DNA of 64,000 nt from the NCBI RefSeq assembly GCF_000255115.2, contig NC_018068.1, positions 4,745,977 through 4,809,976 on the forward strand. The letters are read 5' to 3'. The notes below the pieces were generated by a model, which saw only the letters and a program-made list of their open reading frames with translations, had not been told where the DNA came from and ran no database searches. This document shows positions 1 to 64,000 of this stretch, in pieces. The translations under genes and the position numbers were made by a program. This DNA is from Desulfosporosinus acidiphilus SJ4 (GTDB taxonomy: Bacteria; Bacillota; Desulfitobacteriia; Desulfitobacteriales; Desulfitobacteriaceae). Position 1 is the first letter of the stretch. Each line of letters begins with the position of its first letter.

Positions 1-141
1 ATCCGCCCTGCCGTTTTGGACAATGAACGGGGTGGGTGATAACAGCATAAGCAGCGTATAAAGCATTATGGCCGGAACGATTATGACGAGCAGTATCCGC
101 CATTTTAAGCTGGGTTTTATCCATCCCTTTTTTAGATTCAC
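1..141 (-). CDS. N-terminus of an unknown membrane protein, cut by the window edge
   Basis: A reading frame open from a GTG at 141 down to position 1 (47 codons) encodes a basic N-terminus (NLKKGWIKPSLKWR) followed by one strongly hydrophobic stretch of about 20 residues (ILLVIIVPAIMLYTLLMLL), typical of an uncleaved signal anchor or the first helix of a sensor or transporter. An in-frame GTG at 156 is an alternative start. Neither has a convincing ribosome-binding site. The rest lies outside the window, so no function can be given. Confidence 0.45.
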   Translation of the reverse strand, partial: MNLKKGWIKPSLKWRILLVIIVPAIMLYTLLMLLSPTPFIVQNGRAD

Positions 142-465
142 AATTCTGCCATTCACTTTCGTTTAACTTTTATATACTCAATTTACTCAAGAAAAGTACT
201 ATTTAACCCAGTCTACACAGACAGTAAAGCACCTTTCCAGTTGGTGTAATATTGTGTCAATCAAATCAAACAATCCCAAACCAGAAAGGTGTATATACTA
301 TATGTTACAACACAACTCACTGTCTGAACAGCGTCAAAATTAACTTAATTTTTCCTTTGCTCAAAATCAGTAACACGAATTATTAAACCCCATCATCGAA
401 CTAACATGCAACTTAGCGATGGCCATGCATTCATATTATTTGAAAAATGCCATCAGTAGGCAGTA

Positions 466-678
466 ATGCCTTTGGTATCCAAAAATCAGGAGTTCAAGGA
501 AAACCGCCAATATTACACTAGCAGGGCGAAGAATCCTTTGAAGAAAAAACAGTCGCTCATTGCCCTGAGCTGCAAGTTGATCCGAGTGTTTTACGCACTG
601 TTAACCAAGGGCTGTGCATATGATCCTGTTAAGTTTGTAACAGATATTAACCGGCCAGTGGATAGATTAGCGGCTTAA
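466..678 (+). pseudogene. C-terminal remnant of an IS110-family transposase
   Basis: The 70-residue frame ends with a segment (NPLKKKQSLIALSCKLIRV, then FYALLTKG) that matches, from memory, the C-terminal helix of IS110-type transposases, where a basic KKKQSL stretch precedes the last helix. The N-terminal RuvC-like DEDD domain and most of the Tnp20 domain are missing, and no complete frame exists upstream. It is therefore a decayed copy, not closely related to the intact IS110 element at 9989-11230, whose C-terminus differs. No function is expected. Confidence 0.55.
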
Positions 679-1184
679 CTTCAGGTACAAGGGATGTTTT
701 CTGAAAGCGTCGCAGAAAACGGATATCCCGATGAAATAGCAATCACACAGATAAGAGAGCCGGTAGTCAGTCTTTATCACCTCCATCAGAGCAACGACTC
801 GGGACGAAAGCATTACTGACACCTATTTTATGGATAGGCAGAACGAAGGAATTGAGGGCCGGGGCCTCCCGTGACCCTGTTAGATGTGAGAGGTTTGCTG
901 CCATGAGATGTATGGGTTACCAATGGCCGACAGAGAAAAATCATATGATGCTTTGTTTGCTGTACCCATTTTCTCTGAATCCGTCACTTGATGCCGATTC
1001 TGTCCGTATGAGGCTCTTCTGGTTTGTACGAGATACTGCGATATCGAGAGATATCCGATAAAAAACGAGAAATTATTAGAGAGGTAGTAATCGTTAAAAA
1101 GTAGGGTGCATCATTAAACAATTTGGGTTCAAAAACAAAGAAAGCACCGCCCTAAACGTTGCTTTACTTTACCCTAAATAGCCG

Positions 1185-1212
1185 AAAAGACCAGCATTGC
1201 TGGACTTTTTTA
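1185..1212. terminator. Intrinsic terminator
   Basis: AAAAG-A-CCAGC, loop ATT, GCTGG-A-CTTTTTT. The stem has one A-A mismatch, with a T run on the plus strand and a shorter one on the minus strand, so it could work in both directions. No intact gene is obviously served now. Confidence 0.6.
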
Positions 1213-1249
1213 TGTTCATTAATTGTATCAATTATTGAGTACTTATTAT

Positions 1250-1261
1250 GGCGGAGGCGAG
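1250..1261. other. Possible attachment-site remnant matching the ssrA 3' end
   Basis: GGCGGAGGCGAG matches 11 of 12 bases of GGTGGAGGCGAG at 24620-24631, which is the plus-strand reading of the tmRNA 3' end. The two sites flank roughly 23 kb of accessory DNA in the same orientation. The match is short, so it may be chance. Confidence 0.2.
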
Positions 1262-1544
1262 CTGACACTATTAAAAACCCTGTATGTCAAATTTTCATCT
1301 TCTTTCTTAGGGGGCTAGCATTCTTTTTAAAATGCTGGACGCTCCCTAGTTAATAACTTATAGCTTCTGGCATGAAATCAAAAGATAAGCTTTACCCTTA
1401 ATGAAAGGGAGGGTTGTTTATAATTAGTTAATTGGTGTTAAAACACAAGGATTCCAGTATATGGGTAGTGCTAACCTGCAATTTATCAAAATAACACACG
1501 TATTTACCTACGAAACTAATTATTGAATTCACCTGACTATGTAG

Positions 1545-2243
1545 CTATATTCTCCCATTTAGTCGAGGAATTGCTAAACCATTTGCATCAAAGCAATCCA
1601 AGGCAGTGCCTTCGAATTCGTGAATTAATGCAACACGTATAATCGGCTCGTTCTTATATACATTCATCCAAACTGAGAAGAATCCCATAGCTTTTGCCGC
1701 TATGCAAATAATTCGCTTGAAATGATCTTCATAAATAGTACCTTTTGCCCTATCCCAACCGGAAAGCGTTTCTTTTGCACGGTTATAGGCATTGATGCGG
1801 CTTTTGTATCGACGATCTTTATCACTTGCGCTACACGGGATATTATCAAGCTTTAAGTCCTCAAGCATTTGTTTAGCTTGAGCATAAATTGTTTGCCCAT
1901 TTTTGCACAAGTATTCCTCGTTTATTTTGGGAATTCCACCATCATATGTAAAAGCTAAAAAAGTATTGTCTTCATCTGGCCATATCCACCTATCTTTAGG
2001 ATGGTCACCAATAATTGTTCCTTTGCGGGCATTACAATATTTACAGCCAAGCAACAAATTCTCCCAATCTGTTCTGCTTCCGCCTCTGTCTTTTGCAATA
2101 TTGTGTTCGACTTCTGGGACATGCCCAATGTTCATTTCACAATACGAGCAGTAACAGCCAATTCGTTCTTCCAAAAAAGGCAACGCCTGTGAGTATTCAC
2201 GAATTTGTTGGTAGGGAGATGCACCTTTATCTACTGGTCGCAT
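1545..2243 (-). CDS. HNH endonuclease, PtuB-like (Septu-type defence)
   Basis: 232 residues with a compact zinc-bound HNH fold: CxxC at C32-C35, EVEH around H47, a WENLLLGC segment at 60-67 and a second CxxCN at 67-71 followed by RKG. This pattern belongs to the HNH family named for retron/Septu systems (TIGR02646-like), where it acts as the effector nuclease with a partner ATPase. The ATG lies one base after the stop of the upstream ATPase gene, and the GGAGG ribosome-binding site lies inside the end of that gene, so the two are translationally coupled. Septu pairs are known anti-phage systems. I infer that role here, since no reverse transcriptase or msr-msd RNA is visible to make it a retron. 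Confidence 0.85.
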   Translation of the reverse strand: MRPVDKGASPYQQIREYSQALPFLEERIGCYCSYCEMNIGHVPEVEHNIAKDRGGSRTDWENLLLGCKYCNARKGTIIGDHPKDRWIWPDEDNTFLAFTYDGGIPKINEEYLCKNGQTIYAQAKQMLEDLKLDNIPCSASDKDRRYKSRINAYNRAKETLSGWDRAKGTIYEDHFKRIICIAAKAMGFFSVWMNVYKNEPIIRVALIHEFEGTALDCFDANGLAIPRLNGRI

Positions 2244-2244
2244 A

Positions 2245-3552
2245 CTATCCCTCCATAGTTAACTTTTTCTCTAAAAATTTCTGCTCCAAAAAAGCATAGT
2301 AGGCAACATCGCCACTATATTTTGCCGTCAATCTTTTAAGTGTTTCTTCAACTTGAGCCATTTCCTCTGGTGTTTTTACTGCATCCAAGTCCTTATAAAA
2401 TTGTTGTGCTACGGTATACATTTCTTCTTTTTCTTTGCTGTATTGCGGATTCGATACTCCCATCACATTTTCTGAAATATCTTCAATACTTTCTCCAACA
2501 TATTCCACTTCATCATCTGCGTCAGAAAGTAAAATCAACTCGTCTTCTTTAAGTGATTGGATAATAAACGGGGAGTGAGTGGTTGCGATAAACTGAATTT
2601 TTGGAAAAATAGTTTTTAAATCTGTAACTACGCTTTTTTGCCATTTGGGATGGAGATGTAAGTCAATTTCATCAATTAAGACTACACCAGGAGTTTTATC
2701 TATTGCACTTTCACCCAACTGTGGGTTTAATGTGATCATTCGTCTGCAAATGTCGACAATCAGACTAATCATACATCGATATCCATCACTTAGTTTAGAA
2801 TAAAGGATAGATAAGCCGGTTCCGTCGGTTACACATATTTCTGCAATCTTGGTATTGTACGTTACCTTCACATTAGGCATCGAGTGATTAATGCTTTTTT
2901 GTATAGCATTTAGAATAGAATTAATCTCGTGCAGGCTAGTAGGATCATCCTCACGGTACGCTAAATGAGCAATCCTGTCGATTATGTTCATGGCATCTTT
3001 TATTGAATTAGAAAAGCTAATAGACTTATTATATCCTTCTAAACGGACCTTCTCTTTTTTTATTCTACGTTCCCTCTGAATCGGTTCGTTCCAAAGTCGT
3101 GCAGAGCTATAATAAGCCACTATTGGCAAAATAATGTCTTCATCATTTCCTGAGTAGATCTTCTCGTTATATTCTTTAGACAGTCTGTTAATATACCAAA
3201 GACCACCGTGTGTAGTGCGCCCATTTCTACTGGTAATTGCGCGTTCCCATTCAATGTTTTGACCTGCAATCTCCGCCCAACATTTGACTTGAACTGGAAT
3301 CTGCTGTAGAGGTGCGGAATTAACCTTTCCAACAATTACTCTCCTATCAGATGATGCAATATTTCTTTTATCTTTGCTGTCCACTCCATTAAACGCATAC
3401 AACCAACCACCTAGCGCAACGCAAAGTCCTTCTAATATGCTAGTTTTGCCACTCCCGTTTTCCCCGGAGATAACAGAAAAGTTTTTTTTGAATTCGAATC
3501 CACGTTCTTCAAATCCGCGAAAATTTTTTAAGTACAATTTTTCTATACGCAC
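2245..3552 (-). CDS. AAA/ABC-type ATPase, PtuA-like (Septu-type defence)
   Basis: 435 residues of the OLD/RecF-like ATPase class. Walker A is GENGSGKTS at 30-38 after a KNFRGF strand typical of SMC-like heads. An ABC signature LSDGYR is at 254-259, Walker B VVLIDEIDLHLHP at 290-302, and the switch histidine motif THSP at 325-328. The start is GTG with GGGGAG nine bases upstream. It is the first gene of a two-gene operon with the HNH nuclease, the standard PtuA-PtuB order. In known Septu systems the ATPase holds the nuclease in check until phage infection. The pair ends about 1.5 kb from the window edge, and no third gene is attached. Confidence 0.85.
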   Translation of the reverse strand: MRIEKLYLKNFRGFEERGFEFKKNFSVISGENGSGKTSILEGLCVALGGWLYAFNGVDSKDKRNIASSDRRVIVGKVNSAPLQQIPVQVKCWAEIAGQNIEWERAITSRNGRTTHGGLWYINRLSKEYNEKIYSGNDEDIILPIVAYYSSARLWNEPIQRERRIKKEKVRLEGYNKSISFSNSIKDAMNIIDRIAHLAYREDDPTSLHEINSILNAIQKSINHSMPNVKVTYNTKIAEICVTDGTGLSILYSKLSDGYRCMISLIVDICRRMITLNPQLGESAIDKTPGVVLIDEIDLHLHPKWQKSVVTDLKTIFPKIQFIATTHSPFIIQSLKEDELILLSDADDEVEYVGESIEDISENVMGVSNPQYSKEKEEMYTVAQQFYKDLDAVKTPEEMAQVEETLKRLTAKYSGDVAYYAFLEQKFLEKKLTMEG

Positions 3553-4024
3553 AAGTTAACACTCCCCTCACCTTAAGTATTGTGCCCATTTTTTTCCAAT
3601 CAAATTCCCATTCCTGTCTTCAGGCACTCGCGAATACCTAAGAAAGCTAATCCGTAAAACCAAGCCAATTGAAAATAACATTAGATAAAAAGCCCAACAA
3701 CATTACAATAGTTGCTAGACTCTCTAGTTTCTGCTCTTGCTTGAATTGCTCGTTTCAATCATTAATCGACCCCAATAATTGAGTGCTATAGACCTAAAAA
3801 ATAGCATATTCCATCCGCGCCAGCACAGCTAATATAATTACCTTAATTTAGTATACTCCATAATAACGTTCCAGTCATTACGGAAATTTGCAACATAAAA
3901 AGGGGGGCAGTTCTAGCTGATCCCTTTATCATACCAACTTCCGCTAATAGACAAAACGCCAGGGTTTATGAATAGGAAATCCAAAATACTCTCATCTTAA
4001 TCGGATGCCTGGCCTATTTTCTCC
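3553..4024. other. Intergenic stretch between two defence operons
   Basis: About 470 AT-rich bases holding the upstream region of the ATPase gene and the downstream end of the helicase gene. I looked for an msr-msd-like RNA and a reverse transcriptase and saw neither, nor any frame with a ribosome-binding site. Confidence 0.5.
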
Positions 4025-7000
4025 CTACTGTCGTTTCAAGTATTTGCATACCGTTTGCACGTACGGGATATCTTTCCATATGCCATAATCTCCGATAACA
4101 CCCAAACGATATTTCGCACGGGAAACAGCAACATTAATGATGTTAGGTTTCTGACCTACCCATTGCATGGCGCCTTTCCCACTTTGTGCGTCGCAGCCAA
4201 GTACCAATAGCACTTCGTTTGCTTCCTTGCCTTGGAAGGTATGAATAGTGCCGCAGTTTTCCTTGAGCCAATCCGTGATGTCTTGAGAATTCTGCGGCAG
4301 TTTTCTCATAATCACTGGACGAATTGCATTCTTCAATGCCTGCTCCACTGAGGTAAAGGGCGTAATTATATACAGATCAGGCAGCCCGTCATAAATATCT
4401 ATCGCCTGCCCAAATAGGTTGACCACAAAGTCAATCTGTTGTTGCACCGCATGGTTCTTATTGCCTTTTTCGGCACCCTTAATATCGAACCATACCGATT
4501 GCTGCAACAGAAATTTTATCGCCGGATCCGGTTCGGCGGTTTTGGTAAACATCCTGCCGTTATAAGCCACCTCATTGGAGATTTGGAACATGGGATCAAG
4601 GCAACGGCGATGTACAATCAACGGACAGCCTAGCCATAATTTTTGGCCGTCCAGATTCCGAATGCGAATGCCGCCGAATAGGTTAAGCTGGTCAGCCAAC
4701 TCTTGTACCGACAACTCTGGTTTTCGATACTCGGACGGAATTTCGTTTTCATCGGCAAAGCGCTTTCGCAGTTCTTTGGGGATGGTGACAATCGGTTCCA
4801 CCTGCAATGGATCGCCAACAATAATGGCCTTTCGTGTTCGCCACAATGCACCCAAAGTGCTCTGCGGAGTAGCCTGACCCGCTTCGTCCACCACCAGAAT
4901 TCCCAGTTCCTCCGCCTGTACATCCTCCAAAAAGGATTGCACTGAGGCAAAGGTAGTCGATACTACTGGCACCACCAGCAACAAAGTATTGAGCAGGTCT
5001 CCATAGGCAGCCTCACAATCGCTTTTCATAAACTTGCCGTCCCACATGGCAAAGAGCCGGATCAGATTTTGTTTAACGCAATTGCTGGATAACGCAAACG
5101 CTTTGTGCAACATGAGCGCCTGATAAAACAGCTCTTCCCGTAGCTTGTCGTACTCAGCATAAGTCCACGGGCAGGCTGTTTGGGAACGCTCATTTTCACT
5201 GATATTCTGCCAGAAGGCACCATCCGCCCAGTTTCCGCCAAAGCACGCTTGGTATGGAGCGACCGCCGCATTGACAGTATGTAGTATTTGTTTCGCTTGC
5301 TGCAGTTCTCGCTCGGCTAACTGATTCTGCGTTTGCGCCGCCTGTACGACTTCCGCCTGTGCTTGGCAGGCAATCCTTTGTCGGGTAATCTGAATGACTG
5401 TATCTTGTGCGTTTTGCTCAGTTTGCTTCCATTCTTTGATGACAGAATTGTTCCTGAACAACCGCCAGAAAATCCGCTTCAAAAACGAAAGGCTGGATTG
5501 TAGTGTAATGATGTTCTGTTGCTGTAATGCCAGCTTTTTTTCCAGCCTGCACAGCTCTTGCTGCTCGGCCAGTAAACTTTCTTTCTGTCGAAAAAGTTCG
5601 ATCTGTGTCTCGTCATTCTTAATACGTGCAGCTATTTGACCTGCCGTTGCTATCTCCTGCTCGACTAGCAGAGCTTGCGCCTGTGCAATATCAATCTGTG
5701 CATCAATCACGGCTTGCAGTGCCGTCCGGAAATTCTGACGTGCCAAATTCCAATCCGGTGCATCTCCTTCATAGTAACGCTTAAGCGTCACCTCGTCATC
5801 CGCCCACCAAAGACGTTTCTTAAGAGCATTCAAATTGCTCTTCTTTCCCAGCTTAGCTGAGATAAGCCCCCACGCGGGCTCGCCCAGCAGTTTAGTTGCA
5901 ACATCAGCGAAATATGTTTCCTTATCAGTTCCATCCACCACACCGGAAAATCGTCCGGTTCGATCCTTTTCTATCGCCTTAGGCAGTTCCACTGATATGT
6001 TTTCGACAGCAGCGTTATTGTTAGATGCCACAATCATGCCATAGGCAGATAGCTTTTCGTCAAGCTTGTAGAATGTTTGATTATACTGGTCGGGCGGGTT
6101 TTTAATCTCTCTCTTTTTAAATGCTTTTTCAGGTTCATCATATTCCGTCATCAAGATTGCTCTTTGAATGATGTTGGAAACCACAATTTCCTTGAGTAGT
6201 GTAGTTTTTCCAGTTCCAGGCGGACCATTAACTGAAAAAATATCCTGCCCGCCAGCAGTAGCAATGTTGATCCCCAGCTGTTGCATCAGACTCGGGCTGT
6301 ATTGTGAAGGCCATGCGCCAAGCGGAAAAGAATCTGCTTTCAGCCACCGCTGCATCTGCGTAACATCAGTATCAATCTGTATACGCTGTATTTCGGTGCT
6401 GGGTTCAATTTTGGCCTGAACATAACATTTAATTCTTTGTGTAGGAGACTTTTGGATTTTTTTCATATCCTTAAGATAAAAGCTTTGCAACAACTCGGTG
6501 GAAGGATCCAGCGGTGGGAATTTGCCATCCTTGTTGGCGTACTGGACCTTTCGGCGTGACCACAAATCAGCGTCAAACAACTTATCATTCACCTTGATTT
6601 TCGTGCAGACCAATGCGTAAATTTTGTACAAATACTCCTTTGACATAGATGGAGCATCCTTGTCTGCATTGTCTTGTAAAAGCAAGTTATTTATCTTCTG
6701 CTGCAACGTTTCCAGCTCTGACACATCTAATTTTTTACCAAATGAACCCGCGTTAACTAGCTCGCAGATTGCCCAAACGAAACTGGAAATGGCAAAGGAA
6801 TCGGCAACATACTTCCCTTTCTCGTCAATTTTTAGGGCGCAAAGACAAACCAGCGAACTGTCATTTTCGATAGACGATCCTTCAGCGTGGAGATTCAGTG
6901 CATCCAGCATCCAAACAATCAGATCGTTAGATCGAGCCCTGCCAAAATACACATCATAACTCACCTGGATTTTGGGATCTCGTTGCGGTTGCTGCCAAGG

Positions 7001-7102
7001 CAAATCTTTCTTGGTCAGGTCAGTATCATCTTGGGGTTTGACTGGCCAGCATGGATTAAAAAACTCTAGTTCGTACCAGTATTTCAAGATTTGTTGCAAC
7101 AT
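4025..7102 (-). CDS. Superfamily 1 helicase (COG1112/Upf1-like), Mokosh-like
   Basis: 1025 residues from the ATG at 7102, chosen because GGAGGC lies eight bases upstream; a longer frame opens at 7150 without such a site. Order: a roughly 270-residue N-terminal region I do not recognise, Walker A GPPGTGKTT at about 293-301, an inserted glutamine-rich coiled coil at about 455-610, Walker B VVDEAGQAT at about 737-745, then motif V (HTFQGKEANEV) and motif VI (NVAVSRAK) near the C-terminus. These are the hallmarks of Upf1/DNA2-type SF1B helicases. The gene follows a PLD-nuclease gene by 182 bases on the same strand. COG1112 helicase plus PLD nuclease is the composition described for Mokosh anti-phage systems. 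No kinase domain is visible here, so this would be a variant. Confidence 0.8.
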   Translation of the reverse strand: MLQQILKYWYELEFFNPCWPVKPQDDTDLTKKDLPWQQPQRDPKIQVSYDVYFGRARSNDLIVWMLDALNLHAEGSSIENDSSLVCLCALKIDEKGKYVADSFAISSFVWAICELVNAGSFGKKLDVSELETLQQKINNLLLQDNADKDAPSMSKEYLYKIYALVCTKIKVNDKLFDADLWSRRKVQYANKDGKFPPLDPSTELLQSFYLKDMKKIQKSPTQRIKCYVQAKIEPSTEIQRIQIDTDVTQMQRWLKADSFPLGAWPSQYSPSLMQQLGINIATAGGQDIFSVNGPPGTGKTTLLKEIVVSNIIQRAILMTEYDEPEKAFKKREIKNPPDQYNQTFYKLDEKLSAYGMIVASNNNAAVENISVELPKAIEKDRTGRFSGVVDGTDKETYFADVATKLLGEPAWGLISAKLGKKSNLNALKKRLWWADDEVTLKRYYEGDAPDWNLARQNFRTALQAVIDAQIDIAQAQALLVEQEIATAGQIAARIKNDETQIELFRQKESLLAEQQELCRLEKKLALQQQNIITLQSSLSFLKRIFWRLFRNNSVIKEWKQTEQNAQDTVIQITRQRIACQAQAEVVQAAQTQNQLAERELQQAKQILHTVNAAVAPYQACFGGNWADGAFWQNISENERSQTACPWTYAEYDKLREELFYQALMLHKAFALSSNCVKQNLIRLFAMWDGKFMKSDCEAAYGDLLNTLLLVVPVVSTTFASVQSFLEDVQAEELGILVVDEAGQATPQSTLGALWRTRKAIIVGDPLQVEPIVTIPKELRKRFADENEIPSEYRKPELSVQELADQLNLFGGIRIRNLDGQKLWLGCPLIVHRRCLDPMFQISNEVAYNGRMFTKTAEPDPAIKFLLQQSVWFDIKGAEKGNKNHAVQQQIDFVVNLFGQAIDIYDGLPDLYIITPFTSVEQALKNAIRPVIMRKLPQNSQDITDWLKENCGTIHTFQGKEANEVLLVLGCDAQSGKGAMQWVGQKPNIINVAVSRAKYRLGVIGDYGIWKDIPYVQTVCKYLKRQ

Positions 7103-7284
7103 CCGATTGCCTCCGTATAAACTAAATTGGGTAGGTATACCCAACTTCAATTAGGGCTTTCGATTATAGACCACTAATAAAACTTGTCCACTCATTGAGC
7201 AGTACCTAAGGTATCTTGTCGTTATTAAAGGTAGATCAGAAAACACGGTTAAAGAATACATACCGATTTACTTATGTTTTTCAG

Positions 7285-8361
7285 TCAATGTTTTACTTTT
7301 TGTTCAATGATATTGATTAAATGGTGCGCAAAAGACTCGTTAAGTCTGATTTTATCGGCTCCAAAATTTAAAGCTCCGAGAGATTTGCCCCCTACATATG
7401 TGAGTTCTTTGTCGTAACCATAAGTTGATTGAGCACTTGAAAGCGTGTTATTAAATAATGACCAATTGAAACTGTATTTAGGACTGAGGTTTTCAGAATC
7501 AACTGTCCAAGGCCATCTAGTATTCTCATCAGGCGAAAGGAAAGGTTCATTTAAGACCCGAAAATACCCCAAAAGCTTAGTAGTGCCTACACCATAACAA
7601 ATAAGGATGTCTCCTGGGCGCACAGCATTAGGCTTACGCTTGGAAAAGTGCATTTCCTGTATTGTTTCACTTAGTTTTCTCGTTTCTTCAAATGGATGAT
7701 CTGAAGAACCGACAGGCTTTAGGAAGTACCTAGTATCATCTGGGAAGTCAATTTGCTCTGTGCGTGCTACCTTTGGTATTGTTACCTTCAACTTATCTCT
7801 TATGTGCTTTGTTACTTCAAGCTTAAGCTTTGGTTCTCGAATCGGTGGATTCTCTTTTGAGTAATCATCAATTGCCTTAACGATCAATTCAATCTCCTTG
7901 CCACTTAAGGGATCGCTACCTACCCTCATTAGGTCATTAATCAAATTTTGAAGTAAATCTATATCGTCAATTTCAACACCCCATTCATGGCTATATTTTA
8001 AACCATTATCAGTGAAGTTGGCTGACGTAATTATACCTTTAATTGGGCGACCATCCCTTGAAGCAATGTAAATCTTACCGTGGAGTTTATTGTCAACTCT
8101 GACCTCAAAGTTCATACTGTTTTGAACACATGAAGTACAAAATGAATATAGTGAATTTGCTTTTTTAAATAAGTCAGGAGAATCATCTTTGAGTGTCGTT
8201 AGGAGTACAATACTTTTCACTCCCAACTCTGCCACATCATGTACAAATTCATCAAATTCTTCAATTAAGAAGGGGCTTGCCAAAATCATCTGGTCAGCTG
8301 TAATAAGCATTGATTGAATGCTTTGATTGTGATTGTTTCTTATATTATCAATAATTCTCAT
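7285..8361 (-). CDS. PLD-family nuclease with C-terminal EVE/PUA-like domain
   Basis: 358 residues. Residues 1-150 form a single-motif phospholipase D fold: H94-x-K96, D103 and SANFT with N115, as in NgoFVII/BfiI-type nucleases that dimerise to build one active site. Residues about 205-345 contain KPNAVRPGDILICYGVGT and LLGYFRVL, which resemble the beta-barrel entry of EVE/PUA-like domains that read modified bases. The start ATG has GGAGG six bases upstream. The gene sits first, ahead of the SF1 helicase, and the pair has no other neighbour on its strand. My inference is a defence nuclease that senses modified DNA or RNA. The PLD call is firm; the EVE call rests on pattern only. Confidence 0.75.
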   Translation of the reverse strand: MRIIDNIRNNHNQSIQSMLITADQMILASPFLIEEFDEFVHDVAELGVKSIVLLTTLKDDSPDLFKKANSLYSFCTSCVQNSMNFEVRVDNKLHGKIYIASRDGRPIKGIITSANFTDNGLKYSHEWGVEIDDIDLLQNLINDLMRVGSDPLSGKEIELIVKAIDDYSKENPPIREPKLKLEVTKHIRDKLKVTIPKVARTEQIDFPDDTRYFLKPVGSSDHPFEETRKLSETIQEMHFSKRKPNAVRPGDILICYGVGTTKLLGYFRVLNEPFLSPDENTRWPWTVDSENLSPKYSFNWSLFNNTLSSAQSTYGYDKELTYVGGKSLGALNFGADKIRLNESFAHHLINIIEQKVKH

Positions 8362-8962
8362 TGTATACCTCCAGATATGCCTTGATCCGTATAATTAAGA
8401 AAGAGCCTTTACCTCCAAACTGATACATGAAACCTCAAGTCTTGAGTTCAAGAGCTACATTCTATCAGCGATCTGTTTTAATATCAGGTATAAACATTTG
8501 CTTTGTTCTTTCTTTCAGCCACTTAGAATTATGCACCCGTTATTAAAGTACATGCAATCGGGAGTACCACTCGCATTATTGCCAAATGTGAGTTATTCCT
8601 TCGTTATCATATATAATTTCCGCATTTTTCCTCAATTTCCTCCCAGGATATCAAAATATTCGGCAAAAACAAAAACCACAGATCGTCCAAATAAGACGTC
8701 CTGAGGTTTTCGCAGTAGCAAAGTCACTGAAGTTCTACCTTGTTTCTTACCCAATCATCGATCTTATGCTCCTACAATCCAGTTCGTTTTGCCAGACACA
8801 AGTTGTCGGAGAGTCAGTAGCCCACCTAAGACAAAGCCCATTTGAAGGTCATAAACTTTAACACAAATAGTTTCATATTTTGTAGTGGGCAATCTTTATG
8901 GATTTTTATTCAAGTTCGTTGTCTGGGAGTTTAACGAAGGCCTTTTGGACAGATAAGAACGC
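8362..8962. other. Intergenic stretch upstream of the PLD-helicase operon
   Basis: Six hundred AT-rich bases. The GGAGG site of the PLD gene lies at its left edge. A plus-strand frame at 8498-8704 has no ribosome-binding site or motif. I see no RNA gene or clear repeat. Minus-strand fragments interrupted by stops hint at a decayed gene that I cannot name. Confidence 0.45.
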
Positions 8963-9346
8963 TCAATTGATAGCGGTGGAATTATTTTCATGCATTCGGT
9001 TATCATAATATTGTAGTTTCCAATTGACCACATTCAAAAGATCTTGATATTCCTTAATGAGGTCTTCGATTATTTCTTTTTGAGAAAGAATCATTTGATG
9101 TCGTTCCGGGATTGTATTATCACCAAGAATGCATAACTCAACGTATTTTTTAATGTATTCCAAAGACATACCCGTTACGCGCATACAGCAAATAATTTGA
9201 ATTATTCCAAGGTCTTTATTACTATAAACCCTGCGACCACTCTCGTCTCGCTGAATAGTCGGCAATACTCCCTCTTTCTCATAAAAACGCAGCGTATGGG
9301 CAGATAATTTGAATTTCTCGGATACCTCTTTAATTGAATATTCCAT
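8963..9346 (-). CDS. MerR-family transcriptional regulator
   Basis: 127 residues. The N-terminal winged helix-turn-helix is clear: YSIKEVSEKFKLSAHTLRF followed by YEKEGVLP and GRRVYSNKD, then a dimerising helix to the C-terminus. There is no cysteine cluster for metals, so it fits the NmlR/AdhR-like group that responds to reactive carbonyls or quinones. The start ATG has CGAGGAG about eight bases upstream. A MerR-type promoter with a 19-bp spacer lies at 11450-11480 ahead of an SDR oxidoreductase gene facing away. The two genes were probably a divergent pair until the IS110 element entered between them. Effector unknown. Confidence 0.85.
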   Translation of the reverse strand: MEYSIKEVSEKFKLSAHTLRFYEKEGVLPTIQRDESGRRVYSNKDLGIIQIICCMRVTGMSLEYIKKYVELCILGDNTIPERHQMILSQKEIIEDLIKEYQDLLNVVNWKLQYYDNRMHENNSTAIN

Positions 9347-9508
9347 CTTCTTTACTCCTCGTATAATTAATTTAGTTCCTGCCCCACGAGTCCAAAAAAC
9401 TAATGGAACGTGGGGTATTTAAATGACCAAAGAAAACTGGAAATTCAGTTGGTTGGTCATCATCAACAAGATGCGCGCAGAATAACGCATACCCCATGCA
9501 GTCGTCGT

Positions 9509-9636
9509 GCCTGTGGGCAGTGTGGACAAGTCAACCCCAAAGCACACTTCAAATTCGACTTGTCCAAAGCCTGAGGGAAAGCTCTTTTAAGATAGACCCA
9601 TAAGGGCTTTTCCATAGGCTGGCACTGTCCACAGGC
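9509..9636 (+). ncRNA. Candidate bridge RNA or other structured RNA of the IS110 element
   Basis: Nested complementary arms: outer GCCTGTGGGCAGTG (9509-9522) with CACTGTCCACAGGC (9623-9636), 13 of 14 pairs; inner GGACAAGTC (9524-9532) with GACTTGTCC (9557-9565), 9 of 9; and a third pair AAAGCTC/GGGCTTT near 9578 and 9604. Together they make a multibranched fold of 128 bases. It lies upstream of an IS110 transposase, where bridge RNAs of this family are encoded. No promoter or loop-to-end complementarity was established, and further short hairpins lie between 9690 and 9985, so the true RNA could be longer or elsewhere in that segment. Confidence 0.4.
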
Positions 9637-9988
9637 TCAGGATAAGGAATACCTGAGTAATGATTCCTTAAGTCGTTCTTTGACAACAAAAAAGTATTTA
9701 AGTTTGTTGGGGTTTCAGGCAAAATGATACCGTGAGGTTCGTTCTGGTAAGGCCTTTCACTCCTTGAGGCTATGACCTCTTATTAAGTCTGACTGCCAGC
9801 CCACAATTTGAACTTTTAACTCGAAGGTTGCACAGCTTAAAGGGAACCCCTCCGATGGTAGCAGATCGGTTGGATCCGAGGTCTTTTTAAGACAAGTGCT
9901 GATTCGGCGAGGTTGTTGACCTGTTGTGGTGCCTGGTCCCAACGTTAATCTTACAAATTCTTCGACTCGGAAAGTGAGGTGATTTTAC

Positions 9989-11230
9989 TTGAGTTTATTT
10001 GTCGGTATAGATGTGAGTTCCAGTGATTTTAAAGTGCGAATCTTAGATGAGCGTGGTAATGAACCAGTTAAAAGGCTAAGGGTTTTGAATGATCAGCCTG
10101 GTTGTGAGCAAGTTGCCCGATATCTCTCTGAAGCCTGTAATAAAGAGAATGAGGACCGGCTGGTTATTGGTTTAGAGGCCACTTCCGTGTACAGTTGGCC
10201 GTTACAAATGTTCTTAGCGGAAGACCATTGTTTAGCACCTTTACAGCCCCAAATTTATTCCTTTAACCCCAAGGTCGTTGCTAATTTCAAAAAGGCTTAT
10301 GTGGACCTTCCGAAGAACGACTGGATTGATGCCTGGGTCATTGCCGAACGTTTACGCTTCGGCCGGCTCCCGGAGGGCTCTCAGGTCGATTTCCGCTACT
10401 TACCGTTACAGCGACTCACTCGCTTTCGTTGTCATCTGATCGAGATGATCTCCAGAGAGAAGAATTATTTCCTCACGAACTTGTTCTTAAAGTTTAGCAC
10501 TCTTGCCCAAGGTACGGTTTTTAGTAATACTTTCAGCGTTACTTCTGAATCCTTGACACTTGAGTTTTTTTCTCCAGAAGAGGTTGCGGCTCGACCGCTT
10601 GATGAACTGATTGATTTCCTCATGGAGAAAGGAAGAAGTCATTTCGAGGATCCGGAAGCCAAAGCCAGAGAGTTGAAGGAAGCCGCTCGCAAGGCCCATC
10701 GACTACGTGGAAGCCTATTGCAACCCATTAACCTTATCCTAGCCACGAGCATCGAAACCATCCACACTTTAGAGAAACAGGTCAAGAAAATCGATAAGGC
10801 GATCGAAGCTGAAATCAGGCATTTCCCTAATACGCTCATTACCATTCCCGGTATTGGCCCTGTGCTTTCAGCTGGTATTATTGCTGAGATTGGAGACATC
10901 CGCCGTTTTCCGAATGAAGGAGCCTTAGCAAAGTTTATTGGGCTAACCTGGCGTTCTCACCAGTCCGGTGATTTTACAGCCGATGACACGCCCTTAACTC
11001 GAACCGGCAACACCTACTTGCGAAGTTATATCATCCAGGCTGCTAACCTAGTACGCCAAAAGGAACCAGAGTACAAAGCCTTCTACCAACGTAAATTCTC
11101 GGAAAGTAAGACTCACCATCATCGCCGTGCTCTCGTGCTTACTGCACGCAAACTCGTCCGTATGGTTGATGCTCTGCTACGCAGCAACCAAATCTATATG
11201 CCACATGGCAATAGGGGGATTGCAAACTAA
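9989..11230 (+). CDS. IS110-family transposase (RNA-guided recombinase)
   Basis: 413 residues from a TTG start preceded by GAGGTGA. The N-terminal RuvC-like domain shows the DEDD set: D8 in GIDVSS, E63 in GLEATS, D111 and D114 in NDWIDAW. A helical linker follows. The C-terminal Tnp20 domain has the helix-hairpin-helix IPGIGPVLSAG and the segment RSHQSGDF, which carries the serine nucleophile expected for this family. Length and motifs are complete, so the enzyme is probably active. It catalyses cut-and-paste movement through serine chemistry directed by an element-encoded RNA, according to recent work on the family. Confidence 0.92.
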   Translation: MSLFVGIDVSSSDFKVRILDERGNEPVKRLRVLNDQPGCEQVARYLSEACNKENEDRLVIGLEATSVYSWPLQMFLAEDHCLAPLQPQIYSFNPKVVANFKKAYVDLPKNDWIDAWVIAERLRFGRLPEGSQVDFRYLPLQRLTRFRCHLIEMISREKNYFLTNLFLKFSTLAQGTVFSNTFSVTSESLTLEFFSPEEVAARPLDELIDFLMEKGRSHFEDPEAKARELKEAARKAHRLRGSLLQPINLILATSIETIHTLEKQVKKIDKAIEAEIRHFPNTLITIPGIGPVLSAGIIAEIGDIRRFPNEGALAKFIGLTWRSHQSGDFTADDTPLTRTGNTYLRSYIIQAANLVRQKEPEYKAFYQRKFSESKTHHHRRALVLTARKLVRMVDALLRSNQIYMPHGNRGIAN

Positions 11231-11449
11231 GCATGAACTACGAGAATTGAAGTCCCATTTTTGTAACTTGTTTCCATTTCATTTTGGGAATAAGAGGGTT
11301 TTTTATTGCCTTTTTTGCCAACGGATAACTAACTTACTGAAAAATTGACTCACTTAGGGTCTTGACATATTACCGAAGGACTTAAAACTAATATATTTAA
11401 AATGTAATACTTAGAGTTCCTCTAATCAAGATAATTTAAACTTTTTTCC

Positions 11450-11480
11450 TTGACTTAGAGTCGACTTTAAGAGATAAGCT
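11450..11480 (+). promoter_or_regulatory. MerR-type promoter and operator of the SDR gene
   Basis: TTGACT (11450-11455), a 19-base spacer, then TAAGCT (11475-11480). The spacer is filled by a near-perfect 18-bp dyad CTTAGAGTCGACTTTAAG (11454-11471). An over-long 19-bp spacer with a dyad is the signature of MerR-activated promoters. A second small dyad, TTAGAG-TTC-CTCTAA, lies at 11411-11425. The likely activator is the MerR protein at 8963-9346. Confidence 0.75.
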
Positions 11481-11509
11481 GACATTATCAATTATAAAGG
11501 AGAGGCTAA

Positions 11510-12493
11510 ATGAATTTTACCAAACAGTCACCTATTCAGTCAGGATATGGCCCGCTGACAACGGCAAGAGAGATGGTGGCCCACTGTGACCTTTCAGGAA
11601 AAATAGCGATTGTAACAGGTGGTTATTCTGGTATCGGATTAGAGACCACGCGTGCTTTGTCAAATGTCGGTGCCACGGTAATCGTTCCTGCAAGAACGCC
11701 GGAGAAGGCTCGAGCTTCACTTGAAAGGATACCGAATGTGGAGTTAGAAGAACTTGATCTCATGAACCCGGACTCTATCGACAATTTCGCACAACGCTTT
11801 CTTACCACCGGCAGACCTCTGCACATCCTTATCAACAGCGCTGGTGTGATGGCGCCTCCGCTTAGACGTGATGGACGTGGTTATGAGTCACAGTTCTCAA
11901 CGAATCATTTGGGTCATTTTCAGTTGACGTCAAGACTTTGCCCAGCCCTGAAAATGGCCCATGGTGCAAGAGTTATTGCGGTTTCCTCACGGGGCCATCG
12001 TCTCGGCGGGGTTGATTTCGAGGATCCGAATTTTGAACATCATGAATACGATAAGTGGAAAGCTTACGCGCAGTCTAAAACTGCCAACATCCTGTTTGCA
12101 CTGGAATTAGACAAGCGAGGCAGGAACTTTGATATCCGAGCCTTCTCTGTTCACCCTGGGTTAGTGCCGAATACCGAACTAGGACGGGATTTGACCGAAG
12201 CAGAGATAGGACCCAAACCGATTAAAGACGAGCAGGGACAAATCGTTAGCAATGAAAACAACGCCCAATTCAAGACAGTGGAGCAAGGCGCGGCGACCAG
12301 TGTTTGGTGTGCAACTAGCAATCAACTTAATGGAATGGGCGGGGTCTATTGCGAGGATTGTGACATATCAACTGCAGAATCGGCCGATAGCCTCAGTGCC
12401 ACAGGCGTTCGTCCATGGGCAATTGATCTTGAATTGGCAAGGCGACTATGGGATCTTAGCGAAAGGCTAACAGGTGTCGAATTTATAATTTAA
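11510..12493 (+). CDS. Short-chain dehydrogenase/reductase (SDR family)
   Basis: 327 residues, longer than classical SDRs and similar to the retinol dehydrogenase/WWOX-like group. Cofactor-binding TGGYSGIG is at 36-43, structural NSAG at 109-112, catalytic serines at 159-160, and Y186-AQS-K190. AAAGGAGAGG lies just before the ATG. The gene is expressed from a MerR-type promoter and ends before a clear terminator at 12557-12600. In related genomes such enzymes reduce reactive carbonyls or act in stress responses. The substrate cannot be read from the sequence. Confidence 0.88.
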   Translation: MNFTKQSPIQSGYGPLTTAREMVAHCDLSGKIAIVTGGYSGIGLETTRALSNVGATVIVPARTPEKARASLERIPNVELEELDLMNPDSIDNFAQRFLTTGRPLHILINSAGVMAPPLRRDGRGYESQFSTNHLGHFQLTSRLCPALKMAHGARVIAVSSRGHRLGGVDFEDPNFEHHEYDKWKAYAQSKTANILFALELDKRGRNFDIRAFSVHPGLVPNTELGRDLTEAEIGPKPIKDEQGQIVSNENNAQFKTVEQGAATSVWCATSNQLNGMGGVYCEDCDISTAESADSLSATGVRPWAIDLELARRLWDLSERLTGVEFII

Positions 12494-12556
12494 TCGAGTA
12501 TTGTTATCAGAAGGATAGGGAAATTTAGTTGAATGCAAAATATAGCTAATGAAACA

Positions 12557-12600
12557 GAGCGACGGATGCCTGAAATTGAGCAACCGTCGCTTTTCTGTCT
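12557..12600 (+). terminator. Intrinsic terminator after the SDR gene
   Basis: GCGACGG (12559-12565) pairs with CCGTCGC (12584-12590), followed by TTTTCTGTCT. Confidence 0.8.
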
Positions 12601-12718
12601 GCTCAAATCATGTCTTACAAACTTTGAGGCGCGACTTAATCAAATATTTTGATTCTATAGTTTGTGGAAGAGCAGTTTATAGAAAGTAATCTTCGCTAAA
12701 GACCCAATAATCGAAGTC

Positions 12719-12743
12719 AAGAGGACACCGATGGCGTCCTCTT
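12719..12743. terminator. Hairpin, possible second terminator
   Basis: AAGAGGAC and GTCCTCTT form a perfect 8-bp stem with a 9-base loop. The T tail is weak on both strands, so termination is less certain. Confidence 0.4.
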
Positions 12744-12813
12744 AACTTTATGGCTACTACAATATTTTTAGGAAAATACACCAGGTTTTAGATAAGCCGC
12801 AAAGATGAAGAAT

Positions 12814-12849
12814 CAAAAATCCCCACAGCCAGTTTCCTGTGAGGATTTC
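12814..12849 (-). terminator. Intrinsic terminator downstream of the recombinase gene
   Basis: On the minus strand AAATCCTCACAG pairs with CTGTGGGGATTT (one mismatch) and is followed by TTGATT. It lies about 100 bases past the recombinase stop. Confidence 0.65.
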
Positions 12850-12946
12850 TTCAGAGATGTAATTTTTAAGGAAGCACAAATTTTCATACTTCAAAAGGAA
12901 GCATATCTTTCCCAAGACGAAAATTTATGGGTATTGTCTCAAGTTA

Positions 12947-14470
12947 TTATTTACTATTATTGGTAATTTTTGGTGGAGATGACAAGGATGCATACAAACT
13001 ACCATTGTTCTGTATTTCATCCAGTAAAGACATATCAACTTGTACAGGCTGCTGATTGCTTACGTTGAAAATTACCGTTATCTTGTGACCTCCGTCATCA
13101 TTTGAATAAACATAAATACTATTAACCATCGCATTGACAAGTAGCTTTCTGTATTCCAATTCATCAAGATTTCCGTTTCGCAAGTGAGATAAAAAGTACA
13201 TAATATCGACTTCGGATAAGCCATAATGCCGCTCTTCTTCAACAGCTGTTAGTTTTTCCAGTTCTGCCGCTTCTTTTTCAAGTCTGTCAATCTCAGCAAA
13301 AACAAAGTTAGCGGCTGTTGCCGACGCTTTGCCGACCTTTAGGGATTCTAAGAGGTTGGCTTTTTGTTTGTTGTTTTCTTTCATAAGCTGTTGCAGCCTC
13401 TTCAAATTCGGGTTATTTTGCTCCTGCTCACAGAGTGCAGATATTTCGCGGGCGATTATGCGCTGATTATCCTCTGTGAGCATATCCCTTACAACTTCAA
13501 TGACTTTGTCCTCAATTTTGTGCTTGATAATGGTAAGTCTTTTACAACCTTTGTTCTCCCTATAGTATCTATGCAGTTTCCCGCTCTTGCCTGTACTGCT
13601 GCTTCCTGCCATGGGCATTAAGCAATGCCCACAAAACAGTTTACCGCTTAAAATGTAATCTTCCACAGCTTTCCCCCTCCCCCCGGCTCCGATATTCTCA
13701 ACAAGTCGTTTTTGCACCTGGTCAAATAAGGTCTGCGGAACTATGCGCGGCAATGCGTCAGTGGTGTCTGTGCCTTTATAGCTGTAAATCCCAATGTACC
13801 GCTTATTTCTTAAAATCCTCTGTAAGCTGTTTTTTGTAAATGGTCTTCCATGTGAAGTCCTCGCGCCCAAATTGTTTAGATATGCTATGATTTCCAGCAT
13901 GGTCGCACCATTGGCGTACATTTCAAAAACTCGTACAACGTAATGAGCGTTGGCTTTGTCAATGACGATTTGTTTGTCCACCACTTTGAATCCGAGGCCG
14001 GGATTACTTCCGAGGCTCAAAAACTTCGAGGCGTTGATTGCCCTTCCCCGCTGTATCTTTTGGCTTAACTCCTGTGAATAGTAAGCAGCCATCCCCTCAA
14101 GCATGGTTTCCATCAAGATACCGCTGGCGTCTTCCGTATTAACTCGTTCCATTGCAGAAATAACCTTGACGCCGTTTCTGTTCAGTTTCTCCTTGTAGAT
14201 GGCGTTGTCATATTTGTTGCGGCTGAATCGGTCGAGCTGGTATACAATGACATAATCCCACCGCCCCTTTGACGAATCTGCGATCATGCGCTGGAAGCCG
14301 AGGCGTTTTTTCGCTGTCTTCCCGGTCAGCTTTTGGTCAGTGTATTCAGTAACAATATTATATCCCTCGCGGTTGGCATAATCACGGCAGACCCTTAACT
14401 GTCCTTCTATGGATTGTGCAGTTTGTTGACCGCCGGGACTGTATCGGGCGTAAATAACTGCTTTCTTCAT
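12947..14470 (-). CDS. Large serine recombinase (site-specific integrase)
   Basis: 507 residues. The N-terminal resolvase domain has the nucleophile in YARYSP (S11) and the YQLDRFSRN arginine motif at about 78-85. The recombinase domain follows (SLGSNPGLGFKV, then GRPFTKNSLQRILRNKRYIG), then a zinc ribbon with CGHC and a later Cys, and a coiled-coil tail at about 390-430. This is the layout of integrases of conjugative transposons and phages (TndX/TnpX-like). It overlaps the XRE gene by four bases (ATGA) and is co-transcribed with it. It should integrate and excise the element that extends rightward to the relaxase gene. The attachment sites could not be identified. Confidence 0.93.
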   Translation of the reverse strand: MKKAVIYARYSPGGQQTAQSIEGQLRVCRDYANREGYNIVTEYTDQKLTGKTAKKRLGFQRMIADSSKGRWDYVIVYQLDRFSRNKYDNAIYKEKLNRNGVKVISAMERVNTEDASGILMETMLEGMAAYYSQELSQKIQRGRAINASKFLSLGSNPGLGFKVVDKQIVIDKANAHYVVRVFEMYANGATMLEIIAYLNNLGARTSHGRPFTKNSLQRILRNKRYIGIYSYKGTDTTDALPRIVPQTLFDQVQKRLVENIGAGGRGKAVEDYILSGKLFCGHCLMPMAGSSSTGKSGKLHRYYRENKGCKRLTIIKHKIEDKVIEVVRDMLTEDNQRIIAREISALCEQEQNNPNLKRLQQLMKENNKQKANLLESLKVGKASATAANFVFAEIDRLEKEAAELEKLTAVEEERHYGLSEVDIMYFLSHLRNGNLDELEYRKLLVNAMVNSIYVYSNDDGGHKITVIFNVSNQQPVQVDMSLLDEIQNNGSLYASLSSPPKITNNSK

Positions 14471-15162
14471 TTCAAATCCTCCGGATTCACAAAACCATAA
14501 TAATATCCTGTGAGGTCATGCCGTAATGTATCCATCACCTTGTTTATTTCGTCAGCAATTTCTTTGTTTAAATACCCAATGGCTGGCAACATTATACGCT
14601 GTTTTTCCTCTATGCTGAGAACACGATCAGCACCATAATTATCGCGCACGATAATCTGGTATAAGCAACGGCCAATGGCCTTAGTCAATTCAGCAATAAC
14701 CCCTTCTTCGTAGAGTGTGTTAAGAATCTTCAATAAGGGTGGCTTGAACCCCAAAGTATCATAATAATATGAATCAATTTCGTTGCCTAAGTTCTGTATA
14801 ATCTTGATAGCTGGTTCTGAAAGCCCTGTATATTTACATGATATTTGCATATCTTCGTCGCGGCTTTCTATCGTGGTCTTCCCTAATAGATAATCAGTAG
14901 ACACATCCAAAACCTTTGCTATTTCGTTAAAAGCTGTAATTTTGGGTTCAGCCTTGCCATTCCTATAAGTTGAAATGGAAGACATGGATAAACCCGTTTT
15001 TTTCGCTAAATCTTCTTGCGCTGTTTCTTTGTCATTTAATAACTCGTTAAGCTTCATCGAGAAAGATAACTTTGTTTTTTCTTTATCGCTGCCTACTGCT
15101 TCGCTTATTTGCTGTGGGTCAACATGATGTATGGCTCTTTTTTGCCTCGTTTTCTTTTCCAA
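14467..15162 (-). CDS. XRE-family repressor of the mobile element
   Basis: 231 residues from a TTG at 15162, which has AGGAAG seven bases upstream. A longer frame from 15198 would run into an operator repeat and lacks a ribosome-binding site. The helix-turn-helix is clear (QEDLAKKTGLSMSSISTYRN, then GKAEP), and the C-terminal 120 residues are helical and unrecognised. It shares ATGA with the recombinase gene. The intergenic region toward the rightward genes carries repeated ACCGAAA-type palindromes at 15185-15210 and 15271-15302, so the protein most likely represses both its own operon and the transfer genes, as in lysogeny-like control of ICEs. Confidence 0.85.
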   Translation of the reverse strand: MEKKTRQKRAIHHVDPQQISEAVGSDKEKTKLSFSMKLNELLNDKETAQEDLAKKTGLSMSSISTYRNGKAEPKITAFNEIAKVLDVSTDYLLGKTTIESRDEDMQISCKYTGLSEPAIKIIQNLGNEIDSYYYDTLGFKPPLLKILNTLYEEGVIAELTKAIGRCLYQIIVRDNYGADRVLSIEEKQRIMLPAIGYLNKEIADEINKVMDTLRHDLTGYYYGFVNPEDLK

Positions 15163-15184
15163 TATGAATCTTCCTTTCTGTAAA

Positions 15185-15210
15185 CCGAAACATACCACAA
15201 AGTGTTTCGG
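15185..15210. promoter_or_regulatory. Operator at the XRE/recombinase promoter
   Basis: CCGAAACA (15185-15192) and TGTTTCGG (15203-15210) form a perfect 8-bp inverted repeat just upstream of the XRE start. It shares the CCGAAA core with the palindrome at 15271-15302. Confidence 0.6.
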
Positions 15211-15270
15211 CTAATATTTTTTATGCAGAAACAATAACTTCTTATGTGCCTCACTTGATACAATAGCACT

Positions 15271-15302
15271 AAACCGAAATATAAATAATTATATTTCGGT
15301 TT
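15271..15302. promoter_or_regulatory. Operator at the rightward transfer-gene promoter
   Basis: AAACCGAAATATAA (15271-15284) and TTATATTTCGGTTT (15289-15302) are perfect 14-bp arms with a 4-base centre. The palindrome covers the -10 region of a rightward promoter with TTGATA at 15255-15260 and ATATAA at 15279-15284. Confidence 0.7.
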
Positions 15303-15346
15303 TAATGGTAGTTGTTAATTTACTATTTGTCAAGGAGGTGCTGGCG

Positions 15347-15556
15347 GTGATTCACTATAAACTTGCGCAAAAAGTTGCTTATATGCTCGCTGCCGGCTTG
15401 TATCGTGACATTGGCTCATTTATAGCCGCCGCCAGACGGGATAATCCAGAGGATTATGAACGCTTTAAGAATGAATACCTCGCCAAAGAGACCAAACAAA
15501 CATCCTCACATGTCAAGCGGCGCCATATACGCAATCGCCCCATCAAATCGCGATAG
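15347..15556 (+). CDS. Small protein of the mobile element, unknown function
   Basis: 69 residues from a GTG at 15347, chosen because AAGGAGGTG stands seven bases before it. It begins IHYKLAQKVAYMLAAGLYRD and ends in a highly basic tail (KRRHIRNRPIKSR). No known domain is recognised. It is first in the rightward operon, directly after the operator, followed at 50 bases by the DUF961 gene. A regulator or oriT-accessory protein would fit the position, but nothing in the sequence proves it. Confidence 0.65.
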   Translation: MIHYKLAQKVAYMLAAGLYRDIGSFIAAARRDNPEDYERFKNEYLAKETKQTSSHVKRRHIRNRPIKSR

Positions 15557-15606
15557 ATTACCTGCGCAGGGTCTATATAAAAAATTTAATTTAGGAGGAA
15601 CAATCT

Positions 15607-15990
15607 ATGTCACCACTTAAAGGATTAAGCTCATTTCTTTTTTTCTCGCTGGAGGATTTTCTGGCAGGCAAGCGTCTGGTTTTTGTCAAGGCTTCCCCTT
15701 GGCATGAAGGCGAAGGGAGTAACCTTACGCTTGCAGGAAGCAAGGTTGTCGTCCAAATTGTGGCGGATGACACTAAGTACCCGAAAGAAGACATCAGCAA
15801 TTTTGGTGAGCAGCTCATCATTAAAACGCGCGGAGTTGCACCTGCCGCTTATGCTAAGCTGCGTCCGCTCAACACAGAAGTGATAATTTCAGACATTGAA
15901 CGCGCTTCTGTCTACGGAGATTTTAAAAACCAACTTTCCGTTATTGGTGTGGTGAAGGTGGTGGAGACTAACAATGAACCAAAAAAATAG
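15607..15990 (+). CDS. DUF961/YdcP-like conjugative element protein
   Basis: 127 residues with AGGAGG eight bases before the ATG. The middle (VVVQIVADDTKYPKEDISNF, then GEQLIIKTRG) fits the DUF961 family, whose members (YdcP of ICEBs1, Orf22/Orf23 of Tn916) sit just upstream of the FtsK-like coupling gene. Here the same order holds with one membrane-protein gene between. In ICEs such proteins are linked to nicking or replication of the element. The 3' end overlaps the next gene by 17 bases, indicating one operon. Confidence 0.72.
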   Translation: MSPLKGLSSFLFFSLEDFLAGKRLVFVKASPWHEGEGSNLTLAGSKVVVQIVADDTKYPKEDISNFGEQLIIKTRGVAPAAYAKLRPLNTEVIISDIERASVYGDFKNQLSVIGVVKVVETNNEPKK

Positions 15991-16714
15991 AGGTGTCCTG
16001 CTCGTTTGGAAGCCAACGGGCTATCAGGAAGTAAACACCTTAAGCACGATTTGGAGAACATTTTCTAACCCTGCTTTCTGGATTAGTATCGCAATTCTCG
16101 ATGTCGTCGCAGCAATCCACTTCAAACTTAAAGCATGGTGGATGTGGGCTATTGCCCCATCCGCCATTACCCTGGCAGTCGTGGCTATTCTGCTACGCCG
16201 GAGGGTGAGGGGAGAACTGCTCATTTCTAAGTGGCAAGCCAAAAACTGCAACGGGTTTCGCAATTCTGCTTCATGGCTTCCAAATCGCTATCTCAATCGC
16301 ATTGACTTAAAAACAGAACGGACACAGGATGACTATGAAGCAAGTATATTGCTGTATCGCAACCTTGTCGAAGCCTTAATCACTCTCGGTCTCTACGAAG
16401 AAACCGGACTGACAAAAATAAAGGTGTACACAGGCGACGAATTTCTCCAGGTACAGCCCGTCGAATTTCACACCGATTTCATCTTGACTGCTGGTATCGG
16501 ATATATACTGCTCATACCATATGTCAGCTTCATTGCTAAAATTAACTCAGTTGACGAGCGAATAATCAGCCGAGTGCTTCGAGAAAGCGGCATCATTGGC
16601 TGGAGTGTGAATCGCGTGAGTTTTGATGATGACCTTGTCTTGTTCATCCTCAAAGATGAAACGGTCAGCCAGGCTTATGATTTTAGCGGGGTGGATAAAA
16701 ATGAATATGTATGA
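15974..16714 (+). CDS. Membrane protein of the mobile element
   Basis: 246 residues. Two adjacent hydrophobic segments lie at about 33-50 and 55-75, followed by a basic stretch (RRRVRGELLISKW) and a soluble C-terminal domain of about 160 residues. A GGTGGTGGAG site precedes the ATG, and both ends overlap the neighbouring genes, so it is tightly co-translated with the DUF961 and FtsK-like genes. Two membrane helices beside a helix-rich domain resemble the N-terminal half of some FtsK-type coupling proteins. It may be a split N-terminal membrane module for the next gene. That is inference. Confidence 0.65.
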   Translation: MNQKNRGVLLVWKPTGYQEVNTLSTIWRTFSNPAFWISIAILDVVAAIHFKLKAWWMWAIAPSAITLAVVAILLRRRVRGELLISKWQAKNCNGFRNSASWLPNRYLNRIDLKTERTQDDYEASILLYRNLVEALITLGLYEETGLTKIKVYTGDEFLQVQPVEFHTDFILTAGIGYILLIPYVSFIAKINSVDERIISRVLRESGIIGWSVNRVSFDDDLVLFILKDETVSQAYDFSGVDKNEYV

Positions 16715-17543
16715 ACAACTTGTAATGCTAGCAAGCAGAAACGAGGACTACGAAATACCTATACAGCATGGGGTGGTCTGGTCACTACGGGCTTCACCCC
16801 ACGCCCTCATTAGTGCAAATACAGGATTTGGGAAATCATTCTTTACACTTTATCTCATTATAATGGCCTCTATCAAGAATGCCATTCTGTTTTTGGCAGA
16901 TCCAAAAAACTCAGATTTGGGAAGTCTCTCCAGTTTTATGCCCCATGACAGGGTGGCATGGGAACCGGAAAGAATCGTCGCAATGGTTCATAATGTTGTC
17001 GATGTTATGATGGAACGATATGGCTATATGCAGGCCGAACGTCTTCAAAGAGGGCTTTTTCAAGCTGACTTTGCTGACTTTGGGCTGCCGATTATCTTCC
17101 TTGTAATCGAGGAGATGGCCGCTTTCGTATTATCGCTCGGAAAAAGCAAACGTGAATCCTTTGAGGCTGACGTAAAAAGTATAACCTTACAAGGCCGTCA
17201 AGCCGGGGTCATGCTATGTTCAATTATGCAGAATCCCGGAAGTCAGAACATAAGTACCGAAGTGAGATCTCAGACGGGATTGCGAATTTTTCTTGGAAAT
17301 TCCGGTGGCATAGAGTACAGGATGACATTTGGTGAAGGATTTTCATATCCAAAGCGGATATTTAGCCCAGGTCAAGGTCTTTATATGCTTGCAGGCCAGA
17401 CGGAGCAGCCAGAAATGATAGAAACTCCGAGGCTGGATAAAAGCCAACTTCCCGCGACATTGAAACGTGCTTTAGAGACGCAGTATGACAAAAATCCATA
17501 CCCGCCCGCGCCACTGCGAAGCCAGAGCAAAGCGGAGGCGTAG
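16701..17543 (+). CDS. FtsK/SpoIIIE-like coupling ATPase of the mobile element
   Basis: 280 residues from the ATG at 16701, which has GGGGTGG upstream. An open frame extends farther left but lies inside the preceding gene. Walker A is ANTGFGKSFF near residue 40. Walker B is LVIEEMAAF near 145. A C-terminal sensor-like region (ITLQGRQAGVMLCSIMQNP) is as in Tn916 Orf21 and other ICE coupling proteins. It should deliver relaxase-bound DNA to a secretion channel. Its last codons form one arm of a 17-bp inverted repeat, a candidate oriT. No other conjugation-channel gene is present, so the element would have to borrow a channel. Confidence 0.82.
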   Translation: MNMYEQLVMLASRNEDYEIPIQHGVVWSLRASPHALISANTGFGKSFFTLYLIIMASIKNAILFLADPKNSDLGSLSSFMPHDRVAWEPERIVAMVHNVVDVMMERYGYMQAERLQRGLFQADFADFGLPIIFLVIEEMAAFVLSLGKSKRESFEADVKSITLQGRQAGVMLCSIMQNPGSQNISTEVRSQTGLRIFLGNSGGIEYRMTFGEGFSYPKRIFSPGQGLYMLAGQTEQPEMIETPRLDKSQLPATLKRALETQYDKNPYPPAPLRSQSKAEA

Positions 17544-17566
17544 CAAAGGGGCGCGGGCGGGTATGG
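17496..17566. other. Candidate origin of transfer (oriT)
   Basis: Perfect 17-bp arms CCATACCCGCCCGCGCC (17496-17512) and GGCGCGGGCGGGTATGG (17550-17566) around a 37-base loop. They are very GC-rich against an AT-rich background and lie between the coupling ATPase and the Rep_trans-type relaxase gene. This is where Tn916-type elements (orf21-orf20) carry oriT. The nick site was not identified. Confidence 0.5.
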
Positions 17567-17633
17567 GCAAAGGGGGCGCAGACTACGACCAGAGCAGAAC
17601 AAACCTAATAGCTTCGATATAGATTTCTAGAAT

Positions 17634-17882
17634 ATGGACGGTCTAAACATTTTGCTCAACAAAGACTTACTTGACCGCGGGATCGAGTTCTATCATAAAC
17701 TTCCTGTCTCAGGCGCAAGAATTGACTCAAGTGTGCATTAATCTGATGACTTGGGCAGAGAGTTTGCCAGGCTAAGCTATTGGGTCATGTGCGGCGGTAA
17801 GTTGGCTAGTACAGTATTACCTTTAGCTACCGCCCAGCAACCATATAACATGCTGGGCTATAATTACAAGAAAATAAGGTGA
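17634..17882 (+). pseudogene. Small gene of about 82 codons with an internal TAA
   Basis: A frame starts MDGLNILLNKDLLDRGIEFY and continues past one in-frame TAA (codon 36, 17739-17741) for another 46 sense codons to a TGA at 17880-17882. The amino-acid composition looks coding on both sides of the stop. The TGA ends six bases before the likely start of the relaxase gene, as an upstream operon partner would. I see no clear ribosome-binding site before the ATG and do not recognise the family. It is either a point-mutated gene or chance. Confidence 0.35.
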
Positions 17883-17887
17883 AACCG

Positions 17888-18961
17888 TTGATAGTAAAGG
17901 GAATTGACAGTTTAGAATTCGGTTTAGATATTGAGAATTATTTGAGTTCCATGAATGAATTTCTAGCAAGGTTTAAGGAGCTAAAAGAAGCTGCACAGCT
18001 TGAAGGTAAGGAACAAGAAATACTGATTGGAGATGTAAACCTATCAGTTCATAGGAACGGGATTCCCTTTCACGCTTTCAAGCTAACCTGTAATGATTTC
18101 TCCATCTGCTTTATGGATAAAGAAATACAAGATAACCCACCTATAAAAGTACGGCTTATGGCCTGTTATTTATGGTCCTTTGGGTATGAAAAAGCATTCG
18201 AAAACTTTATGGAGTGGTTTAAAGCCTTTAATGTAATTGTGACTGGAAATAGGGTTTCTCGAGTTGATCCTTGTGTTGATACTGATGAAGCAGCCTTTGT
18301 AGAGTCCGATCTCAAAGGAATTGTTACAAGGGCAAGGAAACGAAGAAAACACTTCGTAACGGATGAATTCTCCGAAGGCAAAAAATTTAGTGGTTTTACT
18401 ATTGGTGGTGGTGGTCCTTTGTTAGCACGGATATACAACAAGTCTTTAGAGATAAAACGCTCAGGTAAGTTTTGGTTTTATACCGTATGGGAAAACAACG
18501 GTTGGAATTGCGCTAAAATGGTATGGAGAACGGAATTCCAACTGCGCAGGGAAGTCTTAAAAGAATTTGGCATTGATACAGTTAAAGACATTTTGGCAAA
18601 GTTGGATGGTCTATGGGCCTATCTTACGGGAGAATGGTTGGTAATAAAAAAGCCGGATGTTGAAAATGTTACTCGTTGGAAAGTTAAACGAAAATGGCAG
18701 CTAATTCAAAAATCGACCTATGGATTTAACACTTCTCCTTTGATCCGAGAAGCAGTAAAAATAGGTAATATCAATAGGTTATTAAATCAGGCAGCAGGGA
18801 TAGTATTATCAATTGCTACTTTGGCAGACCATAACCTAATAAATGATACGACCAATGTTCTGACGACCTGGACCAATTTGAAACTTGAACAAAAACAAAC
18901 GTCCCTCTCAAATGAAAAGGAACGAAGACGGAAAAAGTATATATCTGAGTCAATTTCATAA
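17888..18961 (+). CDS. Rep_trans-type relaxase/replication initiator
   Basis: 357 residues from the TTG at 17888, which has AAGGTGA at good spacing; a GTG at 17879 is an alternative start. Motifs RVDPCVDTD near residue 135 and LLARIYNKSLEI near 180 match the conserved acidic and tyrosine/lysine motifs of the Rep_trans (MOBT) family that includes Tn916 Orf20 and pT181-like initiators. These enzymes nick oriT and remain on the 5' end through a tyrosine. The gene is last in the element's rightward operon, and an insertion sequence lies just after its stop. Together with the recombinase, the minimal set suggests an integrative mobilizable element. Confidence 0.8.
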   Translation: MIVKGIDSLEFGLDIENYLSSMNEFLARFKELKEAAQLEGKEQEILIGDVNLSVHRNGIPFHAFKLTCNDFSICFMDKEIQDNPPIKVRLMACYLWSFGYEKAFENFMEWFKAFNVIVTGNRVSRVDPCVDTDEAAFVESDLKGIVTRARKRRKHFVTDEFSEGKKFSGFTIGGGGPLLARIYNKSLEIKRSGKFWFYTVWENNGWNCAKMVWRTEFQLRREVLKEFGIDTVKDILAKLDGLWAYLTGEWLVIKKPDVENVTRWKVKRKWQLIQKSTYGFNTSPLIREAVKIGNINRLLNQAAGIVLSIATLADHNLINDTTNVLTTWTNLKLEQKQTSLSNEKERRRKKYISESIS

Positions 18962-18982
18962 TGTTTAATTGTTAAAGCTCAG

Positions 18983-20445
18983 ACCTTCAGAATTTCGTTA
19001 GTAACATTTTTTGAAGATTTATGCTGCAGCTATACGTTTGAACTTGTTCAATCGGTCTACGGCTAATTTGCAGAGGGTATAGGTCAGGATAGAAAACTCG
19101 AAGTCGATTTTGGCTACGTTTCCTCGATGTCGAATGTTGTTTAACTGAAAGTACTCTTTGAGATAAGCATTAACACGTTCTACGGCTGTTCTCTGTTTAT
19201 AGAGTTCAAAGTAGCGCCCACTTCCTCTGGCTGGAACGGTGTATTTTCTGGGGTCTGAGGAAACCTTAACCTTGAATACCTTTTGACACTGGTTGTTTTC
19301 TTTCAGAGGACACTCTTTGCACTTCTTGGGTTGAGTATATTTCAACGTGTCGTATCGGGAATCATAGCTATCATATCGGTAGGAATGACCTTCTTGACAC
19401 TTAGGGCAAAAGTATTTGTCCTTGTCTTCGGGTAGTTGTTCATTGCGTGGATTGTAATCAATCAGGGCCCTTGACCCCATGGCTTTTGCTTGTTGGTAAA
19501 TTGGGCTGTAATCGTAACCAGCATCCAAAAGCGAATAGGAAGGCTTCAGCTGGGGGTGAAGTTCATGAAGAGCCTTGAGTAGAGGAATCGCCATTTTGCC
19601 ATCATTGACATTTCCCGAGGAAAGTAAGGACTTTAAAATGTATTGGCTTTTACAGTCCACGAGAAGATGACCTTTGAACCCGAACCAAAAGACGTTTTTG
19701 CCCTCGGAGTTTTTCTTAATTCCCCAGTGAGGATCTTGCGGGATTTGCTGTTCGATCGTCTTGAAATCAAGAGGAAGTTGAGCTTCAATTTTCTTCTCAA
19801 AGAGGGGTCGATTCTCTTCCAGTTCCTGTTGTTCTTTGAGCCATTTCTCCCGTTCCGATTTGGGTTTTCGTCCGCGTTTTTTGGAGGTTTGCTTGACTGG
19901 AACCTCTTCGTCTTTCTTTTTCTCAGGTTTACGGTCTCTCGCTTCAATATGAGTAGCATCGATGGCTATAACATCCCCATCGATGAAGCCTTCTTGAAAC
20001 GCCTGAGAGACTAGTTCATTTTGAATTTTTTCCAAAGCAGAAGAACCCTTGATTTTTTGAATCATTCGAGTATAAGAGGACTCGCTAGGAACTGCATCAG
20101 CCATCGTAAAGCCGCAGTCGAAACGGAATTCCAAGCTGTTTTTTAATCGTTTTCGTAAATCTTTGATCGTAGGAATTCGTTCGATCACTCGAATGAATAA
20201 AGAATAGATCATGGCTGAATAGTTAAGCGTGGTTGGAGCTCCCAAAAATGCCTTTTTTGAAACCACTCTCAACAAAGGAGTAATATTCAGCGGATCCAAT
20301 AGAAGCGGATACGATTCTTTCGGTGACATTTCTAAGATTTCTTCCAAGGAAAATAGACGTTCTTGGCGAATACTAAACATTGGGAGTTCTCCTTTCAACC
20401 TCTCGGTGTTTGTTTGGTCACTTACACTTTCGAGATTTTGGGGAG
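18983..20445 (-). mobile_element. DDE insertion sequence (IS4/IS1182-like), ends approximate
   Basis: One transposase gene flanked by imperfect terminal repeats: ACCTTCAGAATTTCG on the left near 18983, and on the right, read inward, ACCTCCCCAAAATCTCG near 20445. The similarity needs gaps, so the exact ends and the target duplication are uncertain. It sits between the relaxase gene and the HEPN operon and may have removed or separated the element's right end. Confidence 0.6.
19019..20380 (-). CDS. DDE transposase (IS4/IS1182-like, DDE_Tnp_1)
   Basis: 453 residues from the ATG at 20380, preceded by AAAGGAG. A helical N-terminal DUF772-like domain (TLNYSAMIYSLFIRVIERIP) is followed by the RNase H-like core with D in VIAIDATHIEARD, D in SLLDAGYD and E in TAVERVNAYLKEY. 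A lysine/arginine-rich insert sits after the first aspartate. Near 350-390 there is a cysteine cluster of the CPKC and CKECP type typical of this group. The frame is intact, so the element may still move. Confidence 0.88.
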   Translation of the reverse strand: MFSIRQERLFSLEEILEMSPKESYPLLLDPLNITPLLRVVSKKAFLGAPTTLNYSAMIYSLFIRVIERIPTIKDLRKRLKNSLEFRFDCGFTMADAVPSESSYTRMIQKIKGSSALEKIQNELVSQAFQEGFIDGDVIAIDATHIEARDRKPEKKKDEEVPVKQTSKKRGRKPKSEREKWLKEQQELEENRPLFEKKIEAQLPLDFKTIEQQIPQDPHWGIKKNSEGKNVFWFGFKGHLLVDCKSQYILKSLLSSGNVNDGKMAIPLLKALHELHPQLKPSYSLLDAGYDYSPIYQQAKAMGSRALIDYNPRNEQLPEDKDKYFCPKCQEGHSYRYDSYDSRYDTLKYTQPKKCKECPLKENNQCQKVFKVKVSSDPRKYTVPARGSGRYFELYKQRTAVERVNAYLKEYFQLNNIRHRGNVAKIDFEFSILTYTLCKLAVDRLNKFKRIAAA

Positions 20446-20527
20446 GTACTCCTTTTTTTACGGGTAAAAAGCCCGCTTATATCAAGGGGTATGAATTATG
20501 AAACTAACTCATCTATCTACTAATTTA

Positions 20528-21225
20528 TTAAGGCGGGGTTGCGGTAGATTTCAAATATAACTTATTTTGCAATGCATCTATGATCATCTTCTTTATTTCT
20601 TCCATTACAATATACGTGGCCTTCTCAATTGAGTCGTAGTCACTTTGCTCTAATCCGTTTTTTATAGCTCCGTGAGCAATATTATTCCTATAATTGAGTA
20701 ATTGGTCAATTAATCCTTCGTGAACCTGAAAGGTATCATACTGGAAACCTAAGCGGTAAAGCATTTTACGCAAAACTAACGGTTTCAAATTTGACTCAAC
20801 ATCAACAATAGATTCAGGTATATTAATAATTTGCTGTAAGAAATTGTCGAATTCTTTTACTAAATCCACCTCACGTGCAAACCTATGCAGCTTTTCATCA
20901 TGAGGCAAAGCATTCTTAAAAACCTTACATTTTTTATCAGTGTTATTAAATGCTTTAAATACTTCCGAAAGAGATCCAGCAACCATAAAGTCATTCGCAA
21001 TAGATCTAAGAATTTTCTCTTGGTTGATCGATTTGACGTAAATTAAAAATGCAGTTTTACAAAAACCTTCATAATGTGAATAAAGCATTACAACTAAAGA
21101 CTTTCTATAAAGTCTTTTTTTTCAACGTCACTTATTTCAGAAAGCTGATTCTTTAAAAAACGAATTTCATTTTGTCTCCATGTTAGCTCTTCTTCTAATT
21201 GAGCAAGTATGTCTAATACATTCAT
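20528..21225 (-). CDS. HEPN RNase (MAE_28990/RiboL-PSP type), frameshifted in an A8 run
   Basis: The ATG at 21225 overlaps the stop of the DUF262 gene (ATGA) and encodes MNVLDILAQLEEELTWRQNE, the usual N-terminus of this family, for about 37 codons. At an A8 run (21115-21122 on the plus strand) the frame is lost and soon meets TAG. Reading one base differently gives RLYRKSLVVMLYSHYEGF, which continues without stops to 20528. So one A seems missing, or the ribosome or polymerase slips there. The C-terminal part carries the HEPN active-site motif RNNIAHG (R-x4-H). HEPN proteins of this group are RNases in toxin or defence systems. The operon partner genes are DUF262 and a DNA methyltransferase. 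Confidence 0.75.
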
Positions 21226-22364
21226 AAACCTTCGCCCACCTTAGTTTGGACAAAGTTTATCCTTTCATCCAAAGGTTTAGAATAATTCTTTCCACCACCA
21301 GTCGTAATTCTCTTAAATTGTGAATCCTGTTTAATTTCAGTAAATATTCTTGTTAATTTTTCCATGGTTGTCTTACTGGACAAATCTATTTTACTTAAAT
21401 AAGGCTGAATTCCGAGTGTAAAAGCTTCATAATGATAACTTAAAAATCTGGATACTAAAGTTCCCCTAGAATTTGTGCCAGAAAAAATGTTTGACCCTAA
21501 TGTTTCTTTCAATACTTTAAAAGTCTTTTCAAAAATAGCGTATTCTTTTTCGTAATCAAAAACGTTCGCCGTATCCTCAGGATCGGATACGCTCTCCATG
21601 TATTCGGTCATAAAGTCTTTAACATCATGAACATACTTATGTCTATAATTCTTAAAAGTAAAAAACCGTAATACCAATTCTTGGTCCTGTTTTTGTTCGA
21701 GCTTCTCTTCTGGCAAATTCTCGATACATTCTTTAAAATCTTCATTGAGGCTACATTTAATCAGAAATTTATTGAAAGTATCATCTAGTAATTTTATTGT
21801 ACAGTTTCTGATTTCTTGTTCGCTTAAGTCTTCTCCGCCTGTATTAAGTCTTTTGAACATATAATAACGAAGCCTTTGGTCAGTCTCCTTGCGTAGTACT
21901 TCAACACGTATAAAATTTCTCTTTAGTCTTATCTCTAATGCTTTAGGCAAGTCCTCGTAACCATAGCCGTTTAATTCTGGAACAATATCACAATCTGTTA
22001 ATTTAAGAAATTCGAAAGTATCATCCGAATTTTTTCGCAACGGATGTTTTCCACGAAAATGCAAGTATGACGACACCCGTTGTAGACCATCAATTAGTTC
22101 ATATACTCCTTCAGAACGTTCAATCACGAATATCGGTGGTACTGGCATTTCTAAAATTAAAGATTCTATAAATCTAGATTCACTAGCTTCTGACCATCTA
22201 AATAACCTTTGATATTCAGGATCAATTATTAGTTCTTGATCCTTATACATATCCAGAATCTCATTAAATGATAAATCTAGACTTTTAGTTCTAACCTTGT
22301 CAATCTTTTGTTCTACGGCCTTAATAAGATCTATTCCTTCAGTTTTTACGATAACGTCATCCAC
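21222..22364 (-). CDS. DUF262 (GmrSD N-terminal-like) protein
   Basis: 380 residues from a GTG with GAGGAGGG upstream. The N-terminal ParB/Srx-like DUF262 domain shows LIIDPEYQRLFRW at about 45-57 and YELIDGLQRVSSY at 88-100; the DGQQR-like motif is thought to bind or hydrolyse a nucleotide. The rest is helical and lacks the C-terminal HNH of full GmrSD/DUF1524 proteins. It lies 25 bases after the methyltransferase gene and overlaps the HEPN gene by four bases. GmrSD-type proteins cut modified DNA. With the nuclease domain absent, the linked HEPN RNase may be the effector. Confidence 0.82.
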   Translation of the reverse strand: MDDVIVKTEGIDLIKAVEQKIDKVRTKSLDLSFNEILDMYKDQELIIDPEYQRLFRWSEASESRFIESLILEMPVPPIFVIERSEGVYELIDGLQRVSSYLHFRGKHPLRKNSDDTFEFLKLTDCDIVPELNGYGYEDLPKALEIRLKRNFIRVEVLRKETDQRLRYYMFKRLNTGGEDLSEQEIRNCTIKLLDDTFNKFLIKCSLNEDFKECIENLPEEKLEQKQDQELVLRFFTFKNYRHKYVHDVKDFMTEYMESVSDPEDTANVFDYEKEYAIFEKTFKVLKETLGSNIFSGTNSRGTLVSRFLSYHYEAFTLGIQPYLSKIDLSSKTTMEKLTRIFTEIKQDSQFKRITTGGGKNYSKPLDERINFVQTKVGEGL

Positions 22365-22389
22365 TCTTTTACCCTCCTCTTTATATATG

Positions 22390-23694
22390 TCACAGTTTCC
22401 TAAATACTAAGACACTTTCAGTAGCTTTTGTATGTTTGCGGTATTTACTACCATTTTTATTAATTCCCGACATAGAATGTTTATTTGGAAAATCTGTTTT
22501 ATTTTCGAGTTTCCAAGATAATAAATTACCCATCTCATTGTAAATACTTACAATGTCCAAATGTATTTCTTTATAATACGAATCCTGTATCACAAAAATA
22601 CACTTCCCATTATGTTTGAGTGTTCGGTCTATTTCTTTTAATGACTTATAAATTCCGTTGAAATATTGTAGATAATTCTTTAAGTAATAAGACTCTGATG
22701 CTTTAGATTCATGATTACGGACTTTTTCTAGGAATTGTGAACAAACACTTCCCCAGCTCGTTTCTGTTGTTAACGCCGATTTAATTATTGTTGGAGTTCC
22801 AATCATTTCATTCCTAATTTTTTGTATGTCCTCCTTAGTTGGAAAGAAGCCCATTAGTGCTAATTCAGGAAGTGTATTTACTACATAATCAATTCTTGTA
22901 CAGTATGGTGGTGAAGTGATTACCATATCTATTTGTTTATCTGTTAGAGGTATTGATGTTGAAGATGCAACTTTTATTACTGCTCCTGGATTAGAGATAC
23001 TTGTTGTATGAGTGTCAGTAAAAGCATTTATCATTAAAATTACACTTTGTTGAAAGGAATTGCATATTTCATAAGCAGAAATTTTAACTTTTTGTTCTCC
23101 ATCTTTAGGAACTTTTATCCAGGTAGGATTGGAGCATTTATATTCTGCTAAAAAAAACTTGAGAGTTCTAAATAAAGCTACGTAGTAAAATGCAGCAAGA
23201 CTAGATATTATGTCCGAGTTTATTTCTTTTAAAAATTTGTGGCCAGTTATATCATTAATTAGCAATTGCTGAATAGCACGCTCTATATTTCTAAATCCAT
23301 TTACTGCCTCTTGAGTAAACCAGGTTTCTAATGGGTCAGTTATATCGCAAAATGATTTTCTATAGCGTCTTGCTTTTTTGATAATATCATTTGAGACACT
23401 AAAGAGACTATCTTTAACACTATGTTCGAGTCTTTTGGCTTTAGCAATGATAATCATAACGGGGTTTATGTCATATCCATAAGAAATATAACCCATTTCT
23501 TCAGCAATCTGCGTAGTAGTACCACTGCCATTCCAAGGGTCCATTATTGAAGAACCTACTGGTAGATTACTGTTTAAAATAGATTCGCGGACAAATTGTG
23601 CTGAATAACTGGCATAGTAGTCATACCATGTAGACTTACCTACCTTTCCCCCAATGGTTCTTTTGGGATTTTGTATCATGAATAAATTGCTCAT
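22390..23694 (-). CDS. Site-specific DNA methyltransferase
   Basis: 434 residues. The SAM-binding motif I (IMDPWNGSGTT, 50-60) comes before the catalytic motif IV (ITSPPYCTRIDY, 259-270), with a motif X-like segment (STWYDYYASYSAQFVRE) ahead of motif I. SPPY suits N4-cytosine or N6-adenine methylation of DNA. The start ATG has GGAG about ten bases upstream. It is the first gene of an operon with DUF262 and HEPN genes and no recognisable restriction endonuclease. The methylation may mark self-DNA for the DUF262 sensor, or modify a target that triggers it. Specificity is unknown. Confidence 0.85.
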   Translation of the reverse strand: MSNLFMIQNPKRTIGGKVGKSTWYDYYASYSAQFVRESILNSNLPVGSSIMDPWNGSGTTTQIAEEMGYISYGYDINPVMIIIAKAKRLEHSVKDSLFSVSNDIIKKARRYRKSFCDITDPLETWFTQEAVNGFRNIERAIQQLLINDITGHKFLKEINSDIISSLAAFYYVALFRTLKFFLAEYKCSNPTWIKVPKDGEQKVKISAYEICNSFQQSVILMINAFTDTHTTSISNPGAVIKVASSTSIPLTDKQIDMVITSPPYCTRIDYVVNTLPELALMGFFPTKEDIQKIRNEMIGTPTIIKSALTTETSWGSVCSQFLEKVRNHESKASESYYLKNYLQYFNGIYKSLKEIDRTLKHNGKCIFVIQDSYYKEIHLDIVSIYNEMGNLLSWKLENKTDFPNKHSMSGINKNGSKYRKHTKATESVLVFRKL

Positions 23695-23736
23695 GTTCTT
23701 GGGTTCTCCATTCGTTGTGTACTAATTAATAACTAT

Positions 23737-23764
23737 ATTTTATATAATCCTGCTGTATTTGCAA
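23737..23764 (-). promoter_or_regulatory. Possible promoter of the methyltransferase operon
   Basis: On the minus strand TTGCAA (23759-23764), a 16-base spacer, then TAAAAT (23737-23742), about 45 bases before the start codon. AT-rich context makes chance matches likely. Confidence 0.35.
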
Positions 23765-23817
23765 ATAAGCTATTAAGTTTCACTAAATGCTTTTGAAACT
23801 CCCAAACAGTCTAAAGT

Positions 23818-23835
23818 TTCACCTAATTAGGTGAA
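23818..23835. promoter_or_regulatory. Perfect 18-bp palindrome upstream of the methyltransferase operon
   Basis: TTCACCTAATTAGGTGAA lies about 125 bases before the methyltransferase start. A related dyad, AGTTTCA (23776-23782) with TGAAACT (23794-23800), lies between it and the promoter. Likely operator sites; the binding protein is not identified. Confidence 0.5.
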
Positions 23836-23892
23836 CTTTTGTATAAGCACTGCGGATTACAGTCTTACGTGTTATGCTGATCCCTCTAAAAA

Positions 23893-23964
23893 GTGTCAAG
23901 GGTGATTCGGGGGATACCGGAGGCCGCTAGGCCGAGGATATGCTCGCCATCATCCCATTGACAC
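23893..23964. repeat. 72-bp inverted repeat of unknown nature
   Basis: Arms GTGTCAAGGGTGAT (23893-23906) and CATCCCATTGACAC (23951-23964) pair imperfectly around a GC-rich core containing GGCCGCTAGGCC. It stands out from the AT-rich surroundings. It could be an insertion-sequence end, a MITE-like remnant or an RNA hairpin. Confidence 0.5.
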
Positions 23965-24017
23965 GTTCACCACACCCAAACGCTTAAAAACTGCAAAGTC
24001 TCTTTAACCCCAGAGAA

Positions 24018-24423
24018 CTACCCGATATTTAAAGAGAGTTTGCCTGGCAAGCGCCGAGCGTCGTCTCTTATTGAAATTCCACCTTCAATAAATGATTCAA
24101 CTCTTTTTATGGCTTCATTAAAAAATTCCGCAAACTTTTCCCTTACTCTAAAATATTGTTTTTATCATTTTTAGTTTTTCTTCATCATCCAATCTAGGTA
24201 TCAGAATTATACTCATACCCCAGGGTGATAAATGGCCATTTGTTGAACCATTTATCCGACGCTTAAACTGATTTTGCCATATAGGACTTTGTAATATTTG
24301 GACTTATGTTATCTTTTGTCTTTAATACTAGAACATCACCTGAGAAGTAATTTTAGGGTACCTTTGCAATTATCCAACTTTTCCTATCGTTGCATCAGTC
24401 ATTGCAAGTAGTATATCATTCAT
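24018..24423 (-). pseudogene. Decayed restriction-specificity (HsdS-like) gene fragment
   Basis: On the minus strand MNDILLAMTDATIGKVG is followed by a stop and then, in shifting frames, GDVLVLKTKDNISPN, NGSTNGHLSPWGMSIILIP, LDDEEKLKMIKTIF and EKFAEFFNEAIKRVESFIEG. The phrases ILLAMTDATIGKVG and the closing helix are typical of target-recognition domains of type I specificity subunits and their relatives. Several stops and frameshifts interrupt it, so it cannot be functional. It lies between ssrA and the methyltransferase operon and marks an older restriction system at this site. Confidence 0.55.
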
Positions 24424-24505
24424 TTTCAGCAGTTTTGATTACCTATTCTTCATTCACCTTATCATCGGCAACCACCCAATAGGTAAAATTAAACTTTTCA
24501 ATATA

Positions 24506-24544
24506 AAAAGAGCAATCAAGTTTTATTACTTTGGTTGCTCTTTT
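24506..24544 (-). terminator. Intrinsic terminator downstream of ssrA
   Basis: AAAAGAGCAA (24506-24515) and TTGCTCTTTT (24535-24544) form a perfect 10-bp stem with T-rich ends on both strands. It lies about 75 bases past the tmRNA 3' end. Confidence 0.7.
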
Positions 24545-24618
24545 ATATCAATATATTAAAACCACACTGTAACGGCAAAGCCGCCTCTATAATAGAAGGT
24601 GTTCGTATAATACTCTTT

Positions 24619-24969
24619 TGGTGGAGGCGAGGGGACTTGCACCCCTGTATCGAAGAACAGCCACAAAAGCGTCTACGCGTGTGTCCTTTAATTTAAGTTT
24701 CGCCTTTCGTGCCTCCTAAAGGCAAGGATTCATTTCAGGCTAGCTCGATCATCTTAGCTAACGTCTCCGAGCATTGACATTAGAGCGTCCTACTATTTTG
24801 ACACCCTGACCCTTCACCGTAGGTCAGAAGGCAGGATGCTAGCGGCACTTAGGCAGCTAGAGCGAAATTATCTTCGTTAACTATTTTGGTCCACCGTTTA
24901 ACGAGACCAGGTGGAATCTCGACGCGCAACTCTTGCCACCGCTTCCCCGAGCGAGTCTAAAACGCCCCC
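24619..24969 (-). ncRNA. ssrA: Transfer-messenger RNA (tmRNA)
   Basis: On the minus strand the RNA starts GGGGGCG at 24969 and ends CGCCTCC-ACCA at 24619. These ends pair as the acceptor stem, and the 3' CCA is encoded. A T-arm-like hairpin (GGGG-TGCAAGT-CCCC) precedes the 3' end. The tag frame ends AAC GAA GAT AAT TTC GCT CTA GCT GCC TAA, giving NEDNFALAA, with a possible extra V at the resume codon. With SmpB, encoded next to it, the RNA rescues stalled ribosomes and tags the products for proteolysis. Length 351 bases is normal. Its 3' end borders the accessory island. Confidence 0.93.
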
Positions 24970-25140
24970 GAATTAATTACATAACTAGTATATCATATTT
25001 GACCATAAAACAAACTGATTTTCAATGGAATGTAAGGATTATCATGGAATTAAAATTAACATTAGTAGAATTCAAGAAGAATATAATTCTGTTTTTAAAC
25101 AAATCTTTAAAAAACCTTAGTGGACGCTAAATCTCCAAGT

Positions 25141-25611
25141 TTAATAATCCTTATTCCTTTCTTTAAGCGCTCTTTCAATTTCCCGTTTGCTTTCACGTTC
25201 TGCGAGGGACTGACGCTTGTCATAATTCTTCTTGCCTTGGGCGACTCCCAATTCAACTTTTGCCAAACCTCTTTTTAAATAAATCTTGACCGGTACCAAG
25301 GTTAGCCCTTGCTGCTGTATTTTTCCGACAAGTTTATTGATTTCCGACCGGTGCAATAGTAATTTTCTAGGCCTCAAAGGGTCGTGATTAAAACGATTTC
25401 CTTGTTCATAAGGACTAATATGCATTTGATAAACCCAAATCTCACCATTATTCAAATTGGCGTAACTGTCTTTTAAATTAGCTCTTCCGTTCCTGATGGA
25501 TTTAATTTCAGTCCCGGTAAGAATGATTCCGGCTTCGATACGCTCTTCAATAAAATAATCATGGAAAGCTTTGCGGTTTTCAGAAACAACTTTAATTCCT
25601 TCAGAAGGCAT
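25141..25611 (-). CDS. smpB: SsrA-binding protein SmpB
   Basis: 156 residues of the usual length, with the OB-fold core ([50 protein letters not shown]) and the basic C-terminal tail that folds in the mRNA channel ([20 protein letters not shown]). It binds tmRNA and brings it to stalled ribosomes. ssrA lies 171 bases downstream on the same strand, so both partners of trans-translation are encoded together. The usual neighbour rnr (RNase R) is not between it and the esterase gene. Confidence 0.96.
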
Positions 25612-25825
25612 TCATAACCCTCCTCTCGTTATTATTATACTACATATTACCACTATGTCATGGTTATTTCCTATTTTATCCACTCTTTTACCCATACAGC
25701 AGCTTTGTATTCCAACTAAACTAAGGTACTCAGGATTGACTGTGGAAGTGCCAAAACTATATTGCAGATGGTTTAAATATAGTCGAAATGGACATGACCA
25801 GATTCCTGCAATTAATGTAAATATA

Positions 25826-26617
25826 TCATATCTCCGGATTAAAGTTATTGAATTCCTGAAGAAACCCGTCAACCTTTCGGACAACCTCGTCTCGTTCAGG
25901 CCCAAGTGTTAATATGTGTCCTGAATGCTCCCAAAAAAGCACTTCGGATTTTCGAGCATTAATGTTCTTGCTAATAAGCTGAACACTGATTGGGTCGACG
26001 GTAAAGTCTTTTCGGCTTTGCATCAATAAGGCCGGGCATTTAATCCTCTTCAGTTCACGGCGAACCTTACCAATAGCTTTGTTTAAGGATATCAGCGAAT
26101 CTACCGGAATTTTATCGTAGACAAAACGTTCCGGCTTTTGCTGAGTTGATTTCGATTCCTCGGGGACAATTTGGCCGTTAGTTCTCGAATTCGGTTTTGC
26201 CACGAATTTTCGGAAAGGGCGAATCAGGCGAACGTATCGTGTCCTTCGGTCAGCCAACAGCATTGGAGAATTCATCGATACAATCCCATCAATTAAGTCT
26301 AGTGTTGCCAAATGGAGCACTAATAACCCTCCCATTGAAAGGCCGATACCGATCACGCGAGAACAGGATTTCCTTAATTCCTTCACACCGGCTTCAGCAT
26401 CCCTGACCCAGTCTTCCCAGCGTGTCTTCGCCATCTGCTCCGGTGTGCTTCCATGCCCGGCGAGTCTTATTCCCAGCACAGTCCAGCCAAGACCGGACAA
26501 TTGTTCGCCTAAATAGCGCATTTCGGAAGGCGATCCCGAAAAACCATGGATAAGTAGGCACCCTAAAGAATTTCCGGGAAAATAAAAAGGCTCTACTAAG
26601 CGTTTTTTCGGTTTCAC
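25826..26617 (-). CDS. Alpha/beta hydrolase (carboxylesterase-like)
   Basis: 263 residues with a complete alpha/beta-hydrolase triad: oxyanion loop LIHGFSGSPSEM at 22-33, nucleophile elbow GIGLSMGGL near 90-98, aspartate in QSRKDFTVDP and histidine in EHSGHILTLGPER. This is the Est/YvaK-type monoacylglycerol esterase family that commonly sits next to secG in Firmicutes, as here. The natural substrate is unknown. The short spacing to secG and the shared strand suggest conserved neighbourhood rather than a shared pathway. Confidence 0.9.
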   Translation of the reverse strand: MKPKKRLVEPFYFPGNSLGCLLIHGFSGSPSEMRYLGEQLSGLGWTVLGIRLAGHGSTPEQMAKTRWEDWVRDAEAGVKELRKSCSRVIGIGLSMGGLLVLHLATLDLIDGIVSMNSPMLLADRRTRYVRLIRPFRKFVAKPNSRTNGQIVPEESKSTQQKPERFVYDKIPVDSLISLNKAIGKVRRELKRIKCPALLMQSRKDFTVDPISVQLISKNINARKSEVLFWEHSGHILTLGPERDEVVRKVDGFLQEFNNFNPEI

Positions 26618-26824
26618 TCAAATTCCCCCCTCGCAAAGCTAGATTTACGAAGAAAACTAGCCTCTCACTAAAACCCTTTACCTTTAACTAAAATCTTTTA
26701 ACTTAAGCCTTTAACTATAGAACATTCTCCTTAATAAGGCACAATATATTAAATATATGTTGATTACAACGATATGAAACAATACTTCTTTGAAGCCTTC
26801 CAACAAGACAAACTATACACGAAA

Positions 26825-26848
26825 GGGGCACTTCATAGGAAGTGTCCC
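26825..26848. terminator. Hairpin after secG, likely terminator
   Basis: GGGGCACTTC (26825-26834) pairs with GGAAGTGTCCC (26838-26848) across a 3-base loop. On the minus strand it is followed by TTTCG, a weak tail. It lies about 80 bases past the secG stop. Confidence 0.5.
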
Positions 26849-26927
26849 TCATGTATCAAAAATATAGCTTAGGTCTCAAGTTTCGAACTTGATGGTAGCC
26901 CGACCTTGATAACCTTTAACCCTAATT

Positions 26928-27152
26928 CTACTGAACCATACTTAATCCTAAAGAGGCCAGCAAAAAGACAGCTGCTAATATTGCCGTAACCTTGGCAAAT
27001 AATTCGTCCATGCCTTTCTTCTTGCCAAAGATAGACTCTCCGGCACCGGAAATTGCGCCTGATAACCCCGCGCTTCTGCCGGATTGGAGAAGGACAGTTG
27101 CAATTAATCCAATGGAACTAAGAACTAAAACAACGATCAAAGCGATTTTCAA
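26928..27152 (-). CDS. secG: Preprotein translocase subunit SecG
   Basis: 74 residues from a TTG at 27152 preceded by AGGGGGTG; a longer frame to 27176 has no such site. There are two transmembrane helices (IALIVVLVLSSIGLIATVLL and TAILAAVFLLASLGL) joined by the conserved glycine-rich loop LQSGRSAGLSGAISG and GESIFGKKKG. It is the small accessory subunit of the SecYEG channel in the cytoplasmic membrane. It follows eno by 127 bases, as in many clostridia. Confidence 0.93.
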   Translation of the reverse strand: MKIALIVVLVLSSIGLIATVLLQSGRSAGLSGAISGAGESIFGKKKGMDELFAKVTAILAAVFLLASLGLSMVQ

Positions 27153-27279
27153 GTAAACACCCCCTAAATACAACATTCCGTTGTATGCCGTCCAAAATAG
27201 TCAGTAGGACTATTTTAGCACAAGCCTTCTTAAAACTCAACAAACCTATAAAAAGTATGTTGCTGGTTGGTAAGGGTTA

Positions 27280-30133
<2,854 letters not shown>

Positions 30134-30155
30134 CTCTAGTTTCCTTCCACGCTGC

Positions 30156-30920
30156 CTAAACTGAAGCTGCGTTATGTATTAGTTTCGCGAAACCCTGGGG
30201 ATCAAGACTGGCCCCTCCGACTAGTGCCCCGTCAACATCAGACTCAGAAAGCAACTCAGCAATATTATCCGCCTTAACGCTGCCGCCATAAAGAATGGGC
30301 ACTTTCTCCGAAGCTGTTCCCATAAAACGCGCCAGAGTAAAACGAATAGCCGCGCACATTTCTTGGGCATCCTGACTGGAAGCAGTTTTCCCTGTGCCAA
30401 TGGCCCATATAGGTTCATAAGCAACAACGACCCGGCTGAGATCTTCGGGGGAAATACCTTCTAAGGCCTTCGCTACTTGACCCTGCACTTGTGCGACAGC
30501 TTTTCCCGCTTCACGGACACTGAGGTTTTCGCCGACACAGAGGATAGGAGTCAGCCCTGCTTCCAAAGCCTTACGGACTTTCTTGGCAATAGCTTCGTCG
30601 GTCTCTCCAAACATTTCTCTGCGCTCGGAATGTCCTAAGATAACATAAGTACAAGCCGCCTCCAAAAGCATCTGCGCCGATATCTCACCGGTATAGGCGC
30701 CTTGATCAGCCCAGGACATATTCTGGGCACCTAAATGGACAACACTTTCTTCCAATTCATTTTTAAGGGCATAAAGAGCGGTAAACGGAGCACAAAGAAT
30801 AATGTCAAGATCGGTAACGTTTTTAACATCCTCTAAAAACTTTACTGCGTAATCTTCGGCTTCCTTCACAGTTTTGAACATTTTCCAGTTGCCGGCGATT
30901 ACGTGTCTTCGATTTGCCAC
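30156..30920 (-). CDS. tpiA: Triosephosphate isomerase
   Basis: 254 residues from the GTG at 30920, which has GGAGG nine bases upstream; a longer frame to 30980 lacks one. Motifs: substrate lysine in AGNWKM, catalytic histidine in YVILGHSERREMFGE, catalytic glutamate in VVAYEPIWAIGTGKTAS (loop 6), and phosphate-binding YGGSVKADN and GALVGGASL. It interconverts dihydroxyacetone phosphate and glyceraldehyde 3-phosphate, and so joins the glycerol pathway encoded next door to lower glycolysis. Confidence 0.97.
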   Translation of the reverse strand: MANRRHVIAGNWKMFKTVKEAEDYAVKFLEDVKNVTDLDIILCAPFTALYALKNELEESVVHLGAQNMSWADQGAYTGEISAQMLLEAACTYVILGHSERREMFGETDEAIAKKVRKALEAGLTPILCVGENLSVREAGKAVAQVQGQVAKALEGISPEDLSRVVVAYEPIWAIGTGKTASSQDAQEMCAAIRFTLARFMGTASEKVPILYGGSVKADNIAELLSESDVDGALVGGASLDPQGFAKLIHNAASV

Positions 30921-31060
30921 GTTTTGATTCCTCCACTTCGTTTGAGAGGCACGAAGTTTGTTGCGCGGCGCGCAATCCATCGAAACCTTACCTCTTTAAT
31001 TTTATTCTTATAGCTTAAACTTCATAGTAACGTTTAAACTATGAGTTATCCGAAGGTTAC

Positions 31061-32245
31061 TTAAGCGTCAAGCAGAGCTGCAACACCCGGCAGAATTTTT
31101 CCTTCTAAAAATTCGAGAGATGCTCCCCCGCCGGTAGAGATATGCGTCATCCGCTCGGCCACTCCGGTCTTTTCCACGGCAGCTACGGAGTCTCCGCCAC
31201 CCACAATGGTTGTTCCTTTGCAGTCCGCAACGGCTTGGGCCACCCGCTCAGTTCCCTTAGCGAAAGCATCCATTTCAAAAACACCCATAGGACCGTTCCA
31301 AACCACAGTTTGCGCTGTTGATATCAGATTCCCAAATCTTTCGGAGCTGGCGGGACCGATATCCAAGGCCATTTCATCGTCCTGAATGTCTGTTAGAGCT
31401 GCTATGCGGTGAGGAGCGTCGGCCGCAAATTCCTTGGCCACAATGACGTCAACCGGCAGTTCTAACGCCACTCCTTGAGCTTTAGCCTTCTCAATCAATT
31501 GCTTTGCTAATTCAAGTTTATCCTCTTCCAATAAAGACCTTCCAACCTTATAACCTTGAGCTTTTAGGAACGTGTTAGCCATTCCCCCGCCGATGATTAA
31601 AGCATTGACCTTTTCTAAGAGGTTCTCAATAACTCCAATCTTGTCACTGACTTTGGCCCCTCCAATAATCGCTGCAAAGGGGCGTTCAGGACGTTCCAAG
31701 GCATTGCCCATAAACTCCACTTCTTTTTTCATTAAGAGTCCTGCCACAGCCGGGATATAGTGAGTAACCCCCTCTGTGGTAGCATGGGCACGATGAGCTG
31801 TTCCAAAAGCATCATTGACAAAAATGTCAGCCAGCGAAGCCATCTGACGAGCAAACTCAGGGTCATTTTTCTCTTCTTCTTTGTGGAAACGAACATTTTC
31901 CAACAAAAGAACCTGACCATCTTGTAATTTATCCACGGCCTCTTTAGCCGCGTCTCCAACGCAATCTTGAGCTAAGGCAACGGTTTGCCCTAATCGTTCA
32001 CTCAAGCGCTGAGCAACGGGTGCCAAAGAATACTTCGGATTAACCTGCCCTTTGGGGCGTCCGAGATGAGAGGCCAGAATAACACGAGCTCCCTCTTTAA
32101 TGAGATATTCAATCGTTGGAAGAGAGGCACGTATGCGGGTATCATCCGTAATTTGTCCTTGTTCATTCAGCGGCACATTAAAATCCGCCCGCACTAACAC
32201 GCGTTTTCCCTTAACATCGATGTCGTAAATACTCTTTTTGTTCAT
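31061..32245 (-). CDS. pgk: Phosphoglycerate kinase
   Basis: 394 residues. N-terminal substrate domain with [20 protein letters not shown] and [20 protein letters not shown]-terminal nucleotide domain with [32 protein letters not shown] and [13 protein letters not shown]. It makes ATP from 1,3-bisphosphoglycerate. It heads the glycolytic run pgk-tpiA-gpmI-eno. In most relatives cggR-gap would stand in front, but here the next upstream gene is glpP, so gap must lie elsewhere. Confidence 0.98.
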
Positions 32246-32515
32246 ACAAAAATCCCCTTTCTAGGACTCAAGGGTTTGGTAGTTTCCTCAGTTCAATTCC
32301 GCGATTGGCTGATATCCTTAGTATACCGAGAAAAGAAACTTCTTACTCTTCCAAACTCCCTACTCTATCTAGTGATTGCAATACTGCCAAAACGAGTTTA
32401 ATTTCTATTTCTTCATCAAGCTAAAGATTCCTGCCAAGTATATCATGTTCCAGACTTTTTACAAAATCTTAACCCTAGCTTCATTGAAAGATTGCGAATA
32501 ACCGATCTATATTTT

Positions 32516-33094
32516 TCATTCATCAAAGTTAATATCCCATAAATGCTGCAAACTTGTAGAAACGGCGTCTATTCCTTTGGCCAAGGCCGTCCTGACGTCT
32601 TCTTCCGTTCTCAATAATCCACCTCCAAGAACAGGGATGCCCAAGGCATCTTTCATTTCCTGGATAACATAGTGGGGAATGGTAGCGGGTAAAATTTCAA
32701 CAGCATTAGGTTTAACGGCGGCTGCCATTTTAATCCCTGTTTTAACAGACTCCGAATCTAAAACAAATAAACGCTGAATAACCACCATTCCTTCTTCTTT
32801 GGCAAATTTGACTAAGTTTGGCTTCGTAGTTACCAAACCTCGCAGCCCCATTCTCGCCAATAAATGTATCCCGGCCTTATCCTTACCGGCCCCTTCCAGC
32901 ATATCGAGATGGACCATTAAAACCTTATTATCTGCATGAACCTTTTTTACAACGGAGGGCAGAATATTAATGTTTCCGCCTAAAAGAAAGATAGCGCCGA
33001 TATTAGGATGAAGCAAAGCTTCACTTAGATCTTCAACTCTCCTTATTGTTGCACCAACCTTTTTCCCCTGCATGACAACATTTAAAAAGTCCAC
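32516..33094 (-). CDS. glpP: Glycerol-3-phosphate-responsive antiterminator
   Basis: 192 residues from a GTG at 33094 with GGGGAGAG upstream; a longer frame to 33145 lacks one. A TIM-barrel-like fold with VGATIRRVEDLSEALLHPN, FLLGGNINILP, VLMVHLDMLEGAGKDKAG and IPVLGGGLLRTEEDVRTAL is diagnostic of GlpP. In Bacillus subtilis GlpP with glycerol 3-phosphate binds leader mRNA of the glp genes and prevents termination. Here it is the last gene of the glp cluster, and the glpF leader has a terminator of the right kind at 40163-40221. Confidence 0.93.
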   Translation of the reverse strand: MDFLNVVMQGKKVGATIRRVEDLSEALLHPNIGAIFLLGGNINILPSVVKKVHADNKVLMVHLDMLEGAGKDKAGIHLLARMGLRGLVTTKPNLVKFAKEEGMVVIQRLFVLDSESVKTGIKMAAAVKPNAVEILPATIPHYVIQEMKDALGIPVLGGGLLRTEEDVRTALAKGIDAVSTSLQHLWDINFDE

Positions 33095-33391
33095 ACTGCT
33101 CTCCCCCCATGACTCAAATAATATATTAAGATCAGATTGCCGCAAGTCACAATCACATGCTATCGTACCAATCCTAGACTTTAATCATACCCTTGTCATT
33201 TTAATGGTTGACTGCCTCCAACGCAAAATTTTCTAGAGCATTTAAGCAATCTTACGTTTCCAGTGATAAGTGTTTAACTCATATCCGCTTATCATAGAAG
33301 CCTATTATCTACAGGTCATTGAAACCAAGCTATAAAACTATTAAACCTCTAAATAATGTTCAAGACGAGAAAGAAAGGCAAGAGAATGCCA

Positions 33392-34645
33392 TTAATCGTC
33401 AATAATCCTATAGGCCCTAGCCAGAATACGCAAAGGATGTTCGGTGGGAACAGCCGTGCCATGCTGAATTTGAACTTTACATACACCGCATTCCGTTAAC
33501 ATGCCCTGAAAGTCTCCGTGTTCAACACCCACATTGACCGCCTCGAAGAGAGCACTGCCGATTTTCATCGAGCGAGCATACTTTTCAGCTTTAAAACCGT
33601 AACTTCCGGATAAACCACAGCAGCCGGCATCGAGATTACGGACGTTCATGCCGGGGATTAACCCTAAAATACGCAAGGCCGGAGTCCCTATGCCTTGAGC
33701 CTTCAAGTGACAGGACAGATGGTAACCGAAAGAAGCCTTAACTTCTCTGAAATCCAGGGGTAATTCCCCGTTTTCGTAAAGCTGCCACAGAAACTCAAAC
33801 AGATCATAGGATTGGGCTCCTATCAATTGGGCCGCTGCCACAGGCAGCTTGGGATAATCTTCCTTTAACTTCAGGCCGCAGCTGGTACAGGAGGTAATAA
33901 CCGGCACTCCCGCTTCCAGGTAGGGGCGCATTAATTCCAGGTTATAAAGTCCGTTCTTTTGCGCTTGATCAAACTGACCATTGGCCTCTAAAGGTAAGCC
34001 GCAGCAATGAAAATTAGGCACAATGGTTTTATATCCAATATGCTCTAAAATCTTAATCATGATTCGTCCTGTATCCGCTTCATTATAGCGTGTATAACAA
34101 CCCGGGAAGTACACAACTTGCTTACCTGCAGCTGCTCCAGCCTTTTCGCCTTTACCCGGCGTTACCTCTAAAGGTCTGCCATAGGCAGGCAAGGGCCCAT
34201 ATTGGCTAATCGCTAACCCTTTATCAAGAGCCACGCGCATGAGTTTGATTTTTAAAGCCTGGTTGGCCATTAAAGGCCAGATGACCCCCAATTTGCCAAG
34301 ATATTCAGCTCGCCCAAGGACATAACCTCTTAAGCGCAACTTAACACCTAAACCATTTTTCTGTGAGCTTTTTTGGGCTGCCCTCCGAGCCGCAAGAATC
34401 ATCTCTGTTATCTTTACTCCCGAGGGACAGGTTACTTCACAGGTCTTGCAATTAGAACAATCGTCCAACGTTGTTTCCCCTGGAATAAACTGTCCTCTGC
34501 GAAAACGCTCCATATCCGGTCCTAATCCTTTGGGACCCCGAAAATGAGGGTTTACTTTGGCCACCGGGCACTGAGCGGTACACACATTACATTTTTGACA
34601 AGCATCCAATCTTGCTGCTATTTCATTTATTGAATCCATCGTCAA
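33392..34645 (-). CDS. glpC: Anaerobic glycerol-3-phosphate dehydrogenase subunit C
   Basis: 417 residues from TTG at 34645, or 415 from ATG at 34639; GGAGG serves either. Two ferredoxin-like iron-sulfur motifs stand near the N-terminus (CQKCNVCTAQCP and CSNCKTCEVTCP), followed by two CCG domains (GCYTRYNEADTGR with CCGLPLEANG, and CHLKAQGIG with CCGLSGSYG). It anchors the GlpAB dimer and passes electrons from glycerol 3-phosphate to menaquinone in anaerobic respiration. It lies 33 bases after glpB in the same operon. Confidence 0.93.
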   Translation of the reverse strand: MTMDSINEIAARLDACQKCNVCTAQCPVAKVNPHFRGPKGLGPDMERFRRGQFIPGETTLDDCSNCKTCEVTCPSGVKITEMILAARRAAQKSSQKNGLGVKLRLRGYVLGRAEYLGKLGVIWPLMANQALKIKLMRVALDKGLAISQYGPLPAYGRPLEVTPGKGEKAGAAAGKQVVYFPGCYTRYNEADTGRIMIKILEHIGYKTIVPNFHCCGLPLEANGQFDQAQKNGLYNLELMRPYLEAGVPVITSCTSCGLKLKEDYPKLPVAAAQLIGAQSYDLFEFLWQLYENGELPLDFREVKASFGYHLSCHLKAQGIGTPALRILGLIPGMNVRNLDAGCCGLSGSYGFKAEKYARSMKIGSALFEAVNVGVEHGDFQGMLTECGVCKVQIQHGTAVPTEHPLRILARAYRIIDD

Positions 34646-34678
34646 GGATCCTCCTTCCCGTCTAAAGTGCCTTGCATT

Positions 34679-35926
34679 CTAAATCATTTCGGCTGCGGCA
34701 TAACCCGAGGTCACCGCTACGCCTCCGCCGCATCGTTGAGTCCAAGGATCCCAGTGAGCCAGCATTCTTCCCACGACATGGACATTATCCCAGACCACTT
34801 GTCCCGTTGCCGGATCCAGCGGACGCAGACCCTTTTCTGTTTCCACGCCGAGCTGTGCAAAGGGCTGAGGAGCAAGGAACTGGGAAGCACTCCATTCTTG
34901 CGGTACATATAAGGGGAGATTAAAAACACCTTCGCGAATAGATTGTCTCTCAATCCCCACTTTAATTCCGCCGCCTAAGAGCCCTCCGGTGGCGAGAATA
35001 AATTTTTTGGCTTTTAAGTTGACAGCTTTACCCATGCTGTGAACGATTATTTCTCCACAGGACTTTGTTGGGTTATCTGGCACAGATTCACCCTGCAGAG
35101 AAGCCGCACGGGCTCCAAGCATCAATTCACCGCCCAAATCTGTGAATCGATGCTTTAAATATTCCGCCAAGTAACGGCCGTGGGGACTTGGGATAAAAGA
35201 ACTCATCTCCATGATTGGCAGCGAAAACTCCCGCCCATGACTTTTAGTGCGCGAAGCGTCAAAGTACTCCCTTACCAAACTTGGCAGAACGACGACAATC
35301 TTTTCCGATTTATTCCCCGTTGCTGACAGCTCGCTTTTAATTGCTTCAATTTCGCGGGCCAGAAGGTTTTGTCCTTCTTCGGTTCTCCAGATAGCTGCAT
35401 AATCAACACCGGACGCACTCCTGCCCAATTGTTCCCATTCTCTGAATATCTCCACTTGTACTTTCTTTATCTTCACTTCCCAACCGGGAAATTCCTGAGC
35501 CATATTTGACGCTGCAATCTCCGGAAAGAAGTCCTTCAACCCTTCGGGCACTAAAAGCACGAAAATTCCTCGTTCTTGACGATCCGGAAGAATCATACTG
35601 CGCGGCATAAGATCCCCTTGGCGAGCCGTCCCCAAAACCGTCAAAGCCGACAGAGGCTTGTCCTTCCCAAGATAGTCCGGACAGAGCTCTTGGACAAATT
35701 GTTTGCCGCTCTCAATCATCTCGGCATCAAATAAGGAATAGGGGTGTTTCGGCAAGTGACGCAAACCCTCTACATCTCCATAATCAAAAATCCCTGAGAA
35801 ATAATAGAGGGTACCAACTCCTTCCGCGACAATAAGCACCTTTTTGCCCCGTTGTGCGGCACGAATTCCTGCTGTCCAGCCTGCTAAACCGCCCCCCACC
35901 ACTATGGCGTCCCACATTTCTCTCAT
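34679..35926 (-). CDS. glpB: Anaerobic glycerol-3-phosphate dehydrogenase subunit B
   Basis: 415 residues. An N-terminal FAD/NAD Rossmann motif (AIVVGGGLAGWTAGIRAAQR) and a C-terminal flavin segment (FILATGGLLGGGIKVG) match GlpB. The protein partners GlpA, taking electrons from its flavin on the way to the membrane subunit GlpC. Start ATG overlaps the glpA stop (ATGA), so translation is coupled. Sequence between the motifs is variable in this family, which limits detail. Confidence 0.92.
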   Translation of the reverse strand: MREMWDAIVVGGGLAGWTAGIRAAQRGKKVLIVAEGVGTLYYFSGIFDYGDVEGLRHLPKHPYSLFDAEMIESGKQFVQELCPDYLGKDKPLSALTVLGTARQGDLMPRSMILPDRQERGIFVLLVPEGLKDFFPEIAASNMAQEFPGWEVKIKKVQVEIFREWEQLGRSASGVDYAAIWRTEEGQNLLAREIEAIKSELSATGNKSEKIVVVLPSLVREYFDASRTKSHGREFSLPIMEMSSFIPSPHGRYLAEYLKHRFTDLGGELMLGARAASLQGESVPDNPTKSCGEIIVHSMGKAVNLKAKKFILATGGLLGGGIKVGIERQSIREGVFNLPLYVPQEWSASQFLAPQPFAQLGVETEKGLRPLDPATGQVVWDNVHVVGRMLAHWDPWTQRCGGGVAVTSGYAAAEMI

Positions 35927-37542
35927 TCCTCACTTTCAACTGCCTTAAAATCTAAAACGTTCAAAAACAAAGCCCTCGCCAGCTCACTCTCACGAAGCTG
36001 ATCCCCCCAGAGAACCGGAGTTATCCCTCGCCACCGTTCACTTAGCAGAATCTGATATTCTTGGAGAGTTCTCTCCCAGCTGCCAAAGGCATCCTTAATC
36101 ATAGGGGTCACTCGATAGGTGCAATACGTTCCTTGACAAGTCCCCATTCCCAGCCTGGTCTTCCGGCGAAGATCGTCAAGGGAATGAACTGCAGGGTCTT
36201 GCAGAGCATGCAGGACTTCGGCGCGAGTAACCATTTCGCATTCACAGATGAATTCTCCCAGCAGGGGCTGCTTTTCAATAGCTGCCACCACAGAAGCAGC
36301 TTCTTCGTTCAGGCGTTCCATCATCTTATCCGCAGCCGCTGCTCCTATCAGCTGGCAAGCCTTGTTCCATACCTCCGCCGGAGGTTCTTGATGCAAAGGT
36401 TCCTCGGCGGTTCGGCAAGGAACGGTCACGTCTAATTTTGCTGCAACCCAATCGGTGACTTTTTCGGCCATTAAACGATAGGTAGTCAGTTTGCCTCCTA
36501 CGATACTTACCAGCCCGCGTACCCCATCTCTTTTTTCATGGTCAATAAGAGCAAAATTACGGCTGACTCCCCGACCTTCATGCTCTGAACTATCTTCGTT
36601 TTCATACAAGGGACGAATACCTGCAAAAGCACGCAAGATACGGTGTTGTTCGATCTCTTCTGCTAAGTCTTTGCCCATTTCAATTAAATACTTAACATCT
36701 TGTTCATTAACTTGATGATCATCCGCCAAATCTACCATCTGTGAGGTGGTCCCTAAAATAGTCACCGTCTCATGAGGTACAAAGATATCCCCATCACCTG
36801 GCGTCCGCAACCGGTTAATCACTCGATTAAACATCCGTTGATTAAACACAAGCAACGAACCTTTGTTTTTCAGCATATGAACTTCAAACCCGGACATGGC
36901 CGCAACCTCACCCGACCAAGGGCCGGCAGCATTCACAACGATTTTGCTTCGTACCTGCAGGGGTTCACCCGTGAGGAGATCTTCCGCATAAACTCCTTTA
37001 ATTTCTTTATTTTCTAACCAAAGGGACGTAACTTTGCAGTACGTTCGAAAGGTTCCGCCATATTTCTGGGCAGATTTTACATTAGCCCATAACAATTTGA
37101 AACCGTCGACGGTGGCATCGGGGACTTCGAAGACCCGCGCCGCTTGACGGGACAGCAAGGGTTCGAGTCGAAAAGCCTCTTCAAGAGGGACCTCCTTAAC
37201 TGGTATCCCGGCCTCAGCGCATCCTTGAAGCCACAGCCGCAAATAACCCGGGTCATCCTCTTTTAGATAAACAAACCAGCCGGAGGTATCCTCGATACAA
37301 TGGGCTGCAATCTGTTTTACAATCTTATTTTCTTCAATGCACTCCTGGGCAGCTTTTCCATCTTTCACTGCATAGCGGCCGCCGCTGTGTAATAGTCCAT
37401 GAAAGCGTGAACTTGTCCCATGTGCCAGATCTCCTTGTTCCAACAAAAGCGCTGGTATGCCGCGCATACTCAGGTCTCTTAATATACCAACCCCTGTCGC
37501 TCCTCCACCGATAACTACGACTTGGGTTTCAATCTCACGCAT
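35923..37542 (-). CDS. glpA: Anaerobic glycerol-3-phosphate dehydrogenase subunit A
   Basis: 539 residues. FAD-binding VVVIGGGATGVGILRDLSMR at the N-terminus, the DAO-type substrate domain with SSRFHGLLHSGGRYAV, and the glycerol-3-phosphate dehydrogenase signature region GIRPLYENED and VGGKLTTYRLMAEKV. The C-terminal 80 residues carry a BFD-like [2Fe-2S] domain (CECEMVTRAEV, GMGTCQGTYC). It oxidises glycerol 3-phosphate to dihydroxyacetone phosphate. First gene of glpABC, 128 bases after glpK with a hairpin between. Confidence 0.95.
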   Translation of the reverse strand: MREIETQVVVIGGGATGVGILRDLSMRGIPALLLEQGDLAHGTSSRFHGLLHSGGRYAVKDGKAAQECIEENKIVKQIAAHCIEDTSGWFVYLKEDDPGYLRLWLQGCAEAGIPVKEVPLEEAFRLEPLLSRQAARVFEVPDATVDGFKLLWANVKSAQKYGGTFRTYCKVTSLWLENKEIKGVYAEDLLTGEPLQVRSKIVVNAAGPWSGEVAAMSGFEVHMLKNKGSLLVFNQRMFNRVINRLRTPGDGDIFVPHETVTILGTTSQMVDLADDHQVNEQDVKYLIEMGKDLAEEIEQHRILRAFAGIRPLYENEDSSEHEGRGVSRNFALIDHEKRDGVRGLVSIVGGKLTTYRLMAEKVTDWVAAKLDVTVPCRTAEEPLHQEPPAEVWNKACQLIGAAAADKMMERLNEEAASVVAAIEKQPLLGEFICECEMVTRAEVLHALQDPAVHSLDDLRRKTRLGMGTCQGTYCTYRVTPMIKDAFGSWERTLQEYQILLSERWRGITPVLWGDQLRESELARALFLNVLDFKAVESEE

Positions 37543-37572
37543 TCATATTTCCTCCTTGCCCGAAATTAAGAA

Positions 37573-37613
37573 CCACCAAAGAAACCGTTGTTTCGCAATG
37601 GCCTCTTTGGTGG
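37573..37613 (-). terminator. Intercistronic hairpin between glpK and glpA
   Basis: CCACCAAAGA (37573-37582) and TCTTTGGTGG (37604-37613) form a perfect 10-bp stem. The minus-strand tail TTCTTAATTT is weak. It may attenuate glpABC relative to glpFK, or be another GlpP-controlled site. Confidence 0.5.
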
Positions 37614-37670
37614 CTTCACTTATTCTCAGAGCCGCCTTATCTAGTTTTTCCAGACCGCGAGAGACTCATC

Positions 37671-39188
<1,518 letters not shown>

Positions 39189-39212
39189 TTATAGTGAAGT
39201 TTTTAAGACTTT

Positions 39213-39932
39213 CTAGCCCAAGTAGATGATTTTATAGAGGAAAGCACCAAGGATTCCGCCGATAATCGGACCAACCACCGGCACCCAAGAATATGCCCAA
39301 TCTGATTTGCCTTTGCCGGGTATCGGCAGAACGAAGTGAGCAATACGAGGTCCTAAATCACGAGCAGGGTTGATAGCATAACCTGTAGGCCCGCCTAAGG
39401 ATACTCCAAGTCCCCAAATTAAGAAGCCCCAGAGAAGCGGATTGAGTCCTGTGGTAGTGGCCGATTTGGTAATTCCAATGGCAAGTCCAACAAAAACTAA
39501 AGTAAAAGTACCTATGATTTCGGTGAGTACGTTTGCACCATAACTTCGGATTTGAGGTGCTGTGCTAAAAACTCCTAATTTTGATCCCGGATCTTCGGTA
39601 ACTTCCCATTGTTTCAGATAGGCAAGGTAGACAATAACTGCACCGAGAAATGCTCCTATGAACTGTGCCGCAATATATATGGGAACCTCGGACCACGGGA
39701 ATTGACCGATAACTGCCAAGGCTATGGTAACAGCCGGATTTAAGTGTGCTCCGCTGATAGGTCCTGTGGCATAAATGGCTAAGAGAACCCCGACTGCCCA
39801 GCCTAACGTAATCATAAAAGTGCCGCCGTTATTCCCGCCCGTCTTCTTCAACACAACGTTGGCAACTACCCCCGAACCAAAGATAAGAATGATCATCGTC
39901 CCTATCATTTCAGCTAAAAATTTCGCTTCCAC
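39213..39932 (-). CDS. glpF: Glycerol uptake facilitator (aquaglyceroporin)
   Basis: 239 residues from a GTG with GAGGAGG upstream. Six transmembrane helices and two half-helices carrying the pore motifs: NPA in GAHLNPAVTIALA and NPAR in YAINPARDLGPR, where the aspartate after NPAR marks glycerol channels rather than water channels. It lets glycerol cross the cytoplasmic membrane. It is the first gene of the glycerol operon, behind a leader of about 350 bases with an intrinsic terminator. Confidence 0.95.
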   Translation of the reverse strand: MEAKFLAEMIGTMIILIFGSGVVANVVLKKTGGNNGGTFMITLGWAVGVLLAIYATGPISGAHLNPAVTIALAVIGQFPWSEVPIYIAAQFIGAFLGAVIVYLAYLKQWEVTEDPGSKLGVFSTAPQIRSYGANVLTEIIGTFTLVFVGLAIGITKSATTTGLNPLLWGFLIWGLGVSLGGPTGYAINPARDLGPRIAHFVLPIPGKGKSDWAYSWVPVVGPIIGGILGAFLYKIIYLG

Positions 39933-40039
39933 TTCAAGTCCTCCTCAACTTTTAACATATTAAATATTCAGTTTAGAAAATTAATTAAGTTATATATTAA
40001 TGAATCCCTGATTTATTCGTCCTCCTTTCTTCTTTCCTT

Positions 40040-40072
40040 TTAAAAGATAATCAACCGTATAACATGCTTCAT
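40040..40072 (-). CDS. Possible 10-codon leader peptide in the glpF leader
   Basis: ATG with AGGAG six bases upstream, reading MKHVIRLIIF and a stop. It lies between the leader terminator and glpF. The ribosome-binding site is as good as those of real genes here, but the frame is too short to prove coding. Confidence 0.25.
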   Translation of the reverse strand: MKHVIRLIIF

Positions 40073-40162
40073 TCGTTTCTCCTGTTCGGCAGGTCGGGCC
40101 CGATTCGCCAAAAGGAATTCACAAAGTAGTTGGTAAAATCTGAATTTTCACATCAAGCAAGG

Positions 40163-40221
40163 CAAAAACAAAAGCCCAATTACACTAGTCCCTTCTTAAG
40201 AAGGACCAGCATAACTCGGCT
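40163..40221 (-). terminator. Leader terminator of the glpF operon (antitermination target)
   Basis: On the minus strand a stem of about 20 bp (AGCCGAGTTATGCTGGTCC with GGGACTAGTGTAATTGGGCT, several G-U pairs) is followed by TTTGTTTTTG. It lies about 60 bases after the transcription start and 230 before glpF. Such leader terminators are opened by GlpP in Bacillus. Confidence 0.8.
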
Positions 40222-40290
40222 TCTCTAATACTCTAGCCTTAATATTAAGTTAAGCAAATTTCAATGAAGTAATCGCTTGTCTGTGATATC

Positions 40291-40319
40291 AGTATATTCT
40301 TTCTTTTGGACTTTTTCAA
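40291..40319 (-). promoter_or_regulatory. Promoter of the glpF operon
   Basis: On the minus strand TTGAAA (40314-40319), a 17-base spacer, TATACT (40291-40296). Near-consensus for the housekeeping sigma factor, with the predicted start near 40284 just ahead of the leader terminator. Confidence 0.75.
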
Positions 40320-40437
40320 TACCTAAAATAACAAAATTTCCGATAATTCTTGTTCCTTAATTAACCTAAATTAGAAGAAAACCTTTGGCATCAGTTTTTC
40401 AGCAATTATTACAATTAACCCGAGCCATAATGTTTAG

Positions 40438-41838
40438 TTAGTACCTTTTTCTCACCGTTGTCGTAGGAATTCCTAACTCGTCCCTATATTTAGCAACAGT
40501 TCTCCTGGAAATTTCCATGTCTTTTGCCTTAAGCAGATCAGCTAATTTCTGGTCTGAGTAGGGACTCTTAGGGTTCTCTGCGGAAATAATCTCACGCAGA
40601 GCGAGCTTAATCTTCTCCGTAGTGATGTTTGAATCGTTATTATGTCCTCTCCCCATGCCATTAGCGAAAAAGAATTTAAATTCGTAAATTCCGCGTGGAG
40701 TCTGAACATATTTATGAGAAGTAGCCCGGCTGACGGTAGATTCATGCACACCGATTTCCTCAGCGATATCCCGCAGCGTGAGCGGTTTTAAATACTGAAT
40801 CCCGTGACGCAGAAAATCCGTTTGCCACTTCACAATAGCATTGGCAACTTTATATAAGGTTAAGCGCCGCTGTTCAATACTGCGAATCAACCAGGCAGCC
40901 GCGTTTAGCTTTTGCTCTACAAATTTGCGGGTGTCGGTCTCTCCCTCATGACTGAGAGCCTCGCGGTAGGTTTTATTGATGCCCAGGCGAGGAACGGTAA
41001 CATCATTCACTAAAATGATGAATTCACCGCCCACCTCTTCTATCACAACGTCGGGTACAATATAGCGCACATCTCCGGGGCCGGAAAAGCGGACCCCCGG
41101 CTTAGGATCTAATTTGCGAAGCAAGTCTGCCAATTCTTGAACCCGAGTAATCGATAACTTCATGGTATGAGCAATCTTTTGCAGACGTCCCGCTGCTAAA
41201 TCTTCAAGATGCTTCAGTAATTCCGGTAATTCCGTAGGACAGTTTGGAATTAGAGGAAGCTGTAATCTCAAACACTCTTCAAGACTGCGTGCACCTACGC
41301 CTAAAGGATCCAAAGCTTGAACTGCCGCCAAGGCTTTTTCAGCGACTTCCAAAGTGACTTGGGTTTCTCGCGCAATATCTTCTAACGTCAACGTTAGGCC
41401 GCCGTTGTCATCAAGATTCCCCACAATATACTCTGCTACGGCCAAAGAAGCAGAAATCTTTTGCACGTGAAGCTGTTCCAGCAAGTACTCCTGAAGAGTT
41501 GGTGCAGCAGCAACAAAAGGATCAAACCGCTGCTTTTCATCCGGGGTCACCCGTTCTTGCCGGATATGGTTTTCCTCTTGATCATGGAAATAATCGTGCC
41601 AATCAACTTCCCATTTATCCTCAATCGGATGTTCCTCCGCACTATTGTTCTCCGAATCTCCTTTGGCATCCAAGGTTTCCTCTTGAGTTTCCAGTAAGGG
41701 ATTCTCTAAAAGTTGCTCTTCGACGTACGTAGATAATTCGAGTGCGGACAACTGTAAAATTGTAATTGCCTGTCGCAATTCCGGAGTCATAATTAGTTTT
41801 TGAGTTTGTTCTAAACTCAAGCCATATCCTAACCGCAC
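40438..41838 (-). CDS. rpoN: RNA polymerase sigma-54 factor
   Basis: 466 residues from a GTG with GAGGGG upstream. Region I is glutamine/leucine-rich (LEQTQKLIMTPELRQAITIL) and binds activators and core. An acidic region II follows (residues about 50-100). The C-terminal part has the DNA-binding helix-turn-helix LTLRDIAEEIGVHESTVSRA and the RpoN box SRRTVAKYRDELGIP for the -24 element. It directs transcription that needs enhancer-binding proteins. It lies 52 bases after whiA, which is common in clostridia. Confidence 0.97.
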   Translation of the reverse strand: MRLGYGLSLEQTQKLIMTPELRQAITILQLSALELSTYVEEQLLENPLLETQEETLDAKGDSENNSAEEHPIEDKWEVDWHDYFHDQEENHIRQERVTPDEKQRFDPFVAAAPTLQEYLLEQLHVQKISASLAVAEYIVGNLDDNGGLTLTLEDIARETQVTLEVAEKALAAVQALDPLGVGARSLEECLRLQLPLIPNCPTELPELLKHLEDLAAGRLQKIAHTMKLSITRVQELADLLRKLDPKPGVRFSGPGDVRYIVPDVVIEEVGGEFIILVNDVTVPRLGINKTYREALSHEGETDTRKFVEQKLNAAAWLIRSIEQRRLTLYKVANAIVKWQTDFLRHGIQYLKPLTLRDIAEEIGVHESTVSRATSHKYVQTPRGIYEFKFFFANGMGRGHNNDSNITTEKIKLALREIISAENPKSPYSDQKLADLLKAKDMEISRRTVAKYRDELGIPTTTVRKRY

Positions 41839-41890
41839 CTAATCCCCTCATCTCTTTTTAGGTCTACGAGATTATTGCCTTGCTCTTGAC

Positions 41891-42850
41891 TCACATAGTT
41901 ACCTTAGGATCTCCCATCTTCTGGCTCCTGATTCGTTCTGCTAACTCTTCGATTTTACGCATTCTATGATTAACCCCTGATTTGCCTACTTTAGGCCGCA
42001 GCATTTCGCCGAGTTCTTTTAAGCTGGCATCGGGATATTCTAAGCGCAGCTCTGCCATGCCTTTAAGTGCAGGCGGCAAGGATTGAAGGCCAACTGTTTT
42101 TTGAATCAGCTCGATATTCTCCAATTGCCTCACGGCAGCATCGACAATTTTATCCAGATTTGCTGTTTCACAATTCACCAATCGATTAACTTGGTTGCGC
42201 ACATCTTTGAGAACCCGTACATTTTCAAATTCTAAGAGGGCATGGTGAGCTCCTATAAAACCGAGAAACTCTACGATGCGTTCACTTTCTTTGATATAAA
42301 CGACATACCAATGTTTGCGCATACTAACTTTAGCACCTAATTTGAAACGATTGACAAGTTGACATAAGGCTTTGGCATGTTGTTCATCATTGCTGACAAT
42401 CTCCAAATGATACGTTCCTTCAGGATTATTAATCGAACCGCCTGCTAAAAAGGCCCCTCGCAAGTAAGCCTTTTGGTCACAGCGTTTCCTGATTAAATCA
42501 GGGGGAATCCCATGGTAAATCTGTCCATCGTCATTGAGTAATCCCAAATTCCGCAAGTCTTCTGCTCCCCGGGGATAAATTCGGACCATATAAGAGTTGT
42601 TCTTACGAAGCCTGAGTTTGCGCCGAACTACAATATCCACGGGTCGTTTGAGCACATCTTTGGCTAGGCGGTAAATCTTTCGGGCTACAGGGGCGCTTTC
42701 CGTGATAACATTCAGAGCGTATTGCTGATGCGCGCTGATTTGAAGGGTACCGTCCATGCGAACTAAAGCAGCAAGTTCTGCCAGCTCACAACAAGGCTTT
42801 TGTTCAGGCAAGCGTGCCAACTCTTCTTTAGTTACAGCACTAAACGACAA
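41891..42850 (-). CDS. whiA: DNA-binding protein WhiA
   Basis: 319 residues from a TTG at 42850 with AAGGAGG eight bases upstream, giving the usual N-terminus [13 protein letters not shown]; a longer frame to 42913 overlaps yvcK. A degenerate LAGLIDADG homing-endonuclease-like domain ([20 protein letters not shown]) is followed by the C-terminal helix-turn-helix ([20 protein letters not shown]). In Firmicutes WhiA influences cell division and chromosome segregation, and it always travels with yvcK and rapZ, as here. Confidence 0.95.
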
Positions 42851-42869
42851 TAACAATCCCTCCTTTAGT

Positions 42870-44243
42870 TTAGGTATTTTTGCGAAGCTTCTGGGACAGC
42901 AGATAAGCGTCAACTAAAGCAATCCGTTCACCCATAGGTTTTAGACGAAACAGCACGCGAACAAGTTCCTTCGCTAAACGATCCGGATCGTGCCGTACAA
43001 CATTTCTTTCTTGAACAAGGTTAGCCTCGAAATACTTTGCTCCTAAACGTTCTACTTCTTTGGGATCCGTCACCACCGGCACGGCCTCTTCCTCAACATA
43101 GCGTTGTAAAATAGAAGCTGTAATTTCTCCTTTGGTTGCCAATACCGCATCCACAAACCCAGAGCCGCAATGATTTAAAATTGCCTTAAGATGGTCGGAT
43201 ACCGTGTATCCATCTGTTTCGCCCTTTTCCGTCATTACATTGCAAACATAAACACAAGGCGCATTCACGTTTCGAATTTTTTCCCGAAGCCCATTAACTA
43301 AGAGATTAGGCAGCACACTTGTATAAAGACTGCCCGGGCCAAGAACGATAAGATCGGCCTCTTCAAGGGCCTGCAAAGCACCAGGGAGAGGGGTACAATT
43401 GTCGGGACTTAAATAAACTCGACAGATTTTTCCGTCAGTTTCCCGTATAGCTGTTTCTCCTTCAATATGTCGCCCGTCCTCAAAATCGGCACTTAATTCA
43501 ACCTGTTCCAAAGTCGATGGGAAGACCTTACCGCGCAAAGCGAAAACTTTACTAACTTGCTCAATTCCCATTTGAAAGTCACCAAACGTATCCGTCAGGC
43601 CTGCTAAAAGTAAGTTTCCTAAGCTATGGCCATTGAGTGTCCCGCCTTCAAAGCGGTACGAAAAAAGCGTATCCATAATATCCTCGGTGTCCGCCAGGGC
43701 CACTAAACAGTTCCGCACATCCCCAGGAGGCTGAATGCCTAACTCCTCGCGCAGCCGCCCTGAGCTTCCGCCATCATCCGAAACCGTTACAATCGCCGTA
43801 AGATTACGGGTATATTGTTTTAACCCGCGCAGAAGGGAGGAAAGCCCGGTCCCTCCCCCCACAACGACAATTTTGGGACCTCTCATTAAATGTTGCCGAG
43901 AATAAATGACATCAACGATTTTGCCCTCATTTTCCGGTAATACCCCGGAGATAATTGAATATAACATACGCTTAAAACCAACAATGATCAGCAAAACCCC
44001 AAGGGCACTTATGACTAAACCTGTGGGTATGGCTATAATTTGAGTGCTTCCCGTGAGACGATAAACAATCTCGCGAAATTGTAATTCCGCATATCCTAAG
44101 GCAACCCCATCATTCATGACCGCAAAACCTGTAGCAAACAAAAAAATCCCCAGAACTGTTACGAGAAACCAGCGCTTCACTTTCAAATTTGGGTAGAGCC
44201 ACTTCAGATATTGAACAATCTTCTCACGGTTTTCGCTTTTCAT
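42870..44243 (-). CDS. yvcK: YvcK/CofD-like gluconeogenesis factor with N-terminal membrane segment
   Basis: 457 residues. Two N-terminal hydrophobic helices ([18 protein letters not shown] and [17 protein letters not shown]) precede the CofD-like domain with [37 protein letters not shown] and [14 protein letters not shown]. The family binds UDP-sugars and is needed for growth on gluconeogenic carbon and for cell-wall homeostasis. The membrane-anchored form is common in clostridia. It overlaps rapZ by four bases. Confidence 0.93.
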
Positions 44244-45139
44244 CGAGCAGTTCCGCCCTTCCTATTTTTTGCGGCATCCCGATGCTTAATACTAATAACA
44301 TAATTCCGGTCTCTTAAGAATTGTCCAACTCGTTCAGCAATGGCTACGGAACGATGCTGACCGCCTGTGCAGCCGATTCCAATGACTAAGTGAGTTTTTC
44401 CTTCTCTAATATAATTTGGAAGGATATATTCCAGGAGAGCCAAATATTTCTCCATAAATTCCTGGGCCATTTGATTGCCAAAAATATAATCCTGTACTTG
44501 TTTATCTTCGCCGGTCAAAGGGCGCAGCTTTTCCACGTAAAATGGATTTGGCAAAAATCTCACATCCATAAGCAAATCGACATCAAGGGGTATTCCATAT
44601 TTGAAACCAAAGGAGATCACCGATACTGCCATTTGAGTGCCTCGCCCTTTAGCAAACCGTTCCGCCACTTGAGCGCGCAGCTGCTGAGATGTTAAATCGG
44701 AGGTATCAATGATTTCGTCTGCCCGAATCCTTAATTCTTCAAGCTGCTGACGCTCCGCTTGAATTCCATCCAAAACTCTTCCTTGCGGAGATAAGGGATG
44801 ACGGCGGCGAGATTCTTTATAGCGCCGGATCAGCGTCTTATCAGAAGCATCTAAGAAGAGGACCCGCAGATGAAACCCTTCCGTCTCCAGATTAGTTAAG
44901 GCCTCACTCAAGGAAGAAAAAAATTCGCCTCCACGCAGGTCACAAACAATAGCAGCTTTGGAAACCTTGCCTCGTGATTGTGCACAAAGCTCCGCAAACT
45001 TCACTAAGAAAGTCGGCGGCAAATTGTCCACACAGAAAAAACCCTGATCCTCGAGGCTCTGCATAGCCTGTGTTCTTCCGGCCCCCGACAAACCTGTAAT
45101 TACAATAATTTCTAAACCTTCTTTATCCATTTCTTTCAC
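44240..45139 (-). CDS. rapZ: RNase adapter-type P-loop protein RapZ
   Basis: 299 residues. The N-terminal kinase-like domain has a Walker A variant GLSGAGRTQ, with arginine where many homologues have lysine, followed by GFFCVDNLPP. The C-terminal domain has HLVIGIGCTGGQHRSVAIAE. In enterobacteria RapZ binds glucosamine 6-phosphate and controls GlmZ decay. In Firmicutes (YvcJ) the role is less clear and nucleotide hydrolysis is reported. It is first in rapZ-yvcK-whiA, with overlapping ends. Confidence 0.94.
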   Translation of the reverse strand: MKEMDKEGLEIIVITGLSGAGRTQAMQSLEDQGFFCVDNLPPTFLVKFAELCAQSRGKVSKAAIVCDLRGGEFFSSLSEALTNLETEGFHLRVLFLDASDKTLIRRYKESRRRHPLSPQGRVLDGIQAERQQLEELRIRADEIIDTSDLTSQQLRAQVAERFAKGRGTQMAVSVISFGFKYGIPLDVDLLMDVRFLPNPFYVEKLRPLTGEDKQVQDYIFGNQMAQEFMEKYLALLEYILPNYIREGKTHLVIGIGCTGGQHRSVAIAERVGQFLRDRNYVISIKHRDAAKNRKGGTAR

Positions 45140-45149
45140 CTCCTGCTTC

Positions 45150-46328
45150 TTATGAACTTTTGTTTAAAGCCTTTAAAGCCTGAGCCTGAGCACTCGTCAG
45201 AGCATCTTGCGGACTGCTGCTTCCCGCCAGCGCATTGCTCCAGGCTGTATCCTGAAGGGATATCAAGTTCCACTCCGGGGCGCTTCCCACAAGTCCCCAT
45301 GCCTTTGAAAAAGCGCGATAAGCTTGGGGAAAGATTCCCTTTTGAGCTTCAGGCAGCTGATAGTAAGCCATATTCGCGGGCAGAAGGGATCCCGACTTGG
45401 CAAGAGCCCCTTCCACGTCGGGCTGTAGAAGTGCTTGTTCAACGATTTTAATCTCCGGACTAAGATCCTTGGTCATGATCGCGGAATTCGCAATTCCGAA
45501 AGTTAAACCCAGAAGCGGTTCACCCTGACCTGCCGTCAAGTCGGTTAAAGAAACACATCCCCAAGGAACTTTTTGCTGATTTAAGAGTACTGACTGGCTG
45601 GCTCCTGCAATAACATAGGGAGCCTGACCCCCTGCAAAGGACGTAAGGGCTTGAGGATCAATCCGAAGGCTCTTAGCGTTTTGCCAAGCTATTAGCTGCT
45701 GTAAAAAGGCAAGGTTGCTGGGATTATCTAAAGCAGGGTTTCCTCCGGTCATTAAGGCCCCTCCCTGACCGCTCCACCAGGCGGAAAGCGTCGCTGTATC
45801 AGCTGCAGGAACAGAGATTCCGCCTTGAGATGAGAATAAATCCGCAAGGGTGCTCGGAGCATTTGCCGTATCGGTTCTATAATAAAGCATCGGAACATCC
45901 GTTAACCAGGGTAATGCATATTGTGTATCTCCAAAGCGAAAACCGGCAGCAGCAGCGGTAAAACTTCCTTGATCCGCATAGGCAACCTTGGCCAGAGTCC
46001 CTTGACTATATAGCTGACGAATAATTTCTCTTCTGGCAATAAAAATTTCCGGCCCTTCTCCGCCTGCTTCAGCTTGGTAGGTAAAGGCTGCAAAATTCTG
46101 TTCCGGAACATATCTGAGCTTTACAATCACCTGAGGATGAGCCTTATTAATCGCCTGAACCTGGTTCTGCAAGGCATCAGCCTGTGCCCCAAGGAGAGAA
46201 TGCCAAACCTCGATGACTGCAGGTGCCGGACCGCCCGGTTCTCCTGTCTGTGGCGCTTTGCTGCATCCACTGACCAAAAATACAATGATTAGCATACAGA
46301 ATATACTGTGCAGTAAACGGGAAATCAT
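45150..46328 (-). CDS. Extracellular solute-binding lipoprotein (family 1, sugar-type)
   Basis: 392 residues from the ATG at 46328, which has TGGAG upstream; the open frame extends left without a start site. A lipoprotein signal (SIFCMLIIVFLVSGC, cysteine at about 23) is followed by a maltose-binding-like fold (VIEVWHSLLGAQADALQNQV). It should capture a solute outside the membrane for an ABC importer. No permease or ATPase gene is near, so it is an orphan. Ligand unknown. It lies ten bases before rapZ on the same strand. Confidence 0.85.
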   Translation of the reverse strand: MISRLLHSIFCMLIIVFLVSGCSKAPQTGEPGGPAPAVIEVWHSLLGAQADALQNQVQAINKAHPQVIVKLRYVPEQNFAAFTYQAEAGGEGPEIFIARREIIRQLYSQGTLAKVAYADQGSFTAAAAGFRFGDTQYALPWLTDVPMLYYRTDTANAPSTLADLFSSQGGISVPAADTATLSAWWSGQGGALMTGGNPALDNPSNLAFLQQLIAWQNAKSLRIDPQALTSFAGGQAPYVIAGASQSVLLNQQKVPWGCVSLTDLTAGQGEPLLGLTFGIANSAIMTKDLSPEIKIVEQALLQPDVEGALAKSGSLLPANMAYYQLPEAQKGIFPQAYRAFSKAWGLVGSAPEWNLISLQDTAWSNALAGSSSPQDALTSAQAQALKALNKSS

Positions 46329-46341
46329 TGTTTCACTCCAT

Positions 46342-48117
46342 TCAAACTTGATAGCGATAAACCTTGACTTGCCCCTGCCGGTAAATGAAGAGGAACCAGC
46401 TTGGTACATCTTCACCCGTTTGCAGCACATCTGTCTCGAAATAAGCCACTGCTGTATTACGATTCCACTGACGTCGATCCATGGCTGCAAACTCAGGAAT
46501 AACCCTCGCCCAATAGTCGTTTCGTTGAATCTCTTCGCCGGTGCGCTTTAGCTCCGCTTCCTTCGCCTCTTGACTTGCACCTACGGCAAAATAATCAGGA
46601 AGGGTTTTGGGCCGTTCCCATAAGTAATAGTCAAAGCGCAGTGCGTCAAGGAAAGAGCGCGTTAAATCTAACTCTGATGTGCTTAACATATTGGGCTGAG
46701 TTTGGGATTGAATCCAGATTATAAAATCCCAAAGTTTATCAAATAATGCTTTACCCGGCCACAGCCGCTGAAACCATCCTTGTTTCTCCCAATATAGGGC
46801 CAATTGATGGTAGAAATCAAAAGCTGAGGGAAAAAAGTGAAGAGCTTCACGCAAAACATGGGTGAACTTACCGGAATTATAGTATTTGTCAAGAACCTCT
46901 TCTATGCGATGTAATTGCAGCATTTCACCATGAGACAAGGCTGCGGTTTCAAGAATAGTATATGGCGGATCAGGGTTAAACAGAAGCCCATATTGTCGGC
47001 TTCTCAGGCGCAAACCCGATCCTTTCAGGACTTTTAGAAATCCCAGTTGGAGCATGTCCGGCCCCACTGAGTAAACATCATTGAAGGATTTACGAAAATT
47101 CGTCCAGTTTTCCAGGGGCAGCCCGGCAATCAAATCAAGATGCAAAGGGATCTGCAAATCCTTCATGACAGGTACAAACCTTTTCCAGTCTTCAAAGTTC
47201 TGATGTCGGGCAACAACTTCCAGAGTGGGCTGATAGGTCGATTGCACACCAATTTCCATCTGAATCAGACCCCGTGGATAATCTTTCAGATAGTCCATCC
47301 ATTCTTCATCTAAAAGATCCCCTGCTATTTCGCAATGGACCCGCACTCGATCATTTAATCCCAAAGAACAAGTCTCTTCACGTACAATCGTCAGAATTTC
47401 CAAAGCATGCTTCTTATGGGCATTAAATGTACGGTCAACAAACTTGATGGTACGTGCGCCTTGACTTAAAAGGCGCCGAAACATGATGCGAAATTTTTCG
47501 GGAGCCAAATAGCGAACGCCTTGAAAGGTCGAGGACAAACAATACTGACAGGAAAAAGGACACCCACGGGTAGTTTCGACATAAACAATCCGGCCGGAAA
47601 AATCCTCATCACCAGAATAGGGAAAGGGAAGTTCGTTTAAATTGAGCAATGCCCGGCTAGGAGGATTGACGATCACGTTCCCGTCATGTTTCCAGGCCAG
47701 CCCCTCGACCTGTGAAAGATTCCCGCCTTCCTGCCAAGCTCTAAGCAGATCAGGGAAAGATTTCTCTCCCTCGTCAAGAATCACGGCATCCACTTCATGG
47801 TGCGACCTCAAAAACTCTTCTGTTTCAAAGGATACCTCCGGGCCCCCAAGTACAAATTGCACATCCGGGCAGACCGGATGAAGCTGTCTAATGACACTCA
47901 TGACTTCTTTTATGTTCCAAATATAACATGAAAAACCTATAACATCGGCCTGAGTTTCATAAATTTCTCCGGCGATACGCTCAAGGTGGTCATTAATACT
48001 GTATTCACGCAGAATAACGTCGGATGTTACTGACTGGCGTACGCTTTCTTGCAAATAGCGAAGGGCTAAATTGGTATGAACATATTTTGCATTGAGTGCT
48101 ACGAGTAGAACACGCAA
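46342..48117 (-). CDS. B12-binding radical SAM protein (DUF4080 type)
   Basis: About 591 residues from a TTG at 48117, which has GGGGG nine bases upstream; TTG at 48126 is closer to the site and less likely. An N-terminal cobalamin-binding fold (VLLVALNAKYVHTNLALRYL) is followed by LGGPEVSFETEEFL and the radical SAM cluster motif CPFSCQYC in VYVETTRGCPFSCQYCLSS. The C-terminal 200 residues match the DUF4080 type. Members are thought to carry out methylation or rearrangement with B12. The substrate is unknown. It lies 13 bases before the solute-binding protein gene. Confidence 0.88.
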   Translation of the reverse strand: MRVLLVALNAKYVHTNLALRYLQESVRQSVTSDVILREYSINDHLERIAGEIYETQADVIGFSCYIWNIKEVMSVIRQLHPVCPDVQFVLGGPEVSFETEEFLRSHHEVDAVILDEGEKSFPDLLRAWQEGGNLSQVEGLAWKHDGNVIVNPPSRALLNLNELPFPYSGDEDFSGRIVYVETTRGCPFSCQYCLSSTFQGVRYLAPEKFRIMFRRLLSQGARTIKFVDRTFNAHKKHALEILTIVREETCSLGLNDRVRVHCEIAGDLLDEEWMDYLKDYPRGLIQMEIGVQSTYQPTLEVVARHQNFEDWKRFVPVMKDLQIPLHLDLIAGLPLENWTNFRKSFNDVYSVGPDMLQLGFLKVLKGSGLRLRSRQYGLLFNPDPPYTILETAALSHGEMLQLHRIEEVLDKYYNSGKFTHVLREALHFFPSAFDFYHQLALYWEKQGWFQRLWPGKALFDKLWDFIIWIQSQTQPNMLSTSELDLTRSFLDALRFDYYLWERPKTLPDYFAVGASQEAKEAELKRTGEEIQRNDYWARVIPEFAAMDRRQWNRNTAVAYFETDVLQTGEDVPSWFLFIYRQGQVKVYRYQV

Positions 48118-48267
48118 ATCTGACAATCCCCCTTCGCCCTAAGTATAGCGTTTTAGACCGTTTAATGCAATTCTTGTGCCAGAATGCACGAAGGCCTTCC
48201 ACTATTAATAAGCAGAAGGCCGTTAACCTTTTGGTTGGATTAGTATTCTTATTATTAGAAAATATTA

Positions 48268-49272
48268 TTAGAAGATAACATCCATACTGATATCACTTAG
48301 AGAAGCACATCCCGTCAATACCATGGCTTGTTTAAGTTCGTTTGTCATCCTGCGCAGGACTGTGGCAACCCCCTCAGCACCTCCGCCATAAGCAGCTATC
48401 ACAAGAGGACGTCCGATAAGGACAGCATCTGCACCAAGAGCCAGCATTTTCAAGACATCAACTCCTGACCGTATTCCTCCGTCTGCCAGCACCGCAATTC
48501 GACCATTGACTGCCGCTGCAATTTCCGGCAGAGCCTCAGCCGTGCCCGGAGTGTGATCAATCATCCGCCCCCCGTGATTAGAAACAACAATGCCCGCTGC
48601 ACCTGCCTCAATGGCAATTTCCGCTTCATCGACCGTCATAATCCCCTTAAGGATTACCGGCAGCGTCGTCCCGGATATAATTGTTTTTAATTCCTCTAGA
48701 GACTTTGGCCCTACAGCCATGGTTGACAAACCGGCAGCATCGACATCCATGCCCACCGCTATGACCTTAGCTTCTTCGGCGCGTTTAAGACATTTAATGA
48801 CTTCCTCAGGCTCCCTCGGTTTTGTGAAGGCGATACCACGGCCTTGAAATTTAGCGATTTGATCCACACCGGTATTATACAGCGCTACATCCGGGCCGTC
48901 ACCCGTAGTTCCTAAAGAACCCTCCGTCAGGCAGCCCTGGAGAATAGCCTCTGCCCATTCCTCTTCACTCAAAGCTCCGCCCATATTAAATTTATTGCCG
49001 GTGATAGGAGCTGCAATAATCGGCGTTACTAACTCTTGACCAAAAAATTCCAGTCTTGTGTTCGGATCTTTGGCGCCGTGCAGGGACCTTAAGTTTATGC
49101 GATAAGCAGCAAGAGCCTCAACATTATTCTTAAAGGAAGCACCGGTACCGGCACCCCCCATTCCCGGAACCTCCCCGACACAGGCTTTGCCATTGCATTC
49201 CGGACAAACGCGGCAATATCCCTTAAGTTTTTCGCGAGCAGTTTCGCGAATGGTCTTCATGGTCATTTTCAT
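48268..49272 (-). CDS. FMN-dependent alpha-hydroxy-acid oxidase/dehydrogenase family protein
   Basis: 334 residues from the ATG at 49272 after GGGGGA. TIM barrel with the FMN and substrate motifs VVSNHGGRMIDHTPGTAEALP and VLADGGIRSGVDVLKMLALGADAVLIGRP. An N-terminal cysteine-rich motif (CRVCPECNGKACVGE) is unusual for lactate oxidases and typical of the anaerobic relatives, suggesting a metal or iron-sulfur site. In the family, 2-hydroxy acids are oxidised using FMN. The electron acceptor and substrate here are not known. Confidence 0.85.
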   Translation of the reverse strand: MKMTMKTIRETAREKLKGYCRVCPECNGKACVGEVPGMGGAGTGASFKNNVEALAAYRINLRSLHGAKDPNTRLEFFGQELVTPIIAAPITGNKFNMGGALSEEEWAEAILQGCLTEGSLGTTGDGPDVALYNTGVDQIAKFQGRGIAFTKPREPEEVIKCLKRAEEAKVIAVGMDVDAAGLSTMAVGPKSLEELKTIISGTTLPVILKGIMTVDEAEIAIEAGAAGIVVSNHGGRMIDHTPGTAEALPEIAAAVNGRIAVLADGGIRSGVDVLKMLALGADAVLIGRPLVIAAYGGGAEGVATVLRRMTNELKQAMVLTGCASLSDISMDVIF

Positions 49273-49309
49273 TTGTTTTTCCCCCACATTTTTAATTCAT
49301 ATCCGTATA

Positions 49310-50173
49310 TTAAGAACTTGTCATTCCTTCTGGCACTCTTCGAACCAAGTCTAAGGCTGATCCCAAAACATAGCGTTCAATGGCTTCAGCCACGCCGTCT
49401 TCCTGATTTGTAGCAGTTACTATATTCGCCTGTTCTTGAATTTCTTTCCGGGCATTCCCCATGGCAACGCCAACTCCGGCATATTTTATCATTTCCAGGT
49501 CATTAAAGCTGTCCCCTATGGCCATGACTTCTTCTTGAGCTATATTAAACCTCTCTGCCAAAGCAGCAAGAGCAACCCCTTTGTTAACCGTGGATTCCGT
49601 CATTTCCAGAAAATAGGGCTTAGACTTTGTAAGATGCACTTTATCACCATATCGTTGGTCCAAAAACGGCGTTAGTTGGTCTAACCCTGCTTCTTCCGCC
49701 ATCAATAATATCTTTTCAACCCCTTCAGGCTCCTGAGATATTGTCTCTTGCAAATCAGCTTCTTCAATCGAGACCTTTGAGATGCGGGCGTATTGCTCCG
49801 ATAGTTCTGTCAACTTTGAGGTAATAACACGATTTTTTAGATAGATCTGTGCATACATCCCGCGTTCCAAAACATCGCCGATAATTTTCTTTGCTAGCGC
49901 GCTTGGGATCACACGGCGGAAAAGAATTTCTCCGCTGATAACTTGTTGGACCATTGCCCCATGATAGGTAATCACAGGAACATCGATGCCCAATTGGAGA
50001 GCATAGGGCCGCGTAGATATAGGCATGCGACCTGTTGCGATGGTTACCTTAACTTTTTGCTCCTGAGCCTTTTGAATAGCCTTGACCACACGAGGAGAGA
50101 TTGTCCAATCATCTCTTAATAACGTATCATCCAAATCCATAGCCACTAAGCGGATAGCCAATTTTTTCTTCAA
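49310..50173 (-). CDS. HAD-superfamily Cof-type phosphatase
   Basis: 287 residues. Motif I VAMDLDDTLLRDD (nucleophile aspartate near residue 13), motif II ATGRM, motif III lysine in STVNKGVAL, and motif IV AIGDSFNDLEMIKYAGVGVAMGNA, with a large C2-type cap between. Such IIB phosphatases act on sugar phosphates or flavin and pyridoxal phosphates. Specificity is not readable. It lies about 40 bases after the FMN-enzyme gene's start on the same strand. Confidence 0.92.
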   Translation of the reverse strand: MKKKLAIRLVAMDLDDTLLRDDWTISPRVVKAIQKAQEQKVKVTIATGRMPISTRPYALQLGIDVPVITYHGAMVQQVISGEILFRRVIPSALAKKIIGDVLERGMYAQIYLKNRVITSKLTELSEQYARISKVSIEEADLQETISQEPEGVEKILLMAEEAGLDQLTPFLDQRYGDKVHLTKSKPYFLEMTESTVNKGVALAALAERFNIAQEEVMAIGDSFNDLEMIKYAGVGVAMGNARKEIQEQANIVTATNQEDGVAEAIERYVLGSALDLVRRVPEGMTSS

Positions 50174-50331
50174 CTCCCGTACCTCCCTTTAGAGAGGTAA
50201 AAAATCCCTTGATCCCTATCTAAGACCCCCGCTTCTATAGCGGAAGTGACTCCAACACTCTCTTCGGAGAAGGCAGAGCCCTCAAGAATACCTCACGGAA
50301 ATTCCGTTGTTTAATCCGTTACTGAATGATT

Positions 50332-53190
50332 TCACTGAGCCTTTGCTATCGATTCCGAGTTGCCGAAAGACGGCTGAGAAAGATATCGTTTAAGATATTG
50401 TCCGGTGTGAGATGAAGGGAAAGCAGCCACTTCCTCAGGCGTCCCGGTTGTAACAACCTCTCCTCCCCGGTCTCCTCCTTCGGGACCAAGGTCAATAAGC
50501 CAATCGGCGGTTTTGATAACATCGAGATTGTGCTCAATAATCAGAACAGTATCCCCAGCATCCACTAAGCGGTGAAGTACTTGAAGAAGCCTGTCAATAT
50601 CCGCCATATGGAGCCCGGTCGTAGGTTCATCGAGAATATAGATCGTTTTACCGGTACTGCGCCGGCTAAGTTCTGTAGCCAGCTTAATACGCTGGGCCTC
50701 TCCTCCTGACAACGTTGTGGCCGGCTGACCTAAGTGGATATATCCCAGTCCGACATCCTGAAGGGTCTGAAGTTTCCTCGAAATCTTGGGGACCGCCTGA
50801 AAAAACTCCACGGCCTCATCCACCGTCATGTCAAGAACTTGCGAAATGTTTTTCCCTTTATAGCGAACTTCAAGAGTTTCCCGGTTATAGCGCTTCCCTT
50901 CGCAGACTTCACAAGGGACATAAACGTCCGGAAGAAAATGCATTTCAATTTTAATAATTCCATCTCCATGGCAAGCTTCACAGCGTCCGCCTTTAACATT
51001 AAAGCTGAACCGCCCCGGCTTATACCCTCTCATTTTAGCTTCAGGCGTCATGGAGAAAAGTTCCCGTATCAAATCAAAAACTCCTGTATAAGTCGCCGGA
51101 TTAGAACGTGGGGTTCTCCCAATAGGAGATTGGTCAATATCAATAATTTTATCTAGATGCTCCAGCCCTTCTATACGATCGTGAGCACCGGGGCGCTGCC
51201 GTGCACCATTTAACTTGTGTGCCAAACCTTTATAGATGATTTCATTGACAAGAGTACTCTTGCCCGACCCGGAAACACCGGTTACACAGGTCAGAAGCCC
51301 TAAAGGAATCCGAGCATGAACATTCTTTAAATTGTTCTCGCGAGCCCCGAAGACTTCCAGCCATTTACCATTCGTTTCCCGCCGTTTCTCAGGGACGGGG
51401 ATTTGCTTTTCACCGCTTAAATACTGACCTGTCACAGATTTTTTATTAGCCTTAATTTCTTGAATGGTCCCTTCAGCCACCACGTAACCGCCATGGGCAC
51501 CGGCTCCCGGCCCAATATCAATAATATGATCAGCCTCAAGCATCGTATCTTCATCGTGTTCAACCACGATCAGAGTATTGCCTAAATCCCTTAAGCGTTT
51601 TAAGGTTGAAAGAAGCCGGGCATTGTCTCGCTGGTGAAGTCCAATACTGGGTTCATCCAAAACATAAAGCACACCCATAAGACTTGATCCGATTTGCGTG
51701 GCAAGACGAATTCGCTGAGCCTCTCCGCCGGAAAGTGTCCCAGCGGAACGGGCCATCGTAAGATAGTCCAGACCAACATTGATTAGAAAACCCAGCCTCT
51801 CTCTGATTTCCTTCAGAATTTGATAGGCAATCGTTTCTTCTTTTGGGGTCAGCGTTAATTGATTTATAAAGTCAATGGCTTCCGTAATGGAAAGACGAGA
51901 TAAATCATCAATGGAAATCCCCCCTACCTTGACAGCCAGAGCCTCCGGCTTTAGGCGTTTTCCCTGACATTCTGGGCAAGGACGTTCACTCATATAGCTT
52001 TCGATCTCAGCGCGTACGGTATCGGAAGTAGATTCCTTGTAGCGGCGCTCAAAATAAGGAATTAACCCTTCAAAGTTAGAATGATAGGTTTTTAATTGAT
52101 CAAAAATATTATGGTATTGAAACTTGATAGGCGTTTCCGTGCCATAAAGCAGACCCTGCCATTGCTTCTCAGATAGCTTCTGCAAAGGAGTGTCCATCGT
52201 AAACCCAAGATTGTGAGCCACGGCCTCCATCATTTTAGGATAGTAGGTGGAAACTGATTTGGCCCAAGGGGCAATGGCACCTTCGGATAAGGACTTAGAA
52301 TGATCGGGAAGAATTAAGTCTAAATCCACCACTAAATTAGCACCTAAACCGGTACAAGTGGGACAGGCACCATAGGGACTGTTAAAGGAAAAAAGCCGCG
52401 GAGAAATTTCCTCCAGTGCTATTCCGCAATCAGGGCAAGCAAAATTCTCACTAAACAGCAGTTCGTCCCCGTCAGTAACATCAATAATAACATTCCCTTC
52501 CCCAAGCTTTAAGGCCGTTTCCAGAGAATCGGCCAAACGTTCAGCACTTTCGGGTTTTAGGATAATTCTATCGATCACTACGTCAATGGAATGCTTCTTA
52601 GTCTTCGCCAATTTAAACTCTTCACTGAGATCACGAATTTCGCCATCAACTCGGACCCGAACATATCCCGCCTTACGAGCCTCCTCGAATACTTTTACGT
52701 GTTCTCCTTTTTTCCCTTTAACCAAAGGTGCTAATATCTGGAGTTTTGTGCGCTCCGGAAGCTCCAAGATCTTATCCACCATTTGCTGGATCGTTTGTTG
52801 CGAGATTTCACGCCCGCACTTGGGACAATGGGGATGACCAATCCGTGCATATAACAAACGCAAATAATCCCAAACCTCTGTGGCCGTACCTACGGTTGAG
52901 CGGGGATTACGATTCGTTGTTTTCTGATCAATTGAAATTGCCGGCGATAGGCCTTCGATAGAGTCGACATCCGGCTTGTCCATCTGCCCCAAAAATTGCC
53001 GGGCATAAGCCGAAAGAGATTCAACATATCTCCGCTGGCCTTCGGCATAAATCGTATCAAAGGCCAGGGAAGACTTTCCGGAGCCGGATAATCCGGTAAT
53101 TACAACAAGCTTGTCCCGGGGTATATCAATATCAATATTCTTTAAATTATGAGCGCGTGCCCCACGCACACGCAAGTATTCCTGGCTCAT
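50332..53190 (-). CDS. uvrA: Excinuclease ABC subunit A
   Basis: 952 residues, full length. Two ABC ATPase modules with Walker [15 protein letters not shown] near the N-terminus and [13 protein letters not shown] in the second half; signature [14 protein letters not shown] and [14 protein letters not shown]; zinc modules CPKCGREI and [16 protein letters not shown] with CEVC. It finds bulky DNA damage with UvrB in nucleotide excision repair. It follows uvrB by 27 bases in one operon. Confidence 0.98.
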
Positions 53191-53217
53191 GTTCAGCCTC
53201 CTAATTTGTATGATAAT

Positions 53218-55269
53218 CTAACTGGTTCTTTTACCTCGCTTCTTATTATCACCTTTAGATCGGTTATAACGATTTCCGCTTCCCCGCTGTTGACTCGTGA
53301 TTTTGTACTTGTTTTCTTCACCTTTTAATTCTATCATAGCATCACGAATTTCGGCTGCTCGTTCAAAATCCAAGTTTTGAGCTGCCAGGCGCATTTCTTG
53401 TTCTAAGCTGGCGATAAGAGAAGCCATCTCCTCCGGCGGCAGTTTTGAACCATAAGCTTTTTTGCTTTCGGCTACTTTCGTTGCTTCCGGCGCATCATGG
53501 ACTGCTTTCCGAATCGTTTGGGGGATAATCCCCATTTTCTCATTATAAGCCATCTGGATAGCCCGCCGTCGATTCGTCTCGTCAAGAGCAACCTGCATAG
53601 ATTGGGTTATCTTGTCACCATACATAATGACTTTTCCTTGAGCGTTTCGCGCCGCGCGTCCAATGGTCTGAATGAGGGAACGATCAGACCTCAGAAAACC
53701 TTCTTTATCCGCGTCAAGAATCGCCACTAGCGATACTTCAGGCAAATCCAAACCTTCTCTCAGGAGATTAATCCCAACAATGACATCAATTATACCTAAA
53801 CGAAGCTCTCGCAGAATTTCAACCCGCTCTAAGGTCTTAATATCCGAATGAAGGTATTTCACTTTAATCTCCAGGTTTTTTAAATAATCTGTGAGATCTT
53901 CAGCCATCTTCTTGGTTAGTGTAGTAATCAGGACTCGTTCGTTTCGGGCAATTCTTGCTCGAATTTCTCCCAGCAGGTCGTCAATTTGACCTTTAGTCGG
54001 ACGGACAACGACTTCCGGATCTAACAAACCCGTTGGCCGAATGATCTGTTCAACCACCGTTGGGCAGTGAGCTAACTCATAAGGGCCGGGGGTAGCACTG
54101 ACATAAATGGTTTGCCTAATTAGCCGCTCAAACTCAGCAAACGTTAAAGGGCGATTATCCAAAGCAGAGGGCAATCTAAAACCGAAATCTACGAGGGTTG
54201 TCTTCCGCGATCGGTCTCCTTCATACATCCCTCTTACTTGAGGGATGGAAACATGAGATTCATCCACAAAAAGCAAGAAATCTTCAGGAAAATAGTGAAG
54301 CAAGGTATAAGGAGTTTCTCCAGGTTCACGGAAGGTCAAATGTCTGGAGTAATTTTCAATTCCATTGCAAAAGCCCATTTCCCGCAGCATTTCCAGATCA
54401 TAACGTGTTCTCTGTTCAAGTCGCTGAGCCTCTAGCAGCTTATTTTGGGATTGTAAAACCTGCAAACGTTCACTTAATTCAAGTTCAATATTTTCAGCTG
54501 CCTTCATTACTTTTTCTTGGGCTGTGACATAGTGAGAATTTGGGAAAATAGCGACATGATTTCTTTCCCCTAAAATCTCTCCGGTTAATACATTTATTTC
54601 GTAAATGTGTTCAATTTCATCCCCAAACATCTCAACTCGAAGAACCTTTTCACTAGAAGACGCCGGATAAATCTCCACAACATCCCCGCGCACGCGAAAG
54701 GTTCCGCGCGTAAAAGCAATGTCATTGCGGTCGTATTGAATTGAAATTAATTTGCGCAGAATATCATTGCGATCAATGACTTGTCCTTGGCGTAAAGAGA
54801 GCACCAGCTCACGATACTCTTCCGGTGAACCCAAACCGTAAATACAGGAAACACTGGCGACAACCAGAACATCCCGCCGCTCGAAAAGTGATGCCGTAGC
54901 TGAGTGACGTAATTTCTCGATTTCGTCATTAATTGAAGCATCTTTCTCAATAAAAGTATCACTCGAAGGAACATAAGCCTCCGGTTGATAGTAATCATAA
55001 TAACTTACAAAATACTCTACGGCGTTTTCTGGGAAGTACTCTTTGAATTCGCTGTAGAGCTGTGCTGCTAATGTTTTGTTATGCGCTAAAACAAGGGTCG
55101 GGCGCTGGACTTTCGTAATAATATTTGCCATTGTAAAGGTTTTTCCTGAACCGGTGACCCCCAACAGTGTTTGGTGACGCTTTCCTTCCTTTATACCGGC
55201 AGCTAAAGAATCTACGGCCTGGGGCTGATCTCCTGAAGATTGGTAGGGGGCATGTAAACGAAATTCCAT
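53218..55269 (-). CDS. uvrB: Excinuclease ABC subunit B
   Basis: 683 residues. Walker [15 protein letters not shown] near residue 40, beta-hairpin region [15 protein letters not shown], Walker [12 protein letters not shown], motif [21 protein letters not shown] and a C-terminal UVR domain ([20 protein letters not shown]) that contacts UvrC. It verifies damage and prepares incision. No canonical CGAAC-N4-GTTCG LexA box is visible upstream. Confidence 0.98.
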
Positions 55270-55385
55270 CTTTTGATCCCCTTTGTAAATTGTAAAATAA
55301 ACACTATGTGAACTCGTTCAGCCAAAGCTGAACATCGGGGCCTCGGCGAAGGACTCTATCCACACAGAGGCAGAGAACGTGAACC

Positions 55386-55412
55386 ACTCCCACTTATGGA
55401 AGTAGTGGGAGT
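55386..55412. other. Hairpin in the uvrB upstream region
   Basis: ACTCCCACT (55386-55394) and AGTGGGAGT (55404-55412) pair perfectly over a 9-base loop about 115 bases upstream of uvrB. A second small hairpin (GTTCAGC-CAAA-GCTGAAC) lies closer to the gene. No T tract follows, so the role is unclear. Confidence 0.4.
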
Positions 55413-55567
55413 CTTACAATTTGATAAAAACTTCATTTTGGGTAATAATTATAATCTTTCTAAGTTCATTTTACATCTTAGGAGATGCATATTCAACAAT
55501 ATCAGCCCTCTTAATTGCAGTCTCAGAATACCTTTTTATTCCATTGGGTAACGGTTGTCAAAATCTT

Positions 55568-55607
55568 AGGGAAGAGACGAAAGGATAAGGATTTTCGTCT
55601 CTTCCCT
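55568..55607 (-). terminator. Terminator-like hairpin after the solute-binding protein gene
   Basis: AGGGAAGAGACGAAA (55568-55582) and TTTCGTCTCTTCCCT (55593-55607) make a perfect 15-bp stem, 14 bases past the stop codon. The minus-strand tail is AAGATTTTG, only moderately T-rich. Confidence 0.65.
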
Positions 55608-55620
55608 GTATAGCCTTTTA

Positions 55621-57009
55621 TTATCCTCCGCTGTCACCGCCACCGCCGCTTTTGTCTTGTGAAGATTGGCTTCCTTGGTCTTTAGACTGACCTTGGGATG
55701 ACTGATCTTTCCCTTCCGTTTGCAGCATTTCCGGAGGCACCGTCTTAACTTGTTGGTTCGTCGTCTTCTCCGTCCCTATGACTTTCCCTTGCGAATCTAG
55801 ATATTCTCTTGTAGTTTCCGTCTTAACTGTTTCTGTAACTTTAGCAACCCCTGGCGGAACATTTCCTGACGTCTGGGCTTGATCACTGCTGCCGCTTGCA
55901 CTCTGTTTACTCCCTTGTTTGTCTTTACTGTCTCCCTGATTTTTACTGTCTCCCTGTTCCTTACTCTGAGTTTGTGCTTTTGAAGTCTGTTTTTTCTGGT
56001 CTTGTTGTGCGCTTTGCATCGTTTTAACATAACTTTTTTGAATTACCGCAAGATTATCAGGGGTAACCGCCTTAACTTGAATGATCTTAGCGGGAATATC
56101 TCCCTGTTCACTGGTAATTGAATCACTAAGATCAAGAGGCTCTTTATCAATAACCTTCTGAGCCCACTGGAAGGCGTTTGCCCCCTGAAGATACGGAGAT
56201 GTGTCCACATCGCTGGTTTGAGATCCGCTGGCCATTCGGTCAAGGGAAGAAATACTTGCCTGCCCCCCAATCAGCAAAACCTTCTTATCCAATTGCAATT
56301 GTTTTAAAACATCACTTGCCATTCCCGACAATTGAGCCGTAGGGGCTAAAATCCCTTGCACTTTCCCAGGATTCTTTTGTAAAAAGTCGTTTAAGCTTTG
56401 CTTAACTGTTGATTCCGCTCCCTGTGGACTGGCAATCGTTTGAATGGATATTTTAGGATATTTACTGAGAACCGCTTTGTTCCCGGCAAGAAGTTCTTGA
56501 GATCCCGTCTCACTGGGATCTCCCTGCAAAATGATGACTTGCCCGTCTGAAACTTTGCTGACTAAGGACTGAGCCATCAGTTCCCCTGTCTTTTCCTGAT
56601 CTGACGTTACTATGCCTGCAAGATTAGCGCCCGCCGGAACTTGGTTTAATGCTAGGACTGGCACTTTATTTGTCTGGGCGTTCTTTAAAAGATTCGCATT
56701 TCCTCCCTGATAGATTAAGACTTTAGCCCCTTTCAAGGCTGAATCATCCACCGCTTGACTTGAATCGAGGTATTTGACTTTGACATTCCCCTTCTTCGCT
56801 AAATCGTCAATGCCTTTGGTGATCAGCAATTTATTTGGGTCTTTTTCATCTAAAGACACTGCAATTATCGGAGGTTTAGAATTATTACCTGCAGAAGAAG
56901 TTTTGTTTTTGTTGCCTAAAAGGGCTTGAAGACCACAGCCACTTATGGTTAAACTAAGACATAAACATAAACCAATGAAAACAACTAGGGTTCGCTTTCT
57001 GTATGTCAT
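55621..57009 (-). CDS. Periplasmic-binding-like lipoprotein with low-complexity tail
   Basis: 462 residues. A lipoprotein signal ends LTISGC. Residues about 48-330 form a type 1 periplasmic-binding fold (PIIAVSLDEKDPNKLLITKG, GIVTSDQEKTGELMAQSLV, QGILAPTAQLSGMASDVLKQ). The last 120 residues are rich in Gln, Ser, Lys and Asp with repeats such as QGDSKNQGDSKDKQG and a glycine-rich end. No ABC transporter genes are beside it. It could be a xylose/ribose-type binding protein used as a sensor or wall-attached protein. The tail is unusual for transport proteins. Confidence 0.75.
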   Translation of the reverse strand: MTYRKRTLVVFIGLCLCLSLTISGCGLQALLGNKNKTSSAGNNSKPPIIAVSLDEKDPNKLLITKGIDDLAKKGNVKVKYLDSSQAVDDSALKGAKVLIYQGGNANLLKNAQTNKVPVLALNQVPAGANLAGIVTSDQEKTGELMAQSLVSKVSDGQVIILQGDPSETGSQELLAGNKAVLSKYPKISIQTIASPQGAESTVKQSLNDFLQKNPGKVQGILAPTAQLSGMASDVLKQLQLDKKVLLIGGQASISSLDRMASGSQTSDVDTSPYLQGANAFQWAQKVIDKEPLDLSDSITSEQGDIPAKIIQVKAVTPDNLAVIQKSYVKTMQSAQQDQKKQTSKAQTQSKEQGDSKNQGDSKDKQGSKQSASGSSDQAQTSGNVPPGVAKVTETVKTETTREYLDSQGKVIGTEKTTNQQVKTVPPEMLQTEGKDQSSQGQSKDQGSQSSQDKSGGGGDSGG

Positions 57010-57204
57010 GGAAACGCTCCTTTCGAACTCCTAATTTTGTCATTAGTCTTCCCTTGTCGTATAAAATAATGCAGTTTGTTTAAATAGTTCAAGCGACTCA
57101 TTGTATGTTGAAGTCTTTAGTTATAACATTATAATGATTCTTTTTCAAACCATGAGTTCATTCAAGTCTGACGACGCTCCCAATGATTTTAAGGAGGGTT
57201 AAAA

Positions 57205-58047
57205 TTGCCGGTCAAATTGGAACACATTCTCACTCGTGTTAATACTCTTCCCCCTCTGCCTACTGCTGCCGTAAAAGTTGTAACCTTAACAAAAGATCCT
57301 ACGACTACAGTTAAAGAGCTTGAAACCGTAATTTCACAAGACCCTGCGCTTGCCGCCGGGATGTTGAAGCAAGCCAATTCTGCCTATTACGGATATGCCC
57401 GACGCATTTCATCACTCCAAGAAGCCATCGTAATGTTAGGTTTTCAGGCGACTCAAGGATTAGCCATGGCTTCAGCCGTTGCTCCTATACTTAAAACGCC
57501 CCTCATTGGCTATGAAATTGAACAGGAGGGCCTCTGGAAGCATTCTATGTTAACGGCTATGGCAGCCAAACGATTATGTCAGCATTTAAGGCTTCCCTTT
57601 GGAGAAGTTGCTTTCACCGCAGGTTTGCTCCACGATATCGGTAAATTAGTCATCTCCATTTATATTCAGGAAGTTAATACCATCCTTTTGCAAAAAGTCC
57701 AGGAAACATCACTTTCCTATGTTGAACTTGAGGAAAAAGTTATTGGCTATGACCATGCTACGGTGGGCGGATACTTAGCAATTAACTGGAACCTGCCAGA
57801 CGACCTTGTGGAAGGTATTTCCTACCACCATTCTCCTTTGAAAGCCCACAACTTCATTGATTTAGCGTCTGTTATTCACATTGCGAATGGCTTAGCTAAT
57901 TTGCTCGGCACAGGTGGTGGGGTGGACAGTTTTTTTAACCCTCTTGAGCAAGAAATTCTAGACCGCTTTACCCTCAAGGAAAGTGACCTTGAACGTCTCA
58001 TTTCGGAGATTGGTGAATATCTCGTTGACCCCTCCATTTTTGGCTAG
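57205..58047 (+). CDS. HDOD-domain protein
   Basis: 280 residues from a TTG with AAGGAGGG upstream. The HDOD domain fills residues about 10-210: LPPLPTAAVKVVTL, ISQDPALAAGMLKQANSAYY, IVMLGFQATQGLAMASAV, and the metal-binding HD in TAGLLHDIGKLVISIYI followed by IGYDHATVGGYLA. HDOD proteins take part in signalling and stress control in many bacteria, usually without proven hydrolase activity. It is the only rightward gene between 18,961 and 63,712, convergent with the ATPase gene that follows. Confidence 0.88.
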   Translation: MPVKLEHILTRVNTLPPLPTAAVKVVTLTKDPTTTVKELETVISQDPALAAGMLKQANSAYYGYARRISSLQEAIVMLGFQATQGLAMASAVAPILKTPLIGYEIEQEGLWKHSMLTAMAAKRLCQHLRLPFGEVAFTAGLLHDIGKLVISIYIQEVNTILLQKVQETSLSYVELEEKVIGYDHATVGGYLAINWNLPDDLVEGISYHHSPLKAHNFIDLASVIHIANGLANLLGTGGGVDSFFNPLEQEILDRFTLKESDLERLISEIGEYLVDPSIFG

Positions 58048-58061
58048 GTTCTCAAAGCATT

Positions 58062-59105
58062 TTAGTTTAATCCATTTAATTTCAAATCTCCCAAAATTGT
58101 ATTAAGAAGAATTTCCCGGTATTCATCTAACTTCCCAAAGTCTACAGATTCTGTATAAATGGCTTTAAGCTGAGATCTATGGTTTTGCCAAGAGGAGATA
58201 GTTTCAATTAGCTTTTCCCCAAAGGGTCGTTCTAAGCCCTGATCAACTAAGTTATCCGGATTACCCTGCCATATGGCCAGATGTCTTTCTGGAAAAACAA
58301 TCCCAATCACTTCATCTGGGTTTAGTGGATGTAAGATAATTTCAATTAATTGACCGAGTTGCTGCGCTTCATTTAATACCCAGTCTAAGGCATCTAAGGT
58401 TTCATCCCCTTCAAGCCGAATCTGATCAAAATCCATAAGAAAATGAGGGGCTAGGTTCAACCATCCTTCTGAGGTTAAGCCATGCAAAAAATAGGGATTA
58501 ATTATACTCTTTTGCAGCAGTTTTACTGCATTCTCAGCAAGTGGCCAAGGCCCAGTATTCTCTTTTCTGATTTTTAGCCGGGCGGAATTGCCCAAAATCC
58601 AAGACATGTCCTCTCTTTTATCGGTTCTGGAAGTCCTGGGAACAATTAAAGAACTCAGCTCAGCCGCCAATTCTTCCTCTACCTTCTGTTGAAGTAATTG
58701 AAGCTGATTTTCAAGTTTTAAAATATGTATACGCTGCTTCTCGAGCTTATAATCATCACAAAAGCGGTTAAAATCAATAAACTTTTCCACCACACCCGGA
58801 GCACGCCAACGAAACGGCGAAATTTCCATCACATCCAGCATAGCCAATCCCATACGAGGCATTATGAAACCGGCCATAGAATCGGGGTCGCGAGCTGAAC
58901 GCATAAAATCAATTTCATACCCCCGATCTAGCAGTTCCAGGCCAATAACTTTAATTAAAGTCGATTTACCTGTTCCCAGCCCCCCTAACAAGACATAAAC
59001 CCTTTGCCAATTCGGCATCATATTAGGCACCAGAGAAATATACCCCCGCGTGGTGATTCCTTCGGCAAAGTAATGCCTTACCCCAGTTTTATTTCCCATC
59101 TTCAT
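58062..59105 (-). CDS. P-loop ATPase of unknown function
   Basis: 347 residues. Walker A VLLGGLGTGKSTLIKV near residue 37; the sequence is otherwise weakly conserved, with a coiled-coil stretch LEKQRIHILKLENQLQLLQQ near 120-145. The protein is built as two similar halves: the RHYFAEGITTRGYISLVPN segment recurs as PYFLHGLTSEGWLNLAP, the pattern of PRK06851-like clostridial ATPases. Those are often linked to sporulation-forming Firmicutes, but their role is not established. Two in-frame ATGs six bases apart share one ribosome-binding site. Confidence 0.7.
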   Translation of the reverse strand: MKMGNKTGVRHYFAEGITTRGYISLVPNMMPNWQRVYVLLGGLGTGKSTLIKVIGLELLDRGYEIDFMRSARDPDSMAGFIMPRMGLAMLDVMEISPFRWRAPGVVEKFIDFNRFCDDYKLEKQRIHILKLENQLQLLQQKVEEELAAELSSLIVPRTSRTDKREDMSWILGNSARLKIRKENTGPWPLAENAVKLLQKSIINPYFLHGLTSEGWLNLAPHFLMDFDQIRLEGDETLDALDWVLNEAQQLGQLIEIILHPLNPDEVIGIVFPERHLAIWQGNPDNLVDQGLERPFGEKLIETISSWQNHRSQLKAIYTESVDFGKLDEYREILLNTILGDLKLNGLN

Positions 59106-59210
59106 CCAGCCCCCGTTGTTTTTTATATCAGCGTAGTCTATGCAGCTAGAACTTCGAGGGTGAATTTATAAAAAAGGAACTAAACTGTAGTCTAGGCGTT
59201 TAAAATAAAA

Positions 59211-59250
59211 AACGAGGTTGCGCAACAAAATGTTGCCGCAGCCTCGTTTT
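59211..59250 (-). terminator. Intrinsic terminator of the ctpA operon
   Basis: AACGAGG-TTGCG-containing stem pairs with CGCAGCCTCGTT. On the minus strand it ends in TTTTTTATTTT, a strong tail, 40 bases past the ctpA stop. Confidence 0.85.
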
Positions 59251-59289
59251 CTTTATACTATCAAAAAGTATAACTTTTGGTTGTATATT

Positions 59290-60471
59290 TTACTTCATTT
59301 TTCCTTGTAATGCTTGAACTGCTTTTAAAAGCTGAGGATCAAAATTCGTATCCGTTGGCGAAAGTGTAGCTTGCTGGCCCTTTGGGAGTTCTACCATTAC
59401 GTCCGGTTCAATCCCAATTTTGTTAATCGAGACCTTATTTGGTGTAAGATATTTGGCAGTGGTTAATTTGACACTCGTCCCCGCATCGAGAGGGAAAATT
59501 GTTTGGACGATCCCTTTGCCGAAGGTTTTTACTCCCACTAACGTCCCCGTTTTCTCATCCTTAATAGCGCCGGAGACAATCTCCGCGGCCGAAGCGCTCT
59601 CTTCATTGACAAGCACGACCAAAGGCATTCCTAAATACGTTCCAGTGGCCATCTTTGTATCTACGTTTCCTTGTTTGTCTACAATATAGACCACCGGTCC
59701 GGAAGGAACAAAATAACTTGCAACTTGAACAGCCGCATTAAGTTCACCGCCGTGATTATATCTTAAATCCAGAACGATACCTTTGTATTTTTTTATATTC
59801 ATGTTGTTCAAAGTATCTTTAAGTTCAGTACCGGTATCCGTGGAAAATTGAGTAATATTAATATAGGCAATATCAGGATGCCCGGGCAGTGCTTCTCCAT
59901 CAACCGTAGGAACGGTTATATTTTCCCTTGTCAGGCTCACCGTATAAGTTTTGTTGGTACTGGCGCGATATAATGCTAAAACCACTTTCGTTCCCGGATC
60001 ACCGCGCATCAAATTTACGGCTTTGTCCTGGTCCATACCGGCCGTATCGGTATCATTGATCTTGCTCACAACATCCCCCGGCAAAATCCCCGCCTTGCTT
60101 GCCGGAGAATTTTTAATAGGCCGCAAGACCACGAGTTTATTTGGATCCTTCAGGCTAAGAACAATCCCCACTCCGCCAAATTTGCTATCAAGAATCTGAA
60201 AAAGTTCTTGATTCTCTTGGGCATTCATATAGGTCGAATACGGATCCCCCAGAATATCCACAATTCCTTTCGTAGCACCTTCAACCAATTGTGATGTCGA
60301 AACATTCTCTAAGTAATCGCTGTGAATAAGTTGTGCAACATGAACCAGACGACCAATGTTATCGACGTTGGCGAGTACGATTCCGCCTACCGTTGCTGTC
60401 ACCAGCACACAAAAAATCAGTAAGACAACTCCAACATGTTTTGCTGTTCTTTTCCAATTCCACTCCTGCAC
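59290..60471 (-). CDS. C-terminal processing protease (S41 family)
   Basis: 393 residues from GTG at 60471. One N-terminal membrane helix (VGVVLLIFCVLVTATVGGIV), a PDZ domain at about 95-175 (GIVLSLKDPNKLVVLRPI, SKAGILPGDVVSKIND), and the S41 catalytic core with the serine in VLVNEESASAAEIVSGAI and the lysine in GVKTFGKGIVQTIF. It cuts proteins outside the membrane from a C-terminal end. It lies 72 bases after the M23 peptidase gene and close to ftsEX, the common arrangement in Firmicutes, where it may process wall enzymes. Confidence 0.93.
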   Translation of the reverse strand: MQEWNWKRTAKHVGVVLLIFCVLVTATVGGIVLANVDNIGRLVHVAQLIHSDYLENVSTSQLVEGATKGIVDILGDPYSTYMNAQENQELFQILDSKFGGVGIVLSLKDPNKLVVLRPIKNSPASKAGILPGDVVSKINDTDTAGMDQDKAVNLMRGDPGTKVVLALYRASTNKTYTVSLTRENITVPTVDGEALPGHPDIAYINITQFSTDTGTELKDTLNNMNIKKYKGIVLDLRYNHGGELNAAVQVASYFVPSGPVVYIVDKQGNVDTKMATGTYLGMPLVVLVNEESASAAEIVSGAIKDEKTGTLVGVKTFGKGIVQTIFPLDAGTSVKLTTAKYLTPNKVSINKIGIEPDVMVELPKGQQATLSPTDTNFDPQLLKAVQALQGKMK

Positions 60472-60543
60472 TCAATGTCAAACCCTTTCCTCAAGTCTTG
60501 CTCTATTATATGCCTATCCCCTTGCAGAAATACTGCTTATCCA

Positions 60544-61689
60544 TTAGTTGGGGAAAAATTGCAATGGATCTGTCGGGTTGCCATCGACCCTAACCTCAAA
60601 ATGCAAATGCGGGCCCGTGCTCCATCCAGTGGAACCGACATAGCCGATAACTTGGTTTGCTTCTACGGATTGTCCTTCGGTAACATTCAATTTTGACTGA
60701 TGCCCATAAAGAGAAGAAATCCCATGACCGTGATCGATAATAACCATGTTGCCGTAGGCAACATTCCAACCGGCCATAATAACAACGCCACTTCCTGCAG
60801 CGTGAATCTCGGTCCCCATAGGAGCCATTATATCCGTTCCGGTATGTAAACTTTGCTTGTGGGTGATTGGATGAGTTCTCCACCCATAAGGATCACTAAT
60901 CTCATAATGCCCCGGTAAGGGCCAGGTTGAAATGGTTCCATTCCCATTGTTTCGTCCGGCTTGAGCAGCCTGCAATTTGCGAATCTTATCATTTAAAGCA
61001 TTGGCTTCTGTTTGTAAGCGTTCGACCTCATCATAAGAAGCTTGAACGGCTTTCTGATTTTGCTCCAAAGCCGTTTGCTGCTGAGCCTTTTTCGCATCCA
61101 GGTCTGTTTTGGCTTTTGCTGCCTGAGCCTGAAGTTGAGCGGCTTGATTCCTCTTCACTGTTAGTTCCTGAGTTTTTTGAGCGATTTTTTCCTTTTGCTC
61201 TTGGATATCTGTCAATAACTTTTGGTCATTCGTAATTAATTTATTGAAATACTCCATCCTCGTGATAAAATCACTCAGGTTTGCAGATTGAAAGAGTAAT
61301 TCGAAATAGCTGATCTGCCCGTTTTCGTAAATTCCCCGAGCCCTTTTTCCAAGGGCAGTACGGCGGTCGGCCAGTTCTTGCTGTTTTTGATCCAGTTCTT
61401 TTTGCGCAGCTTGAACCTGAGTTTGGGTTTGGTTAAAAGCACGCTGCTTTTCGGCTAAAAGTGACTGGGCAGCAGAAATTTGGGTTTCTAACTGAGCCAG
61501 CTGAGCCTTCAATTTATCGGAGGTATAGGTCAATTGATGCAGTTTGTTCTGCGCTTGATTCTTTTGACTGGAGATCGATTGCTGCTCATGCACTGCGTCA
61601 TAAAGCTCACTCGCCTGAGAGGGCGCCTTAGAGGCTATAAGCAAAGCAAGACTCAGTGCCGTAATTAAGACCACTTTTTTCTTGAACAT
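60544..61689 (-). CDS. Coiled-coil M23 peptidase (EnvC/PcsB-like FtsEX partner)
   Basis: 381 residues. A signal peptide (VVLITALSLALLIASKAPSQA) is followed by about 220 residues of coiled coil, then a C-terminal LytM/M23 domain with HTGTDIMAPMGTEIHAAGSG, YGHQSK and GPHLHFEVRVDG supplying the zinc ligands (H-x3-D and H-x-H). The residues needed for activity are present, unlike degenerate EnvC. It should cut peptidoglycan cross-links under control of FtsEX, whose genes lie directly upstream. Confidence 0.93.
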   Translation of the reverse strand: MFKKKVVLITALSLALLIASKAPSQASELYDAVHEQQSISSQKNQAQNKLHQLTYTSDKLKAQLAQLETQISAAQSLLAEKQRAFNQTQTQVQAAQKELDQKQQELADRRTALGKRARGIYENGQISYFELLFQSANLSDFITRMEYFNKLITNDQKLLTDIQEQKEKIAQKTQELTVKRNQAAQLQAQAAKAKTDLDAKKAQQQTALEQNQKAVQASYDEVERLQTEANALNDKIRKLQAAQAGRNNGNGTISTWPLPGHYEISDPYGWRTHPITHKQSLHTGTDIMAPMGTEIHAAGSGVVIMAGWNVAYGNMVIIDHGHGISSLYGHQSKLNVTEGQSVEANQVIGYVGSTGWSTGPHLHFEVRVDGNPTDPLQFFPN

Positions 61690-61772
61690 CTACTCCCCCC
61701 TAAGACACAAATCTCAAACGTGCCAAGGAACACGTTTTGCCACGTGTCCTCAGCACAATACACGTTCAATGT

Positions 61773-62663
61773 TTAGGAACGCAGGAATTTTTGCAAAGAC
61801 ACAGCGCTGCCCACAGCCCCCATAGCCATACCCGCCAGTAAAAGGCCGCCTGTCACTTGGTGAAACAGGAGGGGATTGCGAACGACAGGCAAGAACGTAA
61901 GAGCCGATTGAATATACATGGTCATCCAGTTATAGCCCATTCCGACAATCAAGGCCGCCAGAGCACCACCAAGCAGACCTAGAGTTAATCCTTCAATGAG
62001 AAACGGCCAGCGGACAAAACTATTACTTGCCCCCACTAACTTCATAATTTGAATTTCCCGCCGTTTGGAAAAAACATTCATTTTAACATTAATTGAAATA
62101 AGCACAACGGAAGCCGCGGAAAAGGCAGCTACCACACCGAGGCCAATCCATCTCAGCCATTTGGTGAATTCCAGAAGTTTATCCACATAGCCCTGTCCAT
62201 AGCGCACTGTATCAATTTCCGGCAATGCTTGTATAGCATCTGCCAACGTCTTTACATCTTGAGGATTTGTAGCTTTTACCGTCAATTTATCCGGGAATGG
62301 ATTTGTTCCTCCCAAATCTGTTACAAGATTGCTCTGGGATCCGCCTATGGTCTTTCCGAAATCTGATAAGGCCTGATCCTTTGTAACAAGAGTCACAGAA
62401 GCAACCCCTGTCATCCCTTGAATTTGACCCTGCAGGGTTTGGACTTGGTCCGCTGTCGCATCATCTTTAACAAAGGCAGCAATTTCAAGTTGAGATTCAA
62501 AAGATTGGGCCATATTGGCTGCATTTGCTAAAAAGAAGACCGAAAAGCCCAAAATAACCAGCGATACCATAACCGTTAGAACGGAAGCAATGCTTAACCA
62601 AGGGTTGCGCTTCATCGAATGACCCGTTTCACGCAGAATATAACTGGGAAAATTAAACGTCAT
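61773..62663 (-). CDS. ftsX: Cell division ABC transporter permease-like protein FtsX
   Basis: 296 residues from the ATG at 62663, giving the usual start MTFNFPSYILRETGHSMKRN; it overlaps the end of ftsE by 11 bases. Four membrane helices, a large outside loop after the first (residues about 45-165, AFVKDDATADQVQTLQGQIQ) and the FtsX C-terminal domain (NVFSKRREIQIMKLVGASNS). With FtsE it transmits ATP-driven changes across the membrane to the M23 hydrolase encoded next. Confidence 0.95.
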   Translation of the reverse strand: MTFNFPSYILRETGHSMKRNPWLSIASVLTVMVSLVILGFSVFFLANAANMAQSFESQLEIAAFVKDDATADQVQTLQGQIQGMTGVASVTLVTKDQALSDFGKTIGGSQSNLVTDLGGTNPFPDKLTVKATNPQDVKTLADAIQALPEIDTVRYGQGYVDKLLEFTKWLRWIGLGVVAAFSAASVVLISINVKMNVFSKRREIQIMKLVGASNSFVRWPFLIEGLTLGLLGGALAALIVGMGYNWMTMYIQSALTFLPVVRNPLLFHQVTGGLLLAGMAMGAVGSAVSLQKFLRS

Positions 62664-63339
62664 AGCCGTAGCCCCCCATTTCCTCATCCCGCGCAACTCG
62701 GCCATTTTCAATGGCAATGACTCGTTTTTGCATTTTATTAACAATTGCCCGAGCATGAGTGGCCATAACGATGGTGGTTCCTCTTTTGTTAATGTTAAAG
62801 AGCAAATCCATAATTCCCCATGCCGTCTCCGGGTCAAGGTTTCCCGTCGGTTCGTCCGCAACTAATAAGGCGGGATTGTTAATTATGGCCCGAGCAACAC
62901 AAACACGCTGCTGCTCTCCGCCGGATAATTCATTGGGAAAGGCTTTTTCCTTACCCGCAAGTCCGACAAGTTCCAACATGTTCCTTGTGCGGTTACGAAC
63001 CTCTCTTTTTGAGACACCGATCACTTCAAGAGCAAAGGCTACATTTTCATGAACCGTTTTATTGGGCAGTAACTTAAAATCCTGAAAGATTACCCCTATG
63101 CTGCGCCGCAGATAGGGAACTTCTCGTTCTCTCATCCGAACTAAATTTTTACCGTTGATTTGAACCTGTCCCCGAGTCGGAGTTTCATCCCGGTAGAGTA
63201 ATTTTATCAGAGTCGATTTACCCGCTCCGCTTGGGCCTACCAGAAAGACAAACTCCCCTTTGCCAATATTAAGATTGACATCTACGAGGGCCCTGGCACC
63301 ATTCGGATAAATCTTGGATACATTTTTTAACTGAATCAT
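62653..63339 (-). CDS. ftsE: Cell division ATP-binding protein FtsE
   Basis: 228 residues with AAGGAGG before the ATG. Walker A LVGPSGAGKSTLIKLLY at about 34-50, Q-loop VIFQDFKLLPNKTV, signature LSGGEQQRVCVARA, Walker B LLVADEPTGNLDPET and switch histidine in VMATHARAIV. It is the ATPase of FtsEX, acting at the cytoplasmic face of the membrane. First gene of ftsE-ftsX-M23-ctpA. Confidence 0.97.
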   Translation of the reverse strand: MIQLKNVSKIYPNGARALVDVNLNIGKGEFVFLVGPSGAGKSTLIKLLYRDETPTRGQVQINGKNLVRMREREVPYLRRSIGVIFQDFKLLPNKTVHENVAFALEVIGVSKREVRNRTRNMLELVGLAGKEKAFPNELSGGEQQRVCVARAIINNPALLVADEPTGNLDPETAWGIMDLLFNINKRGTTIVMATHARAIVNKMQKRVIAIENGRVARDEEMGGYGYDV

Positions 63340-63453
63340 ACAGTCCTCCTTGATTTTCGCGAGCCACGCCCTTTTTCTATAACCCTTATTAATTCGACAT
63401 CTCTCGCAATTTTCCTGTTTGCAAATTTAGTCAATGATAGGTTTTACATAATC

Positions 63454-63482
63454 TTGACATCTTCGCTTATACTGTATATACT
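63454..63482 (+). promoter_or_regulatory. Promoter of the GntR-family gene
   Basis: TTGACA (63454-63459), a 17-base spacer, TATACT (63477-63482): a near-consensus housekeeping promoter about 230 bases before the coding start. Confidence 0.8.
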
Positions 63483-63500
63483 GTTTATATACAGTATAAG
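63466..63500. promoter_or_regulatory. Operator overlapping the GntR promoter
   Basis: Perfect 15-bp arms CTTATACTGTATATA (63466-63480) and TATATACAGTATAAG (63486-63500) with a 5-base centre. They cover the -10 element and start region, so a bound regulator would block transcription. Confidence 0.8.
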
Positions 63501-63711
63501 CAACACCATTGTTTACACTATCAGACCCTCATGCCGCCAAGCGGCACCTTCAAAGAAAGAACGTATAACTTTCAGTTGAATACTCCATGAAGAGTTAATA
63601 CGCCCTAGGACAGTGCCTGCAAGGATTCTAATTCGTGAAAAGACCGTGTTCGTGGACGCAGCTAAGTTTTCTTTAGCTCATTAATACTCAAAAGGAAGTG
63701 ACCGTCTTGCA

Positions 63712-64000
63712 ATGAACATCATTATTTCAAATTCTTCTTCAGAACCCATCTATCAGCAAATTGTCATGCAACTAAAGCATCTGATTCTCACCGGAAAACT
63801 TTCCGAAGCCGAAGCACTGCCTTCTATCCGCTCCTTAGCAAAAGAATTGCAAATCAGCGTGATTACTACTAAGAGAGCTTATGAAGACCTGGAAAGAGAA
63901 GGCTATATAGAAACGGTCGCCGGAAAAGGTTCGTTTGTTGCCGCTCAGAATCAAGAATTATTACGCGAACAACGCCTGCGTGTCGTAGAGGAAAAGGTTG
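63712..64000 (+). CDS. GntR-family (YtrA type) transcriptional regulator, cut by the window edge
   Basis: The first 96 residues are visible. The winged helix-turn-helix is typical of GntR proteins: EPIYQQIVMQLKHLILTGKL, LPSIRSLAKELQISVITTKR and AYEDLEREGYIETVAGKGSF. The short linker after it fits the YtrA subfamily, whose genes usually head operons with ABC transporter genes. The start is ATG with GGAAGTGA upstream. A perfect inverted repeat overlaps its promoter, suggesting autorepression. Confidence 0.88.
   Translation, partial: MNIIISNSSSEPIYQQIVMQLKHLILTGKLSEAEALPSIRSLAKELQISVITTKRAYEDLEREGYIETVAGKGSFVAAQNQELLREQRLRVVEEKV

What the first reader, a model, noticed from the sequence alone, without database searches (positions are those of the whole stretch)
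4025..8361. Split Mokosh-like pair: PLD nuclease with EVE-like domain plus Upf1-type helicase
COG1112-type helicase and PLD nuclease are the two parts of Mokosh. Here they are separate, the helicase has no kinase domain I can see but has a long coiled-coil insert, and the nuclease has an added EVE/PUA-like domain that in other proteins reads modified bases. That suggests a modification-sensing variant.
Basis: partly seen in the sequence, partly recalled or inferred. Interest (0 to 1): 0.68.

Follow-up and report, generated by a model that had tools for sequence, protein, structure and literature searches.

The report
PLD-EVE nuclease beside an unrelated helicase
Two genes that looked like one split phage-defence system are most likely separate pieces of cargo in a defence island: one is a DNA-cutting enzyme fused to a domain of the kind that reads chemically modified bases (an already predicted sort of restriction enzyme), the other a stand-alone helicase.

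Summary
Both genes are real. Window 4025-7102 (-) encodes a Upf1-like SF1 helicase resembling MkoC but without MkoC's nuclease end or any kinase. The pairing is not supported: none of 25 distinct PLD-EVE loci has this helicase beside it, including relatives 90% and 84% identical (one weak, distant helicase hit in L030). The closest full-length helicase found (67%) lies in a genome without PLD-EVE. A decayed tyrosine-recombinase fragment and a promoter-like site lie between the genes, and their GC differs (0.37, 0.46). Best reading: PLD-EVE is a single-gene, modification-dependent (type IV-like) restriction enzyme; the helicase is a separate orphan. EVE-PLDc fusions were already predicted as such (PMC7641849); I found no biochemical study of one in the papers searched. 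Against this: somewhere in the genome, the helicase family occurs in 4 of 24 PLD-EVE genomes or records, above a phylum background (2 of 298) but not significantly above the class (6 of 81).

The parts
7285..8361 (-). PLD-EVE protein, 358 aa, predicted modification-dependent nuclease
   Evidence: ORF; PF09565 and PF13091; model pLDDT 81.8, pTM 0.49; fold matches
7894..8361 (-). PLD nuclease domain, aa 1-156; H94 (codon 8080-8082), K96, N115, E126 invariant
   Evidence: 22 of 22 aligned proteins; SauUSI Z 16.4, NgoAVII R Z 13.8, BfiI Z 13.2
7291..7734 (-). EVE/YTH-fold domain, aa 210-357
   Evidence: isolated-domain model pLDDT 89.8, pTM 0.87; PH1033 (1wmm) Z 12.3, rmsd 2.7, 121 aligned; top Foldseek hit THYN1 with 5mC DNA, E 1.1e-3, none below 0.001
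7176..7284 (+). decayed 5' fragment of a tyrosine-recombinase gene in the gap between the two genes
   Evidence: 87-91% identical DNA at 6 other places, 73% at a seventh; at L120:1186-2040 it is the start of a 284-aa ORF that matches Phage_integrase 3.5e-31 and Phage_int_SAM_1
7163..7190 (-). promoter-like site before the helicase gene, 11 of 12 consensus bases
   Evidence: best of 19 sites found in 6 kb; shuffles give mean 13.0, sd 3.8 sites
4025..7102 (-). Upf1-like SF1 helicase, 1025 aa, MkoC-like core without PLD or kinase
   Evidence: stand-alone homologues
5273..5752 (-). helicase insert, aa 451-610, probable coiled coil
   Evidence: almost no Pro/Gly over 160 residues; variable among homologues
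1545..3552 (-). Septu PtuA (2245-3552) and PtuB (1545-2243); separate neighbouring system
   Evidence: PADLOC PtuA 451 bits, PtuB 234 bits

Best explanation
The PLD-EVE gene is a self-contained, single-gene restriction module. Two subunits would pair through their PLD domains to make one HxK active site (as in BfiI, NgoAVII-R and SauUSI); the EVE domains would flip out and bind a modified base, most likely 5mC or 5hmC and less likely 6mA, in incoming phage or plasmid DNA and license cleavage nearby. The helicase next door is an unrelated orphan that came to lie beside it through mobile-element rearrangement in an island next to the tmRNA gene. Shown here: domains, invariant catalytic residues, predicted folds, lack of conserved linkage, recombinase debris between the genes. 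Inferred: dimerisation, modified-base specificity, DNA rather than RNA as target, independence from ATP and from a methyltransferase, and defence function.
For: PLD fold closest to restriction enzymes, SauUSI first. EVE/YTH fold of the isolated domain. Catalytic residues invariant in 22 of 22. No helicase of this family beside it in 25 distinct loci. Neighbours vary: Thoeris ThsA and ThsB in L025, AbiU-like in L017, PDC-S06 in L032, SbcCD-like in L012, a PIN protein in L021. DNA shared with the 90% relative covers only window 7291-8580, with the 84% relative 7291-8376. Recombinase remnant in the gap. Promoter-like site for the helicase. GC 0.369 and GC3 0.318 versus 0.463 and 0.497 for the helicase. 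Nine of nine full-length helicase homologues scanned have no PLD or kinase family, whereas the more distant helicase L098 does show PLDc_2. EVE-PLDc fusions are predicted type IV enzymes (PMC7641849, passages).
Against: No sequence-profile support for EVE in most members and no Foldseek match at E<=0.001 for the isolated domain; EVE and YTH are nearly tied by Z, so the base read is open. Somewhere in the genome, a helicase of the family (E<1e-60) is present in 4 of 24 PLD-EVE genomes or records against 2 of 298 other phylum genomes (Fisher p 0.0003) and 6 of 81 other class genomes (p 0.23); one search scored at most 2 candidates per genome, so its background may be too low, and taxon and genome size are confounded. 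NgoAVII-like PLD proteins need an ATPase partner, so ATP independence is not assured. Defence context is uneven: of 10 neighbour proteins scanned, 4 had no PADLOC match and 2 only weak ones. L030, L034, L039 and L040 have no full-length PLD-EVE ORF.
Confidence: 0.72

Rival explanations
1. The two proteins form one ATP-dependent modification-sensing system: the EVE domain marks the target, the Upf1-like helicase translocates, and the PLD dimer cuts, as a split Mokosh or a CglI-like complex.
For: Same strand, 182-bp gap; helicase matches MkoC; a helicase-PLD fusion of a more distant branch exists in the same genus (L098); PLD restriction proteins with ATPase partners are known (PMC4267653, passages); raised genome-level presence against the phylum (4 of 24 versus 2 of 298).
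Against: No linkage in 25 distinct loci; closest full-length helicase relative found has no PLD-EVE in its genome; own promoter-like site, recombinase debris and different GC; the class-level background does not differ significantly.
Confidence: 0.07
2. The PLD-EVE protein targets modified RNA (YTH-like reading of m6A, or tRNA), acting as an abortive-infection RNase rather than a DNA restriction enzyme.
For: YTH domains fit nearly as well as EVE (Z about 11 versus 12.3); Zucchini-type PLD proteins appear among the fold matches.
Against: The best PLD match and the Pfam family are DNA restriction enzymes; Pastor et al. state that RNA-directed activity of PUA-nuclease fusions lacked experimental evidence (PMC7897488, passages).
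Confidence: 0.1
3. The C-terminal domain serves as ordinary sequence recognition, as the B3 domain does in BfiI, so the enzyme is type II-like rather than modification-dependent.
For: Same PLD-plus-C-terminal-reader layout as BfiI and NgoAVII-R.
Against: The rows shown for the isolated domain are EVE or YTH proteins (the EVE label of four of them is recalled). Neighbour clustering shows only one methyltransferase-like cluster, c11, in 2 loci, L012 and L036; methyltransferases were not searched for by family.
Confidence: 0.08

Closest known systems
EVE-PLDc fusion proteins predicted as type IV restriction enzymes (Bell et al. 2020, PMC7641849; passages read)
   Same: Same two domains fused in one protein, in prokaryotes
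   Different: No difference found; whether this exact family was in their set was not checked (supplements not available)
SauUSI (PMC7913695, passages; structure 7clg)
   Same: Best fold match of the PLD part (Z 16.4); type IV; dimer through PLD domains
   Different: SauUSI carries its own SF2 ATPase and an SRA-type reader in one chain; ours has no ATPase and an EVE/YTH-fold reader
VcaM4I, EVE-HNH (PMC7897488, passages)
   Same: EVE reader plus nuclease in a single gene; 6yex among the fold matches
   Different: HNH instead of PLD nuclease; EVE at the N-terminus
PLD-wH endonucleases Aba4572I and CbaI (PMC11037411, abstract and passages)
   Same: PLD nuclease fused to a modification reader without NTPase
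   Different: Winged helix reading Gm6ATC instead of EVE; not purified in that study
CglI/NgoAVII R-proteins and BfiI (PMC4267653, passages)
   Same: PLD plus C-terminal DNA-reading domain; PLD fold
   Different: B3 reader, sequence-specific; CglI and NgoAVII need an SF2 ATPase and have a methyltransferase
Mokosh type II, MkoC (definition from PMC10740426, passages; PADLOC model)
   Same: Helicase core (212.5 bits)
   Different: No C-terminal nuclease in our helicase

Membership tests
Mokosh type II (MkoC) | Helicase core of the MkoC model | tested here: met
   212.5 bits, model 239-947 of 1136; whether this passes PADLOC's own cut-off is not shown
[quoted passage not shown]
   No PLD family in the helicase at E<=1; match ends at model 947; none in 9 of 9 homologues
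Mokosh type I (MkoA+MkoB) | Helicase with serine/threonine kinase domain (recalled) | tested here: not met
   No kinase family among the 21 Pfam families at E<=1
Mokosh type I (MkoA+MkoB) | Partner nuclease recognised as MkoB | tested here: inconclusive
   The PLD protein's 9 PADLOC matches are DrmC, ZacB and REase_II, none MkoB; I did not verify that an MkoB model is held
Mokosh type I (MkoA+MkoB) | Helicase and nuclease genes conserved as neighbours | tested here: not met
   0 of 25 distinct PLD-EVE loci carry this helicase nearby; one weak 23% hit in L030, 4.6 kb downstream
EVE-PLDc predicted type IV restriction enzyme | PLD nuclease domain with catalytic HxK | tested here: met
EVE-PLDc predicted type IV restriction enzyme | EVE domain in the same chain | tested here: met
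   By predicted fold: (YTH about 1 Z lower); weak by sequence:
EVE-PLDc predicted type IV restriction enzyme | Cleaves modified DNA | not testable with these tools
   needs biochemistry
CglI/NgoAVII | C-terminal B3 domain | tested here: inconclusive
   The 50 rows shown for the isolated domain are EVE or YTH proteins, which does not exclude B3
CglI/NgoAVII | SF2 (DEAD) ATPase partner with Z1 domain | tested here: not met
   The neighbour matches AAA_11, AAA_12 and Viral_helicase1 (SF1) and no Z1 family among 21 at E<=1

The most novel reading that the evidence does not exclude
The PLD-EVE protein is a metal- and NTP-independent, BfiI-like modification-dependent restriction enzyme that in this strain has also gained an ATP-driven partner (the Upf1-like helicase), giving a two-gene modification-sensing nuclease-helicase system not described before.
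Probability: 0.05. Interest if true: 0.6.

Novelty: new member of a known kind. Interest (0 to 1): 0.27.

Why it matters
It shows that an apparent nuclease-helicase 'pair' in a defence island can be an accident of mobile-element rearrangement. It also gives a compact PLD-EVE family (21 homologues aligned to the window protein) for testing an architecture that has been predicted but for which I found no biochemical report. Metal-independent cutters of modified bases would also be useful tools.

Tried and rejected
Rejected: split Mokosh (no linkage, missing nuclease end and kinase). Rejected: a conserved partner gene of PLD-EVE. Neighbour clustering over 26 locus records gave small groups: the largest is a 104-120-aa ORF of unknown function in 6 loci (L023, L024, L025, L026, L027, L029), next to PLD-EVE in 5 of them; then large serine-recombinase relatives in 4 of these Bacilli loci, clustering with the window's own recombinase (12947-14470).

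Led nowhere: viral-contig scan with the PLD protein (4 pattern matches, no relative); phages collection (no match); PDB sequence search with the isolated C-terminal profile (only a meaningless hit); Pfam EVE search in 40 related genomes (0 of 40), so no profile-profile EVE test was made; PHROGs (none for the PLD protein). B3 domains do not appear among the rows shown. The fold searches rank EVE and YTH together, so I did not choose a base from the fold.

'No biochemical study of a PLD-EVE enzyme found' rests, open-licence library only; the terms PLD-EVE and EVE-PLD occurred in none of the 10 papers listed.

One search used two short PLD motifs, so it favours close relatives. In one search, L021 was not held, so 24 of 25 named loci were searched. 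Only 10 neighbour proteins, from 8 loci, were scanned by family. ORFs over the recombinase-fragment copies were looked for in 5 places: L120 (284 aa), L126 (208 aa) and L121 (133 aa) have one, L122 and L123 have none over 80 aa, so most copies elsewhere are also reduced.
Full report
Observation. Two intact genes lie on the minus strand: PLD-EVE (7285-8361) and, 182 bp downstream, a helicase (4025-7102; the listed TTG start at 7150 is less likely than the ATG at 7102 with its SD-like sequence). Pfam gives the first PF09565 (NgoFVII restriction endonuclease PLD domain, 1.3e-8) and PF13091, and the second AAA_11 and AAA_12. PADLOC gives the helicase MkoC at 212.5 bits over model positions 239-947 of 1136, and the PLD protein only weak DrmC, ZacB and REase_II matches.

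Anatomy of the PLD-EVE protein. In 22 aligned proteins H94, K96, N115 and E126 are invariant, as are K215, P216, G218, D251, R282, W283, W285 and W300 in the second domain. A model from 21 sequences has pLDDT 81.8 and pTM 0.49, so the arrangement of the domains is not reliable. The PLD part matches SauUSI (Z 16.4, rmsd 2.8, 155 aligned; the aligned range runs on to residue 333), NucT (14.5), NgoAVII-R (13.8) and BfiI (13.2) (Foldseek). The C-terminal domain predicted alone has pLDDT 89.8 and pTM 0.87. Its best matches are PH1033 (1wmm, Z 12.3, rmsd 2.7, 121 aligned), MJECL36 and Leishmania 2ar1, which I recall as EVE proteins (the titles do not say so), with YTH domains about 1 Z lower. Foldseek puts THYN1 bound to 5mC DNA first (E 1.1e-3, nothing below 0.001) and lists VcaM4I at rank 17. 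Sequence profiles barely see EVE: 1 of 21 members at E 0.031, 1 of 21 isolated domains at 0.011, none in the PDB sequence search.

Is it a pair? PLD-EVE was sought in contigs of one genome for each of 84,980 species (24 confirmed loci of 44 pattern matches), in plasmids (one, Priestia), in 299 genomes of the phylum (2 full-length including the window, plus one partial PLD match) and in 82 of the class (the window and G314). The helicase is beside none; the only hit is a 23%-identical helicase 4.6 kb downstream in L030. Every locus reaches at least 1.3 kb past the PLD-EVE gene, far enough to show a helicase starting 182 bp away; most hold 8 kb on each side. The neighbours include Thoeris, an AbiU-like gene and PDC-S06, an SbcCD-like pair and a PIN protein; of the 10 neighbour proteins scanned, 4 had no PADLOC match and 2 only weak ones.

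The helicase elsewhere. Its closest full-length relative found (67%, G301) lies near a phage-type integrase, and G301 has no PLD-EVE. The other homologues looked at have no PLD-EVE homologue in the stretches fetched. Nine full-length homologues, from L013, L014, L015, L016, L071, L072, L074, L093 and L094, show helicase families but no PLD or kinase family (9 of 9). As a positive control, the more distant helicase in L098 carries PLDc_2 at its C-terminus.

How the two came together. DNA identity with the Desulfosporosinus relative (90%) spans window 7291-8580, and with the Ruminiclostridium relative (85% by blastn) 7291-8376: it stops at the end of the PLD-EVE gene. The DNA next to it, 7176-7284, is 87-91% identical to 6 other places and 73% to a seventh, in genomes of the genus and elsewhere in this one. 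At one of them, L120:1186-2040, it begins a 284-aa ORF that matches Phage_integrase at 3.5e-31; two other copies have shorter ORFs and two of five examined none. In the window the fragment is on the plus strand and broken. A promoter-like site of 11 of 12 bases for the helicase overlaps it. GC and GC3 are 0.369 and 0.318 for PLD-EVE, close to Septu (0.382; PtuA GC3 0.326), but 0.463 and 0.497 for the helicase. The simplest account is two separately acquired genes. Large serine recombinases that cluster with the window's own (12947-14470; Resolvase and Recombinase) lie about 1 kb upstream of PLD-EVE in 4 Bacilli loci, which fits travel on mobile elements.

Result against this reading. A helicase of the family at E<1e-60 is present somewhere in 4 of 24 genomes or records holding PLD-EVE, compared with 2 of 298 other phylum genomes and 6 of 81 other class genomes; Fisher p is 0.0003 and 0.23, and 0.37 when the genome shared with the class set is left out. 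One search scored at most 2 candidates per genome while searches scored nearly all or all, so the phylum background may be too low; taxon and genome size are also confounded. For 3 of the 4 the contig lengths show the helicase on another contig than PLD-EVE (L018, L019, L024).

Mechanism. By family knowledge, PLD restriction enzymes dimerise to form one HxK active site and can cut without metal (BfiI), sometimes needing an ATPase (NgoAVII, SauUSI) (PMC4267653 and PMC7913695, passages; PMC11037411, passages). EVE domains flip a 5mC or 5hmC base into a hydrophobic pocket (VcaM4I, PMC7897488, passages). Together they suggest a modification-dependent endonuclease. Bell et al. report numerous EVE-PLDc fusions among putative type IV enzymes (PMC7641849, passages). 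A sister architecture, PLD-wH, showed Dam-dependent toxicity but could not be purified (PMC11037411, abstract and passages).

Island. A tmRNA gene (24619-24969, -) and smpB (25141-25611) border a 24-kb stretch with a large serine recombinase, an IS110-type and a DDE transposase (9989-11230, 19019-20398), a GmrSD_N protein beside a DNA methylase (21222-23694) and Septu PtuA/PtuB.

Noticed in passing
1545-3552: Septu pair PtuA/PtuB directly downstream of the helicase (PADLOC 451 and 234 bits).
   Followed up: partly
24619-24969: tmRNA gene found by Rfam (135 bits) but missed by ARAGORN; the island lies beside it.
   Followed up: partly
8612-8854 and 3832-3958: Two further intergenic stretches with short similar pieces in many genomes of the genus; no ORF over 80 aa over them in the five loci checked. 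Nature unknown.
   Followed up: partly
L096:2769-7202: A helicase homologue of 1477 aa with an extra C-terminal part of about 230 residues that matches no Pfam family at 0.001, in the genome that also holds the 90% PLD-EVE relative.
   Followed up: partly
L071:5387-8578: A second, 30%-identical full-length helicase paralogue in the window's own genome.
   Followed up: partly
21222-23694: GmrSD_N-domain protein next to a DNA methylase (PF03235, PF01555), perhaps another restriction module.
   Followed up: partly
L023:7538-7900 and five relatives: A 104-120-aa ORF of unknown function in 6 Bacilli PLD-EVE loci, immediately upstream of PLD-EVE in 5.
   Followed up: no
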